NCBI RefSeq assembly: GCF_000327505.1
Contig: NC_019942.1
Location: 1,240,001 to 1,304,000 of the forward strand
Length of the DNA stretch: 64,000 nt
Source of the DNA: Aciduliprofundum sp. MAR08-339
GTDB lineage: Archaea > Thermoplasmatota > Thermoplasmata > Thermoplasmatales > Aciduliprofundaceae
Direction: 5' to 3'
This document shows positions 1-64,000 of this stretch, one piece after another (positions within the stretch are counted from its first letter, which is position 1; the number at the start of each line of letters is the position of its first letter). The notes beneath the pieces were generated by a model. That model was not told the origin of the DNA, searched no databases, and saw only the letters and a program-made list of their open reading frames with translations. Made by a program: the position numbers and the translations under genes.

Positions 1-713
1 TAGTTTTCTGTCTTGGCCCATGGCCTCAACTGCAGGTTTATGGATGAATCTGCCAGTTCCGTAATGGCAACCGATGGTTCTGGATTCTTTAATACGAGTT
101 CGTGGTTCTTCATAATATCCATGGCAATCTTGACAGCCTTATCCAGATCCGTACCGTATGCTACGCCCACATTCACATCCACACGTCTTATGTCCATTTT
201 TGTGTAATTCACCATTGGACTTCCCCAGACACTCTTGTTAGGGATTGTTATAACAGTGTTGTCAGGCGCGAGCATGGTGGTTGACATTATACCTATGTGT
301 TTTACGCTTCCCGTGAATCCCTGGACGGATACAACATCGTTCTTATCAAATGGCCTTGTAAGTGCGATCCAGAACCCGCTAGCCATGTTCGTTATGGTAT
401 CCTGCAATCCAAAGCCCAACATCAAGCCCAAGATGGCTGATAGACCCAGAACGATGGCATTCATGTCGTATCCAAGCGCTGTCACTGCAAGCAAGAACAC
501 CAGTATATAGAGAACTATGGCCGTCACTCTCACGAGAAATTCAGCCAGAATCTCTGGGAGCGGTGTTCTCTTGAAACTCTTTTTAAGAGCCCAGATAACT
601 ATCTTTACGACAATAAAGCCCACAATAAGTACAACGAAGAACCATATTATTTGCATCACTGAAAATCCAATGTAGGGCAGTGGTTTTTCTAAATCAAATC
701 CTCCTGTAGCCAT
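1..713 (-). CDS. MscS-family mechanosensitive ion channel (C-terminus off window)
   Basis: Membrane channel that opens under membrane tension to release solutes during osmotic downshock. Reading the minus strand from the ATG at 713 gives an N-terminal extracytoplasmic stretch, a first membrane segment (about residues 20-42), a second (about 62-82) and the conserved pore-lining TM3 rich in Gly/Ala with the pattern GLSAILGLMLGFGLQDT, followed by the MscS beta domain (NDVVSVQGFTGSV, then TIPNKSVW). A GGGTGA ribosome-binding site at 720-725 supports the start. The gene is cut by the window edge at about residue 237; the family usually has 270-300 residues, so only part of the cytoplasmic cage is missing. 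It is divergent from the adenosyltransferase gene at 806. Confidence 0.93.
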   Translation of the reverse strand, partial: MATGGFDLEKPLPYIGFSVMQIIWFFVVLIVGFIVVKIVIWALKKSFKRTPLPEILAEFLVRVTAIVLYILVFLLAVTALGYDMNAIVLGLSAILGLMLGFGLQDTITNMASGFWIALTRPFDKNDVVSVQGFTGSVKHIGIMSTTMLAPDNTVITIPNKSVWGSPMVNYTKMDIRRVDVNVGVAYGTDLDKAVKIAMDIMKNHELVLKNPEPSVAITELADSSINLQLRPWAKTEN

Positions 714-805
714 TTTTGGTCACCCTTTATATATGCGATTTCCCATATTTAATGCTTTCTTGATGCTTTCAGCAACTTATTTAATTATCCTGCATATTCT
801 CGCCC

Positions 806-1315
806 ATGGGCTACATACATGTTTACACAGGCAATGGTAAGGGCAAAACCACCGCTGCCTTCGGTCTGGCCATGCGTGCTGCCGGACGCGGTAAAAGAGT
901 ATGCATAATACAGTTCATGAAGCCCGATAAAGGTTACGGTGAGCAGGTTTCTGCCAGAAAACTAGGGATTGAGGTTTATCCCTTTGGAACCAACAGGTTT
1001 GTAAACAAGAAAAATCCCGCAAAGGAGGATGTGGAGAGGGCACAGAATGCCCTGGAGTTTGCCAGAAAGAAGATGAAAGAAGGTTATGATGTCCTTATTT
1101 TAGATGAGATCAACGTGGCCATAGACTTCAACCTGATATCCATGAAAGACGTTATGGAGATGCTCCAAGAAGTGCCAGAGAGAACAGAGGTTGTGCTCAC
1201 TGGAAGATACGCAAGGGAAGAAATAATAGAGAGGGCAGATCTCGTTACGGAGATGAGAGAAGTAAAACATTATTATAGGATTGGCGTCATGGCTAGGGAA
1301 GGAATAGAGTATTGA
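806..1315 (+). CDS. cobO: ATP:corrinoid adenosyltransferase (CobA/BtuR type)
   Basis: Transfers the adenosyl group of ATP to cob(I)alamin or cobinamide, the last activation step of cobalamin salvage or synthesis. The 169-residue protein begins with the family P-loop GNGKGKTTAAFG (residues about 9-20) and has the VLILDEIN Walker-B-like block near residue 98, both typical of the CobA/CobO/BtuR family. Length is normal. A TATA-like TTATTTAAT at about 777-785 lies some 25 bp before the ATG, so the mRNA is probably leaderless. The SCP2-like gene starts 10 bp after its stop, so the two are likely co-transcribed. No other cobalamin gene is seen nearby, which fits a salvage role. Confidence 0.92.
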   Translation: MGYIHVYTGNGKGKTTAAFGLAMRAAGRGKRVCIIQFMKPDKGYGEQVSARKLGIEVYPFGTNRFVNKKNPAKEDVERAQNALEFARKKMKEGYDVLILDEINVAIDFNLISMKDVMEMLQEVPERTEVVLTGRYAREEIIERADLVTEMREVKHYYRIGVMAREGIEY

Positions 1316-1325
1316 GGTGATAAAT

Positions 1326-1646
1326 ATGAAGGACATACTTCAAGAGTTGGTTAACAAATTCAATTCCAAGGAGGATCCCAGAAAGGATAAAATTAGGGAT
1401 CTGGAAAGAAGCATAGTGATAAGATTCAAGGATAACGGAGTGTACCATATGTACCTTAAAGACGCGAAACTCTCCGATGTGGAAGAGGGCGATATTGATG
1501 CAGATATAGTCGTTGAAACCGATGCAAAGACGTTTCAGGACATACTTGATAAGAAGGAGGATGCCCTTACGGCATACATAACGAAGAAAATAAAGATAAA
1601 GGCAAAGTTGATGGACAAACTCCTCCTATCAGACCTCCTAAAATAG
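1326..1646 (+). CDS. SCP2 sterol-transfer-domain-like small protein
   Basis: A 106-residue soluble protein resembling the single-domain SCP-2/sterol carrier fold: a beta-rich core with the pattern SIVIRFKDNGVYHMYLKDAKLS, then DADIVVETDAKTFQDILDKK, which is the usual strand-helix block of archaeal and bacterial SCP2-like proteins. In the family this fold binds lipids or acyl chains; the ligand here is unknown. I place the start at the ATG at 1326 because a strong GAGGTGA site (1314-1320) precedes it; a GTG at 1317 in the same frame lies inside that site. It follows the adenosyltransferase gene by 10 bp and is probably in its operon. Confidence 0.75.
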   Translation: MKDILQELVNKFNSKEDPRKDKIRDLERSIVIRFKDNGVYHMYLKDAKLSDVEEGDIDADIVVETDAKTFQDILDKKEDALTAYITKKIKIKAKLMDKLLLSDLLK

Positions 1647-1650
1647 CCAG

Positions 1651-1774
1651 TTGTCATACATCAGGTCCAAGAATGGATAATATTGGAGACTTTTGTCATA
1701 AAAAGTCATACATTTATTTTGATTTTTCTGAAAAGATGGGTGAAATTCAAATTTTCTAAAAACATTTTGTCATA
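1651..1774 (+). promoter_or_regulatory. Three TTGTCATA octamers upstream of the RHH/FtsZ-like pair
   Basis: The octamer TTGTCATA occurs at 1651-1658, 1693-1700 and 1767-1774, with a further GTCATA at 1705-1710 directly after the second copy. All lie in the AT-rich gap between the SCP2-like gene and the RHH regulator gene, upstream of a TATA box at 1808-1815 (CTTTATATATTC). Repeated identical words at this spot are what an operator for an autoregulating RHH protein would look like. The assignment to that protein is inferred only from position. Confidence 0.45.
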
Positions 1775-1862
1775 AAAATATTAAAATTTTATGCAATAAT
1801 GAAAAACTTTATATATTCTTTTGTACATATCTTCCATACCAACAAGGGCAAAGGGTGTATGA

Positions 1863-2237
1863 ATGAATGGAACAAGGTTAACAATAAGGCTCTCGGACGT
1901 GGAATTGGATGAAATTGATGATTTTATGGCAAGGCACCCCGAATACAGGAGCAGATCAGAGTTCATAAGAACTGCGCTTATGGAGTACATAAAGATGGCT
2001 GACAGAGGCCTCCTCAAGGACAAGGGCATGAAGGTTGAGATGGAGGACAGAATACTTGATGTACTTGAGGAGTACGTGGATTACAAGTACTTCAGGGATA
2101 TGGGGGATCTCATAACCTATGTGTTGAGAATTCTGGTATCCAATGGGGAACTTGCCAACATACTGAAATCATACACCCGGGGCATATCCTCTTTACGATT
2201 ACAGGAGGAAGAGAAGAACCCTTTGCCCCCTAGGTGA
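1863..2237 (+). CDS. Ribbon-helix-helix (CopG-type) transcription regulator
   Basis: A 124-residue protein whose first 45 residues form a canonical ribbon-helix-helix DNA-binding domain: the strand GTRLTIRLSDVELDEIDDF, then a turn and SRSEFIRTALMEYI. RHH proteins bind as dimers through the N-terminal strand. The C-terminal 75 residues are charged and helical and could mediate oligomerisation. A TATA box at 1808-1815 and GGGTG before the start support the ATG at 1863. Its stop lies 20 bp before the chosen start of the FtsZ-like gene, so they form one operon. In Haloferax the small RHH protein CdrS controls ftsZ2 and cell division, so a similar link is plausible here, but orthology is not shown by the sequence. 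Confidence 0.85.
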   Translation: MNGTRLTIRLSDVELDEIDDFMARHPEYRSRSEFIRTALMEYIKMADRGLLKDKGMKVEMEDRILDVLEEYVDYKYFRDMGDLITYVLRILVSNGELANILKSYTRGISSLRLQEEEKNPLPPR

Positions 2238-2257
2238 TTTGCCAGAAGGTGATGGGA

Positions 2258-2986
2258 ATGCGCGATATTGAAAGCGTTAGAAAGAATGTGGAAGAGCTGC
2301 TTATGGATGAATTCGGCATAAGACCAGATGTGCGAGTGTTTGCCTTTGGCGGGGGTGCCGGCAGGATAGTGTCATACATTGCCGAGAAGAAGATAGAGGG
2401 TACAAGGATCATAGCGATAAATACCGATGAAAAGGGATTGGAAAGTGTGACCGCAGACAAAAAGATGCTTCTTGGAAAAGATGTGCTTGGGGAGCACAAG
2501 GATGCAAACGGGGAAGTGAAGGTGGGGGAGTACATAATAAATAGAAACCGCGCCTGGATCATAGAGGAGGCCAGTAATGCGGATGTCATAGTTCTTCTTG
2601 CCTCATTGGGTGGAGGTACTGGAACCGGTGGGATCGTGGAAACAGCAAGAATATTGAAAGAGAGGTTCAACAAGCCCATAGTTGCCATAACAGTACTTCC
2701 CTTCAGCATTGAGGGAAAGAGAAGAGAGATTGCAATGCATGCGGTGCAGGAACTCAAGAACCTTGTAACGAAACAAATAGTTCTGGATAGCGATCTGCTC
2801 CTCAACACTCCTAGATTAAAGGTTGAAGATGCATACAGAACACTGTACGATGAGATATCAAATTTTGTGGCAAAAATTGCGAATGTTACAAGAAGGGAGA
2901 TTGAAAAGAAATTCAGGGAGATATACCTGAGCGATATGAATGCCGTGGTTGAAGAGGTATACAATAATATTCTTGTGGCAGCGTAA
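2258..2986 (+). CDS. FtsZ/tubulin-superfamily GTPase, GTPase domain only
   Basis: Protein of 242 residues carrying the tubulin/FtsZ signature loop LGGGTGTGG near residues 113-121, preceded by a Rossmann-type strand with AFGGGAGR (about 23-30, the usual first nucleotide loop) and IAINTDEKGLE, and followed by PIVAITVLPFS. FtsZ and CetZ proteins normally run to 350-390 residues with a second, GTPase-activating domain that supplies the catalytic aspartates of the T7 loop; this protein ends soon after the first domain, so it may not hydrolyse GTP on polymerisation like true FtsZ. The start at 2258 is set by GGTGAT at 2248-2253; an in-frame GTG at 2234 overlaps the RHH gene. Gene pairing suggests a role in division or cell shape. 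Confidence 0.8.
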   Translation: MRDIESVRKNVEELLMDEFGIRPDVRVFAFGGGAGRIVSYIAEKKIEGTRIIAINTDEKGLESVTADKKMLLGKDVLGEHKDANGEVKVGEYIINRNRAWIIEEASNADVIVLLASLGGGTGTGGIVETARILKERFNKPIVAITVLPFSIEGKRREIAMHAVQELKNLVTKQIVLDSDLLLNTPRLKVEDAYRTLYDEISNFVAKIANVTRREIEKKFREIYLSDMNAVVEEVYNNILVAA

Positions 2987-2989
2987 TTT

Positions 2990-3451
2990 TTATATTTTTA
3001 TATTTTTTTGTTTTTGATAGTTTCCAGAGCGAAGGGCGTAGGGCTTTTCTGTCGGAGAACTGAGACGTATGAAACATATCTGGGCGTATTTATCACCAAC
3101 CTTCAATTCAATCTCCCTGGTTGCAAAGGAGCCCATGGTCAGTATGCCCTCAAACCCGGCATCCACAAGTCCAAAGGAAGCAAGAACCCCCCGCCTGGCC
3201 CATCTACTTTTCAGCCACAGCTGTGCAACATAACCCTCTCCAAGTTTTATGTACTCCTCTGAACCAACCAGAAAATGGGTTAGAGGAGGAATTCTAAATT
3301 TTCCATTTTTTATGTAAACATCCAACTCGGGAATTTTGATCTCACCCACCGTTAAATCGTATCCATTGGGAGTTAGATTTTCCTCCTTGAAATTCTCAAT
3401 GCTTATCTCTCCCATCTCAATGGCTTTTAGAATATCTCCATCTGAAAGCAT
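2990..3451 (-). CDS. dcd: dCTP deaminase / dUTPase-family protein
   Basis: Pyrimidine deoxynucleotide enzyme that converts dCTP to dUTP and/or dUTP to dUMP for dTTP synthesis. The 153-residue protein has the family blocks in order: TPNGYDLTVGEI near residues 27-38, the SRWARRGV block near 82-89 and the VDAGFEGILTMG block near 96-107 that contains the catalytic Glu. Archaeal Dcd proteins are usually 170-200 residues, so this is a short member nearer the dUTPase length; which activity dominates cannot be told. A TATA-like GAAAATATTTTAAG box about 26 bp upstream indicates a leaderless transcript. It is divergent from mutS and converges on the FtsZ-like gene with only 3 bp between stops. Confidence 0.82.
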   Translation of the reverse strand: MLSDGDILKAIEMGEISIENFKEENLTPNGYDLTVGEIKIPELDVYIKNGKFRIPPLTHFLVGSEEYIKLGEGYVAQLWLKSRWARRGVLASFGLVDAGFEGILTMGSFATREIELKVGDKYAQICFIRLSSPTEKPYALRSGNYQKQKNIKI

Positions 3452-3526
3452 AGAGGCACATGCACAACGCTCTTAAAATATTTTCAAGAGAAAGGATTTA
3501 ATATAAAAATCCCATAGGAATGGAAG

Positions 3527-6016
3527 ATGGCCACACCCCTTATGAGACAGTACCACAAAATAAAGGCGAAGTACAGAGATGCCATACTGTTTTTCCGTGT
3601 TGGAGATTTTTACGAGACCTTTGAAGAGGACGCAAAAATCGTATCAAAGGAACTAAATATAGTGCTCACACGAAGAAGCAAGGAAGAGCCAGTGCCAATG
3701 GCCGGCATACCCCATCACGCCTTGGATGCATACCTTTCCAGACTTGTTAAAAAAGGGTACAGGGTGGCCATCTGCGAGCAGTTGGAAGACCCGAAGAAGG
3801 CCAAGGGTCTGGTGAAGAGGGATGTGATACGGATAGTCACCCCAGGAACCCTCATAGAGGATACTCTCCTCACATACGATAACAATTTCCTGCTCTCAGT
3901 GTATAGGAAGGAGGAGACCTATGGATTCGCAGCTCTGGATATATCCACAGGAGAGTTCTTTGCAGGTGAATTGGATTTTTACGGAATTAATGGTGAGATT
4001 CTCCGCCTGAGCCCCGCGGAGATCATATCCAATGTTGAACTTAAGGTGGATGTTCCCCAGAAAATCATGCCTGAGGAGTACTATTCTGATTACGAGTCCC
4101 TGCTCAAGGACCATTTCAAAGTTGCAGAGATTGAGGGATTTGGAATTGGAAAATACGGGCTGAAGGCTGCAGCAGCCGCATTGAAATATGCCAAGGAGAA
4201 CACCATGTCAGAATTGAAGAATATAACCTCCCTCCAGGGCTATTTTCGCGATAGATTCCTAATTTTAGATTCCACCACCCTGAAAAACCTGGAAGTTTTC
4301 AAGAATTTCTTGGGGGAGGAGAGATACACGCTCTTTTTCACCATAAACGCGTGCGTAACCCCAATGGGTTCAAGGCTTCTTAAGAGATGGATGCAGAGAC
4401 CCTTGAAGAATGTGGATGAGATAGAAAAAAGGCAGGATGCTGTGGAAGAACTGACCAAGAAGCAAATGATGCTCGAATCAATAAGGGATGTACTATCCCA
4501 CATAAAGGATCTGGAGCGTATAAAGACCAGAATCTCGCTTGGAAGGGCGAGGCCCAAGGATTTGATAGCGTTAAAGGAGGGGCTCAAGTATGCCCAGGAT
4601 CTGAAGATGAATTTTGAATCTAAAATTTTGAGAGAAGAAAGTGAAAAAATTGAAGGATTGGGAAAAATTGTGGATTTAATTGAAAGGAGCATTGCCGGAG
4701 ATTATCCCATAGGAGATGGGGTGATAAAAAGGGGATACAGCAGGGAACTTGACAGCCTTAGAGATCTTACGCTCCACGCACAGGACCTCATAGGGAAAAT
4801 GGAGGAGAGGGAGAGGAGGAGAACAGGCATAAAGAGTTTGAAAATTGGATACAACGACGTGATGGGTTATTACATTGAGGTGAGCAAGGCAAATCTTAGC
4901 AAGGTTCCGGATCACTACAAGAGGAAACAGACACTGAAGAATTCAGAAAGATTCATAACCGATGAATTGAAGGATTTGGAGTACAGAATTCTTAGTGCAA
5001 AGGAAAAAATAAATGATATTGAGCAGGCACTCTACGAAGAAATAATAGAAAAATTGAAAGGGGAAACCTCCAGAATTGCAAGAGTTGCAGAGGCCATCGC
5101 GCATATTGATACGATACAGAGCCTTGCAAAAGTCGCTCTAGAGTGGAATTACACAAGGCCCATTGTGGATGAGAGTATGGACATAGCAATCAAGAACGGC
5201 AGACATCCTGTTGTTGAAAGGTACACAGATTTTGTTCCAAACGATACAAATATCAGTGGTGAGGCGAGATTCATAATGCTCACTGGTCCAAATATGGCAG
5301 GAAAGAGCACCTATATGAGACAGGTGGCTCTTATCACCATACTCGCACAGATGGGCTCCTTCGTGCCTGCGGACTATGCAAAAATAGGTGTTGTGGACAG
5401 AATATATACCAGGGTGGGGGCAAGCGATGATATAACCAGGGGTAGGAGCACCTTCATGATGGAAATGGTAGAACTTGCAAATATTCTAAACACTGCAACG
5501 GAACGTTCTCTGATTCTCCTTGATGAGATAGGACGTGGAACGAGCACCTACGATGGTTTGGCCATAGCCTGGAGCATAACGGAGCATATCCACAACAAAA
5601 TCAAGGCAAGAACAATATTTGCAACCCATTACCATCATCTTATTGAGCTTGAAAATGTACTTGAAAATGTGAGAAATTACCACATAGCGGTGAAGGAAAC
5701 TCCAGACGGCCTTGTATTCGTGCGTAAGGTTATGCCTGGGGGTATGAGCAAGAGTTATGGAATTGAAGTGGCAAAACTTGCAGGAGTACCGGAAGATGTT
5801 GTAAAAAGAGCCAAGAACGTTCTGGAAATGATTGAAGAGGAAAAAGTGATTGAGGTACGCAGAGGAAGAAGAATCGTACAAACAATGCTGTTTGGCAATT
5901 CCAATTGCGATGAAATTCTGGAAGAGCTAAAGAATCTGGACATTATGAATATGACCCCTCTCGAGGCCCTGAATAAATTGAATGAACTGAAAAACAGGGC
6001 ATCAAAACTAAAATGA
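3527..6016 (+). CDS. mutS: DNA mismatch repair protein MutS
   Basis: Mismatch-recognition ATPase. The 829-residue protein has the full MutS1 layout: the mismatch-binding domain with the Phe-X-Glu motif (F28, Y29, E30 in GDFYETFEEDA), connector, lever and clamp domains, and the C-terminal ABC-type ATPase with Walker A GPNMAGKST at about 587-595 and Walker B LILLDEIGRGTSTYDG near 662-677, followed by the HTH dimerisation region. A TATA-like TTTAATATAAAA at about 3497-3508 sits some 25 bp before the ATG. Bacterial-type MutS is patchy in archaea and is generally taken as laterally acquired; no mutL is seen in this window. The gene lies just upstream of the 16S promoter and reads toward it. Confidence 0.97.
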   Translation: MATPLMRQYHKIKAKYRDAILFFRVGDFYETFEEDAKIVSKELNIVLTRRSKEEPVPMAGIPHHALDAYLSRLVKKGYRVAICEQLEDPKKAKGLVKRDVIRIVTPGTLIEDTLLTYDNNFLLSVYRKEETYGFAALDISTGEFFAGELDFYGINGEILRLSPAEIISNVELKVDVPQKIMPEEYYSDYESLLKDHFKVAEIEGFGIGKYGLKAAAAALKYAKENTMSELKNITSLQGYFRDRFLILDSTTLKNLEVFKNFLGEERYTLFFTINACVTPMGSRLLKRWMQRPLKNVDEIEKRQDAVEELTKKQMMLESIRDVLSHIKDLERIKTRISLGRARPKDLIALKEGLKYAQDLKMNFESKILREESEKIEGLGKIVDLIERSIAGDYPIGDGVIKRGYSRELDSLRDLTLHAQDLIGKMEERERRRTGIKSLKIGYNDVMGYYIEVSKANLSKVPDHYKRKQTLKNSERFITDELKDLEYRILSAKEKINDIEQALYEEIIEKLKGETSRIARVAEAIAHIDTIQSLAKVALEWNYTRPIVDESMDIAIKNGRHPVVERYTDFVPNDTNISGEARFIMLTGPNMAGKSTYMRQVALITILAQMGSFVPADYAKIGVVDRIYTRVGASDDITRGRSTFMMEMVELANILNTATERSLILLDEIGRGTSTYDGLAIAWSITEHIHNKIKARTIFATHYHHLIELENVLENVRNYHIAVKETPDGLVFVRKVMPGGMSKSYGIEVAKLAGVPEDVVKRAKNVLEMIEEEKVIEVRRGRRIVQTMLFGNSNCDEILEELKNLDIMNMTPLEALNKLNELKNRASKLK

Positions 6017-6086
6017 GTTATCAGAAAATTTCATATACAAAATTCCTATTTGGCCCTTATCCCAGATTGCCCATGGAATAATGAGC

Positions 6087-6104
6087 GAAAGGGATATATA
6101 TTGG
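6087..6104 (+). promoter_or_regulatory. 16S rRNA promoter (BRE plus TATA box)
   Basis: A purine-rich BRE-like GCGAAAGGG leads directly into GATATATATT (6093-6102), the strongest TATA box in the gap between mutS and the 16S gene. Transcription would start near 6122-6128, giving a leader of about 185 nt before the mature 16S 5' end. This is the expected promoter form for a highly expressed archaeal rRNA gene. Confidence 0.75.
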
Positions 6105-6121
6105 TTGCTCATTAAGGGCTT

Positions 6122-6308
6122 TGCAAGGCAGCCAAATAAGGCGCCAGATGTGAAAAATGAGCATCTGGGTTCCATGGCTGCTTAAATGTGCTGATTCAAT
6201 GGGGATTTGAGAAAAACTTCCCGTTTGGGAATGGATCTCTCAAATCCGACGCTCGATAGGTGTGCAGACTGCGGTCTGTCGTCGTATACTCTCCAAGCAT
6301 AAGGGATC
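6122..6308 (+). other. Structured 16S precursor leader
   Basis: The pre-rRNA leader folds into consecutive hairpins that can be read directly. A nested stem pairs GCAGCCA (6128-6134) with TGGCTGC (6175-6181) and, inside it, CCAGATG (6144-6150) with CATCTGG (6162-6168). A second hairpin pairs GATTTGAGA (6204-6212) with TCTCAAATC (6238-6246), enclosing TTCCC/GGGAA (6218-6222 and 6227-6231). The 5' arm of the processing stem follows from 6251. The first hairpins could serve co-transcriptional folding or release a small RNA; this is not resolved by sequence alone. Confidence 0.6.
6251..6280 (+). other. 5' arm of the 16S bulge-helix-bulge processing stem
   Basis: GCTCGATAGGT (6251-6261) pairs with ACCTATCGAGC (7813-7823) beyond the 16S 3' end. 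GTGC (6262-6265) pairs with GCAC (7806-7809), and CTGCGGTCTGTC (6269-6280) pairs with GACAGACCGCAG (7794-7805). AGA (6266-6268) and ATA (7810-7812) are left as 3-nt bulges on opposite strands around the 4-bp helix. This is the exact geometry cut by the archaeal tRNA splicing endonuclease, which excises and circularises pre-16S. Confidence 0.92.
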
Positions 6309-7788
<1,480 letters not shown>

Positions 7789-7792
7789 AGTT

Positions 7793-7823
7793 CGACAGAC
7801 CGCAGGCACATAACCTATCGAGC
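7793..7823 (+). other. 3' arm of the 16S bulge-helix-bulge processing stem
   Basis: Partner of the arm at 6251-6280, with the 3-nt bulge ATA at 7810-7812 between the central GCAC helix and ACCTATCGAGC. A T-rich run at 7834-7840 follows and could end the rRNA transcript. Confidence 0.9.
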
Positions 7824-7888
7824 ACCCCTATGCTCTTTTTGAGTAATTACCGCGAAAAATTAATAAACCCAACATTCGTGCATGTTTT

Positions 7889-8983
7889 ATGGTACATAAG
7901 CTCAAAATTGCTCTAAAAATATACTCTACAATTTTGCTTCTGTGCAAGATAGGAATTATTGCCATAATCCTGCTTGCCATTTTATCATTTGCATCTGAAA
8001 ACGTGACCCTTGAAGGCGTAGGGCAACCATTTTTGACATTCAATGGAGAGGAGGCCATCATACATGTACCCGTAACAATAAAAAACTACGGAATGTACTC
8101 TATAGACAATATATCCGTCAGGTACACATTGAGAAATAGCACCACAACACTATTAACTAGAGACGAGAGAATAGGAAATATAGAAACCTCAAGCATAGAC
8201 ACCTTCTCCATACCTGTAAAAATAAACCTGCTCAAATTATATAATGAGGAGTATCCATCGCTCTATCACTTTAAACATGCGGATATGTTCTATGCAAACA
8301 TAACCATATCTCTCCAATACATGCTAAACTGGGTTCATGTATCTGTAAACTCGCTGTACAAGTTCAGGTGGGTACCTCCCATTGAAGAGGTTAAAGTGTA
8401 TGCCCCGGAGAATATGAACGCCTCCTCGGGAATGATAAAATTTGAAATACCTTACAGCATTAAAACTGCGGGATACCTCTCAGGTCTTGCTTCGGTATAC
8501 GGCCATGTTTTGGTAGGCCATTCTTCTTGCGGTTCATTCAATGGAAGTGCTCAGCTGGGAGAGTACTACCGTGGTACATTGAAAATGGAAGTACTCAGCA
8601 ATTACACCAAAACATTACTCACAAAATCCCAGCATTTAACTTTACAGGGTAATATTTCCATATTCGGACTCAAAGTTCCTTTCACCGAAAAATATTATTG
8701 GGGCGCACCCCTGTCCAATCTCACCTACAAGATATTTCCAAACGAAACATTGTACTATTCATTTACAGATAAATCACCTTTCAAACTCTCCATGAAGGTT
8801 ACCAAGATATTCTATTATGAAGGTAATGAGGTCTCAAAAAGTGTATCCTCATTTTCAGTCTTCCCCAATCAAGAGGTAAGGAGATATGAAAAAATTGAGA
8901 TAACCCAACCGGTAGATGAGATGAGAATCATATTCTACGACACCAATACCCATCTCACATATCAAGAGGTGATTCATATATGA
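7889..8983 (+). CDS. Membrane-anchored surface protein of unknown function
   Basis: Not recognised as a named family. The 364-residue protein has one N-terminal membrane segment (about residues 10-35), positively charged before it, and then an extracellular beta-rich region that opens like a CARDB/Ig-type domain (VPVTIKNYGMYSIDNISVRYTL) and contains several N-X-S/T sequons. There is no C-terminal anchor. The start at 7889 follows a TATA-like AAATTAATAAA at 7857-7866 by about 27 bp, so the transcript is probably leaderless; an out-of-frame ATG at 7882 hits a stop at once. The stop overlaps the next gene by 4 bp, so the pair forms an operon of envelope proteins. Confidence 0.7.
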   Translation: MVHKLKIALKIYSTILLLCKIGIIAIILLAILSFASENVTLEGVGQPFLTFNGEEAIIHVPVTIKNYGMYSIDNISVRYTLRNSTTTLLTRDERIGNIETSSIDTFSIPVKINLLKLYNEEYPSLYHFKHADMFYANITISLQYMLNWVHVSVNSLYKFRWVPPIEEVKVYAPENMNASSGMIKFEIPYSIKTAGYLSGLASVYGHVLVGHSSCGSFNGSAQLGEYYRGTLKMEVLSNYTKTLLTKSQHLTLQGNISIFGLKVPFTEKYYWGAPLSNLTYKIFPNETLYYSFTDKSPFKLSMKVTKIFYYEGNEVSKSVSSFSVFPNQEVRRYEKIEITQPVDEMRIIFYDTNTHLTYQEVIHI

Positions 8984-9441
8984 AAAACAAAAAATATCTT
9001 GTGGCCTCCGTTCTCAGGGCCATTTTGAGACTACTTATTCTCATAGTTATACCGATAATCCTGGTAAAATACATGAGAGAGTATTTTTCATACCTTGGTA
9101 TCAGCATATCAAGCTACGGTTTAATCATATTGATCACAGGCATTCTGTATATCCTGTTTAAATTCTTGGAGGAGATATGGGAGGATCCAAGATACAAGAT
9201 GGCCTTTGGCCTTGGTGCATTGTTTTCCATTCTACTGTGGGCATATTATCTTCTTAACAGAGGATATTTCTCACTCCACATAGATAAAATAAATATTACG
9301 GTAAGCTACCAGTATGTTCTCACAATATTTCTCGTGCTTGTGGCTTTGAGATTTCCGGAAATAATTATGAAGTACTATTTAGAACTACAAAGGTATGACC
9401 AGAGGAAAAAATCACAGAATCCTGCTGCTGAATCCTCCTAA
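8980..9441 (+). CDS. Four-helix integral membrane protein, unknown function
   Basis: A 153-residue hydrophobic protein with about four membrane segments (near residues 10-32, 40-62, 72-90 and 105-125) and a short basic cytoplasmic tail. No family motif is recognised. The ATG at 8980 overlaps the preceding stop (ATGA), which shows translational coupling with the surface protein at 7889. Its 3' end overlaps the convergent membrane protein gene by 77 bp, so one of the two C-termini is encoded by the antisense of the other. Confidence 0.65.
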   Translation: MKNKKYLVASVLRAILRLLILIVIPIILVKYMREYFSYLGISISSYGLIILITGILYILFKFLEEIWEDPRYKMAFGLGALFSILLWAYYLLNRGYFSLHIDKINITVSYQYVLTIFLVLVALRFPEIIMKYYLELQRYDQRKKSQNPAAESS

Positions 9442-10918
9442 CATTAACGGGAATGGGCGCCATAGGACACATCTGCGCTCCATGTTCCCAGTAACTCCCT
9501 ATCAACCAGAGATGCTCCCCTGGTTGTATTCCATTCTCCAAAAGATACGGTAAGTTACGGGAGGCATTTATATCGAATCCATTACGGGCCACAAGGCCCA
9601 GTTTATCGTCGGTGGCTATGCTTGTATTGAAATGCTCTTTGATCCACTCTGCAGCATGCATCTCATCAGGATATATAAAATATGACACACCAAAAGCCTC
9701 CTGGGTATGGTATGCAAGGGGTGTGGTTGTGGCAAGCACTATGAACACTATGACAAAAGAGAGTAGTTTTTTCCTTGTTTTGAATGTTGCTGTGGCAAGA
9801 GCAGTGTGCGTGCCAGGATCAAGAAAATCATAGGTGCGACTAACTGTATCATAGGTAGCCGGATCAAATCCCTGGAGCATAAAGAAGAGTATCATCTGTA
9901 TTGGAGCCATAAGAGTGGAGATGTACCGTTTCCTTTCTCCATATCTAGCAGTGCTAAGAATATAGATTCCAGAAGATATAATTGGGATTATCAACACATA
10001 GCCAAAGGTATAGAGGAACGTGGTTGTGTTGAACAACATCGTACGGGAGAACACAGGAAAGAAGAAATATGCAAAATAAAGAAGCATTGGGATGATTGAA
10101 ATCAAAATCACCCACCTATTATTCACCCTTCTGAAATTGCTTTTCAAAACCCTAAATCCTACCAGGGAAAGCAGAACAAATAAAGATACAAACAACCATA
10201 GGTGCCCTGAAGGTGATAGGTTATTAACCCTATTGAAATCTGTCAGAGAGTAATAAAGGGTAAGATACATCCAAAGAACGAGCAATACCGCTGGCCACAG
10301 ATAATCAATTCTCTCCATAATCTCGTGTTTTCTGTACTTTTCGTATAGTGTGAAAATCTCGGAGTAGGAGAGCATCATATAGGTTAAAAGTGCCACATAA
10401 TGGTGCGTGAGGGGAAGTATAGCAAGGAGGAAAATGGCAACTGCATTTCTCTTCCTGTAAGTATAAAGAGCAAAGGGCATCAGAGCGAACCCTACAGCCT
10501 CCTTCCACACAAGGGCTGTTTGGAGCACGTATGTTCCGCTAATTGCAAAAAACGCAGCGGTCATAATGGCTATTTCATCTTTTCCGGTTATTTTCTTGCT
10601 AAAAAGGTACCATCCAATCACGGAAATGGAGGTTATGAATGGAAAAATCAAGGGGATCAGATGCATGACGGGAACTCCCACAAGTTGGGATAGAGCACCG
10701 CTAAGTGCATTAAAAAGAATTGTCACGGGAGTGTGATGATTGTTGTAACTCACACCGCTCGGAAATCCCAGATTTCCATGGGTTGCAATAAACTGGGAAG
10801 CCCTTGAATCAAGTAGAGCGTCCACATTGTAAGGAACAGGGGTGATGAAAACAGGGTACATTCTAACAACAACCGCCAGAATATAAATCAGAATCAGTGC
10901 GATCCACTTGCCTTTCAT
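9365..10918 (-). CDS. Polytopic membrane protein, GT-C glycosyltransferase-like
   Basis: A 517-residue protein with 10 or more hydrophobic segments. The first extracellular loop after TM1 (about residues 28-50, NVDALLDSRASQFIATHG) resembles the acidic-residue loop of GT-C-fold enzymes such as AglB/STT3 and PMT, which use lipid-linked sugars, and the C-terminal about 100 residues form a soluble domain. The WWDYG catalytic block of true oligosaccharyltransferases is absent, so it is better described as a GT-C-like membrane protein than as AglB. The ATG overlaps the stop of the giant permease gene upstream by 4 bp, placing it in the same operon. Confidence 0.6.
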   Translation of the reverse strand: MKGKWIALILIYILAVVVRMYPVFITPVPYNVDALLDSRASQFIATHGNLGFPSGVSYNNHHTPVTILFNALSGALSQLVGVPVMHLIPLIFPFITSISVIGWYLFSKKITGKDEIAIMTAAFFAISGTYVLQTALVWKEAVGFALMPFALYTYRKRNAVAIFLLAILPLTHHYVALLTYMMLSYSEIFTLYEKYRKHEIMERIDYLWPAVLLVLWMYLTLYYSLTDFNRVNNLSPSGHLWLFVSLFVLLSLVGFRVLKSNFRRVNNRWVILISIIPMLLYFAYFFFPVFSRTMLFNTTTFLYTFGYVLIIPIISSGIYILSTARYGERKRYISTLMAPIQMILFFMLQGFDPATYDTVSRTYDFLDPGTHTALATATFKTRKKLLSFVIVFIVLATTTPLAYHTQEAFGVSYFIYPDEMHAAEWIKEHFNTSIATDDKLGLVARNGFDINASRNLPYLLENGIQPGEHLWLIGSYWEHGAQMCPMAPIPVNVRRIQQQDSVIFSSGHTFVVLNSTS

Positions 10919-13900
10919 TGGAATACCTCCTTTAAATCCACCTCCCTCTCACCCGTTTCCCCAGAAAATAGATGCACAACCTTGGAAGATAGAACGTTCT
11001 TAAACACAACTGCCATCGTCAAGATGGCAAATCCTAGTCCTATGATAAGATTCAGAGAGATCAGTTGTATATTCGTTGATATGATTAATCTGTGCCCAAA
11101 TGCTCTTAGAACCTCAAAATACTGAAGAATGAATAGCATAATATAACCCACAACTATTCCGAATAGAATGGGCAAGAATATGTAATAAAAGCTATCCTTC
11201 AAAGCGAATTTCAGGATCTGTGAGTTTGTCGCGCCTATTGCCCGAAGCACCGCTATATTCCTCTCCTTTAGTGCCTTAAGAAGGGATGAGTACATTCCAA
11301 GAATAACAAGAACCATTCCAACTCCTATTAAAGAGTATATAAGAATTATGAAGTTACCCTCAGATATCTGAAATCCCTTGTATATCACTTCCTTTCCACC
11401 CGTAACATTTAGATTCTTGTCGTACCTTAAAAGTAGATCAATTGGAAGTTTTTCCACGTAGGGATTTGAAACTCTTATGGTAACAGTTTCATTACCCACC
11501 ACAATCTTGTGTATCCCCTCTGAAAGATATGGAATCTTGAGAATTAAACCCTGTGTTTCATAGGGTATGAGAGTTAGATTTATGAGGTAATAAGGAGAAT
11601 TATCCAGGTATACCATGGTGGAATATTTCCCACTATTTGGCCCATTGATTATTTCTATGTTTATGATACCACGCTGGTTGGTATTTATATTGGAATTTTC
11701 AACCTGTACCTTTACGTTGACATGAGTTATTCCTACAACATCCAGTGTAACATTCATACGTGCTATGTTTCCATTCAGATCCTCTGCATATATGGTGACA
11801 TTGTGGATTCCAATGGATAACTGGGAGAAATGCACGACTATCGTTCCATTTTCCGATTCTCCCCTAACCATCCCATCACAGGTCCACCACATTTTTCTTA
11901 GTCCCACATTATCAAAGGCACGGAAAATTGCACTTTTATTGTTTGAAATGATATTATAGGTTTTTCCAAGGATTACTGGGGGGATCCTCTCTCCGGTGTT
12001 GTTTATGATGATCGTAACATAGGTTGAATTTACATTTCCAGAATAATCCGCTGCCACCAATTTTCCAACATACCTTCCAGGCGGTATGAAATGCACGGTG
12101 TCATTTAAGATCTCCATTGTTTTTATCTCAATTCTATTTCCTGAATTTCTGAAAATCTTTCCAAATATGGATAGCGTTGCATACTTTATACCCACGTCAT
12201 CCCACAGAGTCACATTGGTGGTGTTTCCGCTCCAGATACGTATGTACGTGTCATTGATCTTCGGAGGAATATTATCCATTACAAACATTTTAAAAGGAGA
12301 GATTGCAACATTCCCATTCACATCTGCTGCATATATTTCCACCGTCACAAATCCGTAACCAAGTTTTTCAGCCCTTACACTTATATTATTAGAATCTGCG
12401 GATGCAACAGTGCGATTAAATACTATCACACTTATTCTTTTCACACCCACATTGTCATAGGCTGTGAAATTTATATAATCCGTGGCGTTGCATACTGAAA
12501 CACTTGGAAGAATTATTACAGGAGGAATTTTCTCTCCGGTATTGTTTATTTCAATCCTAACCTCAGAGTTGTTCTTGTTATTGAATATGTCCTCTGCATA
12601 TATTTTTGCGATGTATACTCCTGGTGAAACAAACTCAACGGAGTTGTTGAGAATCTCCATTGTTGGAATCTTCACTTCCCTTGTGCCATTGAACCACTTC
12701 CCAAATATGAAAACGGAGAGTTTTTTCATCAAAGTATTATCCTTGGCCCTGATAACAATATCCTCCCCACTCCATATTTTTGTTTTCACAACCTCTATTT
12801 TTGGTGGAACCATATCAGTGAAATTCTTGATTATGATCAGGGGAAAACTTCTCTTATTTCCGTAGATGTCCTGAGCATAAATATAGCCCTTGTAGAAACC
12901 ATCTGGCACCTGGGATGAGTTTATCCATACGGTGAAATTTTCCACGCTGAGATTTTCATAAAGCTCAATTGGTGTACCGTTCACATAAACCTTAACATCC
13001 TCTATCAGAGTATTATCAAAAATCCTCATTTTGTAAGATTGCTTTCCCCCATTGAAATTTAAAATTCCACTTCCCAGAACTATTGGAGGGAGCTTTTCTC
13101 CAGTATTGTTTATTATCACCTCAAAATAAGTTTCATTCACATTTCCCGCCGCATCTCTTGCTGTAGCTATACCCTCATAGATTCCCTCTGGCATAAAATA
13201 AACTTCACCGTTTCTTATCTCCATAGTGGGAATATCCACTTCCCCCATATTCGGGGGAGATGAGTAGTATGTTCTGTTAAAAATCTGCACGGTCAAATTT
13301 GTAACTCCAAGATCATCATAGGCCTTAACCTCTACGGGTATACCGCTCCATATTCTAATACTTACTGGATCTTTTCCAAGTAGATTGCATCTCACAGTGG
13401 AAGTTCTCTGGGTACCTCCAACTATGATCTCAGGTTTCTGGGTATCAGAGGAATGAATAACCCTTGGGTTCACAACAATTTTCAAAGTTCTATTGACAAC
13501 ATTTTTGGCAAATATCTCCAGATTTAGTCTGCTCTCTTTCCCACTAATTTTTATTGGTATATTTACTGTGTAATTGAACAGATAAAAATCAAAGGTGTAG
13601 TTTCTGAGCGTATATATGACACGGTCATCTAACCTCACAGACAAATTTTGAAACGGAACCTCACTCCAGAGCGTGATGTTGTAAGTGGTATTGAAATAAA
13701 CAGGGGTAAAGTCACTGAAGGGTACATTTGCGAAAATTTGAGAGTTATTGTAAATATGAACAATTAACGTTTCATTGCCCATAAACCACCCTCTTACCAC
13801 ATTGATGGAGAGAACGTGATTACCGGATATGGAGTAAAGAGGGATTGAAGAGTTCGTATTCCTGATTAGACCATTATCAAGAGAATAGAATATCCTCGTT

Positions 13901-15138
13901 CCATTCGATGCGTTTATCTCAATGCTTTCCCCTCTTTTAACAAAGACCACATTTCCCATGGGGGAAGGTGTTATATTGGCAAGTGCGCTAAGATTCTCCC
14001 TTTTAAATACCTCCACTACCAGATTTCTGCTTTCAAATCCGGGTTTGTAGAACGATAAATTGTACCTTCCAACGAAGGGAAACGTGATATTTGCAGAGTA
14101 GTTTATACGATAGATTTTCATATACTGCCCGTTAGAAACCTCGAGGGTGGCGTTGGTTATTTTCCTGTCATTCCTTGTTAGAAAAACGTAGTTTGTGGAA
14201 GTGTTCACATATGTCAGGGTTTTACCCCTTATAACAACGGGATTTTTCACAACCAAGATTTGAGAGAAAGAAGGGTAATAAAGAACATCGTTTTTGACCG
14301 CCACATCTATTTTTTGCTGCCCTGGAATATAGGCTGTAAGTGTAACATTGAAAGTTGCAGACCCTGAAACATATATATCTCTTTCGAAACTTTGATTCTC
14401 AAAATTCAGGTAAAAACTGCACATCCCCTCCTCAGATCCCATATTCTTTATTGTAACTGTGGCATTAAACTTGTTGTAGGAGTAAACTTGAGATACTGAG
14501 GTTACATTGACGGTGAATTTTGGATAATCCGGATTCAATAGTTCCTTCGTTTTTTCCAAATCATCGGTTTTAAAACGTATTATAGATACCTGATTATCCT
14601 TCAAGCCGGCGAGTTTCTGGGCTGTTGGGAGAGAGACCAGAATCTCATCATCAGCGCTGCTCCCAGTTTTGAATACTCCTGTTATATTTATTATTGCAAA
14701 TGAAGATTGAAAAGAACCGTAGACACTCAATTTTTCCCCAATGCTAAGGTGCAGAAACTTAAAAATTTTCGCCCCCGCAAGGGCACCATCCACGTTTTTT
14801 GGCATGCTACCCATTACTATCTTTCCATCCTCTATGCTCAGAAAATTTTTGAATTCCACACCCCTCAAGGTCACAGGCTGATTTTTTATGGTGGTGAAAA
14901 GAAAGATCTCAGGGCTCACGGCCGTTATGTAGGATGTGTTTTCCAGACCGTACGCAAGTGCCAAATTCAGATTGCTTCTCAGAGGATTCCTGTCGTGGGA
15001 GGATGTGAGTACATACACGTTTTTGTTACCCATTATTTCCTGGGGCATAAGGTACATTGAATTTAAAGATACAAAGATGGACGTGAAAAGCATCATAAGA
15101 ATTATAACTGGCACGATAATTGATTTTTTTATTATCAC
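10915..15138 (-). CDS. ABC exporter permease (FtsX/MacB type) with giant Ig-like ectodomain
   Basis: A 1407-residue permease of the FtsX/MacB family with TM1 at about residues 5-27, a MacB-like extracellular domain to about 220, a long beta-rich ectodomain and three C-terminal membrane helices (about 1270-1390) carrying the FtsX signature region ERNIAVLRAIGATNSQILK. Ordinary MacB-type permeases have about 400 residues, so some 1000 residues are inserted. The insert has at least three long tandem repeats of about 185 residues, each marked by IPTMEI or IKTMEI and by NNTGEKxPP (near residues 675, 863 and 1044), with many N-X-S/T sites, and CARDB-like domains at both ends. Its ATG overlaps the stop of the second permease gene, and the ATPase gene is divergent. 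Substrate unknown; the ectodomain may bind or move surface polymers or proteins. Confidence 0.85.
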   Translation of the reverse strand: MIIKKSIIVPVIILMMLFTSIFVSLNSMYLMPQEIMGNKNVYVLTSSHDRNPLRSNLNLALAYGLENTSYITAVSPEIFLFTTIKNQPVTLRGVEFKNFLSIEDGKIVMGSMPKNVDGALAGAKIFKFLHLSIGEKLSVYGSFQSSFAIINITGVFKTGSSADDEILVSLPTAQKLAGLKDNQVSIIRFKTDDLEKTKELLNPDYPKFTVNVTSVSQVYSYNKFNATVTIKNMGSEEGMCSFYLNFENQSFERDIYVSGSATFNVTLTAYIPGQQKIDVAVKNDVLYYPSFSQILVVKNPVVIRGKTLTYVNTSTNYVFLTRNDRKITNATLEVSNGQYMKIYRINYSANITFPFVGRYNLSFYKPGFESRNLVVEVFKRENLSALANITPSPMGNVVFVKRGESIEINASNGTRIFYSLDNGLIRNTNSSIPLYSISGNHVLSINVVRGWFMGNETLIVHIYNNSQIFANVPFSDFTPVYFNTTYNITLWSEVPFQNLSVRLDDRVIYTLRNYTFDFYLFNYTVNIPIKISGKESRLNLEIFAKNVVNRTLKIVVNPRVIHSSDTQKPEIIVGGTQRTSTVRCNLLGKDPVSIRIWSGIPVEVKAYDDLGVTNLTVQIFNRTYYSSPPNMGEVDIPTMEIRNGEVYFMPEGIYEGIATARDAAGNVNETYFEVIINNTGEKLPPIVLGSGILNFNGGKQSYKMRIFDNTLIEDVKVYVNGTPIELYENLSVENFTVWINSSQVPDGFYKGYIYAQDIYGNKRSFPLIIIKNFTDMVPPKIEVVKTKIWSGEDIVIRAKDNTLMKKLSVFIFGKWFNGTREVKIPTMEILNNSVEFVSPGVYIAKIYAEDIFNNKNNSEVRIEINNTGEKIPPVIILPSVSVCNATDYINFTAYDNVGVKRISVIVFNRTVASADSNNISVRAEKLGYGFVTVEIYAADVNGNVAISPFKMFVMDNIPPKINDTYIRIWSGNTTNVTLWDDVGIKYATLSIFGKIFRNSGNRIEIKTMEILNDTVHFIPPGRYVGKLVAADYSGNVNSTYVTIIINNTGERIPPVILGKTYNIISNNKSAIFRAFDNVGLRKMWWTCDGMVRGESENGTIVVHFSQLSIGIHNVTIYAEDLNGNIARMNVTLDVVGITHVNVKVQVENSNINTNQRGIINIEIINGPNSGKYSTMVYLDNSPYYLINLTLIPYETQGLILKIPYLSEGIHKIVVGNETVTIRVSNPYVEKLPIDLLLRYDKNLNVTGGKEVIYKGFQISEGNFIILIYSLIGVGMVLVILGMYSSLLKALKERNIAVLRAIGATNSQILKFALKDSFYYIFLPILFGIVVGYIMLFILQYFEVLRAFGHRLIISTNIQLISLNLIIGLGFAILTMAVVFKNVLSSKVVHLFSGETGEREVDLKEVFQ

Positions 15139-16139
15139 AGAGCCCCCCTCCTCATTCCCTCCAGTATTCCCGTTCCAACTGCCCTTCTTATGGGATGAAT
15201 GGATGCAAGAGTGGCTCCAACCACGGTGAGCAGGAGGTTTATTAGAAACATTGTGGATGGAATGGATATACTGAGAGAACTGAGCAATCCGGAAAACTGG
15301 AGAATTGTTGGAAGCATGTAGGATAGGACTATCCCAAAGGAGAGGCCTACAATCATTCCGGCTGCACCTATATACAGAGATCTCAGAAAATATATTGCAG
15401 ATATGTTATGAGATGTGGATCCCAAAGCCCGTATTATGGCTATTTTCCTTATGTTTTCACTTATCTCCATTTCAAGCAGTGCGTTTATGAAAAAATATAT
15501 GGCCACAACAGAAATCAAGGATAAAAGAACCAAATCTACGTAGGTTTCCTCCGCGCTTTTGTAATAAAAATCTCCAAGTTTTATCATTGACTGTGTTATT
15601 AAGCCATCCACCTCCAGATACTTATCCGTGATAATAAAATTGGGCTCCTTTTGAAACTCTCTGGCAACCGTATAGTTTATAACTCCCCAGTAATCCGGAA
15701 AAAATTCAAACCTCATAGTTCTCAGAACCTTTAATTTCAGTGTCTCATCTTTAATTGTGACACCCACATCACCTCTTTTGTGAAAGTACTCTCCCAAGAT
15801 TATTGACCCAGGATTGCATCCATACGCCCACCCAAGCACATTATGTGGATCGTATATCCCCACAACATAGGTGCTCAAATTTCCGATTCTGGCCGGAATG
15901 AGGTACACATAGGCGCCAATAGCCCCCTTATGGTTCACACGACTATTGAGGAGATTTTTGGATGAAGAAATTATGTAATATTGTGAATGAAATCTCTCAA
16001 CAAGTTCCCTGTTGCTCACTTCAAAACTGTAGGCAATGGTATAGGTTGATGTAATGAACATTATCACAATGGCTATTGCAAGAATGGTTATTTTTGAGCG
16101 TTTTCTTATCGAAATAACATACCTCAACGGAGCAATCAT
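15135..16139 (-). CDS. ABC exporter permease, FtsX family
   Basis: Second permease of the exporter. From the ATG at 16139 the protein has 334 residues: a cytoplasmic lead MIAPLRYVISIRKRSK, TM1 at about residues 17-38, an extracellular domain and three C-terminal helices with the FtsX signature ENIRKIAIIRALGSTSHNI. This is the usual four-TM FtsX/MacB topology. The frame is open to 16220, but that would overlap the divergent ATPase gene, and a TATA-like element at about 16156-16165 sits properly for a start at 16139. Together with the 1407-residue permease it probably forms a heterodimer powered by the ATPase at 16184. Confidence 0.85.
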   Translation of the reverse strand: MIAPLRYVISIRKRSKITILAIAIVIMFITSTYTIAYSFEVSNRELVERFHSQYYIISSSKNLLNSRVNHKGAIGAYVYLIPARIGNLSTYVVGIYDPHNVLGWAYGCNPGSIILGEYFHKRGDVGVTIKDETLKLKVLRTMRFEFFPDYWGVINYTVAREFQKEPNFIITDKYLEVDGLITQSMIKLGDFYYKSAEETYVDLVLLSLISVVAIYFFINALLEMEISENIRKIAIIRALGSTSHNISAIYFLRSLYIGAAGMIVGLSFGIVLSYMLPTILQFSGLLSSLSISIPSTMFLINLLLTVVGATLASIHPIRRAVGTGILEGMRRGAL

Positions 16140-16153
16140 TCCAGTCCAGTAAA

Positions 16154-16166
16154 AACTATATATGCT
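16154..16166. promoter_or_regulatory. Shared TATA element between divergent exporter genes
   Basis: The near-palindromic ACTATATATGC lies about 25 bp before the GTG start of the ATPase on the plus strand and about 20 bp before the ATG of the permease on the minus strand. Only one strong TATA-like sequence exists in the 44-bp gap, so it may serve both directions and keep ATPase and permeases co-regulated. Confidence 0.5.
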
Positions 16167-16183
16167 TATTAAATTTACTGTGC

Positions 16184-16837
16184 GTGGTGTATCTGAACGT
16201 ATCAAACGTATCAAAAACATATGGGAGTTATATGGTTCTCAGAAGGGTGAATTTAAACGTTGATAGGGGATATATTGTGATGATAAAAGGACAGTCAGGT
16301 GTTGGAAAAACCACTCTGCTCAATATAATTTCAGGTCTGGAAATTCCCGATGAAGGAAGTGTAAAGATAGAAAACATTGAAATAACAAAATTAAGTGAGA
16401 ATGAGCGGGCAAAATTCAGGCTTCAAAGGATAGGAATAATCTTTCAGTCCACAAATTTGATAGATGATCTAACGGTAATGGAGAACGTAGCACTTCCTCT
16501 AAAACTGGCCGGTAAGAGATGGAAAGAGCGAGTGGAAGATTTGTTGGAATATTTCGGCATAAAGGAAAAAATGCATTCCTTTCCCTCATCTTTGAGTGGG
16601 GGAGAGATGCAGCGTGTGGCCATTGCAAGGGCTCTTGCCAATGATCCTGAACTGTTGATAGCTGATGAACCCACATCAAATCTGGACGATGAAAACACGG
16701 AAAACATTGTGGAACTTATGAAAAAAATAAATAAGGAATTGGGGGTCACAATAATACTGGCTACCCACGATCCCAGATTGGAGAAACTGAATGCAAGGAA
16801 ATACATTATGAAAGAGGGAAGTCTGTATGAAGGATAA
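16184..16837 (+). CDS. ABC transporter ATP-binding protein (MacB/LolD type)
   Basis: Energises the FtsX-type permeases encoded divergently. The 217-residue ATPase has Walker A GQSGVGKTT (about 38-46), a Q-loop region IIFQSTNLIDDLTVMEN, signature LSGGEMQRVAIARAL (near 138-152), Walker B LLIADEPTSNLDD and the switch His in ATHDPR. Length and motifs match the MacB/LolD/FtsE group. The start is GTG at 16184 (a second GTG follows at 16187), about 25 bp after the shared TATA element, so it is probably leaderless. The next membrane protein gene overlaps its 3' end by 11 bp. Confidence 0.95.
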   Translation: MVYLNVSNVSKTYGSYMVLRRVNLNVDRGYIVMIKGQSGVGKTTLLNIISGLEIPDEGSVKIENIEITKLSENERAKFRLQRIGIIFQSTNLIDDLTVMENVALPLKLAGKRWKERVEDLLEYFGIKEKMHSFPSSLSGGEMQRVAIARALANDPELLIADEPTSNLDDENTENIVELMKKINKELGVTIILATHDPRLEKLNARKYIMKEGSLYEG

Positions 16838-17549
16838 GAACCTCGTGGCCCTGCTTACCGTTTTATTTTTCCTCACATATTTCTTGCCGTGGTGGATCAC
16901 CAAACTCATATCTCTCGGATTCATCCTTTTCTTTGCCCCGGGATTTTTCACCATAAGGATTTACAAGGACCTGGACACCGAGGAACTTGTTCTAATATCA
17001 CCCCCTTTGAGTTTGGGGATAAGTGGTTTGATTGCCGTGGTTCTTGCCGCCTTGTCCATCCTTACTCCATACACCATGCTCATCACCGTTGGGGCATACC
17101 TGTGCATTGCATACGCACTCTCATCAGGAGGGGAAATAAAGAGAATAAAATGGGAAAAACCTTCAAAATTTGTTTCTGCCGTAATAATACTTTCAATTCT
17201 TCTTATCACAGTATGGGGATACTCAGAGTTCACCGCATCACCCAGGCATGAAGTGGACATTTCCATAGAATCCTGGCCCCATAATGTAACTGTTGGGAAA
17301 AACGTGAGTTTTGAACTAATGGTGAAAAACTGGAACTACGGTGATTCGGATTTAAAGATCATTTTCAAATTAAATAACATCAATATAGGTACCGTTCACT
17401 TCCATCTTTCAAACGGACAGGAGAAAGAAATAAAATTTGAAACAAATTCCACCGTTACGGGAAAAAATCTAGCTTCGTTTGACGTGTACGTTAATGGTCA
17501 TCTTTACACGAATGTTCATGTTTACTTTATGGTAAAACCCAAAAAATAG
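16827..17549 (+). CDS. DUF1616-like membrane protein with extracellular CARDB-type domain
   Basis: A 240-residue protein with four hydrophobic segments in the first half (near residues 6-22, 24-42, 58-100 and 110-130) and a C-terminal extracellular beta domain (about 140-240; VTVGKNVSFELMVKNWNYGDSD) of the CARDB/Ig-like class. The arrangement resembles archaeal DUF1616 proteins. The gene overlaps the ATPase by 11 bp, so it is translated from the same mRNA and may be an accessory part of the exporter. It shares the CARDB-like theme with the giant permease and with the 7889 protein. Confidence 0.6.
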   Translation: MKDKNLVALLTVLFFLTYFLPWWITKLISLGFILFFAPGFFTIRIYKDLDTEELVLISPPLSLGISGLIAVVLAALSILTPYTMLITVGAYLCIAYALSSGGEIKRIKWEKPSKFVSAVIILSILLITVWGYSEFTASPRHEVDISIESWPHNVTVGKNVSFELMVKNWNYGDSDLKIIFKLNNINIGTVHFHLSNGQEKEIKFETNSTVTGKNLASFDVYVNGHLYTNVHVYFMVKPKK

Positions 17550-17602
17550 TTACTATTTTATAGGTCAATTGGTATCCCCCCCCTATGGTCCCGATGAGCA
17601 CA

Positions 17603-17630
17603 GGAGGTGGTGCCGATGAGCCGCCACCTC
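17603..17630 (+). promoter_or_regulatory. Hairpin covering RBS and start codon of the MgtE-like gene
   Basis: GAGGTGG (17604-17610), the ribosome-binding site, can pair with CCACCTC (17624-17630) just inside the coding sequence. The stem can be extended to nine pairs with the ATG (17616-17618) in the loop. Such sequestration could make translation conditional. A chance match between an RBS and codons for Arg-His-Leu is also possible. Confidence 0.35.
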
Positions 17631-18764
17631 GTAGACATAAAGATGATTCGGGAAAGCTTCATTGCTCTTTTGATGGCACTTATAGCAGATAGTTTTGCAG
17701 GAATGCTTTTAAACAGATCCATAGGGGTATTCAACGCCATTCCAGGATTGCTGATGATTCTCCCAGCACTCTTGGATATGCGAGGGAACGTTTACGGTGC
17801 ACAGATTTCAAGGTTAAGTTCCAAACTTCATCTTGGAGAAATCTCAGGAATGAAGGATAAAAAGGTGAAAATAAACATAATTTCTGCAATAGCACTGGCT
17901 TTCACGGTAAGCTATATTATGATCATCCTAACATCTGGAGTTTTCTATTTCACAAAGGGTATAATAATTCCTGTAATGATAATCCTCACAATAATACTCA
18001 CAAACCACTTCTTTACATCATCCATTCTGACACCTGTATCTGCATACATAGCCGTGAAATCATACGAGAAAAAATGGAATCCGGATAACATCGGAGTACC
18101 AATAATTTCCGCAGTGGGGGACTTTCTCGTGGTATTTTTCATGATATTCAGCGCTCTCATAGTAACCTGGTTACCCGATATCCTCAGATACGCACTTCTG
18201 GGAGTGTGGGTTGCCTACACCCTTTACGTGTTTTTTAAAACATTAAAAAGCCATGAGGGAAGAAGAATATACAGGGAGAGTTTCATTGTGCTTATCCTTG
18301 TGGGTCTCTTTGAACTAGTTACTGGCACCCTGTGGGAGGATAACAAACTTCCCCTATTGCTTTTGATCCTGCCCCCCTTTCAAGAAACCCTTGGCAATAT
18401 AGGCAGCGTTCTCTCCGCAAGGCTGTCATCCTTCATATATCTCGGATACATAGAACCCGGGATAATACCCAAGGGAAGAAGGTTTCTGGAAGATGTGGTT
18501 TCCACCTACGTTCTGGCCATAATCATGGCATCCATAGTTGCAGCACTCGGATTCTTCTATACAATGAACTTTATGGTTGTGGTCATGATATTCGTCGCCG
18601 GCATGCTCGCAGCCACACTGTTGATTCTCATATCCTACTACCTGACATACCTAAGCATAAAACTAAAAATGGATCCCGACAATGCAGTTATACCCATAAT
18701 AACAACACTAGCAGATATTGTGGGCTCGGGAACAATGATATTCCTCTACTACATATTTTTCTAA
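17616..18764 (+). CDS. MgtE/SLC41-like divalent cation transporter
   Basis: A 382-residue membrane protein made of two homologous halves, each with about five helices. Each half carries the MgtE/SLC41 pore pattern: PGLLMILPALLDMRGNVYGA in the first and PPFQETLGNIGSVLSARLSS in the second, followed by DNIGVPIISAVGDF and DNAVIPIITTLADI, whose Asp residues correspond to the Mg2+ pathway. Cytoplasmic N and CBS domains of bacterial MgtE are missing, as in SLC41 proteins. The start at 17616 is set by GGAGGTGGT at 17603-17611. Likely role: Mg2+ (or related cation) uptake or efflux across the cell membrane. Confidence 0.85.
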   Translation: MSRHLVDIKMIRESFIALLMALIADSFAGMLLNRSIGVFNAIPGLLMILPALLDMRGNVYGAQISRLSSKLHLGEISGMKDKKVKINIISAIALAFTVSYIMIILTSGVFYFTKGIIIPVMIILTIILTNHFFTSSILTPVSAYIAVKSYEKKWNPDNIGVPIISAVGDFLVVFFMIFSALIVTWLPDILRYALLGVWVAYTLYVFFKTLKSHEGRRIYRESFIVLILVGLFELVTGTLWEDNKLPLLLLILPPFQETLGNIGSVLSARLSSFIYLGYIEPGIIPKGRRFLEDVVSTYVLAIIMASIVAALGFFYTMNFMVVVMIFVAGMLAATLLILISYYLTYLSIKLKMDPDNAVIPIITTLADIVGSGTMIFLYYIFF

Positions 18765-18806
18765 TCTTATTTAGAAATATAAAAATAAAAAGTGAACGAT
18801 GCTAGT

Positions 18807-19655
18807 TTATATTCTCTTGAATTTTCCCAGATAGGGTTCGTAGATCTCCCCCTTTTCCTGAAGGGAGAGCAGAACCTCGTCAAGTTTCTCCTCGGATATC
18901 CCAGATTTCTCCAACAGGGCCTCGTAGGAGGCACCCTTTCCATCCTGATCCAGTTGCTCAATTAGGTTCAATATCTCCTCCTCCAGTTCGCCAACCTCTT
19001 CTTGTTCCTCCTCTTCCTCAACTGTTGGCAGTTCATAGCCCATGGCTCTGTACTCTGGGAGGAGATGTTTGAGGGCATCCTTTAGCATATCCATATACCG
19101 CTCAACATTGATCTTCTGGTAGTACCGAATTGCAAGAACCACCCCCTCTGAGATCTTCCTGGAGAATCCGAGAGACGTCAGCTTGTCCACGGAGGGTTCA
19201 TCCATGCGAAGAGCTTCACCCATGGCATCAATTCTGATTTTCAATCTTCTTGCAGTGTCAAATACCCAGTAATCGCGCAGAATCTCATTTACTATTTTTA
19301 CCCTTTCCGGCACAACGGAAACGTACATAAGGTCTTCCCTTGGATTGTACACATTAACCTTTCCAACAACTGCAATGAATTGCGGCACTTTGACTGTTTC
19401 AAGAATCTGTCTTGCCTCAGGATTGAACTTTCCGGCAAGCATGTAGAATGCTCCCGTCTGATCTGCTATGCGGGCCTTTATCACCTCTTCAGTAATAACC
19501 CGAACCTCTGTGAGCACTCCCACCACGAACAGTCGGCTTATTTTCGCTCCAATAGGGGTTATCACGTAACTGGGCATCTTGGGTTCAGTGGCCTTTATAT
19601 AGTGTTTTGAAGAGTTGTACTCTGCAGCAAATACTCTCCAAGCAGGCTCACGCAT
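18807..19655 (-). CDS. RPA-associated OB-fold protein (COG3390-like)
   Basis: Third gene of the replication protein A operon. The 282-residue protein has an N-terminal OB-fold region (about 25-120; ITEEVIKARIADQTGAFYMLAG is the typical strand pattern), a helical middle, a run of acidic residues near 210-225 and a C-terminal winged-helix-like domain, a layout known from euryarchaeal RPA-associated proteins that bind RPA and aid ssDNA handling. The start at 19655 follows GGGTGGT; an in-frame GTG at 19664 overlaps the RPA stop. It lies directly behind rpa. Confidence 0.82.
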   Translation of the reverse strand: MREPAWRVFAAEYNSSKHYIKATEPKMPSYVITPIGAKISRLFVVGVLTEVRVITEEVIKARIADQTGAFYMLAGKFNPEARQILETVKVPQFIAVVGKVNVYNPREDLMYVSVVPERVKIVNEILRDYWVFDTARRLKIRIDAMGEALRMDEPSVDKLTSLGFSRKISEGVVLAIRYYQKINVERYMDMLKDALKHLLPEYRAMGYELPTVEEEEEQEEVGELEEEILNLIEQLDQDGKGASYEALLEKSGISEEKLDEVLLSLQEKGEIYEPYLGKFKRI

Positions 19656-19657
19656 TT

Positions 19658-20935
19658 TTACCACCCCAACTCCTCAAGCATGTTCTCCGCATCCTTTGCT
19701 ATGTCTTCTATGTTTATAAACTCAAAATCGTGCACGAGCATTGTTAGTCCATATTTTTCCTTTGATATAACATTGCCTCTTAGACGCATTGGCACCGCTA
19801 TGAGTTTCTCCTCAATCATCTCCCTTATAACTGCGGGATTTCCAAGATTTTCCTGAACCAAGGAAATGGCCTTGTCCATGCCTATTCCAAGTATTCTTTC
19901 CGTTTGCTCTCTGTTGAAGAGACAGATTGCACCACCAGTTCCGTCATCAAGAACGGCTTTTATCCTCAAATCAGGTTTGGGCGTAACCTTCCCGTGCACG
20001 GGACATATGGTAGAATTCAAAACTCTTCCACATTCCGGACAGCGGTATATGAGTCCACTTCCACGCTTCACATCTATGATAACGCCCTCAACAAGCACGT
20101 TAAATCCACCCTTGCCTTCTAGGCTCTCAAGGGTCACTGGAATCTCTTTTATCTCTATATTCAGATTTACCCTTTCAATTGTAGAACGAGGATCAAATAC
20201 GAGTTGGGGCATACCTCTGAAAGTACGTACGTAGGCACCACTTATTTTAAGTACATCACCCTTATTTACCTTTATGTCCCAAGCACTGAATGGTATTTCA
20301 CCCGTATCGTCACCAATTATACCCTCGTAAACCTTTCTGGGCACACCATCAACCATGACCTCTCTCTCGGTAACATCCAAAATTTTACCGACAACCTGAA
20401 CAAATCCCATCCTCGGATGCAGTTCCACTATCTTTGCAGGAGTTATTGAGGTCTTTACATCAACCGAGTTTGGTGGAAGGAGAGTGATGATCGTATTGTT
20501 TCCAAATACGAGTTGCGTTTTACCCTGCCACTCTCTCGTATACGCGTTTTTAACCTGTATGCAATCACCCTTTCTCAACTCAACATCGAGACGCCATGCC
20601 GTAAAAGGTATTGTACCCGTTTCATCACCCACAATACCATAGTACATCTTTCTCGCCATACCGTCAAGCTGATACTCTCTTGAATTGATTGTTATGACCT
20701 TCAATTTAATATCCACCCTTGCATCGTTTGGACCTAGATCTGAGATCTTTTTCTCGTTGTTTATGAGTTTTGTGGGATCTCCCCCCAGCTTTGAAACTAT
20801 ACTCCTCTTCGCTTCGGTCATTGGCACCTTGAAATTTGTGATCCAGTTTCGCAGTTCTCTGGCAATTACATCCTTATCCACTTTTCCCCCAAGCACCCTG
20901 TAAATATCATCCACGTGCTTTTCAAAATCTTCCAT
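19658..20935 (-). CDS. rpa1: Replication protein A, large subunit (ssDNA-binding)
   Basis: Binds single-stranded DNA during replication, repair and recombination. The protein of 425 residues contains at least two clear OB folds with the archaeal RPA repeat VYEGIIGDDTGEIPFSAWDI and its earlier copy MYYGIVGDETGTIPFTAWRL, then a third OB fold holding a zinc finger of the form CPECG-x(6)-CPVH (near residue 290). I start at the ATG at 20935, which has AAGGTGGT before it; a GTG at 20950 is in frame but overlaps the upstream gene. It sits in a three-gene operon with a 199-residue unknown and the RPA-associated gene. Confidence 0.95.
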   Translation of the reverse strand: MEDFEKHVDDIYRVLGGKVDKDVIARELRNWITNFKVPMTEAKRSIVSKLGGDPTKLINNEKKISDLGPNDARVDIKLKVITINSREYQLDGMARKMYYGIVGDETGTIPFTAWRLDVELRKGDCIQVKNAYTREWQGKTQLVFGNNTIITLLPPNSVDVKTSITPAKIVELHPRMGFVQVVGKILDVTEREVMVDGVPRKVYEGIIGDDTGEIPFSAWDIKVNKGDVLKISGAYVRTFRGMPQLVFDPRSTIERVNLNIEIKEIPVTLESLEGKGGFNVLVEGVIIDVKRGSGLIYRCPECGRVLNSTICPVHGKVTPKPDLRIKAVLDDGTGGAICLFNREQTERILGIGMDKAISLVQENLGNPAVIREMIEEKLIAVPMRLRGNVISKEKYGLTMLVHDFEFINIEDIAKDAENMLEELGW

Positions 20936-20946
20936 ATTAACCACCT

Positions 20947-21546
20947 TCACATATAGCCCTTGATATCCTTATCCATACTTTTCATTATCTCATCCACTAT
21001 CTCCTCAGCATCCTTTTTCTTTAGACCCACACGATTTATGAGGAATTTCACCACGTCCTCCCTCTTTGCGCCCTCACTCAGGCGCTCCTTAACTAGACCA
21101 ACTAGCCTGGCAAACAATTGGTTCTGAAACTCCTCTTCAAGGTCAAGGGCACGAACCATCATGTACATTCCCGTAACCATGGCCGCTATTGAATCTTCAA
21201 AAACACCCTTGTTAAAGTACTTCTTTCCAAGGTCTATCTGAAGTACAACCTCCTCGTTTATGCCCTCAAGGGCAAATTTCAGGTAATCCGCACTGCCATT
21301 TAGCAGGAGCAAAGCCCTGGCAATTTTCAATCTCTCCTTAGTATCTTCAACAGCAGTCTCTATACCCGTGTAAACCCGCAACCTTATGAAATTATCATCC
21401 TCAGAAACATAGAGAATGAATGGTATCTTCGGATGCTGGGCCATCAGGGTGTTGTTTTCCCTCTCAACATTCCAAGGCAGGTCAACAAGGTCCTGGGCAT
21501 CATCGTTTCCCTCCCTAAGCCATTTTTCAATCTCGTCCAGAAGCAT
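20947..21546 (-). CDS. Conserved-looking hypothetical protein, first gene of the RPA operon
   Basis: A 199-residue soluble, mostly acidic protein. The N-terminal about 110 residues have a beta-alpha pattern (HPKIPFILYVSEDDNFIRLRV) reminiscent of YbjN/CesT chaperone-like folds; the C-terminal half is helical, ending in a Lys-rich segment with a UBA/HTH-like run (RVGLKKKDAEEIVDEIMKS). No catalytic motif is seen. Its stop overlaps the GTG-initiated frame of rpa and ends only about 10 bp before the rpa ATG, so the three genes are co-transcribed. Context suggests a link to ssDNA metabolism; fold assignment is tentative. Confidence 0.6.
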   Translation of the reverse strand: MLLDEIEKWLREGNDDAQDLVDLPWNVERENNTLMAQHPKIPFILYVSEDDNFIRLRVYTGIETAVEDTKERLKIARALLLLNGSADYLKFALEGINEEVVLQIDLGKKYFNKGVFEDSIAAMVTGMYMMVRALDLEEEFQNQLFARLVGLVKERLSEGAKREDVVKFLINRVGLKKKDAEEIVDEIMKSMDKDIKGYM

Positions 21547-21625
21547 GATTGATTAGATTGAAAGAAAGTATAATAAACTTTCCAACAAGAAAAATATTTA
21601 AGGAGCAAACATTATATGCCTTCAT

Positions 21626-22117
21626 ATGCAAACTGGCTTTGATATCATGGAGTACGATTCTGCACTTCGAAATCTATGGGCAAGGAGAATCGCTGCGGGT
21701 TTTGTGGATTTCGTCATAACCCTTGCAATTGCCTATGCGCTCGGTTACTTTTTCAAATGGAACATGGGCACAGTAATTTTCATATGGCAGGGCATAATAT
21801 GGTTCATTTACTCTGTGATTTTTGATGCCATCAACGGAAAAACCCCTGGAAAGTACATATTCAAACTCAAGGCTGTATCATTCATAGGCTCGTTGGACAT
21901 ATGGAAGGCCATAGGGAGAAATGCAACGAAATTGAACTGGATAATATACATTGCGGATATCATTGCTGGATTGAGCACCGAGGGAGAGCCAAGGCAGAGA
22001 TATTCGGAGCGAATTTTGGATTGCCTCGTAATCTCCGATTTCAGGTTCAGAGAGGAGAGAAAAACAAAGACATTCAGAGTAGAGGAGGAAAAAGAGGAGT
22101 TTGAACTTCCAGAATAA
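21626..22117 (+). CDS. RDD-family membrane protein
   Basis: A 163-residue protein with the RDD signature: Arg in RRIAAGFVDFVI (about 15-27) with the conserved Asp in the first membrane helix, and the second conserved region DAINGKTPGKYIFKLKAV before the third hydrophobic stretch. RDD proteins are small three-helix membrane proteins of generally unclear role, with some acting as Na+/H+ antiporters. The C-terminus is a charged cytoplasmic tail of about 40 residues. A TATA-like AAAATATTTAAGG at 21591-21603 lies about 25-30 bp before the start, giving a short or no leader. It converges on the HTH regulator gene. Confidence 0.82.
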   Translation: MQTGFDIMEYDSALRNLWARRIAAGFVDFVITLAIAYALGYFFKWNMGTVIFIWQGIIWFIYSVIFDAINGKTPGKYIFKLKAVSFIGSLDIWKAIGRNATKLNWIIYIADIIAGLSTEGEPRQRYSERILDCLVISDFRFREERKTKTFRVEEEKEEFELPE

Positions 22118-22124
22118 TTTATCT

Positions 22125-22556
22125 TCACATCATTTCCCTGAGGATTCTCTCCTTCATCTTTATGAGTTCAACTCTTCTCCTTTCAATATCGCGCAACTCC
22201 CTCTCAATCTCCTCCAGCATCTTGCCGAAATCTTCAACTTGTATGCTCTCAGAATCTTCCTCTATGGGATATTCACGTATTTCAAAAATTCCCGGAGCCA
22301 CATCTATGACTATGGAAAAACCCCTGTGAACCTCATAGAGCTTTCTTGGAGGACCCATTTCGCTTTTTTCTGTACCTGCCCTTCTTATTATGTTTGATCT
22401 CTCCAGAATCTCAAGATGTTTGACTATGGCCTGCTGGGACACTCTCAACTCCTTGGCCAGCTGAAGGGCATACTGGCGCCCTTCAGCCAGCCTCTTGAGT
22501 ATCTCCCTCCTTGTCTGATTCTCGATCGCATTCAGAAGTTCGTCTATGCTGCTCAT
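22125..22556 (-). CDS. ArsR-type winged-helix regulator, linked to hsp20
   Basis: A 143-residue transcription factor with an N-terminal winged helix-turn-helix (QTRREILKRLAEGRQYALQL, then QQAIVKHLEILERSNII, about residues 11-60), a middle wing and dimerisation region and a C-terminal coiled coil rich in Glu/Arg. The ATG at 22556 lies directly behind the Hsp20 stop; a GTG at 22562 overlaps that stop by 4 bp and is an alternative. Archaeal heat-shock regulators of this type (Phr in Pyrococcus, HSR1 in Archaeoglobus) repress hsp20 and AAA-ATPase genes. The operon here gives the same logic, so autorepression of the hsp20 operon is the likely role. Confidence 0.82.
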   Translation of the reverse strand: MSSIDELLNAIENQTRREILKRLAEGRQYALQLAKELRVSQQAIVKHLEILERSNIIRRAGTEKSEMGPPRKLYEVHRGFSIVIDVAPGIFEIREYPIEEDSESIQVEDFGKMLEEIERELRDIERRRVELIKMKERILREMM

Positions 22557-22558
22557 TT

Positions 22559-23113
22559 TCACCTTACTTTTATCTTCTTGCCCTTCTTCTTTCTCGGTTC
22601 AGCCCTCTCAAACACCACATCAAGTATTCCGTTCTTGTACGTTGCCTTGGCGGAATCTGGCTTGACCTTGGCTGGAAGTTCTACTTCCTTGTAGTACTTG
22701 CGCTCTGGAGTATCAACCTTTATTGTGAGCACGTTATCCTCATCGTTAAGATCCAGTTCAATGTCATCCTTGTTCACTCCTGGTATCTCGGCTGTTATGC
22801 TCACAGTCTTATCATCCTCCATAACATCCACAATGGGCTCCCGGTAATCCTCCATGCTCTCCTCCTTTATGCCAAATCTGCGGGGCACGTTGCCAAACTC
22901 CTGTATCTGCGGCTTGCCATCAGGACCTATGCGCATGCTAAAACCATAAACGTAAGGACCCTTGATCTCACCCCTTCCAAAATCGCGCATTATGCGGTTC
23001 ATCCACTCCTCCATTCTTCTTATCTCTCTCTCAATGTCAAATCCAAAGAAATCATCATTGAAGAAATCCCTATCCCATTCGTCGTCCCTATCCCTTCTTC
23101 TCTTCCACACCAT
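22559..23113 (-). CDS. hsp20: Small heat shock protein Hsp20 (alpha-crystallin family)
   Basis: ATP-independent chaperone that holds unfolding proteins. The protein of 184 residues has a charged N-terminal arm (about 1-80) and an alpha-crystallin domain with ITAEIPGVNKDDIELDL and the family consensus ATYKNGILDVVF; the C-terminus KKIKVR provides the I-X-V tail motif that links dimers. The ATG at 23113 is preceded by a strong GGAGGTGAT; a GTG nine bases earlier lies within this site. A minus-strand TATA box (AAATTTATATAG) at about 23170-23181 gives a leader of roughly 30 nt, unlike the leaderless genes around it. First gene of a two-gene operon with its probable regulator. Confidence 0.94.
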   Translation of the reverse strand: MVWKRRRDRDDEWDRDFFNDDFFGFDIEREIRRMEEWMNRIMRDFGRGEIKGPYVYGFSMRIGPDGKPQIQEFGNVPRRFGIKEESMEDYREPIVDVMEDDKTVSITAEIPGVNKDDIELDLNDEDNVLTIKVDTPERKYYKEVELPAKVKPDSAKATYKNGILDVVFERAEPRKKKGKKIKVR

Positions 23114-23167
23114 TTTTATCACCTCCAGTTATCAACTTTTAGTTCACAACCATGCTTATTAGGAACT

Positions 23168-23200
23168 GCTATATAAATTTTTCTGAGAAAGTTTATATGG
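23168..23200 (-). promoter_or_regulatory. hsp20 operon promoter
   Basis: On the minus strand, AAATTTATATAG (complement of 23170-23181) is a good TATA box; a second TATA-like CATATAAAC lies at about 23191-23199. Transcription would start near 23145-23150. The tandem TATA-like elements are where the HTH regulator could compete with TBP, as Phr does; this is an inference. Confidence 0.5.
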
Positions 23201-23324
23201 GCGATTTGCATATTAAATAATGGGAAGCGCATCCCATCCCTTCTGGCATACTTCTTTTATTTTTTTGTTTTGAAAAATTGTATGAAGGTGCAAATTATAA
23301 ATATGCCTTTTCCATAACCACATA

Positions 23325-24581
23325 ATGACTCCCTCCGAGGGCTTCCTGCTGATACTGGTAGCCATACTGATAATCATCGTACTTCCCAGATTCAAAGTTC
23401 ACATAGCCATTGCAATAATGATAGGTGCACTGTTTCTCCTATTCGCCCTCGGTGCACAGTGGGATAAGGTGCTACTTGCACTTCTGAACTGGCATAATTT
23501 CTGGAGAATAATTGTCATAGTGTTTCTTTCACTGCTCATCGTTGCACTTATGGAAAAAGTGGGGTACCTGAATATGATGGTAAACGCAGTTAAATCCCTG
23601 GCTTCCTCACTGGGATCCTCCATGGTCTCAATATCCTCCTTTATAGGACTACTTCCAATGCCCGGAGGTGCCTATGTCTCCGCGCGCCTCGTTGATTCAC
23701 TTGCCAAGGAGATGTCCTTGAATCCCCTGGAAGCCACTTCCCTAAACTACTGGTTTCGGCACCTATGGGAATACTGGTGGCCCCTATATACGGGAGTAAT
23801 TGTTGCCTCTGCAATATTCAATGTGACTATTCCCGATTTTGTTATCCACATGTTCTTCCTCACCATACTCGCAGTCACCGGTGGATACCTGTTCATATAT
23901 TACCCCATAATGAAAAAGAAGAACATAAAGAAGAAGAGAGTTGAAAAGGATCGCGGAAGGGAATTCGGAAAATTGCTGTACTCTGCCTGGCCCATACTGG
24001 TGGTAATGCTCTTGACACTGGTTGGAATTCCTGTGCCCACAAAAGGAGGATTGGAGATCCAGAGGGTAGATCTTTTTTACTCACTTCTTGTGGTTGATCT
24101 AACGCTCATAGGAATTCTGATTTACAGGGGAAGAAAAAAAGATGCCATATACGGGTTGAAATTCGCCTTGAAGCCGACATTCCTTGGTGTTACCTTTGCA
24201 GCACTTTTCATGAAAATAGCAGTGCTGCAGACCAATTCAATGTACTACACCTATGAGTTCTTCAACCTTTACCACATACCGGCATTTGTTGTGATAATCG
24301 TACTCCCATACCTAGCAGGACTTATGACCGGTGTAACCGTGGCTTACGTGGCTGCAACATTTCCTCTGCTTTTGCCCTTTATAGGTACCCCTCCAAGTTT
24401 TGCAGCCATAGCACTTGCCTATGCATCCGGGTACGCCGGACATCTGACCTCTCCCGTGCACCTTTGTCTGGTTCTATCCGCCCAGCACTTCAAGGCTGAT
24501 GTGTACAAGGTAATAAAAAGAGTAAGCCCTGCAGTGATATTTGTGGTCGCCATAACCCTTCTAATCTATTTCTTGGCCTAA
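23325..24581 (+). CDS. DUF401-family integral membrane transporter
   Basis: A 418-residue protein with about ten membrane helices resembling the archaeal DUF401 group of the ion-transporter superfamily. Two broken-helix motifs are visible: GLLPMPGGAYVSARLVDSLA near residue 106 and a second LTSPVHLCLVLSAQHF near 380, which in this superfamily form re-entrant substrate-binding loops. The substrate is unknown. A TATA-like AAATTATAAATATG at 23291-23304 lies about 25 bp before the ATG, so the transcript is leaderless. It stands alone between the hsp20 operon and tRNA-Glu. Confidence 0.8.
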   Translation: MTPSEGFLLILVAILIIIVLPRFKVHIAIAIMIGALFLLFALGAQWDKVLLALLNWHNFWRIIVIVFLSLLIVALMEKVGYLNMMVNAVKSLASSLGSSMVSISSFIGLLPMPGGAYVSARLVDSLAKEMSLNPLEATSLNYWFRHLWEYWWPLYTGVIVASAIFNVTIPDFVIHMFFLTILAVTGGYLFIYYPIMKKKNIKKKRVEKDRGREFGKLLYSAWPILVVMLLTLVGIPVPTKGGLEIQRVDLFYSLLVVDLTLIGILIYRGRKKDAIYGLKFALKPTFLGVTFAALFMKIAVLQTNSMYYTYEFFNLYHIPAFVVIIVLPYLAGLMTGVTVAYVAATFPLLLPFIGTPPSFAAIALAYASGYAGHLTSPVHLCLVLSAQHFKADVYKVIKRVSPAVIFVVAITLLIYFLA

Positions 24582-24697
24582 TCCATACCTTTTTACCCAG
24601 TTGAGAAAAATTAAAGGAAGAAGGTCCGAAGGAGAGCATTCTCAGGGTAAAAGAACCAACACATGGCATTTATGGGGGATTTTGAAAGACATCCCTC

Positions 24698-24730
24698 TTT
24701 GGGGGTAAAGCACCTTTTCCAAAGGGGCTT
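24698..24730 (-). repeat. tRNA-intron-like element in the tRNA-Glu 3' flank
   Basis: On the minus strand this 33-nt segment starts AAGCCCCTTTGGAAAAGG and ends GCTTTACCCCCAAA. It matches 44047-44076, inside the tRNA-Thr intron, with no substitutions and only three single-base insertions (a C, a T and a C). It begins two bases after the discriminator base of tRNA-Glu, so it would be in that tRNA's 3' trailer. Both copies form a hairpin around the loop TTGGA. Confidence 0.7.
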
Positions 24731-24732
24731 AG

Positions 24733-24807
24733 TGCTCCGGCCGGGATTTGAACCCGGGTCGAGGGGTTGAGAGCCCCTAATGCTTGGCCGGGCTACACCA
24801 CCGGAGC
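24733..24807 (-). tRNA. tRNA-Glu (anticodon CTC)
   Basis: 75-nt cloverleaf on the minus strand: acceptor GCTCCGG/CCGGAGC with discriminator A, D arm around AGCCCGGCCAAGC, anticodon stem AGGGG/CCCCT with loop CTCTCAA (anticodon CTC) and T arm with loop TTCAAAT. CCA is not encoded. A minus-strand TATA (AATTTTATATGC, complement of 24842-24853) lies about 40 bp upstream, divergent from the HAD gene. No intron. Confidence 0.95.
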
Positions 24808-24879
24808 ATGCGATTGCCCGTTAAGGCGTATAGGCACTGGGCATATAAAATTTTCTTTGCAAATTGTTAAAAGGATGAT

Positions 24880-25569
24880 ATGCATGCCCCGAGTATGGAT
24901 GTGTTCCTTGATCTGACTGGCACGATAACAAGTGTGGAAAGTGAAAATTACGCGTTTTACAAGATGTGTGAAGCGATTAAGAAAAGATTTGAAATTGATA
25001 TGAGTGTAGAGCAGTTGATGCACCATATCTTGGAATTCAGAAAACCATACATGGACAACAGGGAAAAAATTTACTATCCGATAAGAAATCTCATAGTAAG
25101 AGCAGTTGAAAATGTAGTTTCAAAAAGACTGTGCTCCAACGATGTGTTCTGGATAATTGACGCCTATGCAAATTACCATGCAAAATACGTAAAACCTGAT
25201 AGGGGTTCAGAAGAGGCACTCAAAATAATAAGGAGGAAAGCAGAGCACCTTGGTTTGATAACCGATGCCGACAGGCCCTACACAGAGAAAGTGCTCAGAG
25301 CGATGAATATATACGAAATGTTTGATAGCATAACAACGGCGGAGGATGCAGGAGTGGGCAAGCCAAATCCCAAAATATTTGAAATGGCTTTGAAAAATTC
25401 AAGGAGTAAGCCGGTAATATATGTGGGTGATAGCGAGAAGAGAGATATTCTTGGAGCAAGAAGAGTTGGTATGATCACCATAAAGGTGGGAAAACCGAGC
25501 GAAATGGCGGATTACAACACCAGAAATCTACTTGAGGCCGCAAGGATAATTGACTCACTCACTCAGTGA
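24880..25569 (+). CDS. HAD-superfamily hydrolase
   Basis: Phosphohydrolase of the haloacid dehalogenase superfamily, probably a small-molecule phosphatase. The protein of 229 residues has all four HAD motifs: DLTGT (motif I, nucleophile Asp with the second Asp replaced by Thr, near residues 11-15), Thr in GLITDAD (motif II, near 127), Lys in GVGKPNPKIF (motif III) and GDSEKRD (motif IV). The helical cap (about 20-105) lies between motifs I and II. The DxT form of motif I departs from the DxD of most phosphatases and is closer to DxT/dehalogenase-type members, so substrate and reaction remain open. Start could also be the in-frame ATG at 24895. Its 3' end overlaps the convergent gene by 11 bp. 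Confidence 0.82.
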   Translation: MHAPSMDVFLDLTGTITSVESENYAFYKMCEAIKKRFEIDMSVEQLMHHILEFRKPYMDNREKIYYPIRNLIVRAVENVVSKRLCSNDVFWIIDAYANYHAKYVKPDRGSEEALKIIRRKAEHLGLITDADRPYTEKVLRAMNIYEMFDSITTAEDAGVGKPNPKIFEMALKNSRSKPVIYVGDSEKRDILGARRVGMITIKVGKPSEMADYNTRNLLEAARIIDSLTQ

Positions 25570-26380
25570 TGTTCTCCACTATTTTCTTCCCCCTATCCGT
25601 TATTTTGACCAGGATTATTTTCTTTATCAAACCCATGTCCTGCAACTTATCCGTTATCCTCTTGAAGTCGTCAGGTGTGAGGTGGTGCTTCTGTAGAATT
25701 TCATTTACCGAGGCTCCCTGACTCACCAGCAGGAGCACGAGTCTTTCAATCTCTGTCAGCTTTGAAAGTACCTGCGAGTACACAAACTCCTCAACAAGAA
25801 GGTTAAGCAATTGCCAGAAGAAATCACGCTTTAATGGTGGCGTGACGAGGTATATCTCTGTGGTCTTATCCTCTCTTTTCTCCTTTATGTATATAACGCC
25901 CACATTTGAAAATCCAGTGGACATGGACCTCCTCTCTATATTTGCTATCTCCTGCACATGCATTGTGTAATTTACAGGTGTGAAGACAATATCCGAGCCA
26001 GTTACGCGCATGAATCCCTTGCCCCAGTTCTCTCCTATTTTATAACTGATAAGAATGTTTGAAGTGAGAAGTATTAGAAGAGCCTTTTTGAATCTTCTTA
26101 TGCAACTACCGTAACCAGAGAACAGAGTATAGAGTTTTTCTTTTGTTATTATGTCCACATATTCTATGAGAAGAGTAGAGCGCCCTTCCTTAATTGCGGG
26201 TAAAGTTATCCTCTTATCCACACTCAAAATCGCTATTATGGGTATCTTGTACTCCCTATCTCCGATAATTATAATCTCCCTCTGGGTAAGATAAATTTTA
26301 CCCTTTTTCCACTCCTTATCTGTATAGACTATGAACCCACGACCGTAGGGATGTATGAACTCCACCTCACAATCTACCAT
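25559..26380 (-). CDS. CheF-like (DUF439-type) taxis adaptor protein
   Basis: A 273-residue protein with a duplicated beta-rich, PH-like N-terminal region (strands such as KGKIYLTQREIIIIGDREYKIP typical of the CheF start, and the later FMRVTGSDIVFTP) and a C-terminal winged helix (about 205-273, LTEIERLVLLLVSQGASVNEI). In Halobacterium CheF links the Che response regulators to the archaellum. The CheY-like gene begins just 4 bp upstream, which supports this reading. The motifs are subtle, so I hold the name loosely; a generic HTH regulator is the alternative. Confidence 0.6.
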   Translation of the reverse strand: MVDCEVEFIHPYGRGFIVYTDKEWKKGKIYLTQREIIIIGDREYKIPIIAILSVDKRITLPAIKEGRSTLLIEYVDIITKEKLYTLFSGYGSCIRRFKKALLILLTSNILISYKIGENWGKGFMRVTGSDIVFTPVNYTMHVQEIANIERRSMSTGFSNVGVIYIKEKREDKTTEIYLVTPPLKRDFFWQLLNLLVEEFVYSQVLSKLTEIERLVLLLVSQGASVNEILQKHHLTPDDFKRITDKLQDMGLIKKIILVKITDRGKKIVENITE

Positions 26381-26384
26381 GGCA

Positions 26385-26972
26385 CTACCTCTTTATGGTG
26401 AGGTATACTTCGTATTCCTCGCCCACACGAACATCTTTGACATCCACGTCGTCCCTCTCCCGCAGTATATTTAGAAATCTCCTCATCTCATCTATGTTCT
26501 TGAATGAGAATTTCAGCATACCCCCCGAATAATCAAGGGTATCAACCACTTCCAACGCACGTTCGGCAGTGAGGGTTTGTTGTACCGGCTGTTCCATTGC
26601 CTTTTTGTACAGGATCTCGTTAATTTTGCTCTCCAGTTCTCCAAGCCTGAAGGGCTTGACTAGGTAATCATCTGCACCTGCTTTCATTGCTTCTATTACG
26701 GTATTTAGGTCCTTGACCCCGCTGATGATTATTATGGGCACATCCTTTGAATGCTCTCTTATGGAGCGAAGCATATCAAGACCGTTCACATCCGGAAGCA
26801 TCAAATCCAAAAGAATAACATCAATGCGTCTTGCCTTTTCTATCATACCCATAGCATCCCTGCCATTATTTGCCACCATCACATTGAACCCACGCTGGGA
26901 GAGATATGTTTTTATTATATTGCTAAGTTCCCTGTTGTCGTCCACAAGCAGAACGTGAAGGCTATCTTCCAT
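26385..26972 (-). CDS. CheY-like response regulator with C-terminal extension
   Basis: A 195-residue protein with an N-terminal receiver domain (residues about 7-122): acidic pocket in VLLVDDN, phospho-acceptor Asp in VILLDLMLPDVNG, Ser in IIIISG and Lys in DDYLVKPF. A further about 70 residues (RALEVVDTLDYSGGMLKFSF, then ERDDVDVKDVRVGEEY) form an extra alpha/beta region of unknown role. The frame is open upstream to 27167, but the receiver fold and a TATA-like AAATAAATATAA some 25 bp away set the start at ATG 26972. It forms an operon with the CheF-like gene. No cheA is seen nearby. Confidence 0.85.
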   Translation of the reverse strand: MEDSLHVLLVDDNRELSNIIKTYLSQRGFNVMVANNGRDAMGMIEKARRIDVILLDLMLPDVNGLDMLRSIREHSKDVPIIIISGVKDLNTVIEAMKAGADDYLVKPFRLGELESKINEILYKKAMEQPVQQTLTAERALEVVDTLDYSGGMLKFSFKNIDEMRRFLNILRERDDVDVKDVRVGEEYEVYLTIKR

Positions 26973-27083
26973 AATAGAAAAATAAGTTTGATTATATTTA
27001 TTTGTTTTCCACCTATTATCATTTTTGAAAACAAGACACCATAGAACTTTATATAGGGGATACCATTGAGTTTCGTGTACTAT

Positions 27084-27935
27084 ATGCACATATTTGATCC
27101 CTGGAACTTCCCGCTCTGCACATGTCCCAAGAAGTACACTGTAGATCCCTACACGGGCTGTGAGCACAGATGCATATATTGCTACATAACATCGTACATT
27201 CGCAATCCATGGAAGGTACGACCGAAAAGGGATTTTCTCCGCCTTTTTGAGAGGGATTTGAAGAATGCAAAACTGAAATTGCCGATCTCAATGAGCAATT
27301 CCTCCGACCCCTATCCAAAGGTTGAGAGAGAGCTGAGAATAACCAGGGGGGCATTGAATCTAACGCGAAGATACGATTTTTCTCTTCTAATGCTCACAAA
27401 ATCGGATATTGTGGTTAGGGACATTGATGTTCTTGAGAACATAAGAAGCGTAGTGGCCATAACGATAACCACACTTGACGAAAACCTTGCAAATAAACTG
27501 GAACCCATGGCCCCAAGCCCTGAGAGAAGATTGAGAGCACTTGAAAAATTGAGGGGGGCAGGCATCAAAACCATTGTGCGTCTCGATCCGGTAATACCTG
27601 GAATAAACGATAATGAAGAAGAGATAAGAGAAATGGTGAGGGTATTTGCAGATATAGGGGTTAGGCAGATCATAAGTTCAACCTACAAGGTCAAACCCGA
27701 TAATTTCAGGCGCGTTGCTGGAGTTTTTAAGGACCAAGCAGAGAGACTACATAGAATATACTATGAAAATGGCGAAATGGTCCGAGGAATAAGGTACGCT
27801 CCGAGAGATCTGAGATTAAAGATTCTAAAAAGAATACGCGATGCTTCCCTAAAATATGGCCTTGATTTTTCTGTGTGTCGTGAGGGTTTACCCCTAAACA
27901 CTGCATCCACATGCGATGGAAGTCATATGCTCTAA
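27084..27935 (+). CDS. Radical SAM protein of the SplB/DNA-photolyase-like family
   Basis: A 283-residue radical SAM enzyme. The 4Fe-4S cluster motif is C26-x3-C30-x2-C33 in GCEHRCIYCYI; MSNSSDPYPKVE and TRGALNLTRRY further on are typical of the COG1533 SplB-related group, whose cellular substrates are mostly unknown. Extra Cys residues at the N-terminus (LCTCPKK) precede the motif. I take the ATG at 27084, about 30 bp after the TATA box TTTATATAG (27048-27056); in-frame GTG 27075 and TTG 27066 are possible. The RuBisCO gene follows by 15 bp on the same strand. Confidence 0.82.
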   Translation: MHIFDPWNFPLCTCPKKYTVDPYTGCEHRCIYCYITSYIRNPWKVRPKRDFLRLFERDLKNAKLKLPISMSNSSDPYPKVERELRITRGALNLTRRYDFSLLMLTKSDIVVRDIDVLENIRSVVAITITTLDENLANKLEPMAPSPERRLRALEKLRGAGIKTIVRLDPVIPGINDNEEEIREMVRVFADIGVRQIISSTYKVKPDNFRRVAGVFKDQAERLHRIYYENGEMVRGIRYAPRDLRLKILKRIRDASLKYGLDFSVCREGLPLNTASTCDGSHML

Positions 27936-27950
27936 AACGATGGGGTTAAA

Positions 27951-29237
27951 TTGCATGAGAGCATATATCCACCCATGACCTATATTGAGTTGGATTACGA
28001 GCCGAAAGATACAGACCTGCTGGTTTGGTTCTACGCTGAGCCACCCGCGGGGAGGGATATGAAGTACGTGGCCGATAGAATAGCAGAGGAATCTTCAATA
28101 GGCACTTGGACTGATTTAAAGACCCTTCTTCCGGAGATCTGGGAGAAACTTCGTGCAAGGGTTTACGAGATTGATGAAGAGAGAAGATATGTGAAAATTG
28201 CGTATTCCCTTCATCTCTTTGAAGTGAAGAACATGCCTGCAATTCTGGCAAGCGTGGCGGGAAATGTGTTCGGAATGAAGAGCGTTGAGAATCTTCGTGT
28301 TTTGGACACGAGATTTCCTCTTGAATTGCTATCGGAGTATCCCGGGCCCAAGTACGGGGTGCAGGGCGTGCGCGAGATGACAGGAGTGCGAGATAGACCG
28401 TTCCTTGGAACGATAATTAAGCCAAAAATCGGATTGCCTGCGAAGATGCACGCGGAGGTCGCATACGAGGCGTGGGTTGGTGGTCTGGATATAGTGAAGG
28501 ACGATGAGAACCTTGCATCTCAGGATTTCAACCGCTTTGAAGAGCGACTCTCTCTGACATTGGAGAAAAAGGACCTTGCCGAGGAGGAGACGGGGGAGAA
28601 GAAGATTTACCTCGTGAACATAACCGCTCCGTACAGGGAGATGATTCGCCGTGCTGAGCTGGTGCAAGATGCGGGCAACGAGTTCGTGATGATTGACGTC
28701 TTCATCTCAGGATTTTCGGCGGTGCAGAGCTATCGCGAGGAAGGATTCAAGATGGCCATACATGCGCATAGAGCAATGCATGCAGCCATAACTCGCAATC
28801 CGAGGCACGGAATAACAATGCTCGCCTTGGCGAAGATTTACAGGGTTCTGGGTGTGGACAACCTGCACATCGGCACCGCGGTGGGAAAGATGGAAGGCTC
28901 CGCTGCCGAGGTCTCTGCGATTCGCGAGGAGATTCAGATGGGCAATGTGCCTGCGAATGATACGAGGTTCCAGCAGAGCTGGGGAGACATAAAGCCGGTG
29001 CTGGCAGTTGCATCAGGAGGCTTGCATCCCGGGCATGTGCCGGCGGTTGTGGATATACTCGGAAAAGATATCGTGATTCAGGCGGGTGGCGGAGTGCATG
29101 GACATCCGGAAGGCACGAGAAAGGGCGCAACAGCCATGCGCCAAGCGCTGGAGGCTAAGATGCAGGGAATTTCCCTTCAGGAATATGCAAAGGACCACGA
29201 AGAGCTGAGAAAAGCGCTGGAGAAATTTGTTAAATAA
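27951..29237 (+). CDS. rbcL: Ribulose-1,5-bisphosphate carboxylase, type III
   Basis: Archaeal RuBisCO that carboxylates ribulose-1,5-bisphosphate formed from nucleosides in the AMP pathway. In the 428-residue frame, GTIIKPKIGL holds the catalytic Lys (near 157-159), K183/D185/E186 in IVKDDEN form the carbamylated-Lys and Mg2+ site, and HAHRAMHA, SGGLHPG and GGGVHGHP complete the phosphate sites. No small subunit gene is present, as expected. The frame opens with TTG at 27951; ATG at 27975 is the alternative start. The gene is visibly richer in GC and in CGC/GCG codons than its neighbours. AMP phosphorylase and R15P isomerase genes are not in the window. Confidence 0.95.
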   Translation: MHESIYPPMTYIELDYEPKDTDLLVWFYAEPPAGRDMKYVADRIAEESSIGTWTDLKTLLPEIWEKLRARVYEIDEERRYVKIAYSLHLFEVKNMPAILASVAGNVFGMKSVENLRVLDTRFPLELLSEYPGPKYGVQGVREMTGVRDRPFLGTIIKPKIGLPAKMHAEVAYEAWVGGLDIVKDDENLASQDFNRFEERLSLTLEKKDLAEEETGEKKIYLVNITAPYREMIRRAELVQDAGNEFVMIDVFISGFSAVQSYREEGFKMAIHAHRAMHAAITRNPRHGITMLALAKIYRVLGVDNLHIGTAVGKMEGSAAEVSAIREEIQMGNVPANDTRFQQSWGDIKPVLAVASGGLHPGHVPAVVDILGKDIVIQAGGGVHGHPEGTRKGATAMRQALEAKMQGISLQEYAKDHEELRKALEKFVK

Positions 29238-29343
29238 AACCCTCACTTCTCAATTTTTCGTAGAATCCCTCTGCAAGATTGCCAGCTATTGCACCAGCAA
29301 TGGATTCTTTCAAACCAACCATGAATTCATATCCTTGCACCAT
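29230..29343 (-). CDS. Candidate 37-residue small protein after the HTH-CBS gene
   Basis: A short frame starting at ATG 29343 inside the last codons of the HTH-CBS gene and ending in the last bases of rbcL. The peptide has a Gly/Ala-rich helix (LKESIAGAIAGNLAEGFYEK) with small residues spaced as in glycine-zipper helices, then a charged end. GGAC lies shortly before its ATG. The overlap with the regulator gene suggests coupling, but the length is near what chance can give. Confidence 0.35.
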   Translation of the reverse strand: MVQGYEFMVGLKESIAGAIAGNLAEGFYEKLRSEGFI

Positions 29344-29929
29344 ACTTAGTCCTTTTACCGAGATGGTTAGATCCCCATGAGGCAAGGGAAACTATATCGG
29401 CCCTGGTTATTATTCCCTCAACTCCATTCTTCCCATGGACCAGAATCGCTTGATACTGAGTCAGTATGGATATAAGGGAGTTCAAACTCATATCTCCTGG
29501 AACAAGTGGAGGTGGGTCAGACATGAAATCACTCACCATAGCCATGGATGCATTGTGGCCATGCTCCCTGTAAGCCCTCATCACATCACTTTCGGTGATA
29601 AGACCAACCACATCATTTCCCCTGAACACGGGAATCTGACTTATACCGTGCTTTTCCATCAATTCACCTGCGTATCCTATTTTGTCCCTTTCCCCAACTG
29701 ATATTATGTCTCTGACCATTATATCCCTGGCCATGGGTGAGGATTCTTCAAACTCACCCCTGTCCAGGGCTTCAAATATTCTCTTGGCCATTTCATAGGT
29801 GGGCATGAGATTACCCCTCTCAATCTTCGCAATGTAACTCTGAGACACACCGCTCATATCAGCGAGTTTTTTCTGGGTCCATCCCAACTTTCTCCTTCTC
29901 TCCCTGATGGAACTCAGCGGTGGGAACAT
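29327..29929 (-). CDS. XRE-type HTH regulator with two CBS domains
   Basis: A 200-residue regulator: an N-terminal helix-turn-helix (RERRRKLGWTQKKLADMSGV, then SQSYIAKIERG, residues 8-39) fused to a CBS pair (about 68-185; MVRDIISVGERD, VVGLITESDVMRA, then MSDPPPLVPGDMS and VEGIITRADIVSLA). CBS pairs bind adenosine nucleotides such as AMP, ATP or SAM, so the protein probably senses energy or methyl status. It lies tail-to-tail with the RuBisCO gene, whose pathway consumes AMP; a regulatory link is attractive but only inferred. Confidence 0.9.
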   Translation of the reverse strand: MFPPLSSIRERRRKLGWTQKKLADMSGVSQSYIAKIERGNLMPTYEMAKRIFEALDRGEFEESSPMARDIMVRDIISVGERDKIGYAGELMEKHGISQIPVFRGNDVVGLITESDVMRAYREHGHNASMAMVSDFMSDPPPLVPGDMSLNSLISILTQYQAILVHGKNGVEGIITRADIVSLASWGSNHLGKRTKYGARI

Positions 29930-30014
29930 ATGAGCATATGTCTTTTCAAGTATTTATTCTTATCGGAATTTTTTTGTCAAAAAATATGATGTATTGTAAT
30001 GCAATTTATCAATC

Positions 30015-30671
30015 ATGAAGCGGGAACATGTTGAAAAATGTAGAAGAGAGTATCGGAAAATGCTCAAGGCCCTGGGCTATCCCACGAGCCCAAGGGGAAT
30101 TGTTTTTGGCTCAAAGGAACATAAAACAATGAGGGAACTTGAAAATCTGATGGAATTATACCTGCAGAGCAGAAATGGAGAGCATCTTGGATTTGCCGCC
30201 GGAACGCATTATTCAAACCTAACAAAAACATACTGGGACGCGCACATCGCCCTGATACTCCTGTGCGAGGATCCAAAATATGCAAAGAAACTAATGATAC
30301 AGAGAGCGGAGAATGAGAAAAAATGGATACTAAAAAAATGCAGGGATGTGCAGAAATCAATAAAATTGCTCAATAGATGGGTAAAAAATGGGGGACTGAT
30401 AACAAGGGAGAGTCTGAAGCATGTGGATGGTGATACCCTTATACTTGGAGATGTTGATGACAGGGATACTCTTGAACAAATAAAGAATGTATATGACCTC
30501 AATTTCAGCGATGATGTGGAAAAAAGAATTGAAATCCTGTTCAAAAATGCTCCAGAAAGTATTAGAAGGGAGGTGCTAGAGGAGTTCAGGGCAATAAGAA
30601 AGAATGTGGAAAGGGAGATAAAGAATGCTGAGGAGGAGTGGAATAAACTTGAAAAAATTGTCCAATCATAG
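30015..30671 (+). CDS. Hypothetical charged helical protein
   Basis: Not recognised. The 218-residue protein is strongly charged, with long amphipathic helices (about 90-125 and 175-218) and a short Trp-containing block near 62-78 (HYSNLTKTYWDAHIA). No signal peptide, membrane segment or known catalytic motif is seen. A TATA-like AAAAATATG at about 29980-29988 lies some 27 bp before the ATG, consistent with a leaderless transcript. It overlaps the convergent elp3 gene by 6 bp. Confidence 0.65.
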   Translation: MKREHVEKCRREYRKMLKALGYPTSPRGIVFGSKEHKTMRELENLMELYLQSRNGEHLGFAAGTHYSNLTKTYWDAHIALILLCEDPKYAKKLMIQRAENEKKWILKKCRDVQKSIKLLNRWVKNGGLITRESLKHVDGDTLILGDVDDRDTLEQIKNVYDLNFSDDVEKRIEILFKNAPESIRREVLEEFRAIRKNVEREIKNAEEEWNKLEKIVQS

Positions 30672-32192
30672 ACGCTTCGCCATGTACGGGCCGAGACGCT
30701 CGTACCCGAGTTTGCGGTAATAGTTGCGAACACCCACACCGCTTATGACCACCATTCTGCCAACTTCCCATTCCTCCTTAGCGATTCTCTCCGCCTCCTC
30801 CATCATTCTCCTTCCCAATCCCCGATGCTGCCATGCCTTCTTTTCCCTAACCCCCACAGGGACCTCGCGGCCGAATACCTTCACCTCGCGGATTATCGCC
30901 GCATCTCGCATCTCTGAACGATGCGCTTGCTCACTTGGAAGCCGTAAACGAAGATATGAGGCGATGGAATTCCGCTCTTCATCTTCAAATGAGAGGAAAA
31001 TCTCCTTGCCCTGAGAAGCTATATAGTCCCTTCTCACGAGTTTGAAATTCTCCCCTCCCTTCCTTCCGACCTCGCGGCATCGTATCTCTGGGCATCTTAT
31101 ACCCCTTTTTTCCATCTCTCTCATAACCAGTGCTCTTAAATCTCCGCGTTTCACGCCTGCCTCAATGAACTTGGCAGGTATATCTCGCTGTATTCTCTGT
31201 ATCCTTATCCAGGGGGGTGTGATCTCTATAACGCGAATCAAAAGCTCAACGATCTCATCAAGAGTGTATGGCTCATACTCACCTCTCCTCCACATATCAT
31301 ACAGCTCTGTGCCCTTAACCACGAGCGTAGGGTATATTTTGAGCATATCGGGCCTGAAATCTGGATCCTCAAAAATCCTGCTAAACGCCTGGAAATCCCT
31401 CTCAATATTGCTTCCTGGCAGTCCGGGCATCATGTGGTAGTTGATCTTGAAACCTGCATCCTTGGCCAAGCGCGTTGAGATTATGCTCTCTTTTACCGTA
31501 TGACCCCTTTTCACCAATGCGAGGATATCATCGTGGGTGGTCTGTATCCCAAGCTCAACCCTCGTAGCCCCGAGATGCAGGGAAAAATCAATATCCTTCT
31601 CCATGAACCAGTCAGGACGCGTTTCCACAGTTAGCCCTATACATCTGTTCTTCGCGTTCTCATTTAGCAGATGTGCCTCCTCAAGGTTTCGCGCCTCAAC
31701 TCCGTTCAAGGCATCAAATGCTCTTTTCACAAACCACTCCTGATACCTCTCAGGACGGGCTGTGAATGTACCACCCATGATTATGAGGTCAATCTTGTCC
31801 GTGGGATGCCCAATTGCGTTGAGTTGCTCAATCCTAGCCCTTGTCTGCTCATAGGGGTCAAAATTATATTGCGATGCTCTCAACGCTGCTGGCTCATGCC
31901 CGGTGTAGCTCTGCGCCGTGCCCTTCTCAGGGCCTCCAGGGCAATAAATGCACTTGCCATGCGGGCATGGAAAGGGAGAGGTCATTATGGCAACGATGGC
32001 CACGCCACTAAGCGTTCTTGAGGGCTTTTTAACTAGAATATGATGATATTCCCTAACGATATCTTCCGGAAGGTTTCTCATCAACTCCGAGTTGCGGGGA
32101 TTGGGCATGCGGTATTTCTTTGCAATTCTGCTCTTCCATCTCTCAAGATCTTCTTTGCTTTTTATCTTCCCTTCCCGAAACGCTTTTTCCAT
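30666..32192 (-). CDS. elp3: Elp3-family tRNA U34 modification enzyme (radical SAM plus GNAT)
   Basis: Archaeal Elp3 makes carboxymethyl-type modifications at wobble uridine of tRNA. From the ATG at 32192 the protein has 508 residues. The radical SAM cluster motif lies in CPHGKCIYCPGG (near residues 76-87), followed by the Elp3 hallmark QSYTGHEPAALRA; ELGIQTTHDDIL and YHMMPGLPGS lie in the barrel; the C-terminal about 120 residues form the acetyltransferase domain (KAWQHRGLGRRMMEEAERIA). The frame is open to 32300, which would overlap the divergent Nudix gene. A TATA-like AAAATATAGG at about 32219-32228 supports a start at GTG 32198 or ATG 32192. Rich in CGC codons compared with neighbours. 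Confidence 0.93.
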   Translation of the reverse strand: MEKAFREGKIKSKEDLERWKSRIAKKYRMPNPRNSELMRNLPEDIVREYHHILVKKPSRTLSGVAIVAIMTSPFPCPHGKCIYCPGGPEKGTAQSYTGHEPAALRASQYNFDPYEQTRARIEQLNAIGHPTDKIDLIIMGGTFTARPERYQEWFVKRAFDALNGVEARNLEEAHLLNENAKNRCIGLTVETRPDWFMEKDIDFSLHLGATRVELGIQTTHDDILALVKRGHTVKESIISTRLAKDAGFKINYHMMPGLPGSNIERDFQAFSRIFEDPDFRPDMLKIYPTLVVKGTELYDMWRRGEYEPYTLDEIVELLIRVIEITPPWIRIQRIQRDIPAKFIEAGVKRGDLRALVMREMEKRGIRCPEIRCREVGRKGGENFKLVRRDYIASQGKEIFLSFEDEERNSIASYLRLRLPSEQAHRSEMRDAAIIREVKVFGREVPVGVREKKAWQHRGLGRRMMEEAERIAKEEWEVGRMVVISGVGVRNYYRKLGYERLGPYMAKRL

Positions 32193-32289
32193 TTCCACGT
32201 AGAAATCCACGCTTCGCCTATATTTTGGATGTTTAAAAGTTTTTTCTTTTAAACGAAACTTTGAAATTCTACAAGGAGATTGGCAAGAT

Positions 32290-32997
32290 ATGCAGGTCAA
32301 GTATCGTTTCTGGTTTGAAAGTGATCGTGGTTATGTTTTCGGGCCGGGAGCGTATCAACTTCTCAAAGAGGTTGAGCGCACAGGGAGCCTGAGACAGGCC
32401 GCCAAGAATCTGAGTATGTCCTACAGACACGCATGGGGTATGATAAAGGAAATCGAAGAAAATCTTGGAATGGATATCATAGTTTCAAGGCGTGGAGGAA
32501 AGGAGGGGGGCGAGAGCTCTATAACTGAGGAGGGTAAAAAACTGCTGAGAAAATATGAGAGGTACGATGAGATCTTCGCATACATCGTAGAGCATCCATA
32601 CAAAAAACCATCACTCACCGTGGACGGAATACTTGTTGAAGATGAAAAAATATTGTTAATAAAACGGGGAAGAGGGCCGTTTAAAGGCATGTACGCGCTT
32701 CCCGGCGGATTTGTGGAGTACGGAGAGAAAACGGAAGATGCAATTGTACGAGAGTTCAAGGAGGAAACCGGTCTGGATGTGCGTATTTCCAGTCTCGTTG
32801 GAGTGTATTCAGATCCAAATAGAGATCCAAGGGACCATACGGTGACTATTGTGTACGAACTTCAAAAAATAGGGGGTAGTTTACATGGAGGAGATGATGC
32901 CGCCCAGGCAGCTCTATTTCCACTCAACAGTCTGCCACCTCTGGCCTTCGACCACGAAAAAATAATTCAGGATTATAAAAATAAAATCAGTAAATGA
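32290..32997 (+). CDS. ModE-type HTH fused to a Nudix hydrolase
   Basis: A 235-residue two-domain protein. Residues about 10-95 form a ModE-like winged helix (LLKEVERTGSLRQAAKNLSM, then YRHAWGMIKEIEENLG). Residues about 105-232 are a Nudix domain with the complete box: G-G near 138, then EYGEKTEDAIVREFKEETGL holding the catalytic REFKEE. Order and HTH type differ from NrtR, where the Nudix domain comes first. The Nudix part may be an enzyme for ADP-ribose or another dinucleotide, or the ligand sensor of the regulator. AAGGAGAT lies 10 bp before the ATG. Convergent with nusA, overlapping by 11 bp. Confidence 0.88.
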   Translation: MQVKYRFWFESDRGYVFGPGAYQLLKEVERTGSLRQAAKNLSMSYRHAWGMIKEIEENLGMDIIVSRRGGKEGGESSITEEGKKLLRKYERYDEIFAYIVEHPYKKPSLTVDGILVEDEKILLIKRGRGPFKGMYALPGGFVEYGEKTEDAIVREFKEETGLDVRISSLVGVYSDPNRDPRDHTVTIVYELQKIGGSLHGGDDAAQAALFPLNSLPPLAFDHEKIIQDYKNKISK

Positions 32998-33412
32998 CTA
33001 TATTTTTCAGAGGGAAGTGCCTCCCTATTATCTCCTTGGCCAGTTGTAGGTTTCGGCCCCCTTTGCCAATAGCCCTTGCCTTATCCCGTGGGTCCACAAA
33101 AACAGATATGTTGAACTGATTATCCACATTTTCAACCTTTATGTTTCTCACATTAAAGCGATGGAACACGCTGCGTGTAAATGCAAGAATGTCTGGAGAG
33201 TACTCAACGACCATTACGTTCTTCTTGATTAAATTCCTCACCGTCTGAATCTTTGTTCCACCGTTCTCAAGGGCTTTTCTGAGATTACGGGGATACACTA
33301 CGAAAACAACGAGATCGTCCTTCTCAATGCAATCTTTGACTTGGGCATTGGTGGCCGCTTCGAATATCGAAATGTATCGAAGTGTCTGTGCATCCAGCTT
33401 TATGTTTACCAT
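32987..33412 (-). CDS. nusA: NusA-like KH-domain transcription factor
   Basis: Short archaeal NusA, 141 residues, made of two KH domains only (no N-terminal RNA polymerase-binding or S1 domain). The second KH loop is clear in DPRDKARAIGKGGRNLQLAKEI near residues 107-128, and a first KH-like region holds VYPRNLRKALENGGTKIQTV. In archaea it sits in the RNA polymerase operon and is thought to act in termination or antitermination. The start lies in the ATGATGG overlap with the L30e stop, so 33415 or 33412 are both possible. The operon ends here: S12, S7 and EF genes that usually follow are absent. Confidence 0.92.
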   Translation of the reverse strand: MVNIKLDAQTLRYISIFEAATNAQVKDCIEKDDLVVFVVYPRNLRKALENGGTKIQTVRNLIKKNVMVVEYSPDILAFTRSVFHRFNVRNIKVENVDNQFNISVFVDPRDKARAIGKGGRNLQLAKEIIGRHFPLKNIVIY

Positions 33413-33699
33413 CATTTCACCATTTTCAGGAGTTTGCCCTCTCCCTCATCCACTATGGTTAGCACGGAGACGTTAAATGGCTTACCACAGAAGGCTCCAA
33501 GCTCAAATCCATCTCCATCAAACATTATCTTTGGTATGTTCCACTCCTCAACTTCCTTTTTCTCCGGACAGTTATCTGCAACTATGAGCAGTTTTGCCTC
33601 TCCATTTTTAACGGCCTTTCTTGCTTGCTTTATCCCAAAATAAACCTTGCCCGTTGCCAGCACCTTTTTGAGTTCTTTTCTTATATCTTCCCTATTCAT
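33412..33699 (-). CDS. rpl30e: 50S ribosomal protein L30e
   Basis: Ribosomal protein of the L7Ae/L30e kink-turn-binding family, 95 residues, the normal length. Family features are VYFGIKQARKAVKNGEAKLLIVADNCP at the N-terminal half and ELGAFCGKPFNVSVLTIVDEGEG at the end. It follows rpoA2 by 5 bp and overlaps nusA at its stop, the classical archaeal order rpoA2-rpl30e-nusA. Confidence 0.95.
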   Translation of the reverse strand: MNREDIRKELKKVLATGKVYFGIKQARKAVKNGEAKLLIVADNCPEKKEVEEWNIPKIMFDGDGFELGAFCGKPFNVSVLTIVDEGEGKLLKMVK

Positions 33700-33704
33700 C
33701 TACA

Positions 33705-35255
<1,551 letters not shown>

Positions 35256-37943
35256 TTACTTCCGCCTCCTCAAAAGGTATTTATCCCCAAGAACATCTGT
35301 GAGGATTTCGTCAATGTCTATATTCTCTCCCCCGGAACTACGGGTCGGGTCCACACCATCCTCTCCATAGAAGAATTGAACCACGTTTCCGCCGGTGTCT
35401 ATCACCTTTCTGTCTTCGGTCACCTTGAGATCCTCAAGAGCATTTATTAAGCGGCGCTGCATATATCCAGAGCGGGATGTACGCACAGCAGTATCAACCA
35501 GACCCTCTCGACCACCCATTGAGTGGAAGAAATACTCCGTGGGGTTCAATCCCTTCTTGTAGGAGGATTCCACAAATCCACGGGCCTTGGCACCGAGATC
35601 CCCTCGCTTGAAGTGCGGAAGCGTGCGATCCTGATAACCGCGATGTAATCTCTGACCTCTGACGGACTGCTGCCCTATGCTTCCGGCCATCTGAGATAGG
35701 TTCAGCATGGATGCACGAGCACCGCTCCTGGCCATTATGACCGATGAGTTTTCCAATCCAAGGTGCTTGCTCGCAATCTTACCCGCCTCATCTCTCGCAT
35801 GGGCAAGAACACGCATAATTTCCATTTCAAGTGTCTCTTCCACGCTTCTGCCAGGCGCTGGCTGCAATAGCCCCTGTCTGTAAAGTTCAATCAACTCATC
35901 CGTTTTCTTCATGCTCTCCTGTATGATTTCGTGAATCTGAATTATGGCTTCTTCGGGAATATCCTCGTCATCTATGCCCGAAGTGAAACCACGATAGGAG
36001 ATCACACCCACCGCCAGACGAGTCATATCGTCTATGAACTTTCTGGCAGTATCGCTTCCACGCTTGGCAATTCTATCAAGCAACTTACCCTTCATTGAGC
36101 CAATGGCGTTCTCATCAATTGTACCTGCAACCAATTTTCCGTTTCTTATGACCACGTAGGCATCTATGGGGCATTTCTCGTAAACACATTTGTTTTTACA
36201 CACAGATGGATCGCAGATCTTGCTCTTGAACTCCATGTTCAGATCCTTTGGAAGGATCAGGGAAAACAGGTCCTTACCATAGTAGAACTCGTTGCCATTC
36301 TCATCCCTATGTGGCTCTGGAAGGGAGTCGTAGTCAAGGTAAGAAAGAATATGTATTGCCTCATCCTTTGTGAATTTCGGGTTCTTATGTGTGAGCAGAA
36401 ACATTGCAGTTATGTGGTCATGGAGCCCACCAATTATTGGGCCTCCAAATCTTGGAGACAGGATATGCTCCTGAACGAGCATTAAAATCTTAGCCTCGGC
36501 CCTCGCCTCCTCACTCTGCAAAACGTGTAGATTCATCTCATCTCCATCAAAGTCCGCATTGTAGGGCGGACAAACGGCGAGGTTGAACCGGAATGTTCTC
36601 TGTGGAAGCACCTTCACAAGGTGGCCCATCATACTCATCCTGTGCAGTGAGGGTTGTCTGTTGAATAGCACAATATCACCATCTATCAGGTGCCTCTCAA
36701 CAATCCATCCAAGGTCTATCTTCTTGGCAACCTCCTCAGCGTTGCGCTCCGTAATCTTTATCCTTCTTCCATCCGGACGAATAACGTAGTTTGCACCGGG
36801 AACGTACTTCTCACCCTCCGGGTTCGGCCCGCGCCTGATTATCTCACGCATCTTCTCTATGTTGTACTCGGTGACTGTTATGGGTACTGTGAGTTCCCTT
36901 GCAGCCGCAACGGGCACACCAACCTCGTTTATTGACAGAAACGGCTCAGGCGATATGACAGTACGGGATGAGAAATTCACGCGTTTTCCAGACAGATTGG
37001 AGCGGAACCTTCCCTCCTTACCCTTAAGACGCTGCACCAGAGTTTTCAGAGGTCTCCCGCTGCGGTGCCTTGCCGGAGGTATCCCGGAGGTTTGATTGTC
37101 AAAATATGTGGTTACATGGTACTGCAGCAGTTCCCAGAGATCCTCAATGATCAGTTGAGGTGCACCACTATCCCTATTTTCTCTCAATCTCTGATTTATG
37201 CGTATTATATCCACAAGTTTGTGGGTGAGATCATCTTCACTTCTCTCTCCCGTTTCAAGAGTGATTGTGGGGCGCACATTCACGGGAGGTACAGGTAAAA
37301 CCGTCAGAACCATCCATTCAGGCCTCGCCGTTTCAGGGTTCATACCCAGAAGTGGCAAATCCTCATCCGGAATGCGCTCAAGCCTCTCCCGTATCTCCTT
37401 TGGTGTGAGCTTTCTTCCCTCTTCCCTAAACGTTGTGGGCTTATCAAGCGTGATTTTCTTCTGCTCGGCACCGCAATGGGGACAGATGGGGCGGGAGGAT
37501 GCGTCATCAATTATTTTCTTCGTGATGAATAGAAGTTCAAGGGGAGATGCACCCATATTCTTTGCTTCCTCAATCTTCTGCTTGTATATTTCTATCTCGT
37601 CATCCTTCAATTTTATTCTGCCGCACTCGCGGCAGGTGGCATCAAGGTAATTCTTTATGTTTTTTACAAACCCCACGTGGATCACAGGCATGGCAAGTTC
37701 AATGTGTCCAAAATGTCCCGGGCATTCGTCAACCTTACCACCGCAGGTCTTGCAGCGCAGTCCCGGTTCTATTACACCCATATGCAGATCCATAAGACCC
37801 TTATCTATGGGAAAACCATCATCATCGTAGGTATCAGCAGTTATGACCTTTACAGCGCTCATTCTCCTTATCTCCTCAGGGGAGAGCAGAGAGAATTTTA
37901 TGGAGTTTATCCTTTTCGTGAGACCGAAAACGTGCCTGGTCAT
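35256..37943 (-). CDS. rpoA1: DNA-directed RNA polymerase subunit A'
   Basis: N-terminal part of the largest RNA polymerase subunit, 895 residues. It shows the clamp zinc site [17 protein letters not shown] (about 62-78), a second Cys pair set (CRECG and CPHCG), the lid/rudder and the catalytic [13 protein letters not shown] loop (near 461-473) that holds the Mg2+. The bridge-helix region comes late ([20 protein letters not shown]). The start overlaps the rpoB stop by 4 bp. Part of the rpoH-rpoB-rpoA1-rpoA2-rpl30e-nusA operon. Confidence 0.98.
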
Positions 37944-40900
37944 TTCATATCACCCACCTTCAAACGCATGATTACACCAAGAGACGCAAGCTCGTCATGC
38001 ATCAATTTGAACGCATAACTCGTCTCGATAGGATAGATATTTGTTGTATTTCCGCAAACGGGACAGCGAAGTATGCCGCGCTTTCTGTCAAACATCGCTA
38101 TGTGGCCGCATTCCGGATTACCGCAAACATATAGCACCGTGCCATCAGAATTATCAAGCAGACGATCCTTTATGACCATCGCAGCACCATGGCCTATGAG
38201 CGTATCCCTCTCCATCTCTCCAAATCTCAAACCTCCCAGCCTACTGCGTCCCTCGGTGGGCTGCCTGGTGAGAATCTGAACAGGACCGCGGGATCTTGCG
38301 TGGAACTTTCCAGCAACCATGTGATGCAGCTTCTGGTAGTAAATCACGCCTATGAATATTTCCGCCTCAATTTTTCTCCCAGTTATACCATCGTACATTA
38401 TCTCCTTACCGTTGTACTTGAACCCGTTTCTGACAAGGGCCTCCCTTAGAGCCTTCTCAGGCTCTCCCTTGAAAACAGTGCCATCCACAAACCTACCTTC
38501 AAGAGAGCCCACTTTGCCTCCGATCATCTCAAGTATGTGCCCCACGGTCATTCTTGAGGGTATCGCATGGGGGTTTATTATGAGATCAGGAATTATACCA
38601 CCCTCGGTGAATGGCATATCCTCCTGGGGCACTATGGCCCCCACAACGCCCTTCTGTCCGTGCCTTGAAGCGAATTTATCTCCAAGTTCAGGAATACGCT
38701 GGTCTCGAACCTTGACCTTTACCAGCCTTGAATTATTCTCACTCACGGTAAGAAGAACAGAATCAACCCAACCCACCTCCTCCGGACGCATTGTAACACT
38801 GCTCTCTCTGCGCTTCTGGGGACCGAGCAATTCTGCCTCCTCTTCAAGGAACCTGGGTGGCGAGGTCTTGCCTATGAGCACGTCACCGCCCCTCACGTAC
38901 ATTTCTGGAGATATGAGCCCATCCTCATCAAGGAGTTTGTAACGCTCCTCGGTCATGGCCCCACGCACATCAGGACTAGGAATTTCAAAGCGATCCTCCT
39001 GACCGCCGGGATAGCGACGCTCCTCGCTCTTGTAGGTCCTGAAGAATGTACTGCGTCCAAATCCGCGTTCCACAGCGGCCTTGTTCATGACTATTGCATC
39101 CTGCATATTGTAGCCATGGTAGGATATTATGGCAACCACAGCATTTTGCCCAGCAGGTCTGCGCATAAAGTTCACGAAGTCCATGGTCTTTGTCTTTACG
39201 ATTGGTGCCTGTGGGTAGTGCAGGAGATGGCCCCTGGTATCAGGTCTCCGACGGTAATTGGCAGCAGGTAAGCCCAATGATTGTTTGAGCATTGCTGCAC
39301 CCATGGTGATACGGGGTGATGAGTTGTGATGTGGATAGGGCACACATCCAGCAACCGCTCCCAGTATGAGTAGTGGATCTATCTCCAAGTGTGTGTGCTC
39401 TTCGGTAAGTTTCTTCTCCACCTCAAACTCTGCCCCACAGTGCTTGCACTGCAAGGTTACGTGTTCTCCCTCACCTGGATTGGCCCAGATCACATCTCCC
39501 CTCCCAAGAACACGGTTGCAGTGTGGACAACGCTCTGGAACATCGTAGGCGTACACGGCGATGTACGCATTCTCCTCCTCCTCCGCATCTATCCACTCTA
39601 TAACTCCCTCGCGAACAAGGTCATCAACATCTATCTTTCCCCTCTCAAGGAGCTCCCTGTGGCGAGATGTGTACTTTATATTTCCATTCTCAACAACCAG
39701 GAGAGGTCTCCTTATCCTGCCCTTATCGCAGTTAACCATTACTTCCTGCGTCCTATCATCATACCTGACATTGATCTGATGCGAAATCAGACCCTTTCTC
39801 CTACGAGCACGAATATCGTCTGTCAGGGATTTTCCATCCCCATGGTAGCCCACTAGATTCCCGTTAAGGTACACCCTTGCAAGATTTCCGGTCTCGTACT
39901 GCCTGTCTTCAACGCCGAGATCCCTGAGAATCTTAAGGGCCTTCTCCTCAGGATAACCCTCCGATACATCAATTATAAGTGCAGCGTTCTTCACCAGGCC
40001 GCAGTTCTGTCCCTCAGGGGTTTCGTTGGGGCACAATCTACCCCACTGGGTTGGATGCAGATCTCTTGCCTCAAAGTGGGGCTGTGAGCGGGTTAATGGA
40101 GATATCACACGCCTCAAGTGGCTGAGCGTGCTCATGTGAGAGGTTCTATCAAGCAACTGCGAAACACCTGTTCTTCCCCCAACCCAGTTTCCTGTGCTCA
40201 TGGCATGCATTATCTTCTGTGTGAGCACATCCTGCCTTATTGAAACACGAATTCTTATGCCCTTCTTCCTGTTATAGGTTCTCTCGAGTTGATATTTCAG
40301 ATCCTTCATAAGTGCCTCGAAGGCCATGCGGAAGAGATCCTCAAGCAGATCTCCGGACAGTTTGATGCGCTTGTTTGCGAGATGGTCCTTATCATCTTCC
40401 TTTCGCAATCCAAGATGAAGTTCAAGAATACGCTTGGCCATTCTTCCAAGATAGTAGGCCTTCTTTATCCTATCCTCCTTATCCGTGCCAAGATGCGGAA
40501 GTAGTGAAGAATCAAGGATCTGAGATATTTTCTTCTCCCTGTACTCCTTGGCCTGACCTGCAGCGAATCTCTTCTCCAGATACTCTATGGCATCCTTCTG
40601 GGTGCGAATTCCATTGGGAGGATAGAGTTTATCATTTTCAACCTCCTCAATGTTTGCTAGCGCAATAACGCTCATCTTCTCATCACTGACTATTGCCTTG
40701 TAAATATCCTCGTCCCTTTCAAGACCAAGGGCCTTCATCAGAATAACAAGAGGGATCGTCCCGGCCACGGCAGGAACGGATACAACAAGGATGCCATCAT
40801 TCTTCTTCTCCATTATTGTGAGAGCTCTGTAGCCACGACGCTGGGAGAATACTTTGGCAGTCTCAACCACTGTGTTATACCTCTCGTTCTTCTCCACAAG

Positions 40901-41545
40901 AACACGATTCGGGGCAAGGTCCTCAAGGGACACAAGAACGCGTTCACTTCCTCCTATTATGAAATACCCACCTGGATCATCAGGGTCCTCACCAACATAC
41001 TCCAATTTCTTTCTGTAGGGCCAGTTCAATATGCTCTTATCCTTTGAAATTGAGTCAAGGTAATCGTCAATGTTGTCCTCATGGAGCGTGCATATCTTTG
41101 ATTTCACCATAACTGGAAAATCTCCAATTTTCACCATCTCTGGCTCCTTCTCCAAACACCCTGAATCGTCGCATTCTACAACCATTATCTGCAGGTACAG
41201 AGGTGCCAAGTAGCTCATATCCCTCAATCTTGCCTCCATGGGAGTAATCTGCACTGTGGCACCTGTGGCCTCCTTTATCTCAGGCTTTCCTATCTTTATC
41301 GTGGGAGTTATGCCATCGTTGTACTCATTTTTTCTACCAAATATTATCTTTATTGTCTTTCCTCCCGTCTTTGTACGATCAAGGGTTACAACTCCAGGGG
41401 GATCCTCATCTGTAACCTTTGTTGTATCCACAATTTCCTGCATCACACTGTTCGGATTATCGGGAGTGGGAATGAGATCGTTGTACGAGGCAATATGGTG
41501 ATTCACCACACTTTTCCTAAATAACACATCTACAATTGTATCCAT
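37940..41545 (-). CDS. rpoB: DNA-directed RNA polymerase subunit B (unsplit)
   Basis: Second-largest RNA polymerase subunit, 1201 residues in one piece. Many methanogens, Archaeoglobus and halophiles split it into B' and B''; Thermoplasma and Thermococcus do not, which helps place the organism. Landmarks: the fork/rifampicin-type region with [21 protein letters not shown], zinc-type Cys pairs (CPHC and CKHC), the [15 protein letters not shown] switch, and the C-terminal zinc site with CGNPECGH and CPVCG. It follows rpoH by about 10 bp. Confidence 0.98.
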
Positions 41546-41554
41546 AAAACCACC

Positions 41555-41809
41555 TTAATCTCTCACCACAACTCGGTAAACGACCACACGGCCCGCGGTT
41601 GGACTCTTTCTCACAATTTTTATGAGACTTCCAACTGGAATATGGCCGTACTTACGCTCCAAAACGCGAAGAACTGCATCGCTCTTCTTTATCTTTGGCA
41701 GATTCTCCTTCTTCACACCTAATTCATTCAAAATTTTCTCCTCCTCTTCCTCTGACACCAAGTAATGCTCCGGGACAAGTTCGTGCTCGAGCACGTTAAA
41801 TCTCACCAT
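41555..41809 (-). CDS. rpoH: DNA-directed RNA polymerase subunit H
   Basis: Archaeal homologue of the C-terminal domain of Rpb5, 84 residues, which forms part of the lower jaw. Family hallmarks: FNVLEHELVPEHYLVSEEE at the start and KIKKSDAVLRVLERKYGHIPVGSLIKIVR in the middle, ending VVYRVVVRD. GAGGTGAT stands 6 bp before the ATG. The tRNA-Lys gene ends only 23 bp upstream on the same strand, leaving no room for a separate promoter in between. Confidence 0.97.
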   Translation of the reverse strand: MVRFNVLEHELVPEHYLVSEEEEEKILNELGVKKENLPKIKKSDAVLRVLERKYGHIPVGSLIKIVRKSPTAGRVVVYRVVVRD

Positions 41810-41819
41810 TTTTTCATCA

Positions 41820-41829
41820 CCTCATGAGG
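41820..41829. promoter_or_regulatory. Palindrome between tRNA-Lys and the rpoH RBS
   Basis: The perfect 10-bp palindrome CCTCATGAGG fills much of the gap between the tRNA-Lys 3' end and rpoH, and its inner half overlaps the GAGGTGAT ribosome-binding site of rpoH. It could form a weak hairpin or mark a processing point between tRNA and mRNA. Confidence 0.35.
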
Positions 41830-41832
41830 ACA

Positions 41833-41906
41833 CGGGCCTGCGGGGAATCGAACCCCGGACCACCTGGTTAAAAGCCAGGTGCTCTACCAAGCTGAGCTAC
41901 AGGCCC
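41833..41906 (-). tRNA. tRNA-Lys (anticodon TTT)
   Basis: 74-nt cloverleaf on the minus strand: acceptor GGGCCTG/CAGGCCC with discriminator G, anticodon stem CCTGG/CCAGG with loop CTTTTAA (anticodon TTT), T arm CGGGG/CCCCG with loop TTCGATT. No intron, CCA not encoded. A minus-strand TATA (CTTTAAATATG) at about 41933-41943 is spaced for a start at the mature 5' end. Lies directly upstream of the RNA polymerase operon. Confidence 0.96.
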
Positions 41907-42038
41907 ATTGGGTCAGCCCTACATATGGCGGACATATTTAAAGTTTACTCCGATTCTGGGCGCATCCCACTACTCCCAATGGCATGATTTTAATTAAATT
42001 TTTCTCATAAATTGTTGTCACCACTCGACCGAACAAAT

Positions 42039-42704
42039 TTAAAATATTTTTTGGTTGAGGGTTATGCCCCTTATCTTGATATTTCCACGAACGCCGTCCC
42101 AGATTACGTCAAAATCTTCAACCTGAAGGCTCATTTTGAAGAAGGGCGCATCGAGAACAAAGGTTTCGTACTCCCCACCCTCACCGCTCACATTTATTCT
42201 GTACCTGCGTTCCATTTCTTGCAGTAAGCGAAGCATACTATCATCCAGTATTCTACCGAGAAATCTCTCATCCAGACCGTAGGCGGCGACAGCCACGATC
42301 ATTATCTTGAAATCTGCCAAGAGCATATCCCTTAAAAGCAAATTCTGGTCCTTGCCCCAGAGAGGTGCATAGGAGAGCATTCCAAGTTCAGTGCAAACCT
42401 CCTCTATCTTAGTTTTCTGAAAATTTGAGGCAATGGCACCGCTTATAACAGCATCCACATCGTAATGGGATAAAACATCCATTAGATCTTCAACACTGTC
42501 TCCTATGGAGTGTATGTCCTGCGGTATGCCCATTGCCTCTGCCTGGTACCTTGTTCTATCAATTGCAGGCACGTGGTACATGTAGGAATCCTCCCTCTTG
42601 GGATATATGGTAACAAGTTTCTCAATTTCAAATCCCTGCTGCATAGCAAGGTATATTGCATACGTGGAATCCTTACCTCCTGAGAAAAGTGCAATCGCCT
42701 TCAT
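42039..42704 (-). CDS. dph6: Diphthine-ammonia ligase (Dph6-like ATP pyrophosphatase)
   Basis: Catalyses the final amidation step of diphthamide on elongation factor 2. The 221-residue protein starts with the PP-loop SGGKDSTYA (residues 8-16) and has the hallmark block GEGGEYETFVLDAP (near 182-195) of the DUF71/Dph6 family, of which this single-domain form is the archaeal type. The start overlaps the stop of the DagK-like gene upstream by 4 bp, so both are on one mRNA. Confidence 0.92.
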   Translation of the reverse strand: MKAIALFSGGKDSTYAIYLAMQQGFEIEKLVTIYPKREDSYMYHVPAIDRTRYQAEAMGIPQDIHSIGDSVEDLMDVLSHYDVDAVISGAIASNFQKTKIEEVCTELGMLSYAPLWGKDQNLLLRDMLLADFKIMIVAVAAYGLDERFLGRILDDSMLRLLQEMERRYRINVSGEGGEYETFVLDAPFFKMSLQVEDFDVIWDGVRGNIKIRGITLNQKIF

Positions 42705-43063
42705 TTTAAAAGCCCCATTATTTTTGGAAGGAATATTAGCACTCCAATTGAAACTGCAAATGCAGCAGCCACCAGTACGGCGCCCGCAGACACATCCTTC
42801 ACGACCCTTATCCTTTCATCGTACCGACCATTTGAAAGAATGTCCATGGACTTCTCTATGGCCGTGTTTATGAGTTCAAGCCCAAAAACCAAGGCTGAGA
42901 TGCCGATTATAAGTGCAAATTCATCGGCAGAGATTTGAAAATAAAGCCCAAAAACTAAAACGATGAGAAATATCCCAAATTGAATCCTTAAACTTCTCTC
43001 ACTGGTGAACGCAAATCCAATGCCGTCAAGGGCGTGATGCAGTGCCCTCAAGAACCTTCCCAT
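42701..43063 (-). CDS. DagK-family diacylglycerol/undecaprenol kinase-like protein
   Basis: A 120-residue membrane protein with three membrane helices and the DagK signature: GLELINTAIEKSMD (catalytic and metal Glu residues, near 60-73) and RVVKDVSAGAVLVAA (near 84-98). The family phosphorylates diacylglycerol or undecaprenol in bacteria; in an archaeon a polyprenol such as dolichol is the more likely substrate. The family is uncommon in archaea. It overlaps dph6 by 4 bp and follows the EamA gene by 23 bp. Confidence 0.9.
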   Translation of the reverse strand: MGRFLRALHHALDGIGFAFTSERSLRIQFGIFLIVLVFGLYFQISADEFALIIGISALVFGLELINTAIEKSMDILSNGRYDERIRVVKDVSAGAVLVAAAFAVSIGVLIFLPKIMGLLK

Positions 43064-43086
43064 GAACTGTTATTTGAATGCATTAC

Positions 43087-43968
43087 TTAAATCTTGCCAA
43101 ATCTGGATACGTATAGGCAAACACCCAGAATGATGGCCCCTCCAAATATTGTACGGGCTGTTGGAACCTCGCCCAGGACGATGAATGCAAGGATTATTCC
43201 GTAGAGCGATTCAAGTGTGGCTATTATACTCGCAGTGTTTGCCCTTACCGCCCCAAGGGAATGAATGAACAGCGTGTGAGCCAGTCCTGTAAAAATCACA
43301 CCGAGCACAGCGAGATAAAGGAAATCAAGGGTGGATAATTTAAAGGGAGAAATGAAAATGAATGGAAGAAGGAAAATGGATGCAAAGGAATCCTGATAAA
43401 ATGCAAGTTTCAAACTGGAATGCTCTTTCACATACTTCCTGTTCACTGTTGTGAGGAGGGAGAAAGCAAATCCAGATAAAAGGCCCCAGAGAGCTCCCTG
43501 AGTATACTGGTTGGATAGATTGAACGATGGGATGATCAGGGCAACCCCTGAAAATGCAATAAATGAAAGAATTACCTTCTCTGCACGGATTCTCTCCCTG
43601 AACACCATAGGCTCAATTATTGCTGTGAAGATTGGAAATGTGGAATAGGTCAAGAGACCTATAGCCACTGTGGAAATCTGAATTGAGTAAAAGAATGCAC
43701 TCCAGTGCAGTGCGAGAAGTATACCAAGAACCGGTAGAAAAATTTTAGCATCGCCCTCAATTCTCAAACTCTCTCCCCTGTACAGAAGAAGTAGGAGGAG
43801 AAACACGGAGGCAAAGAGAACTCTACCAAGGACAATGAGCATTGCCGGCAAAGAGATCATCTTTCCGAATAAACCTGCAAACCCGAACAGGAAAACGGCA
43901 ATGTGCAGCTCTACAAGTTCCCATCTCAATAATTGAGTATTTGCAAACCCATATTTCACCTTTCCCAT
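43087..43968 (-). CDS. EamA/DMT-family transporter
   Basis: A 293-residue drug/metabolite transporter with ten hydrophobic helices arranged as two EamA repeats (about 17-140 and 155-288). The second repeat ends with the usual ATLESLYGIILAFIVLGEVPT. Substrate unknown; relatives export amino acids or other small molecules. ATG at 43968 or GTG at 43959 could start it: the only TATA-like element nearby (43977-43987) is shared with divergent tRNA-Thr and fits the GTG better. First gene of a probable operon with dagK-like and dph6. Confidence 0.88.
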   Translation of the reverse strand: MGKVKYGFANTQLLRWELVELHIAVFLFGFAGLFGKMISLPAMLIVLGRVLFASVFLLLLLLYRGESLRIEGDAKIFLPVLGILLALHWSAFFYSIQISTVAIGLLTYSTFPIFTAIIEPMVFRERIRAEKVILSFIAFSGVALIIPSFNLSNQYTQGALWGLLSGFAFSLLTTVNRKYVKEHSSLKLAFYQDSFASIFLLPFIFISPFKLSTLDFLYLAVLGVIFTGLAHTLFIHSLGAVRANTASIIATLESLYGIILAFIVLGEVPTARTIFGGAIILGVCLYVSRFGKI

Positions 43969-44007
43969 CGAAAAGGATTTATAAGCAAATCTAATTCATC
44001 TTTGAAA

Positions 44008-44130
44008 GCCACCGTAGCTTAGCCCGGCAGAGCGGCTGATTCGTATAAGCCCTTTGGAAAAGGGCTTTACCCCAAACCGTATGGGCTTCGAAATATCAGC
44101 AGGTCGGGGGTTCGAATCCCCCCGGTGGCT
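44008..44130 (+). tRNA. tRNA-Thr (anticodon CGT) with intron
   Basis: Exons 44008-44045 and 44095-44130. Acceptor GCCACCG/CGGTGGC with discriminator T; anticodon stem GCTGA/TCAGC; spliced loop TTCGTAA gives anticodon CGT; T arm GGGGG/CCCCC-type with loop TTCGAAT. The intron is inserted after position 37, the canonical site. A BRE-like CGAAAAGG plus TATA GATTTATAAGC (43977-43987) lies about 25 bp upstream. CCA is not encoded. Confidence 0.95.
44046..44094 (+). other. Intron of tRNA-Thr (bulge-helix-bulge)
   Basis: 49-nt archaeal intron. The splicing motif is exact: anticodon stem GCTGA/TCAGC, 3-nt bulge ATA (44093-44095), 4-bp helix TTCG (44040-44043)/CGAA (44089-44092), 3-nt bulge TAT (44044-44046), then helix AAGCCC (44047-44052)/GGGCTT (44083-44088). 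Cutting after the second base of each bulge gives the exons listed. Positions 44047-44076 are nearly identical to the 3' flank of tRNA-Glu at 24698-24730. Confidence 0.92.
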
Positions 44131-44135
44131 CTCAG

Positions 44136-44429
44136 TCAAAGATTCTTCAACTCATCCTTTAGAATAGCTCCAGTTTTTATGCTCAAATCCTTGGCCTTGG
44201 ATGATACCCATTTTATGGGAGCATTGAGCATGTCATCAAAATTTTTTACCCCAGAAACCATGACGGCCACATCTCCCAGTTTTTCTGCCGTTTGGGGATT
44301 TAGATATCCGCACATGGCAAAGCCCTTTTCTCCCTTGAGCAAAAGGAGCGGAGCATTCTGCAGATCCACCTTAACTCCAAGGAATTCCTTACCTGCAACG
44401 CTTATCCTTGAGATCTCAACATCGACCAT
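44136..44429 (-). CDS. DUF1805-family protein
   Basis: A 97-residue protein with the DUF1805 (YunC-like) pattern: KGEKGFAMCGYLNPQTAEKL followed by GDVAVMVSGVKNFDDMLNAP and a C-terminal SIKTGAILKDEL. The family has no assigned activity. The frame is open to 44474, but the ATG at 44429 matches the family start and lies about 27 bp after a TATA-like TTTTATC. It lies tail to tail with tRNA-Thr, 5 bp away. Confidence 0.78.
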   Translation of the reverse strand: MVDVEISRISVAGKEFLGVKVDLQNAPLLLLKGEKGFAMCGYLNPQTAEKLGDVAVMVSGVKNFDDMLNAPIKWVSSKAKDLSIKTGAILKDELKNL

Positions 44430-44492
44430 ATCCGGGATAGTGTGGTAAATGAAGATAAAACTTTCCCTGAGCAATAAAAATTGGGGAAATAT

Positions 44493-44888
44493 TCATTTAT
44501 CTTTCATGCCGCCTATATCACGAAACACCCACCCGCTTCTCTCCTCTGTGTATATCAGCTTTCCCTCCTTGACCAACTCTCTTTCCCTATTTCTCACTAT
44601 GTAGAGCCCGAAACTTCTTTCTCTCTCAATAATTTTTTCGTAAAGATCCGGGCTCACATATACCGGCACGGGTTTTCCAACCGGATAAAGCCATCTATCT
44701 GCAAAATCATCCACAAATTTCTTAGCATCCTCCTGAGTAAGGTGGAGAGAGCAGCCATCTGGACGCATCCAGAAACACGGTTCCCATTCCTCCCAGCTCA
44801 GGTATATAACACGCTTGTATCCCTCGGGTATGACCTCCCTGTATCCGGGAAGTTTTTTCACATCAATTTCATCCTCCATCATACTCAC
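44493..44888 (-). CDS. Hypothetical protein, unknown family
   Basis: Not recognised. A 131-residue soluble protein with aromatic-rich segments (RVIYLSWEEWEPCFWMRPDG) and a C-terminal mixed-charge stretch; no membrane segment or catalytic motif. A TATA-like CTATTAATATGG at about 44908-44919 lies 20-30 bp before the start. MSMM at the N-terminus leaves 44888 or 44882 as start. Confidence 0.6.
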   Translation of the reverse strand: MSMMEDEIDVKKLPGYREVIPEGYKRVIYLSWEEWEPCFWMRPDGCSLHLTQEDAKKFVDDFADRWLYPVGKPVPVYVSPDLYEKIIERERSFGLYIVRNRERELVKEGKLIYTEERSGWVFRDIGGMKDK

Positions 44889-44954
44889 CAGAAACCCATT
44901 ATCCTGCCCATATTAATAGAATTCTCCGAAGTTTTTTCAGAGAAGCATCAAAAT

Positions 44955-45374
44955 TTAGAGAAATAGAAGATAGAACTTTCCACGCTTCTCCACCAGTATC
45001 TCGCATTCTGGAGCATCAAGATCTACCCTTATTTTCTTTAAATCCACAATTCTTGCCCCAATTTCCTGCTCCACAACCTTTCTATTTGAGCGAATTGCAA
45101 AACTGCCACAATTGTTCAATCTCACAGCAATTTCATGGATCAGGGTATCAAAATCCTCAAAGATCCTTACAGGATAATGTGCCTTTATTCCCTTAACTCC
45201 CTTGAGCAAAATATTCGGGGGGGCTGAGGTAAAGAGAATTATGCGTCCATCAATAATTTCAATAACGCATTCCTCATTCATCTCCTCACATCTTCTGAGC
45301 AGCGTGCTCTTGAGGTAATTGAAATACGAATTTGCGTTCTTCGGAATCTGGGCCTTTATGGCGTAACAATTCAT
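44955..45374 (-). CDS. Stand-alone NFLD/THUMP protein, ThiI-like N-terminal half
   Basis: A 139-residue protein matching the first two domains of ThiI: a ferredoxin-like region ending VKGIKAHYPVRIFEDFDTLI, then a THUMP domain with FAIRSNRKVVEQEIGARI and VDLDAPECEILVE. THUMP domains bind the acceptor end of tRNA. The PP-loop sulphurtransferase domain that makes 4-thiouridine in full ThiI is absent here, and no frame continues it, so this is either a partner protein that delivers tRNA to another enzyme or a remnant. Confidence 0.65.
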   Translation of the reverse strand: MNCYAIKAQIPKNANSYFNYLKSTLLRRCEEMNEECVIEIIDGRIILFTSAPPNILLKGVKGIKAHYPVRIFEDFDTLIHEIAVRLNNCGSFAIRSNRKVVEQEIGARIVDLKKIRVDLDAPECEILVEKRGKFYLLFL

Positions 45375-45449
45375 AGAGGATATAATTGCAACGCTCCTAA
45401 TTTATTTTTCCTGCGCAAAGTATTTTAATCTGCCCGATTATACACAAAT

Positions 45450-45956
45450 ATGGATGAAACCATGAAGATCGTTGAAGCCATCCTTTTTTCTTCCGACAGG
45501 CCTCTTAGAGTCGGTGAGATAGCAAAGGTTACCAGTTTGAGCAGCGTGGAAATTAGCAAGGCTATGAAAAAGTTGAGGAAAGAATACGAAGATAGAGATG
45601 GAGCCATTGAGATAGCCAGAATCGGAAATAAGTACGTTATGCAGTTGAGAAGCGAGTATGTGGAGTACGGCTACGCCATGGGAAAAAAAGAGATGCGCGA
45701 TGACGTTCTCAAAACGCTGGCGATCATCGCCTACTACCAGCCCATAACACAGAGCAAACTCCGAGAGATAATTGGCACAAAGGTGTATGCCCACATTGAT
45801 GAGCTGAAGAAGAGGGGATTCGTGTATGGAAAGAGAACTGGCAGGACCATTGTTCTTCGCACCACAAAACGCTTCAACGAGTACTTTGGAATCGATGCTT
45901 CCAAGCCTCAGGACATAAAGAAATTCTTCGAGGAGAAGATGGGGGGGCGAGAGTAA
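45450..45956 (+). CDS. scpB: Segregation and condensation protein B
   Basis: Kleisin-associated protein that joins ScpA and SMC in chromosome condensation. The 168-residue protein has two winged helices: MKIVEAILFSSDRPLRVGEI (residues 5-24) and DVLKTLAIIAYYQPITQSKLREI (about 86-108) with the family GYDELKKRGFVYGKRTGRT-like wing (here AHIDELKKRGFVYGKRTGRT). A TATA-like GTATTTTAATC at 45419-45429 indicates a leaderless transcript. The stop overlaps the purD start (TAATG). scpA and smc are not in the window. Confidence 0.93.
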   Translation: MDETMKIVEAILFSSDRPLRVGEIAKVTSLSSVEISKAMKKLRKEYEDRDGAIEIARIGNKYVMQLRSEYVEYGYAMGKKEMRDDVLKTLAIIAYYQPITQSKLREIIGTKVYAHIDELKKRGFVYGKRTGRTIVLRTTKRFNEYFGIDASKPQDIKKFFEEKMGGRE

Positions 45957-47290
45957 TGAGTAAGGTCCTTCTAATTGGCTCTGGAGGGAGGGAGCATGCC
46001 ATAGCCAGAGCGCTCACAAGGGGAGGAGCAAAGATATACGCGGTGATGAAACACAAAAATCCGGGAATTGCGAGGATTGCAAAGGATTATGTGATAGGAG
46101 ATCACAACAGCCTATCCTTTGTTGAGAACCTTGACTGGGTAAAGTTCAGGAAGGTTGATTTTGCCTTCATAGGACCGGAGGAGCCGTTAATAAGGGGCAT
46201 GGCGGATATGCTGGAATCCCATGGCATACCCGTCGTTGGTCCAAGGAAGGATGCTGCGATAATAGAGGGTTCCAAGGAATTCATGCGAGAGCTTATGAAA
46301 AAGCACAGAATTGACGGCATTGTAGATTACTTTGTATTCACCGATCCAAAGAGGGTTGAAGAATTCTTGAAAGATTATCACAAGGAATTCGTCGTGAAGC
46401 CGGTTGGCGTGACGGGCGGAAAGGGAGTCTGGGTGATGGGCGATCATTTCCAAACGAAGGAAGAGGGCATTGAATACGCAAAAAGAGTGCTTGAAGAGGG
46501 CATAGGTGGGGAAAAGAAGGTGATAATAGAGGAAAAACTTGTGGGTGAAGAATTCACCCTGCAGGTATTCACTGATGGACGCAACATAAGAGGCATGCCC
46601 CTCGTGCAGGATTTCAAGCGAGCCTATGAGGGAGATAGGGGACCAAACACAGGCGGCATGGGCTCTTACAGTATGGAAGATCATCTGCTCCCATTCATGG
46701 ACGATAAGGACTACGCTCGAGCCATGAAGATTCTTGAGGACATCATAGCGGCGATGCGGAGAGAGGGACGTGAATATAAAGGCATACTCTACGGTCAATT
46801 TATGCTGACGGCTGAGGGGCCAAAAGTCATAGAGATAAACTGCCGCTTCGGGGACCCTGAGGCAATGAACGTTCTATCCATTCTTGAGAGTAATCTGGTG
46901 GATATATCCTGGAACATCATAGAGGGGAAATTGAATGAAAAAATAGAGTTTAAAAACAAGGCCACAGTTGTGAAGTATGTGGTGCCAGAAGGATACGGTA
47001 CCTCAAATGTGATCAAGGGTTCCGAGATCAAAGTAAATGAGGATAGGATAGAAAAGGAGGGAGCATTGCTCTATTATGCCTCCGTGGATGAGAAATCTGG
47101 AAGAATTTACACAACAACCTCTCGCTCTCTGGCAGTCGTAGGTATTGGAAAGGATCTGCATGAGGCTGAGCACATAGCCGAGGGAGCACTCAAGCACATA
47201 ACAGGCAGGATTTACGCAAGGCACGACATTGCAAAGAGGGAAATGATAGAGAGAAAAATAGAGAAAATGAGAGAACTTCGCGGGTATTGA
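45956..47290 (+). CDS. purD: Phosphoribosylamine-glycine ligase
   Basis: Second step of de novo purine synthesis: joins phosphoribosylamine and glycine using ATP. The 444-residue protein starts with the PurD signature KVLLIGSGGREHAIARAL and has an ATP-grasp core: VVKPVGVTGGKGVWVMGD, the GEEFTLQVFTDG strand, PNTGGMGSYS and the metal-binding EINCRFGDPEAMNV. It is not fused to PurM or PurN. Translationally coupled to scpB through TAATG. Confidence 0.96.
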   Translation: MSKVLLIGSGGREHAIARALTRGGAKIYAVMKHKNPGIARIAKDYVIGDHNSLSFVENLDWVKFRKVDFAFIGPEEPLIRGMADMLESHGIPVVGPRKDAAIIEGSKEFMRELMKKHRIDGIVDYFVFTDPKRVEEFLKDYHKEFVVKPVGVTGGKGVWVMGDHFQTKEEGIEYAKRVLEEGIGGEKKVIIEEKLVGEEFTLQVFTDGRNIRGMPLVQDFKRAYEGDRGPNTGGMGSYSMEDHLLPFMDDKDYARAMKILEDIIAAMRREGREYKGILYGQFMLTAEGPKVIEINCRFGDPEAMNVLSILESNLVDISWNIIEGKLNEKIEFKNKATVVKYVVPEGYGTSNVIKGSEIKVNEDRIEKEGALLYYASVDEKSGRIYTTTSRSLAVVGIGKDLHEAEHIAEGALKHITGRIYARHDIAKREMIERKIEKMRELRGY

Positions 47291-47293
47291 TTC

Positions 47294-47506
47294 TCATTGT
47301 GCTGCAGATTTTATCCTCCTGTCAATCTGAATCAGAGAAAGGAGCACAAGAGCCATCCCTGCTATAACGTACCCCAGCCACCATTTTAGTGGAGATTTGT
47401 AGAGCATAAGCATAAACCCGAATCCCATAATAACAACGCCTATCCAGTAAACAGCCTTCCAAGGGCGAACACCTTTAACCATCCTGCTATTCATCTGCAC
47501 CTTCAT
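47294..47506 (-). CDS. Small two-helix membrane protein
   Basis: A 70-residue protein with a basic N-terminus and two membrane helices (about 19-36 and 43-60), ending in a short charged tail. No family recognised. Its ATG directly follows the apgM stop codon, so it is probably translated by coupling from the apgM mRNA. It ends 3 bp from the purD stop on the other strand. Confidence 0.65.
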   Translation of the reverse strand: MKVQMNSRMVKGVRPWKAVYWIGVVIMGFGFMLMLYKSPLKWWLGYVIAGMALVLLSLIQIDRRIKSAAQ

Positions 47507-48736
47507 TCACGCTCCGAACTTCTCAGCCCTGTTTGTTAGGTTAAGTATTATTTTCATAAGGTCAGAGCCCTTTATGCGCAGAGAGCCTCTTGCACAATCA
47601 ACCTCGTTGAATGCTGTGCCTTCAGCCCTTGAATCTGGAGCGTATAGCATTATGGGCACAGGATCTCCGCTGTGATCTCCCACACTGCAAGGTGTGCTGT
47701 GATCCGCCGTTACCGCAACCACAATGTCCTCTGGAAGTATATTGAGCAGATATTCCATGGCCCCATCAATGCGCTCTATCACCTCAACCTTCTTTCTCGG
47801 CTCCATATCGTGCCCCGCTATGTCCGGTGCCTTTATGTTAACGAGCACAAAATCGTAATTTCTTTTCTCCAAAGCCTCAATGGCATATCTTATCTTTCCC
47901 TCCATATCTGTGTCGTATGATCCCGTGAATTTTGGAGAATCTATGGGGTCCATTCCGGCAATCTTACATATGCCACGGATCAATGGCGTGCCAACGACGC
48001 AGGCACCCCGCATCCCCCATTTTTCGTGGAAATTTTCAAGGTGTGGAGCCATACCTGCCCCCCGAGGCAAAAGGATATTTGCAGGTTTCAACCCCATTCT
48101 CTCCCTCTCCTTATTAACTGGATGCTCCTTCAAAATTTCATGGGCACGCATAACGAATTCATTTAGTAACCTGGCAGTTTTTTCTGCCTCTGGAACAAGT
48201 GCATTTGCCCTATGGATTTTTCTCCCAACCTCATGGGGATCCACATCTCCAATATTAGGATTCAATCTAGGACCGCGCATAATAAGAGCGGCACGATGCT
48301 CCACTCCCTCCTTGACAAAGAATTCAACATCCTCAATTTTCATACCGTTCAGGGCCTCTGCAAGTTCATGCGTTCCCTCCTTTATCCTTCCAGCACGCCT
48401 ATCCCTCACAACAAGTTCATCATCCACCGTTGCGAAGTTGCAGCGAAATGCAACATCTCCTGGCTCCACATCCATATCCAGACCTGCGGCCTCAAATGGA
48501 CCGCGACCGGTGTAAACCTCGTATGGATCGTAGCCCAGGAGGTTCAGATGCGATGTGTCGCTTCCAGCCCTTATACCGGGGGCAATGGGATCCATAAGCC
48601 CAACAACACTCATCCTCGCAATCTTGTCAAGATGAGGTGTTTCTGCAAATTGCAAGGGAGTTTTGTATCCCAGTTCCTTTATGGCTCGATCTCCGAGACC
48701 ATCGAGAATTATGAGAAGGGCTTTTCTCCTTTCCAT
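47507..48736 (-). CDS. apgM: 2,3-bisphosphoglycerate-independent phosphoglycerate mutase, archaeal type
   Basis: Glycolysis/gluconeogenesis enzyme interconverting 3- and 2-phosphoglycerate. The 409-residue ApgM has the alkaline-phosphatase-like metal sites: IILDGLGD near residues 9-16, the GSDTSHLNLLGYDP block holding the catalytic Ser (near 59-72), and TADHSTPCSVGDHSGDPVPI near 345-364. Length is the family norm. A TATA-like TTTAATTACC some 25-30 bp before the ATG indicates a short or absent leader. Followed without gap by a small membrane protein gene. Confidence 0.96.
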   Translation of the reverse strand: MERRKALLIILDGLGDRAIKELGYKTPLQFAETPHLDKIARMSVVGLMDPIAPGIRAGSDTSHLNLLGYDPYEVYTGRGPFEAAGLDMDVEPGDVAFRCNFATVDDELVVRDRRAGRIKEGTHELAEALNGMKIEDVEFFVKEGVEHRAALIMRGPRLNPNIGDVDPHEVGRKIHRANALVPEAEKTARLLNEFVMRAHEILKEHPVNKERERMGLKPANILLPRGAGMAPHLENFHEKWGMRGACVVGTPLIRGICKIAGMDPIDSPKFTGSYDTDMEGKIRYAIEALEKRNYDFVLVNIKAPDIAGHDMEPRKKVEVIERIDGAMEYLLNILPEDIVVAVTADHSTPCSVGDHSGDPVPIMLYAPDSRAEGTAFNEVDCARGSLRIKGSDLMKIILNLTNRAEKFGA

Positions 48737-48766
48737 ATAACTTGAATTGCGGCAAGGTAATTAAAT

Positions 48767-49057
48767 CTATCCCAGCACCGCTCTCTTCTTGCTCTCCATC
48801 GTTGCATCCTTGTCCAGGCGGTGATCGATTTTGATATCTATGACAATCCGAAGAGCACCCTCATTGATCATGGCTTCCTCTCCCCTTTTGACTGCCTCAA
48901 AAATCTCGTCCAGGGTACTCGCCTCAACAACAGTGCTCATGGGTGTTAACTGTATATTCAGGCCAGTATTCTTTATTGCCTCAAAGGCAGCCCTCACATA
49001 CCTCGACACACTGGTACCAACACCCAGAGGAGTTATGGTCAATTCTGCGATGATCAT
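48767..49057 (-). CDS. MTH1187/YkoF-like thiamine-binding protein
   Basis: A 96-residue protein of the DUF77/MTH1187 family: AELTITPLGVGTSVSRYVRAA at the start, NIQLTPMSTVVEASTLDEIF in the middle and IDIKIDHRLDKDATMESKKR at the end. Relatives bind thiamine in ferredoxin-like tetramers; the cellular role is not well set. A TATA-like TTAAATTTAATG at about 49074-49085 suggests a leaderless transcript. It stands between apgM and the divergent RAM-domain gene. Confidence 0.85.
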   Translation of the reverse strand: MIIAELTITPLGVGTSVSRYVRAAFEAIKNTGLNIQLTPMSTVVEASTLDEIFEAVKRGEEAMINEGALRIVIDIKIDHRLDKDATMESKKRAVLG

Positions 49058-49138
49058 AGTTCCAAAATTGAAACATTAAATTTAAGTTTACTCATAAGGA
49101 TTAAATCCATAATCGTCCATATCCCGGCGGTGATGAAT

Positions 49139-49387
49139 ATGATAGAGGCTTATATTCTATTGACCCTCGAGGTGGACAAGATAGGGAAGGTGCTAAAGGA
49201 GATAAAGAAAAAAATACCTGAGGTAAAGGAGGCAAACGGCGTGACGGGTCCCTACGATGCGATACTCCGCGTTGAGGCAAAGAACCTGAAAAAATTGACT
49301 AGAGATATCGTATCAAAGATCTACAAGATAGAGGGCGTGATAGATACAACAACTGCAATTGTTATAGAATCTGATGAAGAGGATTAA
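49139..49387 (+). CDS. Stand-alone Lrp/AsnC ligand-binding (RAM) domain protein
   Basis: An 82-residue protein consisting only of the RAM/ACT-like domain of Lrp-family regulators: AYILLTLEVDKIGKVLKEI, then VKEANGVTGPYDAILRVEAK and EGVIDTTTAIVIES. The HTH is missing, so it probably senses amino acids or pairs with full-length Lrp proteins. GGTGAT at 49129-49134 supports the ATG at 49139; GTG 49130 and ATG 49133 are in frame. The amino-acid permease gene starts 2 bp after its stop, which fits a link to amino-acid sensing. Confidence 0.88.
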   Translation: MIEAYILLTLEVDKIGKVLKEIKKKIPEVKEANGVTGPYDAILRVEAKNLKKLTRDIVSKIYKIEGVIDTTTAIVIESDEED

Positions 49388-49389
49388 AT

Positions 49390-50553
49390 ATGAGCCCGTC
49401 AGACCCAAACACCACGAGAATCCTGCTGAAACGTCGCCGTAGAAAGAGAAAGAGGAATTTGATGCAGATACTTAGAAAAAAGAGGAAAATAGTGACCCTG
49501 AGAACCTCAACCATAAGGGTAAGAAAGGAGCGCATAACTCCCGGAGAGGGGTTGGCAATCCTGATAGGAACTCAAATCGGTGCGGGCGTACTTGGACTGC
49601 CCTATGCGGCTGCTCAGGTCGGACTCGTCATGGCCAGTGTGGTGCTCCTGGCAGTCATGTTTTTGCTTCTGTTCACAGGGCTCATAATTCTGAAATTCAG
49701 TGTAGATATGAACGGAGCACAGATGAGCACCATTGCAAATAGGATTCTGGGGCGTGCCGGTGGATGGGTGATGTACATAAGCATTTTCATAATGAGTTTT
49801 GGGGCCCTACTGGCTTATGTGGCAGGTATGGGCAATGTGATATCCAGTCTATTCAACATCAACGATACCATCGGAGGTTTGATATTCTGGCTCTTTGCAT
49901 CCTTCGTGATATACAAGGGTTTGGAGGCAAGCGGAAAAACTGAATTGATAATGAGTTACATAATGCTCATACTTTTTATTGGCGTGGTCATCATACTCAT
50001 ACCCCATGCAAATCTGAAAAATGGCATATACACAAATCTAGGTGGTCTTTTCACTATCACCGGAGTGGCCATATTCTCTCTTGGATGCCATACAGTTATT
50101 CCAGATGTGTACAGGGGACTTGGAAGCTATGAAAAAAGCAGAAAAGTCGTGATACTGGCGTTTTTAATACCAACCCTGATTTACGGCGTGTTTATGGCCG
50201 TGTTCCTCCTGGTTTTCGGAAAGAGCACTCCTCAGATAGCAACCCAGGGTCTCTCACAGATATACGGGTACGCTGGAGGATTACTGGGAAACATTATACC
50301 GCTTCTGGCCATAACAACAAGTTATATCGGGATAGGTCTGGCAAATCAGAGCAATACAAAGGAATTTCTGAAGATTAAAACACCTCTGGCATGGGCAATA
50401 ACCACCATACCCCCGCTTCTGATTTATCTGGCAGGCATAAGAAATTTCGCAGACGTGCTTGCATTTGCGGGAGATACTGGAGATATGATGTCTTTCATAA
50501 TACTGCCCCTGCTTATACTACTGGCAGCGTACATCAAAAAAAGAAGGATATAA
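49390..50553 (+). CDS. Amino-acid permease, AAAP/HAAAP type
   Basis: A 387-residue transporter with about eleven membrane helices. After an unusually basic tail of about 50 residues (two clusters of Arg/Lys such as KRRRRKRKR), the first helix carries the APC-superfamily pattern GTQIGAGVLGLPYAA, and later helices hold ITGVAIFSLGCHTVIPDVYRG, typical of tyrosine/tryptophan permease relatives. Substrate probably an aromatic or other hydrophobic amino acid. The basic tail might bind RNA, DNA or lipid head groups and is not common in the family. In operon with the RAM-domain gene. Confidence 0.85.
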   Translation: MSPSDPNTTRILLKRRRRKRKRNLMQILRKKRKIVTLRTSTIRVRKERITPGEGLAILIGTQIGAGVLGLPYAAAQVGLVMASVVLLAVMFLLLFTGLIILKFSVDMNGAQMSTIANRILGRAGGWVMYISIFIMSFGALLAYVAGMGNVISSLFNINDTIGGLIFWLFASFVIYKGLEASGKTELIMSYIMLILFIGVVIILIPHANLKNGIYTNLGGLFTITGVAIFSLGCHTVIPDVYRGLGSYEKSRKVVILAFLIPTLIYGVFMAVFLLVFGKSTPQIATQGLSQIYGYAGGLLGNIIPLLAITTSYIGIGLANQSNTKEFLKIKTPLAWAITTIPPLLIYLAGIRNFADVLAFAGDTGDMMSFIILPLLILLAAYIKKRRI

Positions 50554-50637
50554 AACACGGGGAAATTTTAAATCATTCATTTAATTAATAAAAAAATTTA
50601 TAAATTTCTATTTGTTTAACTTTATTGGTGGCTTTAT

Positions 50638-52953
50638 ATGAGTGGTGAGAAAAAGATCGGAGGGATAGTGGTCACATTGGCCCTTTTGATGATTTTCAGC
50701 GGACTTATGACAGGTTTTTCAATGCAACAAAACAAAGGGACACAATTTACAGGATATGGCGAGAAGGTCACCATTAAGGGATTCACATACACTTCTCATG
50801 CGCCCATAAGGATAAACGGCGATTATGATTTCACCGCGGCAAATGGCGTGATTGGAGGAAGCGGGACGAAGGAGGATCCTTACATCATTTCCGGCTGGGA
50901 CATTGACGCACACGGCGCGGGAGATGCAATTTACATCGGGAACACGACCAAGTACTTCGTGGTGAGAGATTGCCAACTGCACAATGCTTCGTCTAGCTCC
51001 TGGCCTTACTTTGAAGGCGATGGAATCACGCTTTACAATGTGAAGAATGGAACAATTGAGAACAACACCATTTACAATAATGGGGGTGGCATCTACCTGG
51101 AGGATTCTAGCAACAACACGATCACCAGCAACACCATTTACAACAATTCACAGGATGGCATCTACATGTGGTATTCCGGCAGCAACAGGTTGTATGGAAA
51201 CAAACTGACAAATAATGGAATATTTCTGGATGGAGATAAGAGTACATTCACCACGCAGGATATACCGACCAACAACACGGTGAACGGCAAGCCAGTGTAC
51301 TACTACAAAAATGCGAACATGCACAACGCAACCGTGCCGTTGAATGCCGGGCAGGTGATTTTGGGCAATGTCTCATGGCTCAGAGTTGAAAATCTTAAGA
51401 TAAGCAAAGCAAGCGTGGGCATAGAAGTTGGCTATTCCTCAAACATAACCATCGCCAGCAACACCATTTACAACAATTCACAGGATGGCATCGACCTAGA
51501 ATCATCCAGCAACAATGTGCTCACCAACAATATCATCTACAAGAATGGGAATGGCATCTACCTGGGTCCTTCCAGCAGCATCACGATCACAAACAACACC
51601 ATCTACAACAATTCACGGGATGGTATCTACCTGTGTTATTCCAGCAGCAACACGGTCACCAGTAACACCATTTACAACAATTCCGGGGCTGGCATCTACC
51701 TGCCGGATTCCAGCAGCAACACGCTCGCCAACAACACAATTTACAACAATCCCGCGGATGGCATCTACCTATGGTATTCCAGCAGCAACACGCTCGCCAA
51801 CAACACAATTTACAACAATAGTGATAGCATCTTCCTGTGTTGTTCCAGCAGCAACACGATCACCAGCAACACAATTTACAACAATCCCGCGGATGGCATC
51901 TACCTAGAAGATTCCAGCAAAAATGTGCTCACCAACAATATCATCTACAAGAATTGGAATGGCATCTACCTGGATTCTTCCAACAGCATCACGATCACCT
52001 GGAGCAACACGATCACCAGCAACACAATTTACAACAACTCTGAGGATGGCATCCGCCTGTGGGATTCCATCAGCAACACGCTCGCCAGCAACACAATTTA
52101 CAACAATGATGATGGCATCTACCTGTATTCTTCCATCAGCAACACGCTCGCCAGCAACACAATTTACAACAATGATGATGGCATCTACCTGGTGGATTCC
52201 AGCAACAATGTGCTCACCAACAATATCATCTACAAGAATGGGAATGGCATCTACCTGGATTCTTCCAGCAGCATCACGATCACAAACAACGGCATAAGGA
52301 GCAACTACGGTTATGGAGTTTACATTGATTCTGGGTCAAACAACAGGATATACAGCAACACCTTCGCATACAACAACGGCTCAAATTCCACATACAACTA
52401 CTCGCACATTCAGGCCTGTGATGATGGAAGTAGCAATTACTGGGACACATCAAAATATGGCAACTACTGGCTCGACTGGGCGGAGAATAACGATACTAAT
52501 GATGAGAATCACGACGGCATAGTGGACTGGCCCTACAGAATAGATGGCTCTGCGGGAGCGAAGGATTACTATCCGCTCAAGAACCGCACCGTTATAATGG
52601 TTCCTCTGCCTCCGCAGAACCTTCAAGCAAAAGCGGGAGATGGATATGTGAATCTCACCTGGAGCGCGCCTGCGGATAATGGTGGAAGTGCAATAACGGA
52701 ATACAGAATATATCGCAACGGAACATTGATTGCCACTGTTCCTGCGTCTCGGCTGTGGTACAACGACACCAATGTGACGCCGGGGCAGACATACATCTAC
52801 TATGTCACCGCCGTGAACTCCGTGGGCGAGAGTGATAAAAGCAACGAGGTGCAGGCAACGCCAAGCGGCGCGGTGCCAGAGTTCTCCGCGATGTACGCGG
52901 TGACGGTGGTTCTCCTCGTGGCACTCGTGATTTTGAGGAGAAGACGATCTTGA
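50638..52953 (+). CDS. Surface protein with parallel beta-helix (NosD/PbH1) repeats and FN3 domain
   Basis: A 771-residue cell-surface protein: signal peptide/N-terminal helix (about 8-28), a start domain (to about 120), a long right-handed beta-helix built from about 23-residue repeats of the form SSSNTITSNTIYNNSxDGIYL (about 135-590), a closing region with WDTSKYGNYWLDW, a fibronectin type III domain (about 655-745; PPQNLQAKAGDGYVNLTWSAP) and a C-terminal PEFSAMYAV-helix-RRRRS tail that looks like an archaeosortase-type or membrane anchor. Probably binds or cleaves carbohydrate, or is structural. TATA AAATTTATAAATT at about 50594-50606; GGTGG before the ATG. Confidence 0.88.
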   Translation: MSGEKKIGGIVVTLALLMIFSGLMTGFSMQQNKGTQFTGYGEKVTIKGFTYTSHAPIRINGDYDFTAANGVIGGSGTKEDPYIISGWDIDAHGAGDAIYIGNTTKYFVVRDCQLHNASSSSWPYFEGDGITLYNVKNGTIENNTIYNNGGGIYLEDSSNNTITSNTIYNNSQDGIYMWYSGSNRLYGNKLTNNGIFLDGDKSTFTTQDIPTNNTVNGKPVYYYKNANMHNATVPLNAGQVILGNVSWLRVENLKISKASVGIEVGYSSNITIASNTIYNNSQDGIDLESSSNNVLTNNIIYKNGNGIYLGPSSSITITNNTIYNNSRDGIYLCYSSSNTVTSNTIYNNSGAGIYLPDSSSNTLANNTIYNNPADGIYLWYSSSNTLANNTIYNNSDSIFLCCSSSNTITSNTIYNNPADGIYLEDSSKNVLTNNIIYKNWNGIYLDSSNSITITWSNTITSNTIYNNSEDGIRLWDSISNTLASNTIYNNDDGIYLYSSISNTLASNTIYNNDDGIYLVDSSNNVLTNNIIYKNGNGIYLDSSSSITITNNGIRSNYGYGVYIDSGSNNRIYSNTFAYNNGSNSTYNYSHIQACDDGSSNYWDTSKYGNYWLDWAENNDTNDENHDGIVDWPYRIDGSAGAKDYYPLKNRTVIMVPLPPQNLQAKAGDGYVNLTWSAPADNGGSAITEYRIYRNGTLIATVPASRLWYNDTNVTPGQTYIYYVTAVNSVGESDKSNEVQATPSGAVPEFSAMYAVTVVLLVALVILRRRRS
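51060..52295 (+). repeat. Tandem coding repeats of about 69 bp (beta-helix coils)
   Basis: Within the surface protein gene the unit AACACAATTTACAACAAT, then a short variable part and GATGGCATCTACCTG, recurs with a period near 69 bp (23 codons), with a few units altered by one or two codons. Several neighbouring units are almost identical at the DNA level (for example around 52090 and 52155), a sign of recent slippage or recombination. Confidence 0.85.
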
Positions 52954-52982
52954 TTTTTTCTAAATTTTTTATTTCTTTATTC
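52953..52982 (+). terminator. T-rich transcription end after the surface protein gene
   Basis: Directly after the stop codon, runs GATTTTTTC, AAATTTTTTATTTC and TTTATTC provide the oligo-T tracts that terminate archaeal transcription. No hairpin is needed or seen. Confidence 0.5.
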
Positions 52983-53046
52983 GTGTTTAAATAGTGGCTA
53001 AGTTAAGAGTGAAACTTTTATTAAATATGGCATCATATACTTATCC

Positions 53047-54312
53047 ATGATGGATGTCGTTGGCTCAATAATAAAGGAATATCTGGAGAGGGATGAAAAT
53101 CTCATGGTGCGAGAGCTGAAGATAAATGAAGTTGAGGGGAAAGCCATAACGATAGTGGGTGTGAGAAGGGCTGGAAAGACTTCATTTCTTTTGCACCACT
53201 TCAGAAAGTTAAGAGATGAAGGGAAAAATGTAATATTTTTTCCATTTGATGATGACAGGATTTATCCTCCTTCCCTTGAAACCATTGGCACGGTGATTAA
53301 AGTTGCGAAGGAAATATATCCAGAGGGAAAATTGCATTTCTTCTTTGATGAGATTCAGGAGGTGGAGGGCTGGGAAAGGGCTGTAAAAAGAATCGTTGAG
53401 AGAGAAAAGCACAGAGTTTTTCTGACAGGTTCATCTTCACGATTGCTCAGCAGGGAAATAGCCACACAATTGAGAGGGAGAACAGTATCGTACGAGATAT
53501 TTCCCTTTTCCTTTCAGGAAATACTTCGCTTAAATGGTCTGAATATGTCAAAGTATTACACAGAGGATGAAGAGGCGAAGATAAAATCTCTCCTCAGGAA
53601 TTATCTGAAATGGGGAGGTTTTCCTGAACTCTGGACAAAAAATTATTTTGAAGATAAAATTTTGAGAGAATATGTGGATGTTATGCTGTACCGCGATTTG
53701 ATAGAAAGATACGGGATAAGAAACCTCAGGGCAATAAAACTTTTTCTTAAAGCAACAATATCCTCCTTTTCCAAGAGGATTTCAATAAGAAAACTTTCCA
53801 GTTATATAGAAAGCGAAGGCATAAAGGTAAGCAGGAATACTCTGCACAATTATCTGGAATATTCCAGAGATTCGTACATTATCTTCCCTGTTAGAAAATA
53901 CTCCAGATCCCTCCGGGAGGTTGAGCAAAGCAAACCTAAAATTTATCCTATTGATAGCGGAATAGTTAGAGTATTTGCTCACAGAACATCTGAAGATTTT
54001 GGAAGGCTCATGGAATGGGCAGTTTTTATGGAATTACGGAGGAAATACATTGAAAACAAAAACATATTTTATTATGTGACTTCCAGCGGGAAAGAGATTG
54101 ATTTTCTTTTGAATTTTGAGAATAAAAAAAGGATCATAGAAGTGACTTACGAGTACGATGAGATGCATATAAAGAAGATATTTAGGGCTATGGAAGAGCT
54201 GAAAATAAAGGAAGGATTGTTGCTTACCTGGGACACAAGCGATATCGTGGAAAGAGGTGAGAAAAAAATAAAAATAATACCACTGTGGAGATGGCTCTTG
54301 GAAAATAGATGA
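53047..54312 (+). CDS. AAA_14/DUF4143-type ATPase
   Basis: A 421-residue P-loop protein of the archaeal ATPase group with AAA_14 and DUF4143 domains. Walker A is GVRRAGKTSFLL (near 38-49), Walker B LHFFFDEIQEVEGWE, sensor VFLTGSSSRLLSREIATQL, then a winged-helix region and the C-terminal DUF4143/PD-(D/E)XK-like part (EIDFLLNFENKKRIIEVTYE). The family is abundant and mobile in archaea; function is uncertain, possibly toxin-like or DNA-related. A TATA-like TTTATTAAATATGG (53017-53030) lies about 25 bp before the ATG. Confidence 0.88.
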   Translation: MMDVVGSIIKEYLERDENLMVRELKINEVEGKAITIVGVRRAGKTSFLLHHFRKLRDEGKNVIFFPFDDDRIYPPSLETIGTVIKVAKEIYPEGKLHFFFDEIQEVEGWERAVKRIVEREKHRVFLTGSSSRLLSREIATQLRGRTVSYEIFPFSFQEILRLNGLNMSKYYTEDEEAKIKSLLRNYLKWGGFPELWTKNYFEDKILREYVDVMLYRDLIERYGIRNLRAIKLFLKATISSFSKRISIRKLSSYIESEGIKVSRNTLHNYLEYSRDSYIIFPVRKYSRSLREVEQSKPKIYPIDSGIVRVFAHRTSEDFGRLMEWAVFMELRRKYIENKNIFYYVTSSGKEIDFLLNFENKKRIIEVTYEYDEMHIKKIFRAMEELKIKEGLLLTWDTSDIVERGEKKIKIIPLWRWLLENR

Positions 54313-54440
54313 TGCAGAAAAAACTATTTTTATGGTGTAAGAGGTCATTTCCATAGATGGATAAATTTTATCTCTCTCCTCTCCACTTCATCTTTTTCCT
54401 TTTTTAATATCCATTAAATTTAAATCTTTCCTTCTGATAT

Positions 54441-56702
54441 ATGCCCGTGTACATTTCCCATCCTCTTCTCAGGGATAACACCGTGGAAAAGAGAGAGTAT
54501 CAGGTTAAAATAGCCGAAAGTGCCCTTAAAGGAAACACCCTTGTGGTTCTCCCCACAGGTCTGGGAAAAACGATCATTGCCATTCTTGTGTTGGTTGAGG
54601 TCCTAAACAAAAAGGGAGGAAAGATCCTTTTTCTGGCTCCAACAAAACCACTGGTGGAGCAGCATGCTCGAACTGTAAAAAACCTCACTAAGATAGAGAA
54701 TCTTGCAGTTTTAACCGGAGATGTTGGAAAAAAGAAGAGAAGAGGCATGATAAAGGACGCGGATATTATAATCGCAACGCCACAGGTGATACAGAACGAT
54801 GTAATATCAGGGGATATAAATCTTAGGGATTTCTCCCTGATAATATTTGATGAGGCACATCGTGCTGTGGGAAACTACGCCTACGTTTACATTGCAAAGA
54901 AATACAGAGAGTCAAGGACGGACCATCTCATTCTCGGTATAACCGCCTCCCCCGGCGGAGATGAAGAAAAGATAATGGAGATTATAGAGAATCTGGGAGT
55001 TGAAAACGTTGAAATACGCACGGAGGAGGACCCGGATGTTAAGAGATACGTCAAGGGATTTCAGATAAGGTGGGTGGAACTACCAATGCCCTCCGAAATA
55101 AAGGAACTTTACACAAAATTGAAGGAACTGTACAATTCAATAATAACAGAACTGAGAAAATTCGGACTGTTTGTTACAGTGAGAAAACCCACCAGAAGCG
55201 ATGTTCTCAGAGCACAAAAAATAGCCCAGCAGGAGATAAGAGAGGGAAAGACCGAATTCTATCAGGCAGCCATGCTAATAACAATGGCCATAAAAATAGA
55301 TTATGCCCTCGAATATCTGGAAACTCAGGGTTTTGAGTCATGCTACAATTACCTGATGAGAATAATTGAGGAGGGAAACTCGAAGGGTGGCAGCAAAGCA
55401 GCAAGAACTCTTGTTAGGGACGAGCGGTTTATAGAAATAATAAGGGTGGCCCGCAGGATATCTGAAAGAATGGATAAAATGGATAACCCGAAACTAAACG
55501 CTCTGAAAACCATAGTGAGAAAGGAGATTGCGGCAAATCCGGAGATCAGGATAATTGTATTCACCCACTTCAGAGAGACCGCACAGATCGTGGCCGATTC
55601 TCTGAATGAGGTGCCCAACGTAAGAGCGATTCGATTTGTGGGACAGGCATCAAAGGGAGAGGATAGGGGGCTTAAACAGAGGGAACAGGTTGAGATTGTG
55701 GAGAGATTCAAAAGAGGTGAATACAACGTTCTCGTGGCCACAAGCGTGGCCGAGGAGGGACTGGACATCCCTGCCACGGATCTTGTAATATTCTACGAGC
55801 CAGTACCCTCTGAAATAAGGAGCATTCAGCGTCGTGGAAGGACGGGAAGGACGAGGTTGGGAAAGGTTATAATACTCACAATTAAAGGTACGAGGGATGT
55901 GGCCTATCTCTGGTCATCCAGAAACAAGGAAAAGAAAATGAAAAACGAACTTTTATGGCTCAGAGCACTGCTAAGTGAAAAAATGAAAGATGTCAGGAAG
56001 AGAGAAATATTCGAGGAAAGAAAGGAGAAAAAGGGCCAGCTGAGGTTGTTTGATTTTGAGGAGGACAAACCGGAGCTTTATGTGGATACCCGTGAGTTCA
56101 GAAGCGATGTGGTGAAACATCTTTCAGAAAAATACAGGATAGTGCCTAGGCAACTGGAAATAGGAGATTACCTAATCTCTGATAGAATGATTGTTGAGAG
56201 AAAGAGGGTAGATGATTTTCTTGAGTCGCTTAAAGATGGGCGCCTATTCTCCCAGATTTTGGAAATGAGGAGAAACTACCCGATCCCAATTTTAATAATT
56301 GAGGGAGAGAGTTTATTCATTCGGGGGTTCCATGAGAACGCCATATACGGGGCTCTTGCATCCATAATAGCCGATTATCAGGTGCCCATAGTATTCACAA
56401 AGGATGCAAGAGAGACAGCAAAATTCATAGATTCTCTGGTAAAAAGAGAATACTCGGAAAAGAGAGAAGTAGCGGTGAGAAAGGAAAAGAGACCGATGAG
56501 TGATGAGGAGAGGCAGAGGTACATTGTAGAATCACTACCCAATGTATCCGCAAAATTATCGCAGAGACTCCTGGAGCATTTTGGAAGCGTCAGAAATGTG
56601 ATAAACGCAGAGGTTGGAGATCTGATAAAGGTCAAGGGCATAGGAAGAAAAACGGCTGAGGAGATCTACGAGATCGTAAATAAAAAATACGAGAAAACTT
56701 AA
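54441..56702 (+). CDS. hef: Hef helicase-nuclease (FANCM/XPF-like)
   Basis: Processes stalled replication forks. The 753-residue protein joins an SF2 helicase (Walker A LPTGLGKT near 37-44, DEAH in IIFDEAHRAVG, motif VI QRRGRTGR near 466) with the Hef-specific insert, a XPF-type nuclease (about 545-685; active-site residues in IGDYLI, then VERKRVDDF) and C-terminal helix-hairpin-helix motifs (VKGIGRKTAEEIYEI). This is the full euryarchaeal Hef layout. A TATA-like ATTAAATTTAAATC at 54414-54427 suggests a leaderless transcript. tRNA-Ser follows 27 bp later. Confidence 0.97.
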   Translation: MPVYISHPLLRDNTVEKREYQVKIAESALKGNTLVVLPTGLGKTIIAILVLVEVLNKKGGKILFLAPTKPLVEQHARTVKNLTKIENLAVLTGDVGKKKRRGMIKDADIIIATPQVIQNDVISGDINLRDFSLIIFDEAHRAVGNYAYVYIAKKYRESRTDHLILGITASPGGDEEKIMEIIENLGVENVEIRTEEDPDVKRYVKGFQIRWVELPMPSEIKELYTKLKELYNSIITELRKFGLFVTVRKPTRSDVLRAQKIAQQEIREGKTEFYQAAMLITMAIKIDYALEYLETQGFESCYNYLMRIIEEGNSKGGSKAARTLVRDERFIEIIRVARRISERMDKMDNPKLNALKTIVRKEIAANPEIRIIVFTHFRETAQIVADSLNEVPNVRAIRFVGQASKGEDRGLKQREQVEIVERFKRGEYNVLVATSVAEEGLDIPATDLVIFYEPVPSEIRSIQRRGRTGRTRLGKVIILTIKGTRDVAYLWSSRNKEKKMKNELLWLRALLSEKMKDVRKREIFEERKEKKGQLRLFDFEEDKPELYVDTREFRSDVVKHLSEKYRIVPRQLEIGDYLISDRMIVERKRVDDFLESLKDGRLFSQILEMRRNYPIPILIIEGESLFIRGFHENAIYGALASIIADYQVPIVFTKDARETAKFIDSLVKREYSEKREVAVRKEKRPMSDEERQRYIVESLPNVSAKLSQRLLEHFGSVRNVINAEVGDLIKVKGIGRKTAEEIYEIVNKKYEKT

Positions 56703-56729
56703 AATATGCCAGATCTTTCCTCATTTCAG

Positions 56730-56815
56730 GCCGGGGTAGCCAAGTGGACTACGGCGCCAGCCTTGAGAGCTGGTCCCCTTTCTTGGGGGCGGGAGTTCGA
56801 ATCTCCCCCCCGGCG
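56730..56815 (+). tRNA. tRNA-Ser (anticodon TGA)
   Basis: 86-nt class II tRNA: acceptor GCCGGGG/CCCCGGC with discriminator G, anticodon stem CCAGC/GCTGG with loop CTTGAGA (anticodon TGA), long variable arm CCCC-TTTCTT-GGGG, T arm GGGAG/CTCCC with loop TTCGAAT. No intron, no encoded CCA. The AT-rich accessory region begins right after it, so it may be an integration site; no second copy of its 3' end is seen in the window. Confidence 0.96.
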
Positions 56816-57099
56816 CCTGTTTTTTGTATTCTCCTTAGTTATGGTGGGATATAAGAGATAAATTCCCCCTTTAACTTAGTAAATGAGATCCAATAATTTT
56901 TAAGATTTTTCTGTAGATATGCGAATTCAAACACTTTTAATTTTTTCTTACTAAAATTAAACCCGGATTAAATTTTAGTAAGATTAGTATACAAGGGATG
57001 TAAGGATATAAAGATGTACATCTAGGGGAGATGGAGCAGATATTTGCAAGAATACTTCGGAGAAACTTTTATTTATCACATGTTGAGTAGAGAATAACC
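56816..57099. other. Intergenic AT-rich stretch beside tRNA-Ser with long inverted repeat
   Basis: 284 bp without a gene. CTTACTAAAATTAA (56947-56960) and TTAAATTTTAGTAAG (56968-56982) form an inverted repeat of 14-15 bp around ACCCGGA, with one base of asymmetry. Further TTAGTA-type words stand at about 56875 and 56985. A TATA-like CTTTTATTTATCAC at about 57066-57079 serves the next gene. The inverted repeat may be an operator or a recombination site. Confidence 0.55.
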
Positions 57100-57390
57100 A
57101 TGGAGCATTTTAATGGCATGCACGCAGAAATCCTTACCCGTGGGGGCATGAGGGATGGCATTGTGAAGGAGATTAATGATGAATGGATATTGCTGGATGA
57201 ATGTGAGCCGCATCTTTATCCCCTGAACGATGTGGCGATCATTCTAGCACCCTTCAACGATATACCTGATGAAAGTTTCGAGGAGAAAAAACGCAAAACG
57301 CTTAATCGTGCTCTTCTTATAAATTTCGCATTCATGCTCGCTTCGGCAATAATCTTTGCGGTGGTGGTGGCTCTAAGATGGGCGCAATAG
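57100..57390 (+). CDS. Small tail-anchored membrane protein (first of a pair)
   Basis: A 96-residue protein: a beta-rich cytoplasmic N-terminal domain that looks like a small SH3/LSM-type barrel (GMRDGIVKEINDEWILLDE), a linker with Glu/Lys, and one C-terminal membrane helix (about 72-94). Function unknown. A TATA box about 25-30 bp before the ATG gives a very short or no leader. The next gene starts 13 bp before its stop and has the same architecture, so the two probably form a complex. Confidence 0.6.
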   Translation: MEHFNGMHAEILTRGGMRDGIVKEINDEWILLDECEPHLYPLNDVAIILAPFNDIPDESFEEKKRKTLNRALLINFAFMLASAIIFAVVVALRWAQ

Positions 57391-57737
57391 ATGAATTTCT
57401 GGGAAAAACCGTGATAATCGTTGTCAATAATGGGGAAGAAGATTTTAGAATAGAGGGGACACTATTGAGAGAAGAGAGGGATTTTCTTGTTTTGAAAGAT
57501 ATCCATATGGAGGATGATTCCTATATATTCCACTATAAAATTGGAGTCATCAATAAGAACTATGTGCAATCTGTAAAAATAAGCAGTAAACCACTAAAAT
57601 CGCATGTATTTGAAGAGTATCGTAGTGAGGTTATGAGCTGGTTTTACTGGATGCTCTCATCAGAGTTCGGTATCATTATTGGAATTGCTGGAGTGCTCGT
57701 TGGAAAACTCTTGATGGGTATGTTTGCATATTGCTAA
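57378..57737 (+). CDS. Small tail-anchored membrane protein (second of a pair)
   Basis: A 119-residue protein with an N-terminal barrel-like beta region (KTVIIVVNNGEEDFRIEGTL, then LVLKDIHMEDDSYIFHYKIG) of the kind seen in LSM/SH3 folds, and a C-terminal membrane helix (about 95-115). It overlaps the preceding gene by 13 bp in another frame and repeats its layout. No known family. Confidence 0.6.
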   Translation: MGAIDEFLGKTVIIVVNNGEEDFRIEGTLLREERDFLVLKDIHMEDDSYIFHYKIGVINKNYVQSVKISSKPLKSHVFEEYRSEVMSWFYWMLSSEFGIIIGIAGVLVGKLLMGMFAYC

Positions 57738-57775
57738 TTGTTGCACTCTTTTTTTAAAATGCAAAATGGAACTCA

Positions 57776-58903
57776 TCACTTGGTTATATAATCCGGGTAA
57801 TTCAATTCTCCACCTATCATGTATTTACACACTCCAGGAAGTATCTCATAACGTTCAAGTTCTTTTAAAATTTCAAGCAGTTTTTTTCTACCTTCATACA
57901 TCTGTTTTTTTAAAGATTTTAACTTTCCCATATGTTTTTCAACAATGTCATTTATGGTGGAATTATTAAAGATAGGATTTAAAATCTTTAAAATTTCATT
58001 CTTATTATCTCCTATTTTTGAGTAACCTATAACATATACGGGTCTCTCTACAAAATACTCTATTTGATATCTTCTCTCACCTTTACTGTATACTGGTGTA
58101 ACTTGAATAAATCCAGATATTTCTCCTCTTTCACTTATCAGATGATCTTTAATAGCCCTACTTAGACCATCTATGTAAAACTCTATTTCTTCATTACTTA
58201 CAAGCCTCTTAACTCCCATGACTATTTCTTTTAAGAGTGATTTGTGCAATTTTCTATATTCTGTAAAATTTTTCTCTATTCTCTCTTCAATGCTTATAGG
58301 ATTGTAAGCATTTCTCCATTTTACAGGAATATGATTTTTCAAGTCAACGTAAAGAGGTTTTGATTTTATTTCCCGTTTGAACTCATTCATATATTCTTCA
58401 TACCACTTAAAATCGTCCTCAAGCAGTTTGATCCAAGGCGATATTATTTCCTCCTTCAATCTCTTAGTATGATTGAATCGAATAAAATTTCCCACATTGT
58501 TATCCTTAATTTTTACGTTGAGATAATCCTCTACCCATTTGGCAAGTTTTTCATTCTTCACCTTTACTATGGTAGTAGGTGATAGTGAATAGTATCCCTG
58601 TGGGTTTTGAACCAATACAGGTAACAGTTTTTTAACTCTTGTATCTTTTCTCTCTTTTTCTTCCTCTTTTGAACCTTCAATTTTGTCTATACTTCTTATC
58701 TTCTTGCAACCCGTGATCTCCCTAATACGATTTGCTATCGTATCTGGGGAGGGTTTGTCATCTGTGCCAGTTCCATAAAATTCCCAAAATATTTTGCGAG
58801 CTAAAGAGATAAGATATCGCCTACTAATTAGCTCATAATGTTGTACGATTTTGTATATTATTATGTGCTCTTCCTTTTCCAATATGACCTTATTTGACTG
58901 CAT
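57776..58903 (-). CDS. Hypothetical protein with probable N-terminal HTH
   Basis: Not recognised. The 375-residue protein is basic and soluble. Residues about 8-70 have a helical pattern like a winged helix (IIIYKIVQHYELISRRYLIS, then SPDTIANRIREITG), the middle is helical and charged, and about 255-310 is a beta-rich segment (ISGFIQVTPVYSKGERRYQI). No nuclease or ATPase motif is seen. A TATA-like CCATATATGTC lies about 25 bp before the ATG, within the 60-bp gap shared with the divergent RHH gene, so the two may be co-regulated. Confidence 0.6.
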   Translation of the reverse strand: MQSNKVILEKEEHIIIYKIVQHYELISRRYLISLARKIFWEFYGTGTDDKPSPDTIANRIREITGCKKIRSIDKIEGSKEEEKERKDTRVKKLLPVLVQNPQGYYSLSPTTIVKVKNEKLAKWVEDYLNVKIKDNNVGNFIRFNHTKRLKEEIISPWIKLLEDDFKWYEEYMNEFKREIKSKPLYVDLKNHIPVKWRNAYNPISIEERIEKNFTEYRKLHKSLLKEIVMGVKRLVSNEEIEFYIDGLSRAIKDHLISERGEISGFIQVTPVYSKGERRYQIEYFVERPVYVIGYSKIGDNKNEILKILNPIFNNSTINDIVEKHMGKLKSLKKQMYEGRKKLLEILKELERYEILPGVCKYMIGGELNYPDYITK

Positions 58904-58963
58904 ATGACCACTTTACAAAAGACATATATGGATGATAGTATATAGTAATTTGGGTGAGAAAAA
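58904..58963. promoter_or_regulatory. Divergent promoter region between unknown gene and RHH gene
   Basis: The 60-bp gap holds CATATATGG (about 58922-58930), spaced for the minus-strand gene, and the palindromic AGTATATAGT (58936-58945), spaced for the plus-strand RHH gene. Adjacent, opposite TATA elements with palindromic character suit autoregulation by the RHH protein. Confidence 0.45.
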
Positions 58964-59155
58964 ATGTCTAGTAGAATCACTTCCTTAAGAATTGACGAAA
59001 GGGACTACGAGCTTATTGAGCAGGCAGCTACAGCCTTGGGGATAAAGGCCAGTGATTTCATAAGGATGGCTATTAGAAAAGAGCTTGCAAATTATGGGCT
59101 TATATCTGGAATGGAGGCAAAGATACTGGGGGGTAATTTAAAGAGGCAAATTTAG
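58964..59155 (+). CDS. Small ribbon-helix-helix protein
   Basis: A 63-residue RHH protein: strand SSRITSLRIDERDYELIEQ, helices AATALGIKASDFIRMAIRKEL (about 24-44). Such single-domain RHH proteins are plasmid/virus-type regulators or antitoxins. GGGTGAG six bases before the ATG and a TATA palindrome 25 bp upstream support the start. No toxin gene follows directly; the next 470 bp hold no clear gene. Confidence 0.85.
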   Translation: MSSRITSLRIDERDYELIEQAATALGIKASDFIRMAIRKELANYGLISGMEAKILGGNLKRQI

Positions 59156-59626
59156 AGAGCTATGAAGAATTTTACGCCATGATCAAAAAAGAAGGAACAC
59201 TGCTAATTATCAGGATAATTTGAATAAGGTACTATCTCAAGAGTATGCAGATTATGGAAACATGGGCTTTAAGATGATCCAGGTTCCATAAAAGAATAGG
59301 TTCCGAAATATTACTGTAAGTCTTGTAAAAAAATCACGCAACTTCTTGGGCAAATTATCTTATAATATAGTGTTTAAAAAGGGGGTTAATTACTTAACTG
59401 TTCGAGTTTACTCAATCGGAAAACAATGGAACTCAGTGGAAATCACGTTTATTACTTGTTTTCATATACATGGAACTCTTTGGAACTCATTGGAACAACA
59501 TGGAACCCTTATGGTAAGGTTATAACAATGCGTCCTGTAATATAATATAACACAAATTATCACAGAAACATAGTTTTGTACTACTTTTCCGAACAAAGAT
59601 TTATAAGCCAGTGTGGGTATGAATTA
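59156..59626 (+). other. Gene-poor stretch with promoters and decamer array
   Basis: About 470 bp in which I find no convincing gene. The first 260 bp contain only short frames broken by stops and may be decayed coding sequence; one frame after the RHH stop reads EANLESYEEFYAMIKKEG before stopping. The decamer array lies at 59417-59510. Two TATA-like elements follow: TAATATAATATAAC (59538-59551) and GATTTATAAGC (59599-59609). Confidence 0.55.
59417..59510 (+). repeat. Phased TGGAAC decamer array (iteron-like)
   Basis: TGGAACNNNN units with exact 10-bp period: 59471, 59481, 59491 and 59501 in tandem, and an upstream pair at 59427 (TGGAACTCAG) and 59437 (TGGAAATCAC), preceded by a degenerate CGGAAAACAA at 59417. 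Two groups are separated by a 24-bp AT-rich spacer. A 10-bp spacing puts every copy on the same face of the helix, as in iterons or cooperative operator arrays. Confidence 0.75.
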
Positions 59627-60448
59627 ATGGTGGTCAAAATGCAAAAGACAAAATCAAGTATGGAGACCTTGTACGGAAATCTGGAAGAGATAGTGAGACA
59701 GGGATACATATTTAGAGAGAGTGTAAAATACAAGGGAAATACAGCGTACTTCTACTTTATATCTCTGGATGGAGAGGATAGAAGAAACGAGAAACTGGAA
59801 TTTGAGAACAGGGAAGATGTTGAAGAAATTGTGGACAGGCTAGCCGAGCTGATGAAAAAAATGTACGGTGTGGCATTCTACACTCCAAGCGAAAAAAAGG
59901 AGGATAAAAAAGAAAAAGCTGAATCTTTCAAATCCAAGGCCAAAATTACTGCGACAATGAGCAGCTACGACAAGAGCTTTGCAAGACATATAAACATACT
60001 GGCAGAAAAAGAAGAATGGCTGGTGACAATAATATCAGAACTGGGTATTAGAACACTATTTATCATCCTACAGATGGCAGATATTCCTCCCCATGAGTGG
60101 TACACCAAACTGGGCGAATATGCAAGTGACCCCCAAGCATTTGTTAATTTCGCTGAGAAGTACATAGTTGCGTTGTTTGAAGCGAAGCAGGATGCGAAGA
60201 AGATGCTTGAGATGAGGAGCGAGATGGCAATGCTAATAGCACAGAACGAGGCTCTTAAGTTTGCGTTAAAGAACAGAGAAGAGACGATAAGAGACCTAAT
60301 AGAGCGTTTAAATGCACTGACGAGTATGCTTTCAAAGAACCAAATACAGAGGTACATAATCTGGGATGCTTTAAGACAGCAGGTGAAGCAGAAGAAGGGT
60401 ACGAATATAAGTTTGCCGAGTAAGGAAGGAGGTAGTGTAAAAGGATAA
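59627..60448 (+). CDS. Hypothetical coiled-coil protein downstream of the decamer array
   Basis: Not recognised. From the ATG at 59627 the protein has 273 residues: a first small domain (about 1-80, with strands GYIFRESVKYKGNTAYFYFI), a Lys/Glu linker, a helical region near 115-190 (EEWLVTIISELGIRTLFIIL) and a coiled coil (about 190-245) rich in Met and Ala. The frame is open to TTG 59576, but TATA GATTTATAAGC at 59599-59609 is spaced for a leaderless start at 59627. The general plan, with N-terminal domain plus coiled coil, would suit a DNA-binding or partition-type protein that acts on the array; this is speculation. Confidence 0.6.
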   Translation: MVVKMQKTKSSMETLYGNLEEIVRQGYIFRESVKYKGNTAYFYFISLDGEDRRNEKLEFENREDVEEIVDRLAELMKKMYGVAFYTPSEKKEDKKEKAESFKSKAKITATMSSYDKSFARHINILAEKEEWLVTIISELGIRTLFIILQMADIPPHEWYTKLGEYASDPQAFVNFAEKYIVALFEAKQDAKKMLEMRSEMAMLIAQNEALKFALKNREETIRDLIERLNALTSMLSKNQIQRYIIWDALRQQVKQKKGTNISLPSKEGGSVKG

Positions 60449-60695
60449 AAGAGTAGAAGGCAATTTTAAGGCTGGGGTACGATGATGCCAAGACAGTTTA
60501 ATGCACCAACTTCCAGACTCCTCAAACACACACTTCAGAGGTTTATCTTATGAACCCCATACGTAAGATGAGCAAGGCAGAACAGATGCCTTATGTTGAG
60601 ATCGAATAATATCAAAGATCATTATAACTCTTTTTCTGAAGTTTTAGTATATGTGGACATCTATAAAGAGTTATTTTTTAGATTTTCAGTAATAT
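60449..60695. other. Intergenic stretch, nothing definite
   Basis: About 250 bp between the coiled-coil gene and the convergent membrane protein gene. Only a 23-codon frame (from about 60482) is seen on the plus strand; no promoter, tRNA or repeat stands out. Confidence 0.4.
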
Positions 60696-62111
60696 TCATT
60701 CGATTAAATTAAGAAGATCCCTTGGTATCTTATCTATAGGAAAATTTGCTTTTGAAAGCATATTTTTTAATTCTTGGATCGTATACCTTGTTATGGTATC
60801 TTCTTCATCTTTAGAAGATTTGATATATTCTGATAATAGATCACTTATATCAATTACTAATTTCTCGGCCACAGTTTGATTGATTATTTTTGGGTGTTGG
60901 AAAATAGTCTGAAGATATTCTACTAGGTAGATAACTGTTGTATGATGAGTTTGAACAGAGATGTTATCTTTTATTACATTTAATAGGGCTTCAATCCAAT
61001 CTATTGAGGATTCATCTGATTTCCCATCTAACATACACTTAATCATTGTGATAATGTAGGATGAAATATTGTCTAAAGCGTCAATAAAGAAGTAGGTATT
61101 ATTGAATATTTGCTCATCTCTACCTATATCAGCTCCGAATATACCTTTGAACATATCCCCAATAAATTTATAAGTTGTGTAATCCCTCGCAGATGAAAAT
61201 TTGTTTTTGTTTAATGAAAACAGGGAAAAATCTATTTTTAAAAGTACCTCAATCAAAGATAACAACACTTTATGGAGACGGTTTTTATTTGATAAATAAA
61301 CATATATCTCAATCTGAGATAGGAATTCCCCATATATTCTCTCCTTTACCTCAGAATTTCCAGAGGGTTCCTCGGGAAAGCTTGTAACATATTGAGAAAA
61401 TACATAATATAAAGTTTTTATACCCTCATCAGCAACAACCTCATCCCTATTATTAATGGCCTTGCTAATAGTTTCATAAAATGCACTGTATATCCATTTA
61501 TAGTTTTCCTCTATGTATTTTGGATTCTTCATCCTTCTCTCGGATATCTCACTATTAAGAATCTTAAAGAAATATTCTGGATCTAAAGATTTTAATATAT
61601 TATAAATCCTTGATCCAGTATAAAGCCCCAAAGTAATAACTAGTGAGATTTCAAGTGATATGGCAATTTTATAAGCAATCCAGTTTTTTATTCCATAAAG
61701 AAGGACTAATGAATTTAAAGATATTCCTAATGCGATGACATATGCCAGTATATATCCCTCCAGATCCCAGTTCCTTTTAGGTAAAAATTTCCAGCTTTTA
61801 TAGCTGTATTTTTTATCTAAAAACTGCATACCTACAACTAAACCCGTAATGCCCAATCCGAACATAGCTGCTGTACCTTGAAAAATTGCACTAAGTAGAT
61901 ATTCTTGTAAAGTAATATTGATTGGAGTATAATACATATCTACTAATGTTATAACAAATAATATTATGAAGAAAATTGAAAGTGGTTTATAACTAATTAA
62001 CTCCGTAGTCCAGTTATGTTTCCAATTCTTATTTTTCAGATTTTCAACCACTTGTGGATCCACGCATTTTGTAGGCCAAAACAAAATCACTTTTTCTTTA
62101 TTTCTTTGCAT
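60696..62111 (-). CDS. Membrane protein with large helical cytoplasmic domain, unknown
   Basis: Not recognised. The 471-residue protein has four membrane helices in the first 175 residues (about 45-60, 72-92, 118-138 and 145-163), then an almost entirely helical soluble region of some 300 residues with little homology to known enzymes. TATA-like ACATTTTATAG about 25 bp before the ATG indicates a leaderless transcript. It lies immediately downstream of hsdS on the same strand with its own promoter. Helix-plus-membrane proteins in restriction loci are often defence effectors; here that is inferred from position only. Confidence 0.6.
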   Translation of the reverse strand: MQRNKEKVILFWPTKCVDPQVVENLKNKNWKHNWTTELISYKPLSIFFIILFVITLVDMYYTPINITLQEYLLSAIFQGTAAMFGLGITGLVVGMQFLDKKYSYKSWKFLPKRNWDLEGYILAYVIALGISLNSLVLLYGIKNWIAYKIAISLEISLVITLGLYTGSRIYNILKSLDPEYFFKILNSEISERRMKNPKYIEENYKWIYSAFYETISKAINNRDEVVADEGIKTLYYVFSQYVTSFPEEPSGNSEVKERIYGEFLSQIEIYVYLSNKNRLHKVLLSLIEVLLKIDFSLFSLNKNKFSSARDYTTYKFIGDMFKGIFGADIGRDEQIFNNTYFFIDALDNISSYIITMIKCMLDGKSDESSIDWIEALLNVIKDNISVQTHHTTVIYLVEYLQTIFQHPKIINQTVAEKLVIDISDLLSEYIKSSKDEEDTITRYTIQELKNMLSKANFPIDKIPRDLLNLIE

Positions 62112-62213
62112 CTACCATATACAATTGACTTAGTCTATAAAATGTTTTCCAAACTAAAGATTTACCCAAACATTTTTTCACAGCACCCAGAAAATACTCA
62201 TTATTTCCTTTCC

Positions 62214-63458
62214 TCAATGTCCAAACACCTCCTCCAAGATGCTTTCCTTCATTTCCTTCAGTTGCGAAATCTGATTATGGATTTTCTCTTTCAGTGCTTT
62301 GATTTTCTCATAAACGCTATCAAGGTAGTTCGCTATTTCTTTCTGCTTTTCAAGGTCTGGCTGGTTGTTGTGGAAGGGTAGGGGGATTTTGAGGTTTTTA
62401 AGATGGTTTTTAGTGATTGCCTTAAATGTTGTCCCTCTTCTTCCCAAATCTTCTATCCTTTCTTTCATGTTAATAAGCAAATAGAACAAGTACTTGGACT
62501 CCCCGTTAAACCTTATGGCAGCTAATCCTCTTCCAATACAGTATTCACCATCTGCAATATTCACATCGCCTACAGGTGCTCTGACTGAAATTAGAACATC
62601 GTTTTTCTTACAAAGTTTTTTAGGATCTGTGGTGTATATGATAGGTTTAGGGTAAAGTTCTCTAAATTCTTTGTTTCCTTGGAGAAATAAGACTCCTTTT
62701 CCTTTTTTATTGTAAGAATTTGATGGGGGTGATTGCCCCATTATTATTTCAGCAATTGTTTTATCCCCCAACCTCACCTCCCTCCACTCCTCGCCCTCCT
62801 TCGGTTTAAACGCCTGCTCTAAGACGCTTTCCCAGAGTTCGTCAAGTTGCTCAAGTTCTTTCTTTTTCTTCTCCAGAATTTTGTCAATTCTTGAAAAGTT
62901 TGCCTCAATGTATTCAACGATTTTCTTTTGAGTTTCTAAATCTGGCTTGCCGTTGCGGAAGGGGAGATAAATACTTATTTTTCTTACCTTTTTAAGGTTA
63001 AGCATTTTAAATAGTTTTCTTCCGTAAGATTTTAAAAATGTGGAAGAAATAAGAGAATAAAAAAGATATTTGGGCAGCACCGAATCGCAATTATAAATTC
63101 CTGCAATGTTTTGATTTGTTGCTGCAGGAAAAGTTAGATATCCTACTTTCCCTAATGTAGCACCTACAAGCGCAATTAAAATCGTGTCTTTTGGAAAAAT
63201 TTTTGCGTTAGAGTTTAGCAAGCCGGCCTCTGTAATTCTTTCTTTTACCATTGTAGGATATACATACTGATTTTGACAAACTTCTGACCGAACCCATTCT
63301 ATGTCTCCATTCCAGTATTCTTTAACACTTCTTTTAGGGGTTCCCCCACTCTCAATGTTTTTACAAATGTCCCCCAACCTCACCTCTCTCCACTCAACCC
63401 CTTTAACTTCCCACGGTTTTGGAGATTTTATGTAGTCGTCAAGTTTTGCTGTTTTCAT
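62214..63458 (-). CDS. hsdS: Type I restriction-modification specificity subunit
   Basis: Chooses the DNA target of the type I complex. The 414-residue HsdS has two target-recognition domains, each opened by the repeat EWREVRLGDI/EEWREVRLGDK (about 23 and 228) and each followed by a coiled-coil spacer with the pattern LPFRNGKPDLETQKKIVEYI and LPFHNNQPDLEKQKEIANYL (about 170 and 370). The first TRD starts with ESGGTPKRSVKEYWNGDIEW, the second with MGQSPPSNSYNKKGKG. Its start overlaps hsdM by 4 bp. Target sequence cannot be read from the protein. Confidence 0.95.
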   Translation of the reverse strand: MKTAKLDDYIKSPKPWEVKGVEWREVRLGDICKNIESGGTPKRSVKEYWNGDIEWVRSEVCQNQYVYPTMVKERITEAGLLNSNAKIFPKDTILIALVGATLGKVGYLTFPAATNQNIAGIYNCDSVLPKYLFYSLISSTFLKSYGRKLFKMLNLKKVRKISIYLPFRNGKPDLETQKKIVEYIEANFSRIDKILEKKKKELEQLDELWESVLEQAFKPKEGEEWREVRLGDKTIAEIIMGQSPPSNSYNKKGKGVLFLQGNKEFRELYPKPIIYTTDPKKLCKKNDVLISVRAPVGDVNIADGEYCIGRGLAAIRFNGESKYLFYLLINMKERIEDLGRRGTTFKAITKNHLKNLKIPLPFHNNQPDLEKQKEIANYLDSVYEKIKALKEKIHNQISQLKEMKESILEEVFGH

Positions 63459-64000
63459 CTTAACATCCCTTTCAACTCTTCAAGCAAAGTAAAAATCTTT
63501 TTTTCCTCTATCAAAACATCTTCTAAAATATCTCTTGCTGGCCTATAATCCTTCTTCTTTAACTTGTTTGGGTTTCTTGGCGTTAATTCGTAAGTTTCCC
63601 TATCAATCTCATCAATCTTAACAATCCAAGAGTTTTCGCTTATTTCTCTGTTCTTCCACTTTTCATAGCAATCCTGCCAGTCCTCATCTATCATAGGTCT
63701 CGTTTTGGTAAAGTTCTTCATGCCTTCTGGTGGTTGAATCTCATAGTACCAAATCTCCTGAGTTGGTCCTGTTTTGTCAAAGAAAAGAAGATTTGTTTTA
63801 GAGGGAGTTTTACCCGTTGCTGTGAACACCCCCCTTGGTAAAGAGATAATCGTATGCACATTGTAATTTTCAAGAAGCTCTTTCCTAACCCTTACAAATG
63901 GACTGGGGATGTTTGATAAAACGCCCTCTGGAACCACTATGCCCACTCTACCACCATGCTTTATTTTCCTCATCACGTACTGGAGAGCCATTAACTCGGT
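63455..64000 (-). CDS. hsdM: Type I restriction-modification methyltransferase, C-terminal part
   Basis: The visible 181 or so residues are the end of an adenine-N6 methyltransferase HsdM: ALQYVMRKIKHGGRVGIVVPEGVL is the conserved block shortly after the NPPF motif, followed by IISLPRGVFTATGKTPSKTN and FDKTGPTQEIWYYE typical of this family. The frame continues without a stop to the window edge, so the catalytic NPPF motif and SAM-binding part lie outside. hsdR is not visible and may be further upstream. Confidence 0.93.
   Translation of the reverse strand, partial: TELMALQYVMRKIKHGGRVGIVVPEGVLSNIPSPFVRVRKELLENYNVHTIISLPRGVFTATGKTPSKTNLLFFDKTGPTQEIWYYEIQPPEGMKNFTKTRPMIDEDWQDCYEKWKNREISENSWIVKIDEIDRETYELTPRNPNKLKKKDYRPARDILEDVLIEEKKIFTLLEELKGMLR

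Follow-up and report, generated by a model that had tools for sequence, protein, structure and literature searches.

Why should one and the same short sequence stand behind tRNA-Glu(CTC) and also inside the intron of tRNA-Thr(CGT)? In the window, by which we mean the whole 64-kb stretch of DNA that was analysed, the minus strand at 24698-24730 (read from 24730 to 24698, AAGCCCCTTTGGAAAAGGTGCTTTACCCCCAAA) and the plus strand at 44047-44076 (AAGCCCTTTGGAAAAGGGCTTTACCCCAAA) are separated by three 1-nt indels (C, T and C) and no substitutions, which bears out the identity reported in the first-pass annotation. Infernal places the end of tRNA-Glu at 24733, in agreement with an element that had been said to start two bases further on, and also recovers the intron-bearing tRNA-Thr at 44008-44130, which ARAGORN missed. 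In the MFE fold of the Thr anticodon arm together with its intron, AAGCCC pairs with GGGCTT and TTCG with CGAA to give a bulge-helix-bulge (BHB), so that the first six bases of the Thr copy are indeed one side of the splicing helix; the position after nucleotide 37 and the 3-nt bulges around a 4-bp helix, seen in this fold and the exon alignment, fit an archaeal BHB tRNA intron. The hairpin around TTGGA, also claimed earlier, appears in the MFE fold of the element as CCTTT-GGA-AAAGG. We rejected a chance match: genome-wide searches found copies elsewhere with E-values down to 1e-10, and clustering downstream of tRNAs in a related genome has a chance probability of about 1e-29. A covariance model of the family, whose training set took in both window copies, scores them at 53.8 and 32.6 bits, and a search with it returned no further significant copy in the 64-kb window. 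The Glu trailer and the Thr intron are probably alike because the same element entered both (Table 1).

Table 1. Positions of the element (M1) and of the two tRNA genes that carry it in the window
Feature	Position	Strand	Basis
M1 in tRNA-Glu(CTC) 3' trailer, 2 nt past the tRNA end	24697..24730	-	sequence, fold, covariance model
tRNA-Glu(CTC), without intron	24733..24807	-	Infernal
tRNA-Thr(CGT) exon 1, last position 37	44008..44045	+	Infernal, exon alignment
tRNA-Thr(CGT) intron, 49 nt	44046..44094	+	exon alignment, MFE fold
M1 as 5' part of the tRNA-Thr(CGT) intron	44047..44077	+	sequence, covariance model
GGGCTT, BHB 3' arm pairing with AAGCCC (44047-44052); outside the dispersed element	44083..44088	+	MFE fold
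CGAA, pairing with exon TTCG (44040-44043); central 4-bp BHB helix	44089..44092	+	MFE fold
tRNA-Thr(CGT) exon 2	44095..44130	+	Infernal, exon alignment

The first-pass annotation had proposed searching the complete genome and its relatives, and doing so uncovered a multi-copy family, M1, plus two sibling hairpin families, M2 and M3. The genome that contains the window (G000; a single contig of 1,437,090 bp, from the deep-sea DHVE2/Aciduliprofundum group) holds at least 14 M1 copies, both window copies among them, as counted by sequence searches that may miss diverged copies. Ten tRNAs carry M1 as an intron at 37/38 (Thr-CGT, Thr-TGT, Glu-TTC, Ile-GAT, two Met-CAT, Gln-TTG, Asp-GTC, Arg-CCG and Asn-GTT), and four carry it as a trailer (Glu-CTC, Glu-TTC and two tRNA-Ala genes), 2 nt past tRNA or tRNA-like 3' ends. 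The intron of tRNA-Pro(TGG) is M2 and that of Pro(CGG) is M3, bringing M-type introns to 12 of the 14 detected; only those of Tyr-GTA and one Met-CAT are module-free. Near-identical introns thus occur in different isoacceptors of this one genome, and its RNase P RNA (558249-558625) contains M3-type inserts.

Partial copies of tRNA ends accompany some of these genes. Three tRNA-Ala genes (L027, L031 and L034; 57836, 506055 and 96635) are each followed by two more copies of the tRNA 3' end (CCCGGTCCA), every one of which closes a minihelix-like hairpin; M1 begins 2 nt past the last copy in two of the three and has a decayed form in the third. In the same genome, part of the tRNA 5' end (AGCCCCGTGGTGTAG...) is repeated about 55 nt ahead of both tRNA-Gln genes (583690-583735, L012 and L057; and upstream of tRNA-Gln(CTG), L039), and tRNA-Glu(TTC) of G006 has a 5' partial copy resembling it.

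The three families share an architecture. M1 runs AAGC, a C/T mismatch, CCTTT, the loop GGA, AAAGG and GCTT and then the tail TACCCCCAAAG, as in the Glu trailer (AAGC.C.CCTTT-GGA-AAAGG.T.GCTT with this same tail); across the family the hairpin keeps its internal mismatch, and the general tail is TTTACCCCCAAAG. A long-stem variant, M1L, has CCTTTCTT-AGA-AAGAAAGG, and another, M1G, has GCGGCTT with the tail TACCCGGAAAG, which implies that foot and tail vary jointly. M3 consists of GGGG, a C/T mismatch, ACC-TAC-GGT and CCCC with the tail TCTCTACACCCCTCCC, and M2 of the stem AGGAACC/GGTTCCT, the loop ACCAGCG and the tail TTACCTCCTGCAACC. The stem mismatch is conserved in M1 and M3, and the module tail is unpaired, pyrimidine-rich and UUUACCYCC-like. 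Stems persist through alternative pairs: M1 also comes in fully paired versions (C-G, A-T or G-C at the mismatch site), the M3 arms GGGG/CCCC, GAGA/TCTC and GGGA/TCCC all retain pairing, and when M3 was checked without filtering, full pairing held for 6 of 7 distinct arm pairs, where shuffling gave 3.7 on average. M1 shows modest covariation. Modules stand singly or as inverted dyads, facing dyads being frequent in RNase P RNA and intergenic DNA. Within introns, the MFE folds have the 5' AAGCCC quit its hairpin partner and pair with GGGCTT near the 3' splice site; the dispersed copies are without this intron 3' arm (GGGCTT and the 4 nt that can pair with tRNA positions 32-35). A known RNA family or guide RNA was rejected, as no Rfam covariance model (C/D or H/ACA guides, for example) matched the modules and only tRNA, SSU rRNA and RNase P were found.

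The family is narrowly distributed. When 84,980 species genomes were scanned with the M1 pattern, 25 contigs matched, each with a title naming Aciduliprofundum, DHVE2 group, Thermoplasmata or Euryarchaeota archaeon; M1 is present in 14 of 41 related genomes and M2/M3 in 14 of 17 genomes of the family. Viral carriers were rejected, since 2.9 million viral contigs held no exact match to the M1, M2 or M3 pattern. In G003 (1,486,778 bp), an A. boonei-like genome that we presume to be the cultivated A. boonei, all 21 matches lie inside tRNA genes as introns or within 261 nt downstream of a tRNA, and it is the 14 of 14 downstream matches that give the chance probability of about 1e-29 quoted above. 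Its M2 copy is identical to the G000 query at 36 of 36 positions and sits in the same tRNA, Pro-TGG (L215, G003 380193-380313); this tRNA, the likely target of the A. boonei casposon, holds a perfect M2 intron, and a casposase-size Cas1 gene lies about 5 kb downstream of it. Six near-identical M1 copies occur in G013. Of the 44 M2/M3 copies in G006, one alone lies in the 300 nt downstream of a tRNA from the incomplete tRNA list, and ordinary intergenic copies are numerous in one genus. Trailer copies begin 2 nt past the tRNA end in G000, G001, G003, G007 and G008. Behind tRNA-Glu(CTC) itself, M1-like copies of differing sequence are found in G001, G003 and G008 and none in G010, and in G003 and G006 the intron of tRNA-Thr(CGT) carries the long-stem form that elsewhere occurs in trailers.

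Comparison of orthologous tRNAs revealed filled and empty sites. In G010 (99% complete, 45 tRNAs found), two introns were detected, both non-M: those of Tyr and Met(348903), which this genome keeps. The orthologues of ten tRNAs with M-type introns (Asp, Asn, Ile, two Met, Gln, Pro-TGG, Arg-CCG, Glu-TTC and Thr-TGT) are intron-less there. Intron absence is thus 10 of 10 for the M-type versus 0 of 2 for the non-M type (Fisher p = 0.015), in a comparison without Thr-CGT and Pro-CGG, for which no orthologue turned up in the G010 tRNA set. Asn, Thr-TGT and Met(267860) have an M-intron in G000 and are empty in G003, and His is the reverse. The G010 exons of Asp are identical to those of G000, where the intron is a short M1; in G003 it is the M1G form. 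RNase P RNA has M3-type inserts in 10 of 12 genomes, G004 and G010 being insert-free. Filled and empty sites differ element by element. The outgroup-family genome G025 has its sole detected intron in tRNA-Tyr, which favours gain within the family; a weak tree from 247 nt of RNase P RNA nests G004 and G010 among genomes with inserts, and loss could account for their empty sites. On a 4.3-kb contig of G010 (C4, L243), a tRNA-Met trailer and its flank are nearly identical to G003; a second such G010 tRNA is without a trailer of this type, and the contig may be a binning contaminant.

We conclude that the M modules almost certainly make up a dispersed repeat family and that they were very probably once mobile. 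Their likely identity is that of a non-autonomous, REP/MITE-like family of palindromic repeats lodged in RNA genes, which would have driven the turnover of tRNA introns in the DHVE2/Aciduliprofundum family. Modules would have inserted as DNA wherever an RNA gene tolerates an added hairpin. Where the insertion fell in the anticodon loop after position 37, the element with its arms would be removed as a BHB intron; other insertions would have landed 2 nt past a tRNA 3' end, in either of two RNase P RNA loops and, within one genus, in intergenic DNA. We prefer mobility at the DNA level because it best accounts at once for the copies in intergenic DNA, trailers, RNase P RNA and introns. The mover might have been a transposase of the REP/IS200 kind, able to recognise hairpins and no longer present, an attribution we regard as rather doubtful. 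Against the reading as a whole, no target-site duplication around modules was demonstrated and no mobilising enzyme was found. PF01797 Y1 transposases are absent from G000, G003, G006 and G009 and occur only in G011 and G013, where they adjoin TnpB-like ORFs and the IS ends are unlike the modules; a resident Y1 transposase was rejected as the source on account of its absence from closed genomes and of these differing ends.

A fuller picture, which we advance tentatively, is that the modules are archaeal tRNA introners: hairpin insertions after position 37 become BHB introns, most introns of the genus are recent and were gained or lost as units, and the same hairpins entered sites 2 nt past tRNA 3' ends and RNase P RNA. 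That a module's insertion itself creates the intron is a shade less secure than this picture. The first-pass annotation had raised the idea that the element is the source of the intron, and the copies in introns, trailers, RNase P RNA and intergenic DNA, together with the filled and empty sites, lend it support. As the 3' arm is absent from dispersed copies, insertion of the bare element alone would not give a BHB. This 3' splicing arm outside the element sequence is one reason to consider that modules entered pre-existing introns, neither creating nor spreading them. Another is G012: its Met and Arg-CCG introns are non-M at sites that hold M1 in G000, so a share of the modules may have gone into older introns or taken their place. 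As a general account, however, this is unlikely: the ten G010 orthologues are wholly intron-less, Asn, Thr-TGT, Met and His alternate between an M-intron and none in sister species, the outgroup offers only its Tyr intron, and both older introns are module-free.

Movement at the RNA level is a further alternative to DNA-level mobility, in which the splicing endonuclease and RtcB ligase would join excised introns to cut tRNA precursors (after 37 or at the 3' end) and the chimeras would be copied back, trailers being by-products. The tRNA copies do lie at or beside tRNA-processing cuts (37/38; N73 plus 2 nt), pairing of the intron 3' arm with tRNA positions 32-35 offers a possible means of target choice, and in Thermoproteales introns are reported to have transposed on a large scale, the mechanism being unknown (Fujishima 2010, as cited in PMC4090602). 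We nevertheless consider this route improbable, given intergenic and RNase P copies that have no intron 3' arm, G006 M2/M3 copies mostly distant from tRNAs, and the RVT_1 (PF00078) reverse transcriptase, found in 0 of 14 genomes with positive controls, a result on which we also rejected a retroelement identity. The suggestion of a small mobile RNA element is supported in its mobile part, through the multi-copy family with filled and empty sites; its RNA nature stays conjectural. A conserved signal for processing, stability or termination, held in trailers and introns by selection and not by mobility, would account for the exact 2-nt distance to the tRNA end in several genomes (including G000, G001, G003 and G008) and for M1 and M3 stems preserved via alternative pairs. 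It is very improbable, when most tRNAs have no hairpin (in G010, tRNA-Glu and most others), orthologues within the genus differ in its presence, and copies sit within RNase P RNA and intergenic DNA. Nor is the earlier proposal of a binding site for a tRNA-processing factor supported, the hairpin being missing from most tRNAs and present at unrelated loci. We give least credence of all to the idea that a casposon or an integrase inserted at tRNA 3' ends and left the modules as relics. The casposase of A. boonei aims at the 3' end of tRNA-Pro and duplicates 14-15 bp of target (PMC6614799), and behind tRNA-Ala genes M1 comes after short repeats of the tRNA-Ala 3' end; yet the casposase cuts inside the tRNA end whereas M1 starts 2 nt past it, introns and RNase P inserts go unexplained, and G000 has only one Cas1 gene against two in G003, one of them casposase-sized. 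Despite that gene, the 290 nt behind the likely target in G003, tRNA-Pro(TGG), hold 0 M modules and lend a casposon source no support.

The modules resemble, and depart from, several known systems. REP/BIME (REPIN) repeats associated with RAYT/IS200-like Y1 transposases are hairpins of 20-40 nt with mismatches in some families and a conserved unpaired end tag, arranged as singlets, inverted dimers and clusters (PMC3733652; PMC3116915; PMC2817692). M modules are likewise short hairpins with a conserved, unpaired tag at one end, found as singlets and inverted dimers, but the reverse-strand tag is GGTAAA (M1, M2) or GTGTAGA (M3) and not GTAG or CGTC, the host is archaeal, G000 and G003 have no resident RAYT, and copies sit in tRNA introns and RNase P RNA. 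The transposed introns of Thermoproteales are also near-identical in unrelated tRNAs, by an unknown mechanism (PMC4090602), whereas the intron core described here also exists outside tRNA genes, something apparently unreported for them. Spliceosomal introners similarly look like dispersed repeats that bring new introns, but in mRNA, in contrast to BHB tRNA introns cut by a protein endonuclease (PMC9860276). In Caldiarchaeum, too, intron gain is tied to a mobile element, although there a 1.9-kb insertion with a recombinase disrupts one tRNA (PMC3293823) and here hairpins of about 35 nt occupy many. Among non-subscription papers, we found none describing these repeats, or archaeal intron cores that also lie outside tRNA genes.

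How archaeal tRNA introns arise and move is an open question, and alike introns in different tRNAs were known earlier without a source. In the present case, copies of the intron core turn up outside tRNA genes in three hairpin families, and the module family may be a route by which new tRNA introns arise. Filled and empty orthologous sites between sister species make tRNA intron gain testable, in parallel to eukaryotic introners, and tRNA introns and RNase P RNA are added niches for REP/MITE-like repeats.

Two smaller observations concern module sequences. Between their usual ends, expanded modules in G009 and G003 (L106, L110-L112, L115 and L122) accommodate a further two hairpins (GAGCAACNNNNGTTGCGAGCAAGCC...GGCG), which gives the impression that hairpins entered module loops. 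The M3 variant GGGGAACCTGCGG (L089, for example) matches 13 nt of 16S helix 45 (window 7700-7790) exactly, and the M2/M3 tails (ACCTCC) are similar to the anti-Shine-Dalgarno end; both likenesses are possibly coincidental.

Follow-up and report, generated by a model that had tools for sequence, protein, structure and literature searches.

The decamer array that lies between a small RHH gene and the gene of a 273-aa protein in Aciduliprofundum sp. MAR08-339 forms one part of a larger composite element, which recurs on the same plan, but with differing repeat units, in related archaea. The DNA analysed was a stretch of 64,000 nucleotides (contig NC_019942.1, positions 1,240,001 to 1,304,000), hereafter referred to as the window. 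We propose, with a probability of roughly 45%, that the downstream protein has its cognate binding site in the array and that the two together form an autoregulated, iteron- or centromere-like maintenance locus of integrated elements. That the array is recognised by the 273-aa family protein appears highly probable from the sequence comparisons, since such recognition best explains why one protein family is linked to arrays of changing wording and to inverted units of the same wording. In these archaeal loci, DNA-binding specificities that diverged in pairs (array wording versus protein) would be available as a natural series, next to an invariant core. If the pairing is confirmed, the co-change of a repeat array and its reader, as well as the effect of solo arrays on incoming elements, would become testable. 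A limited literature search found no description of these elements, which does not prove that none exists.

Architecture of the element in the window

The array consists of two groups of decamer units (Table 1), the unit steps being exactly 10 bp inside each group and 34 bp between the groups. The positions, the period of 10 given by Tandem Repeats Finder for both groups and the shuffled sequences all agreed with the exactly spaced, two-group arrangement described in an earlier note on this DNA. Its count of six clear units and one degenerate unit stood as to the total of seven but not as to the perfect copies: five units read TGGAAC exactly, one reads TGGAAA and one CGGAAA. When the whole window was searched for runs of exact 5-mers (at least four copies, periods 7-15), three rows were obtained, of which two were the array and the third was a T-run, and comparable runs occurred 0.03 times on average in dinucleotide shuffles of the window (n = 30). 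The change of GC skew that had been suggested as a check gave no site-specific signal, the sign changes near the array being no larger than elsewhere in the window.

The whole element spans about 59282-59510. It begins with inverted copies of the unit and an invariant core, after which comes the direct array; a TATA-like box and the 273-aa gene lie downstream of it. The inverted units and the core had been missed by the earlier note, whereas both open reading frames between which it had placed the array are present.

Table 1. Features of the element and its surroundings (window positions unless a locus is named).
Feature	Position	Strand	Description
tRNA-Ser(tga)	56730..56817	+	left border of island
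Island, part in window	56820..64000	.	island of ~10.8 kb, runs to about window position 67607
Small RHH (CopG/RelB-like) gene	58964..59155	+	weak Pfam hits below curated cut-offs; outside conserved unit
Inverted unit 1	59282..59289	-	GGTTCCAT = ATGGAACC on minus strand
Inverted unit 2	59299..59306	-	GGTTCCGA; one mismatch to unit
Invariant core motif, 16 bp	59334..59349	+	TCACGCAACTTCTTGG; common to elements of the family
Array group 1	59417..59446	+	three decamer units: CGGAAA at 59417 (degenerate), TGGAAC at 59427, TGGAAA at 59437
Array group 2	59471..59510	+	four decamer units: TGGAAC at 59471, 59481, 59491 and 59501
TATA-like box ahead of 273-aa gene	59600..59607	+	TTTATAAG; presumed promoter element
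273-aa protein gene	59627..60448	+	family only in Aciduliprofundum-like archaea; proposed array-binding protein
Core-linked winged-helix-like gene	L036:1501-2472 (window genome C1:1373796), L018:1501-2887, L031:72-1455		reading of sequence

The core was found, with at most one mismatch, eight times in the window's genome, four times in the congeneric genome G001, three times in G002, twice in G003 and a few times in other family members. The reversed control pattern gave no match in the window's genome and 0 to 1 matches per genome overall. Across 22 copies most positions of the core show little or no variation, which is partly built in because the copies were chosen by the motif. Among 24 pattern matches, three (L022, L023 and L027) were read by eye as chance matches in coding sequence and one (L026) as doubtful, and with the diverged copy L011 added the set came to 21 loci.

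Three further ideas about the core and the element were considered and set aside. As a wider archaeal or viral signal, the core gave 27 genome-contig matches, seven of them in DHVE2/Aciduliprofundum MAGs and 20 in scattered bacterial singletons, and five of its six viral matches were near-copies of one sequence. A palindrome beside the core (GCGTGAAAAATTCACGC), viewed as a possible nicking hairpin, is perfect in few copies, imperfect in many and absent in the window and in L036; thus, it is not a defining feature. An RNA reading of the element found no Rfam family above the gathering score in L020, L029 or L033. In three genomes (L018, L031 and L036) the core lies directly upstream of a gene for a winged-helix-like and coiled-coil protein, with no decamer array. 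This gene had no Pfam family above the cut-off, and in the window's genome a CRISPR array comes after it.

A shared plan with locus-specific units

The core was present upstream of the gene at all eight loci that carry a member of the 273-aa family, at seven of them by the pattern and in the diverged G006 copy by eye. Short repeats accompany it at every one of these loci and their wording differs: TGGAAC in the window, CGAAAC in G006, TGCAAAA at the C4 locus of G002, CTAAAC at 1102k, CTCGAA at 705k and TTGTGAA in G001, at the C62 locus of G002 and in G003. The earlier note had regarded its proposal as lost if neither neighbouring protein bound the array and the array were not conserved next to these genes in any related genome. 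Arrays of like architecture were found upstream of homologues of the downstream gene in four other genomes, so the second of these objections does not apply.

To assess helical phasing, the 450 bp that follow the core were scored for the 6-mer that best recurred at intervals of 9-11 bp, and the value was compared with 200 shuffles per locus; L021 and L032 were too short for this. The observed value was reached by none of the 200 shuffles at 10 of the 23 loci tested (L011, L019, L020, L024, L029, L033, L034, L037, L038 and L041). The 13 loci that failed were the three with a winged-helix-like gene, three probable chance matches, L025, L026, L039 and the gene loci L028, L030, L035 and L040. Thus, half of the gene loci (4/8) passed this strict test, and the failure of the other four counts against the maintenance reading; three of these four are orthologues with units in both orientations. 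Such failures would also suit the view that the array is functionless DNA, of low complexity or arisen by chance, but this is scarcely credible in the face of the shuffle tests, the locus-specific units, the inverted copies and the concerted change of units, and the comparisons already disfavour it.

The specificity of the units was seen when they were compared across loci. CGAAAC occurs in seven copies at its own locus and in none at 15 others, and TGCAAAA in 10 copies at its own locus versus at most one elsewhere, whereas TGGAAA proved to be an unspecific word in this comparison. The abundance of a unit at its own locus is partly circular because the units were picked by eye. Two other observations are less circular. 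At 11 of 16 loci, the unit of that locus recurred left of the core as an exact inverted copy, compared with 13 of 160 cells in which a unit was sought at a foreign locus. Moreover, when the 1102k and 819k copies were aligned, all eight CTAAAC units of 1102k were altered in 819k: seven share an A-to-C change to CAAC (five CTCAAC and two TCCAAC) and one is shifted by a base. The 1230k copy keeps all eight CTAAAC units. The identity between the 1102k and 819k copies was 123/154 columns in the core part, 123/170 in the array part and 187/227 in the right part.

At the gene loci the array has the core on one side and the gene's promoter region on the other, which is where a cooperative operator would be expected if the protein did nothing more than repress its own promoter, and possibly others, with no role in replication, partition or movement. 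We consider this unlikely, since seven units together with inverted units and a separate core exceed the needs of a simple repressor, the invariant core is unrelated to the unit and always present, and intact arrays also occur in front of no such gene. Some of these solo arrays have a unit that matches no gene-linked array seen in their genome (GGTAAAA in L034/L037 and CTCAAC in L019), and this too speaks against the maintenance reading. A rather improbable explanation would be that solo arrays are kept as decoys, which keep incoming related elements out by titrating their array-binding protein, providing a DNA-only immunity by incompatibility. If this were true, the immunity would gather differing specificities, sometimes in the vicinity of other defence genes (type I R-M, BREX, type IIG R-M).

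The 273-aa protein family and its proposed role

A search of 61 related genomes detected homologues of the 273-aa protein in five, and a search across 400 genomes of the class likewise in five; every genome with a homologue belongs to the window's own family. The eight gene loci are distributed as three in the window's genome, two in G002 and one each in G001, G003 and G006. The gene at 1102k, in the window's genome, is truncated and that of G003 is split in two frames, which counts against the maintenance reading. No relative of the protein was found above the cut-off in Pfam, PHROGs, NCBIfam or the PDB, and no homologue in the plasmid collection searched. Likewise, Pfam, PHROGs and NCBIfam revealed no known Rep family or domain in it, relatives below detection being possible. 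The absence of a recognised replication or partition domain, and of a recognised NTPase partner of the ParMRC, TubZRC or ParABS type among the genes beside the array, also weighs against a maintenance function.

AlphaFold predicted an alpha-beta3-alpha N-terminal domain (residues about 7-80; block pLDDT 77-90 in the domain model), followed by helices at 101-163, a long helix at 169-234 and a further one at 237-255. Foldseek returned no match at E ≤ 0.001 for the whole model or for the N-terminal domain. The best VIA Z was 5.6 for the whole model, the match being a coiled coil, and 5.3 for the N-terminal domain, with small alpha/beta proteins of the ribosome and SRP at 2.5-3.3 Å over about 60 residues; both values are in the range of chance.

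In the mechanism that we propose, the 273-aa protein would most likely bind one unit of about 10 bp with each N-terminal domain, along one face of the helix, and would multimerise via its long helical C-terminal part, so that the array, and with it the inverted units next to the core, would be covered. The nucleoprotein complex on the array may repress or time the promoter of its own gene and may at the same time constitute the maintenance site of the integrated element, acting in replication control or partition, with the invariant core as a putative site for a second, shared factor. The unit wording and the protein would have changed together in each element lineage, and the gene-less copies would be dispersed, non-autonomous derivatives.

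Dispersed copies with discrete borders

There are four gene-less copies in the window's genome (453k, 604k, 819k and 1230k). BLASTn comparison revealed sharp borders: with positions counted from the core, the sequence common to four copies in this genome is confined to about -59 to +545/588, another pair of copies has -41 to +203 in common, and the G001 and G002 copies about -28 to +213. In the alignment of the copies, the shared sequence of the gene-less elements stops in the region that corresponds to the TATA-like box. At 453k the Mrp and PCNA genes are 644 bp apart, compared with 64-65 bp in the congeners G001, G002 and G003, which gives an insertion of ~580 bp. At 819k a copy of ~600 bp lies between a PIN-domain gene and tRNA-Leu, whereas in G002 about 40 bp precede a tRNA-Leu-like sequence. 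This tRNA-Leu(tag)-like sequence of G002 (L133:1950-2150) departs in the anticodon region, as would an intron-bearing or a disrupted gene. The 604k copy is found at one border of a stretch of ~5.1 kb, from serS to the next conserved gene, which by eye is absent in G002 and G003. The copies are thus discrete and absent from orthologous sites, as expected of insertion sequences and MITEs; at single polymorphic sites, however, a deletion in the congeners may account for the difference instead of an insertion in the window's genome.

MITEs and other non-autonomous repeats are short and dispersed, with sharp borders and insertion polymorphism, and the copies described here share all of these properties. 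They differ from MITEs in that no terminal inverted repeats were seen in the copies, in that there are no clear target duplications (in all four copies tested the best flank repeats were no better than those of shuffles), and in their internal array, the wording of which differs between copies in concert. A transposon-like unit, in which the arrays and inverted units are recognition sites of a mobility complex, the family protein is its specificity factor and the gene-less copies are moved in trans like MITEs, would account for the borders in the several subfamilies and for both of the short insertions; indeed, neat gene-less insertions of ~600 bp fit a transposon better than the remnant of a replicon. 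We nevertheless regard it as a possible but somewhat doubtful explanation, since, beyond the lack of visible terminal repeats and of clear target duplications, domain searches of the family protein found no transposase domain and the gene sits just outside the shared right border of the copies.

Comparison with known systems

The anatomy of the element resembles that of the stbDRs of R388 and of plasmid centromeres. In R388, according to the available part of PMC3098194, two sets of five 9-bp direct repeats, 2 nt apart (an 11-bp period), surround the stb operon promoter; they are bound by StbA, the first operon product, which alone is needed for stability. The element in the window likewise has two groups of short repeats, about one helical turn apart, upstream of a gene. 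It differs from the system in that text in its unit, its period of 10 bp, the invariant core and inverted units beside the array, the predicted alpha-beta3-alpha N-terminus with a long helix, the archaeal chromosomal location and the gene-less copies. In the protein-family searches, the 273-aa protein gave no hit that would relate it to StbA.

The origins of geminiviruses and nanoviruses, as far as the accessible text of PMC10653810 describes them, combine lineage-specific iterons, situated on one or both sides and sometimes inverted, with a conserved stem-loop. There, too, a private unit wording goes with the initiator while the neighbouring core is conserved, and the elements described here, with their private repeats next to a shared core, resemble this arrangement. 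By comparison with that description, no nicking or helicase domain was recognised in our elements, no circular genome is known for them, and several of them, though not the one in the window, have the palindrome next to the core. Type II and III plasmid centromeres (parC and tubC), in the portion of PMC5016525 available, have direct repeats arrayed as a single group or as several groups ahead of the operon. Groups of direct repeats lie upstream of a gene in our case also, but, unlike in the systems covered there, no actin- or tubulin-like partner gene was recognised next to the array. As in iteron-type plasmid replicons, helically phased direct repeats are found near the gene of their presumed binder; unlike in such replicons, this protein falls in no recognised Rep family.

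Genomic island and gene neighbourhood

In the congener G003, tRNA-Ser(tga) almost directly precedes sequence that is collinear with window position 67607 onward. The stretch of ~10.8 kb from tRNA-Ser to the conserved flank, in which the array is situated, is therefore absent there, and the suggestion of an integrated element holds. The island contains the element and its gene, two small membrane-type ORFs, 375-aa and 471-aa ORFs, the RHH gene and a type I R-M system. No repeat of the tRNA-Ser end of at least nine bases was found at the far island border. The 375-aa and 471-aa ORFs had no Pfam or NCBIfam family, and the other neighbours are R-M genes.

The RHH protein had been put forward as a possible partner of the array, and it could bind the repeats in the manner of ParR- or omega-type systems. 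Repeat arrays with small centromere-binding proteins of the RHH type are known (described in the part of PMC5016525 available), and about 260 bp separate the end of the upstream RHH gene from the array. However, of the neighbour contexts examined only that in the window has an RHH gene next to the array, and the 273-aa family, by contrast, is found at all gene loci, which makes the RHH protein a very unlikely binder.

Several further elements lie close to defence genes. In G006 homologous R-M genes (HsdM 81 and HsdR 86 per cent) are located downstream of its own element. In the window's genome the solo array at 1230k has BREX genes (BrxC and BrxP, minus strand) in its vicinity (L114:3204-8935) and the gene-bearing element at 1102k is beside two BrxD/SngB-like ATPase genes and a BrxHI/SngC-like helicase gene (L113:3898-8003); the C33 element of G001 is near a type IIG R-M gene. 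No enrichment of defence genes is claimed, because the neighbourhoods were viewed only for loci picked by eye. In addition, paired small ORFs with C-terminal membrane segments were noticed at 57100-57737 of the window; the 1102k element is preceded by a pair that resembles them in appearance (L113:9117-9718). Elsewhere in the window, long in-frame repeats of ~66/135 bp (51451-52290) were observed inside the gene of a 771-aa repetitive, probably secreted protein (50638-52953).
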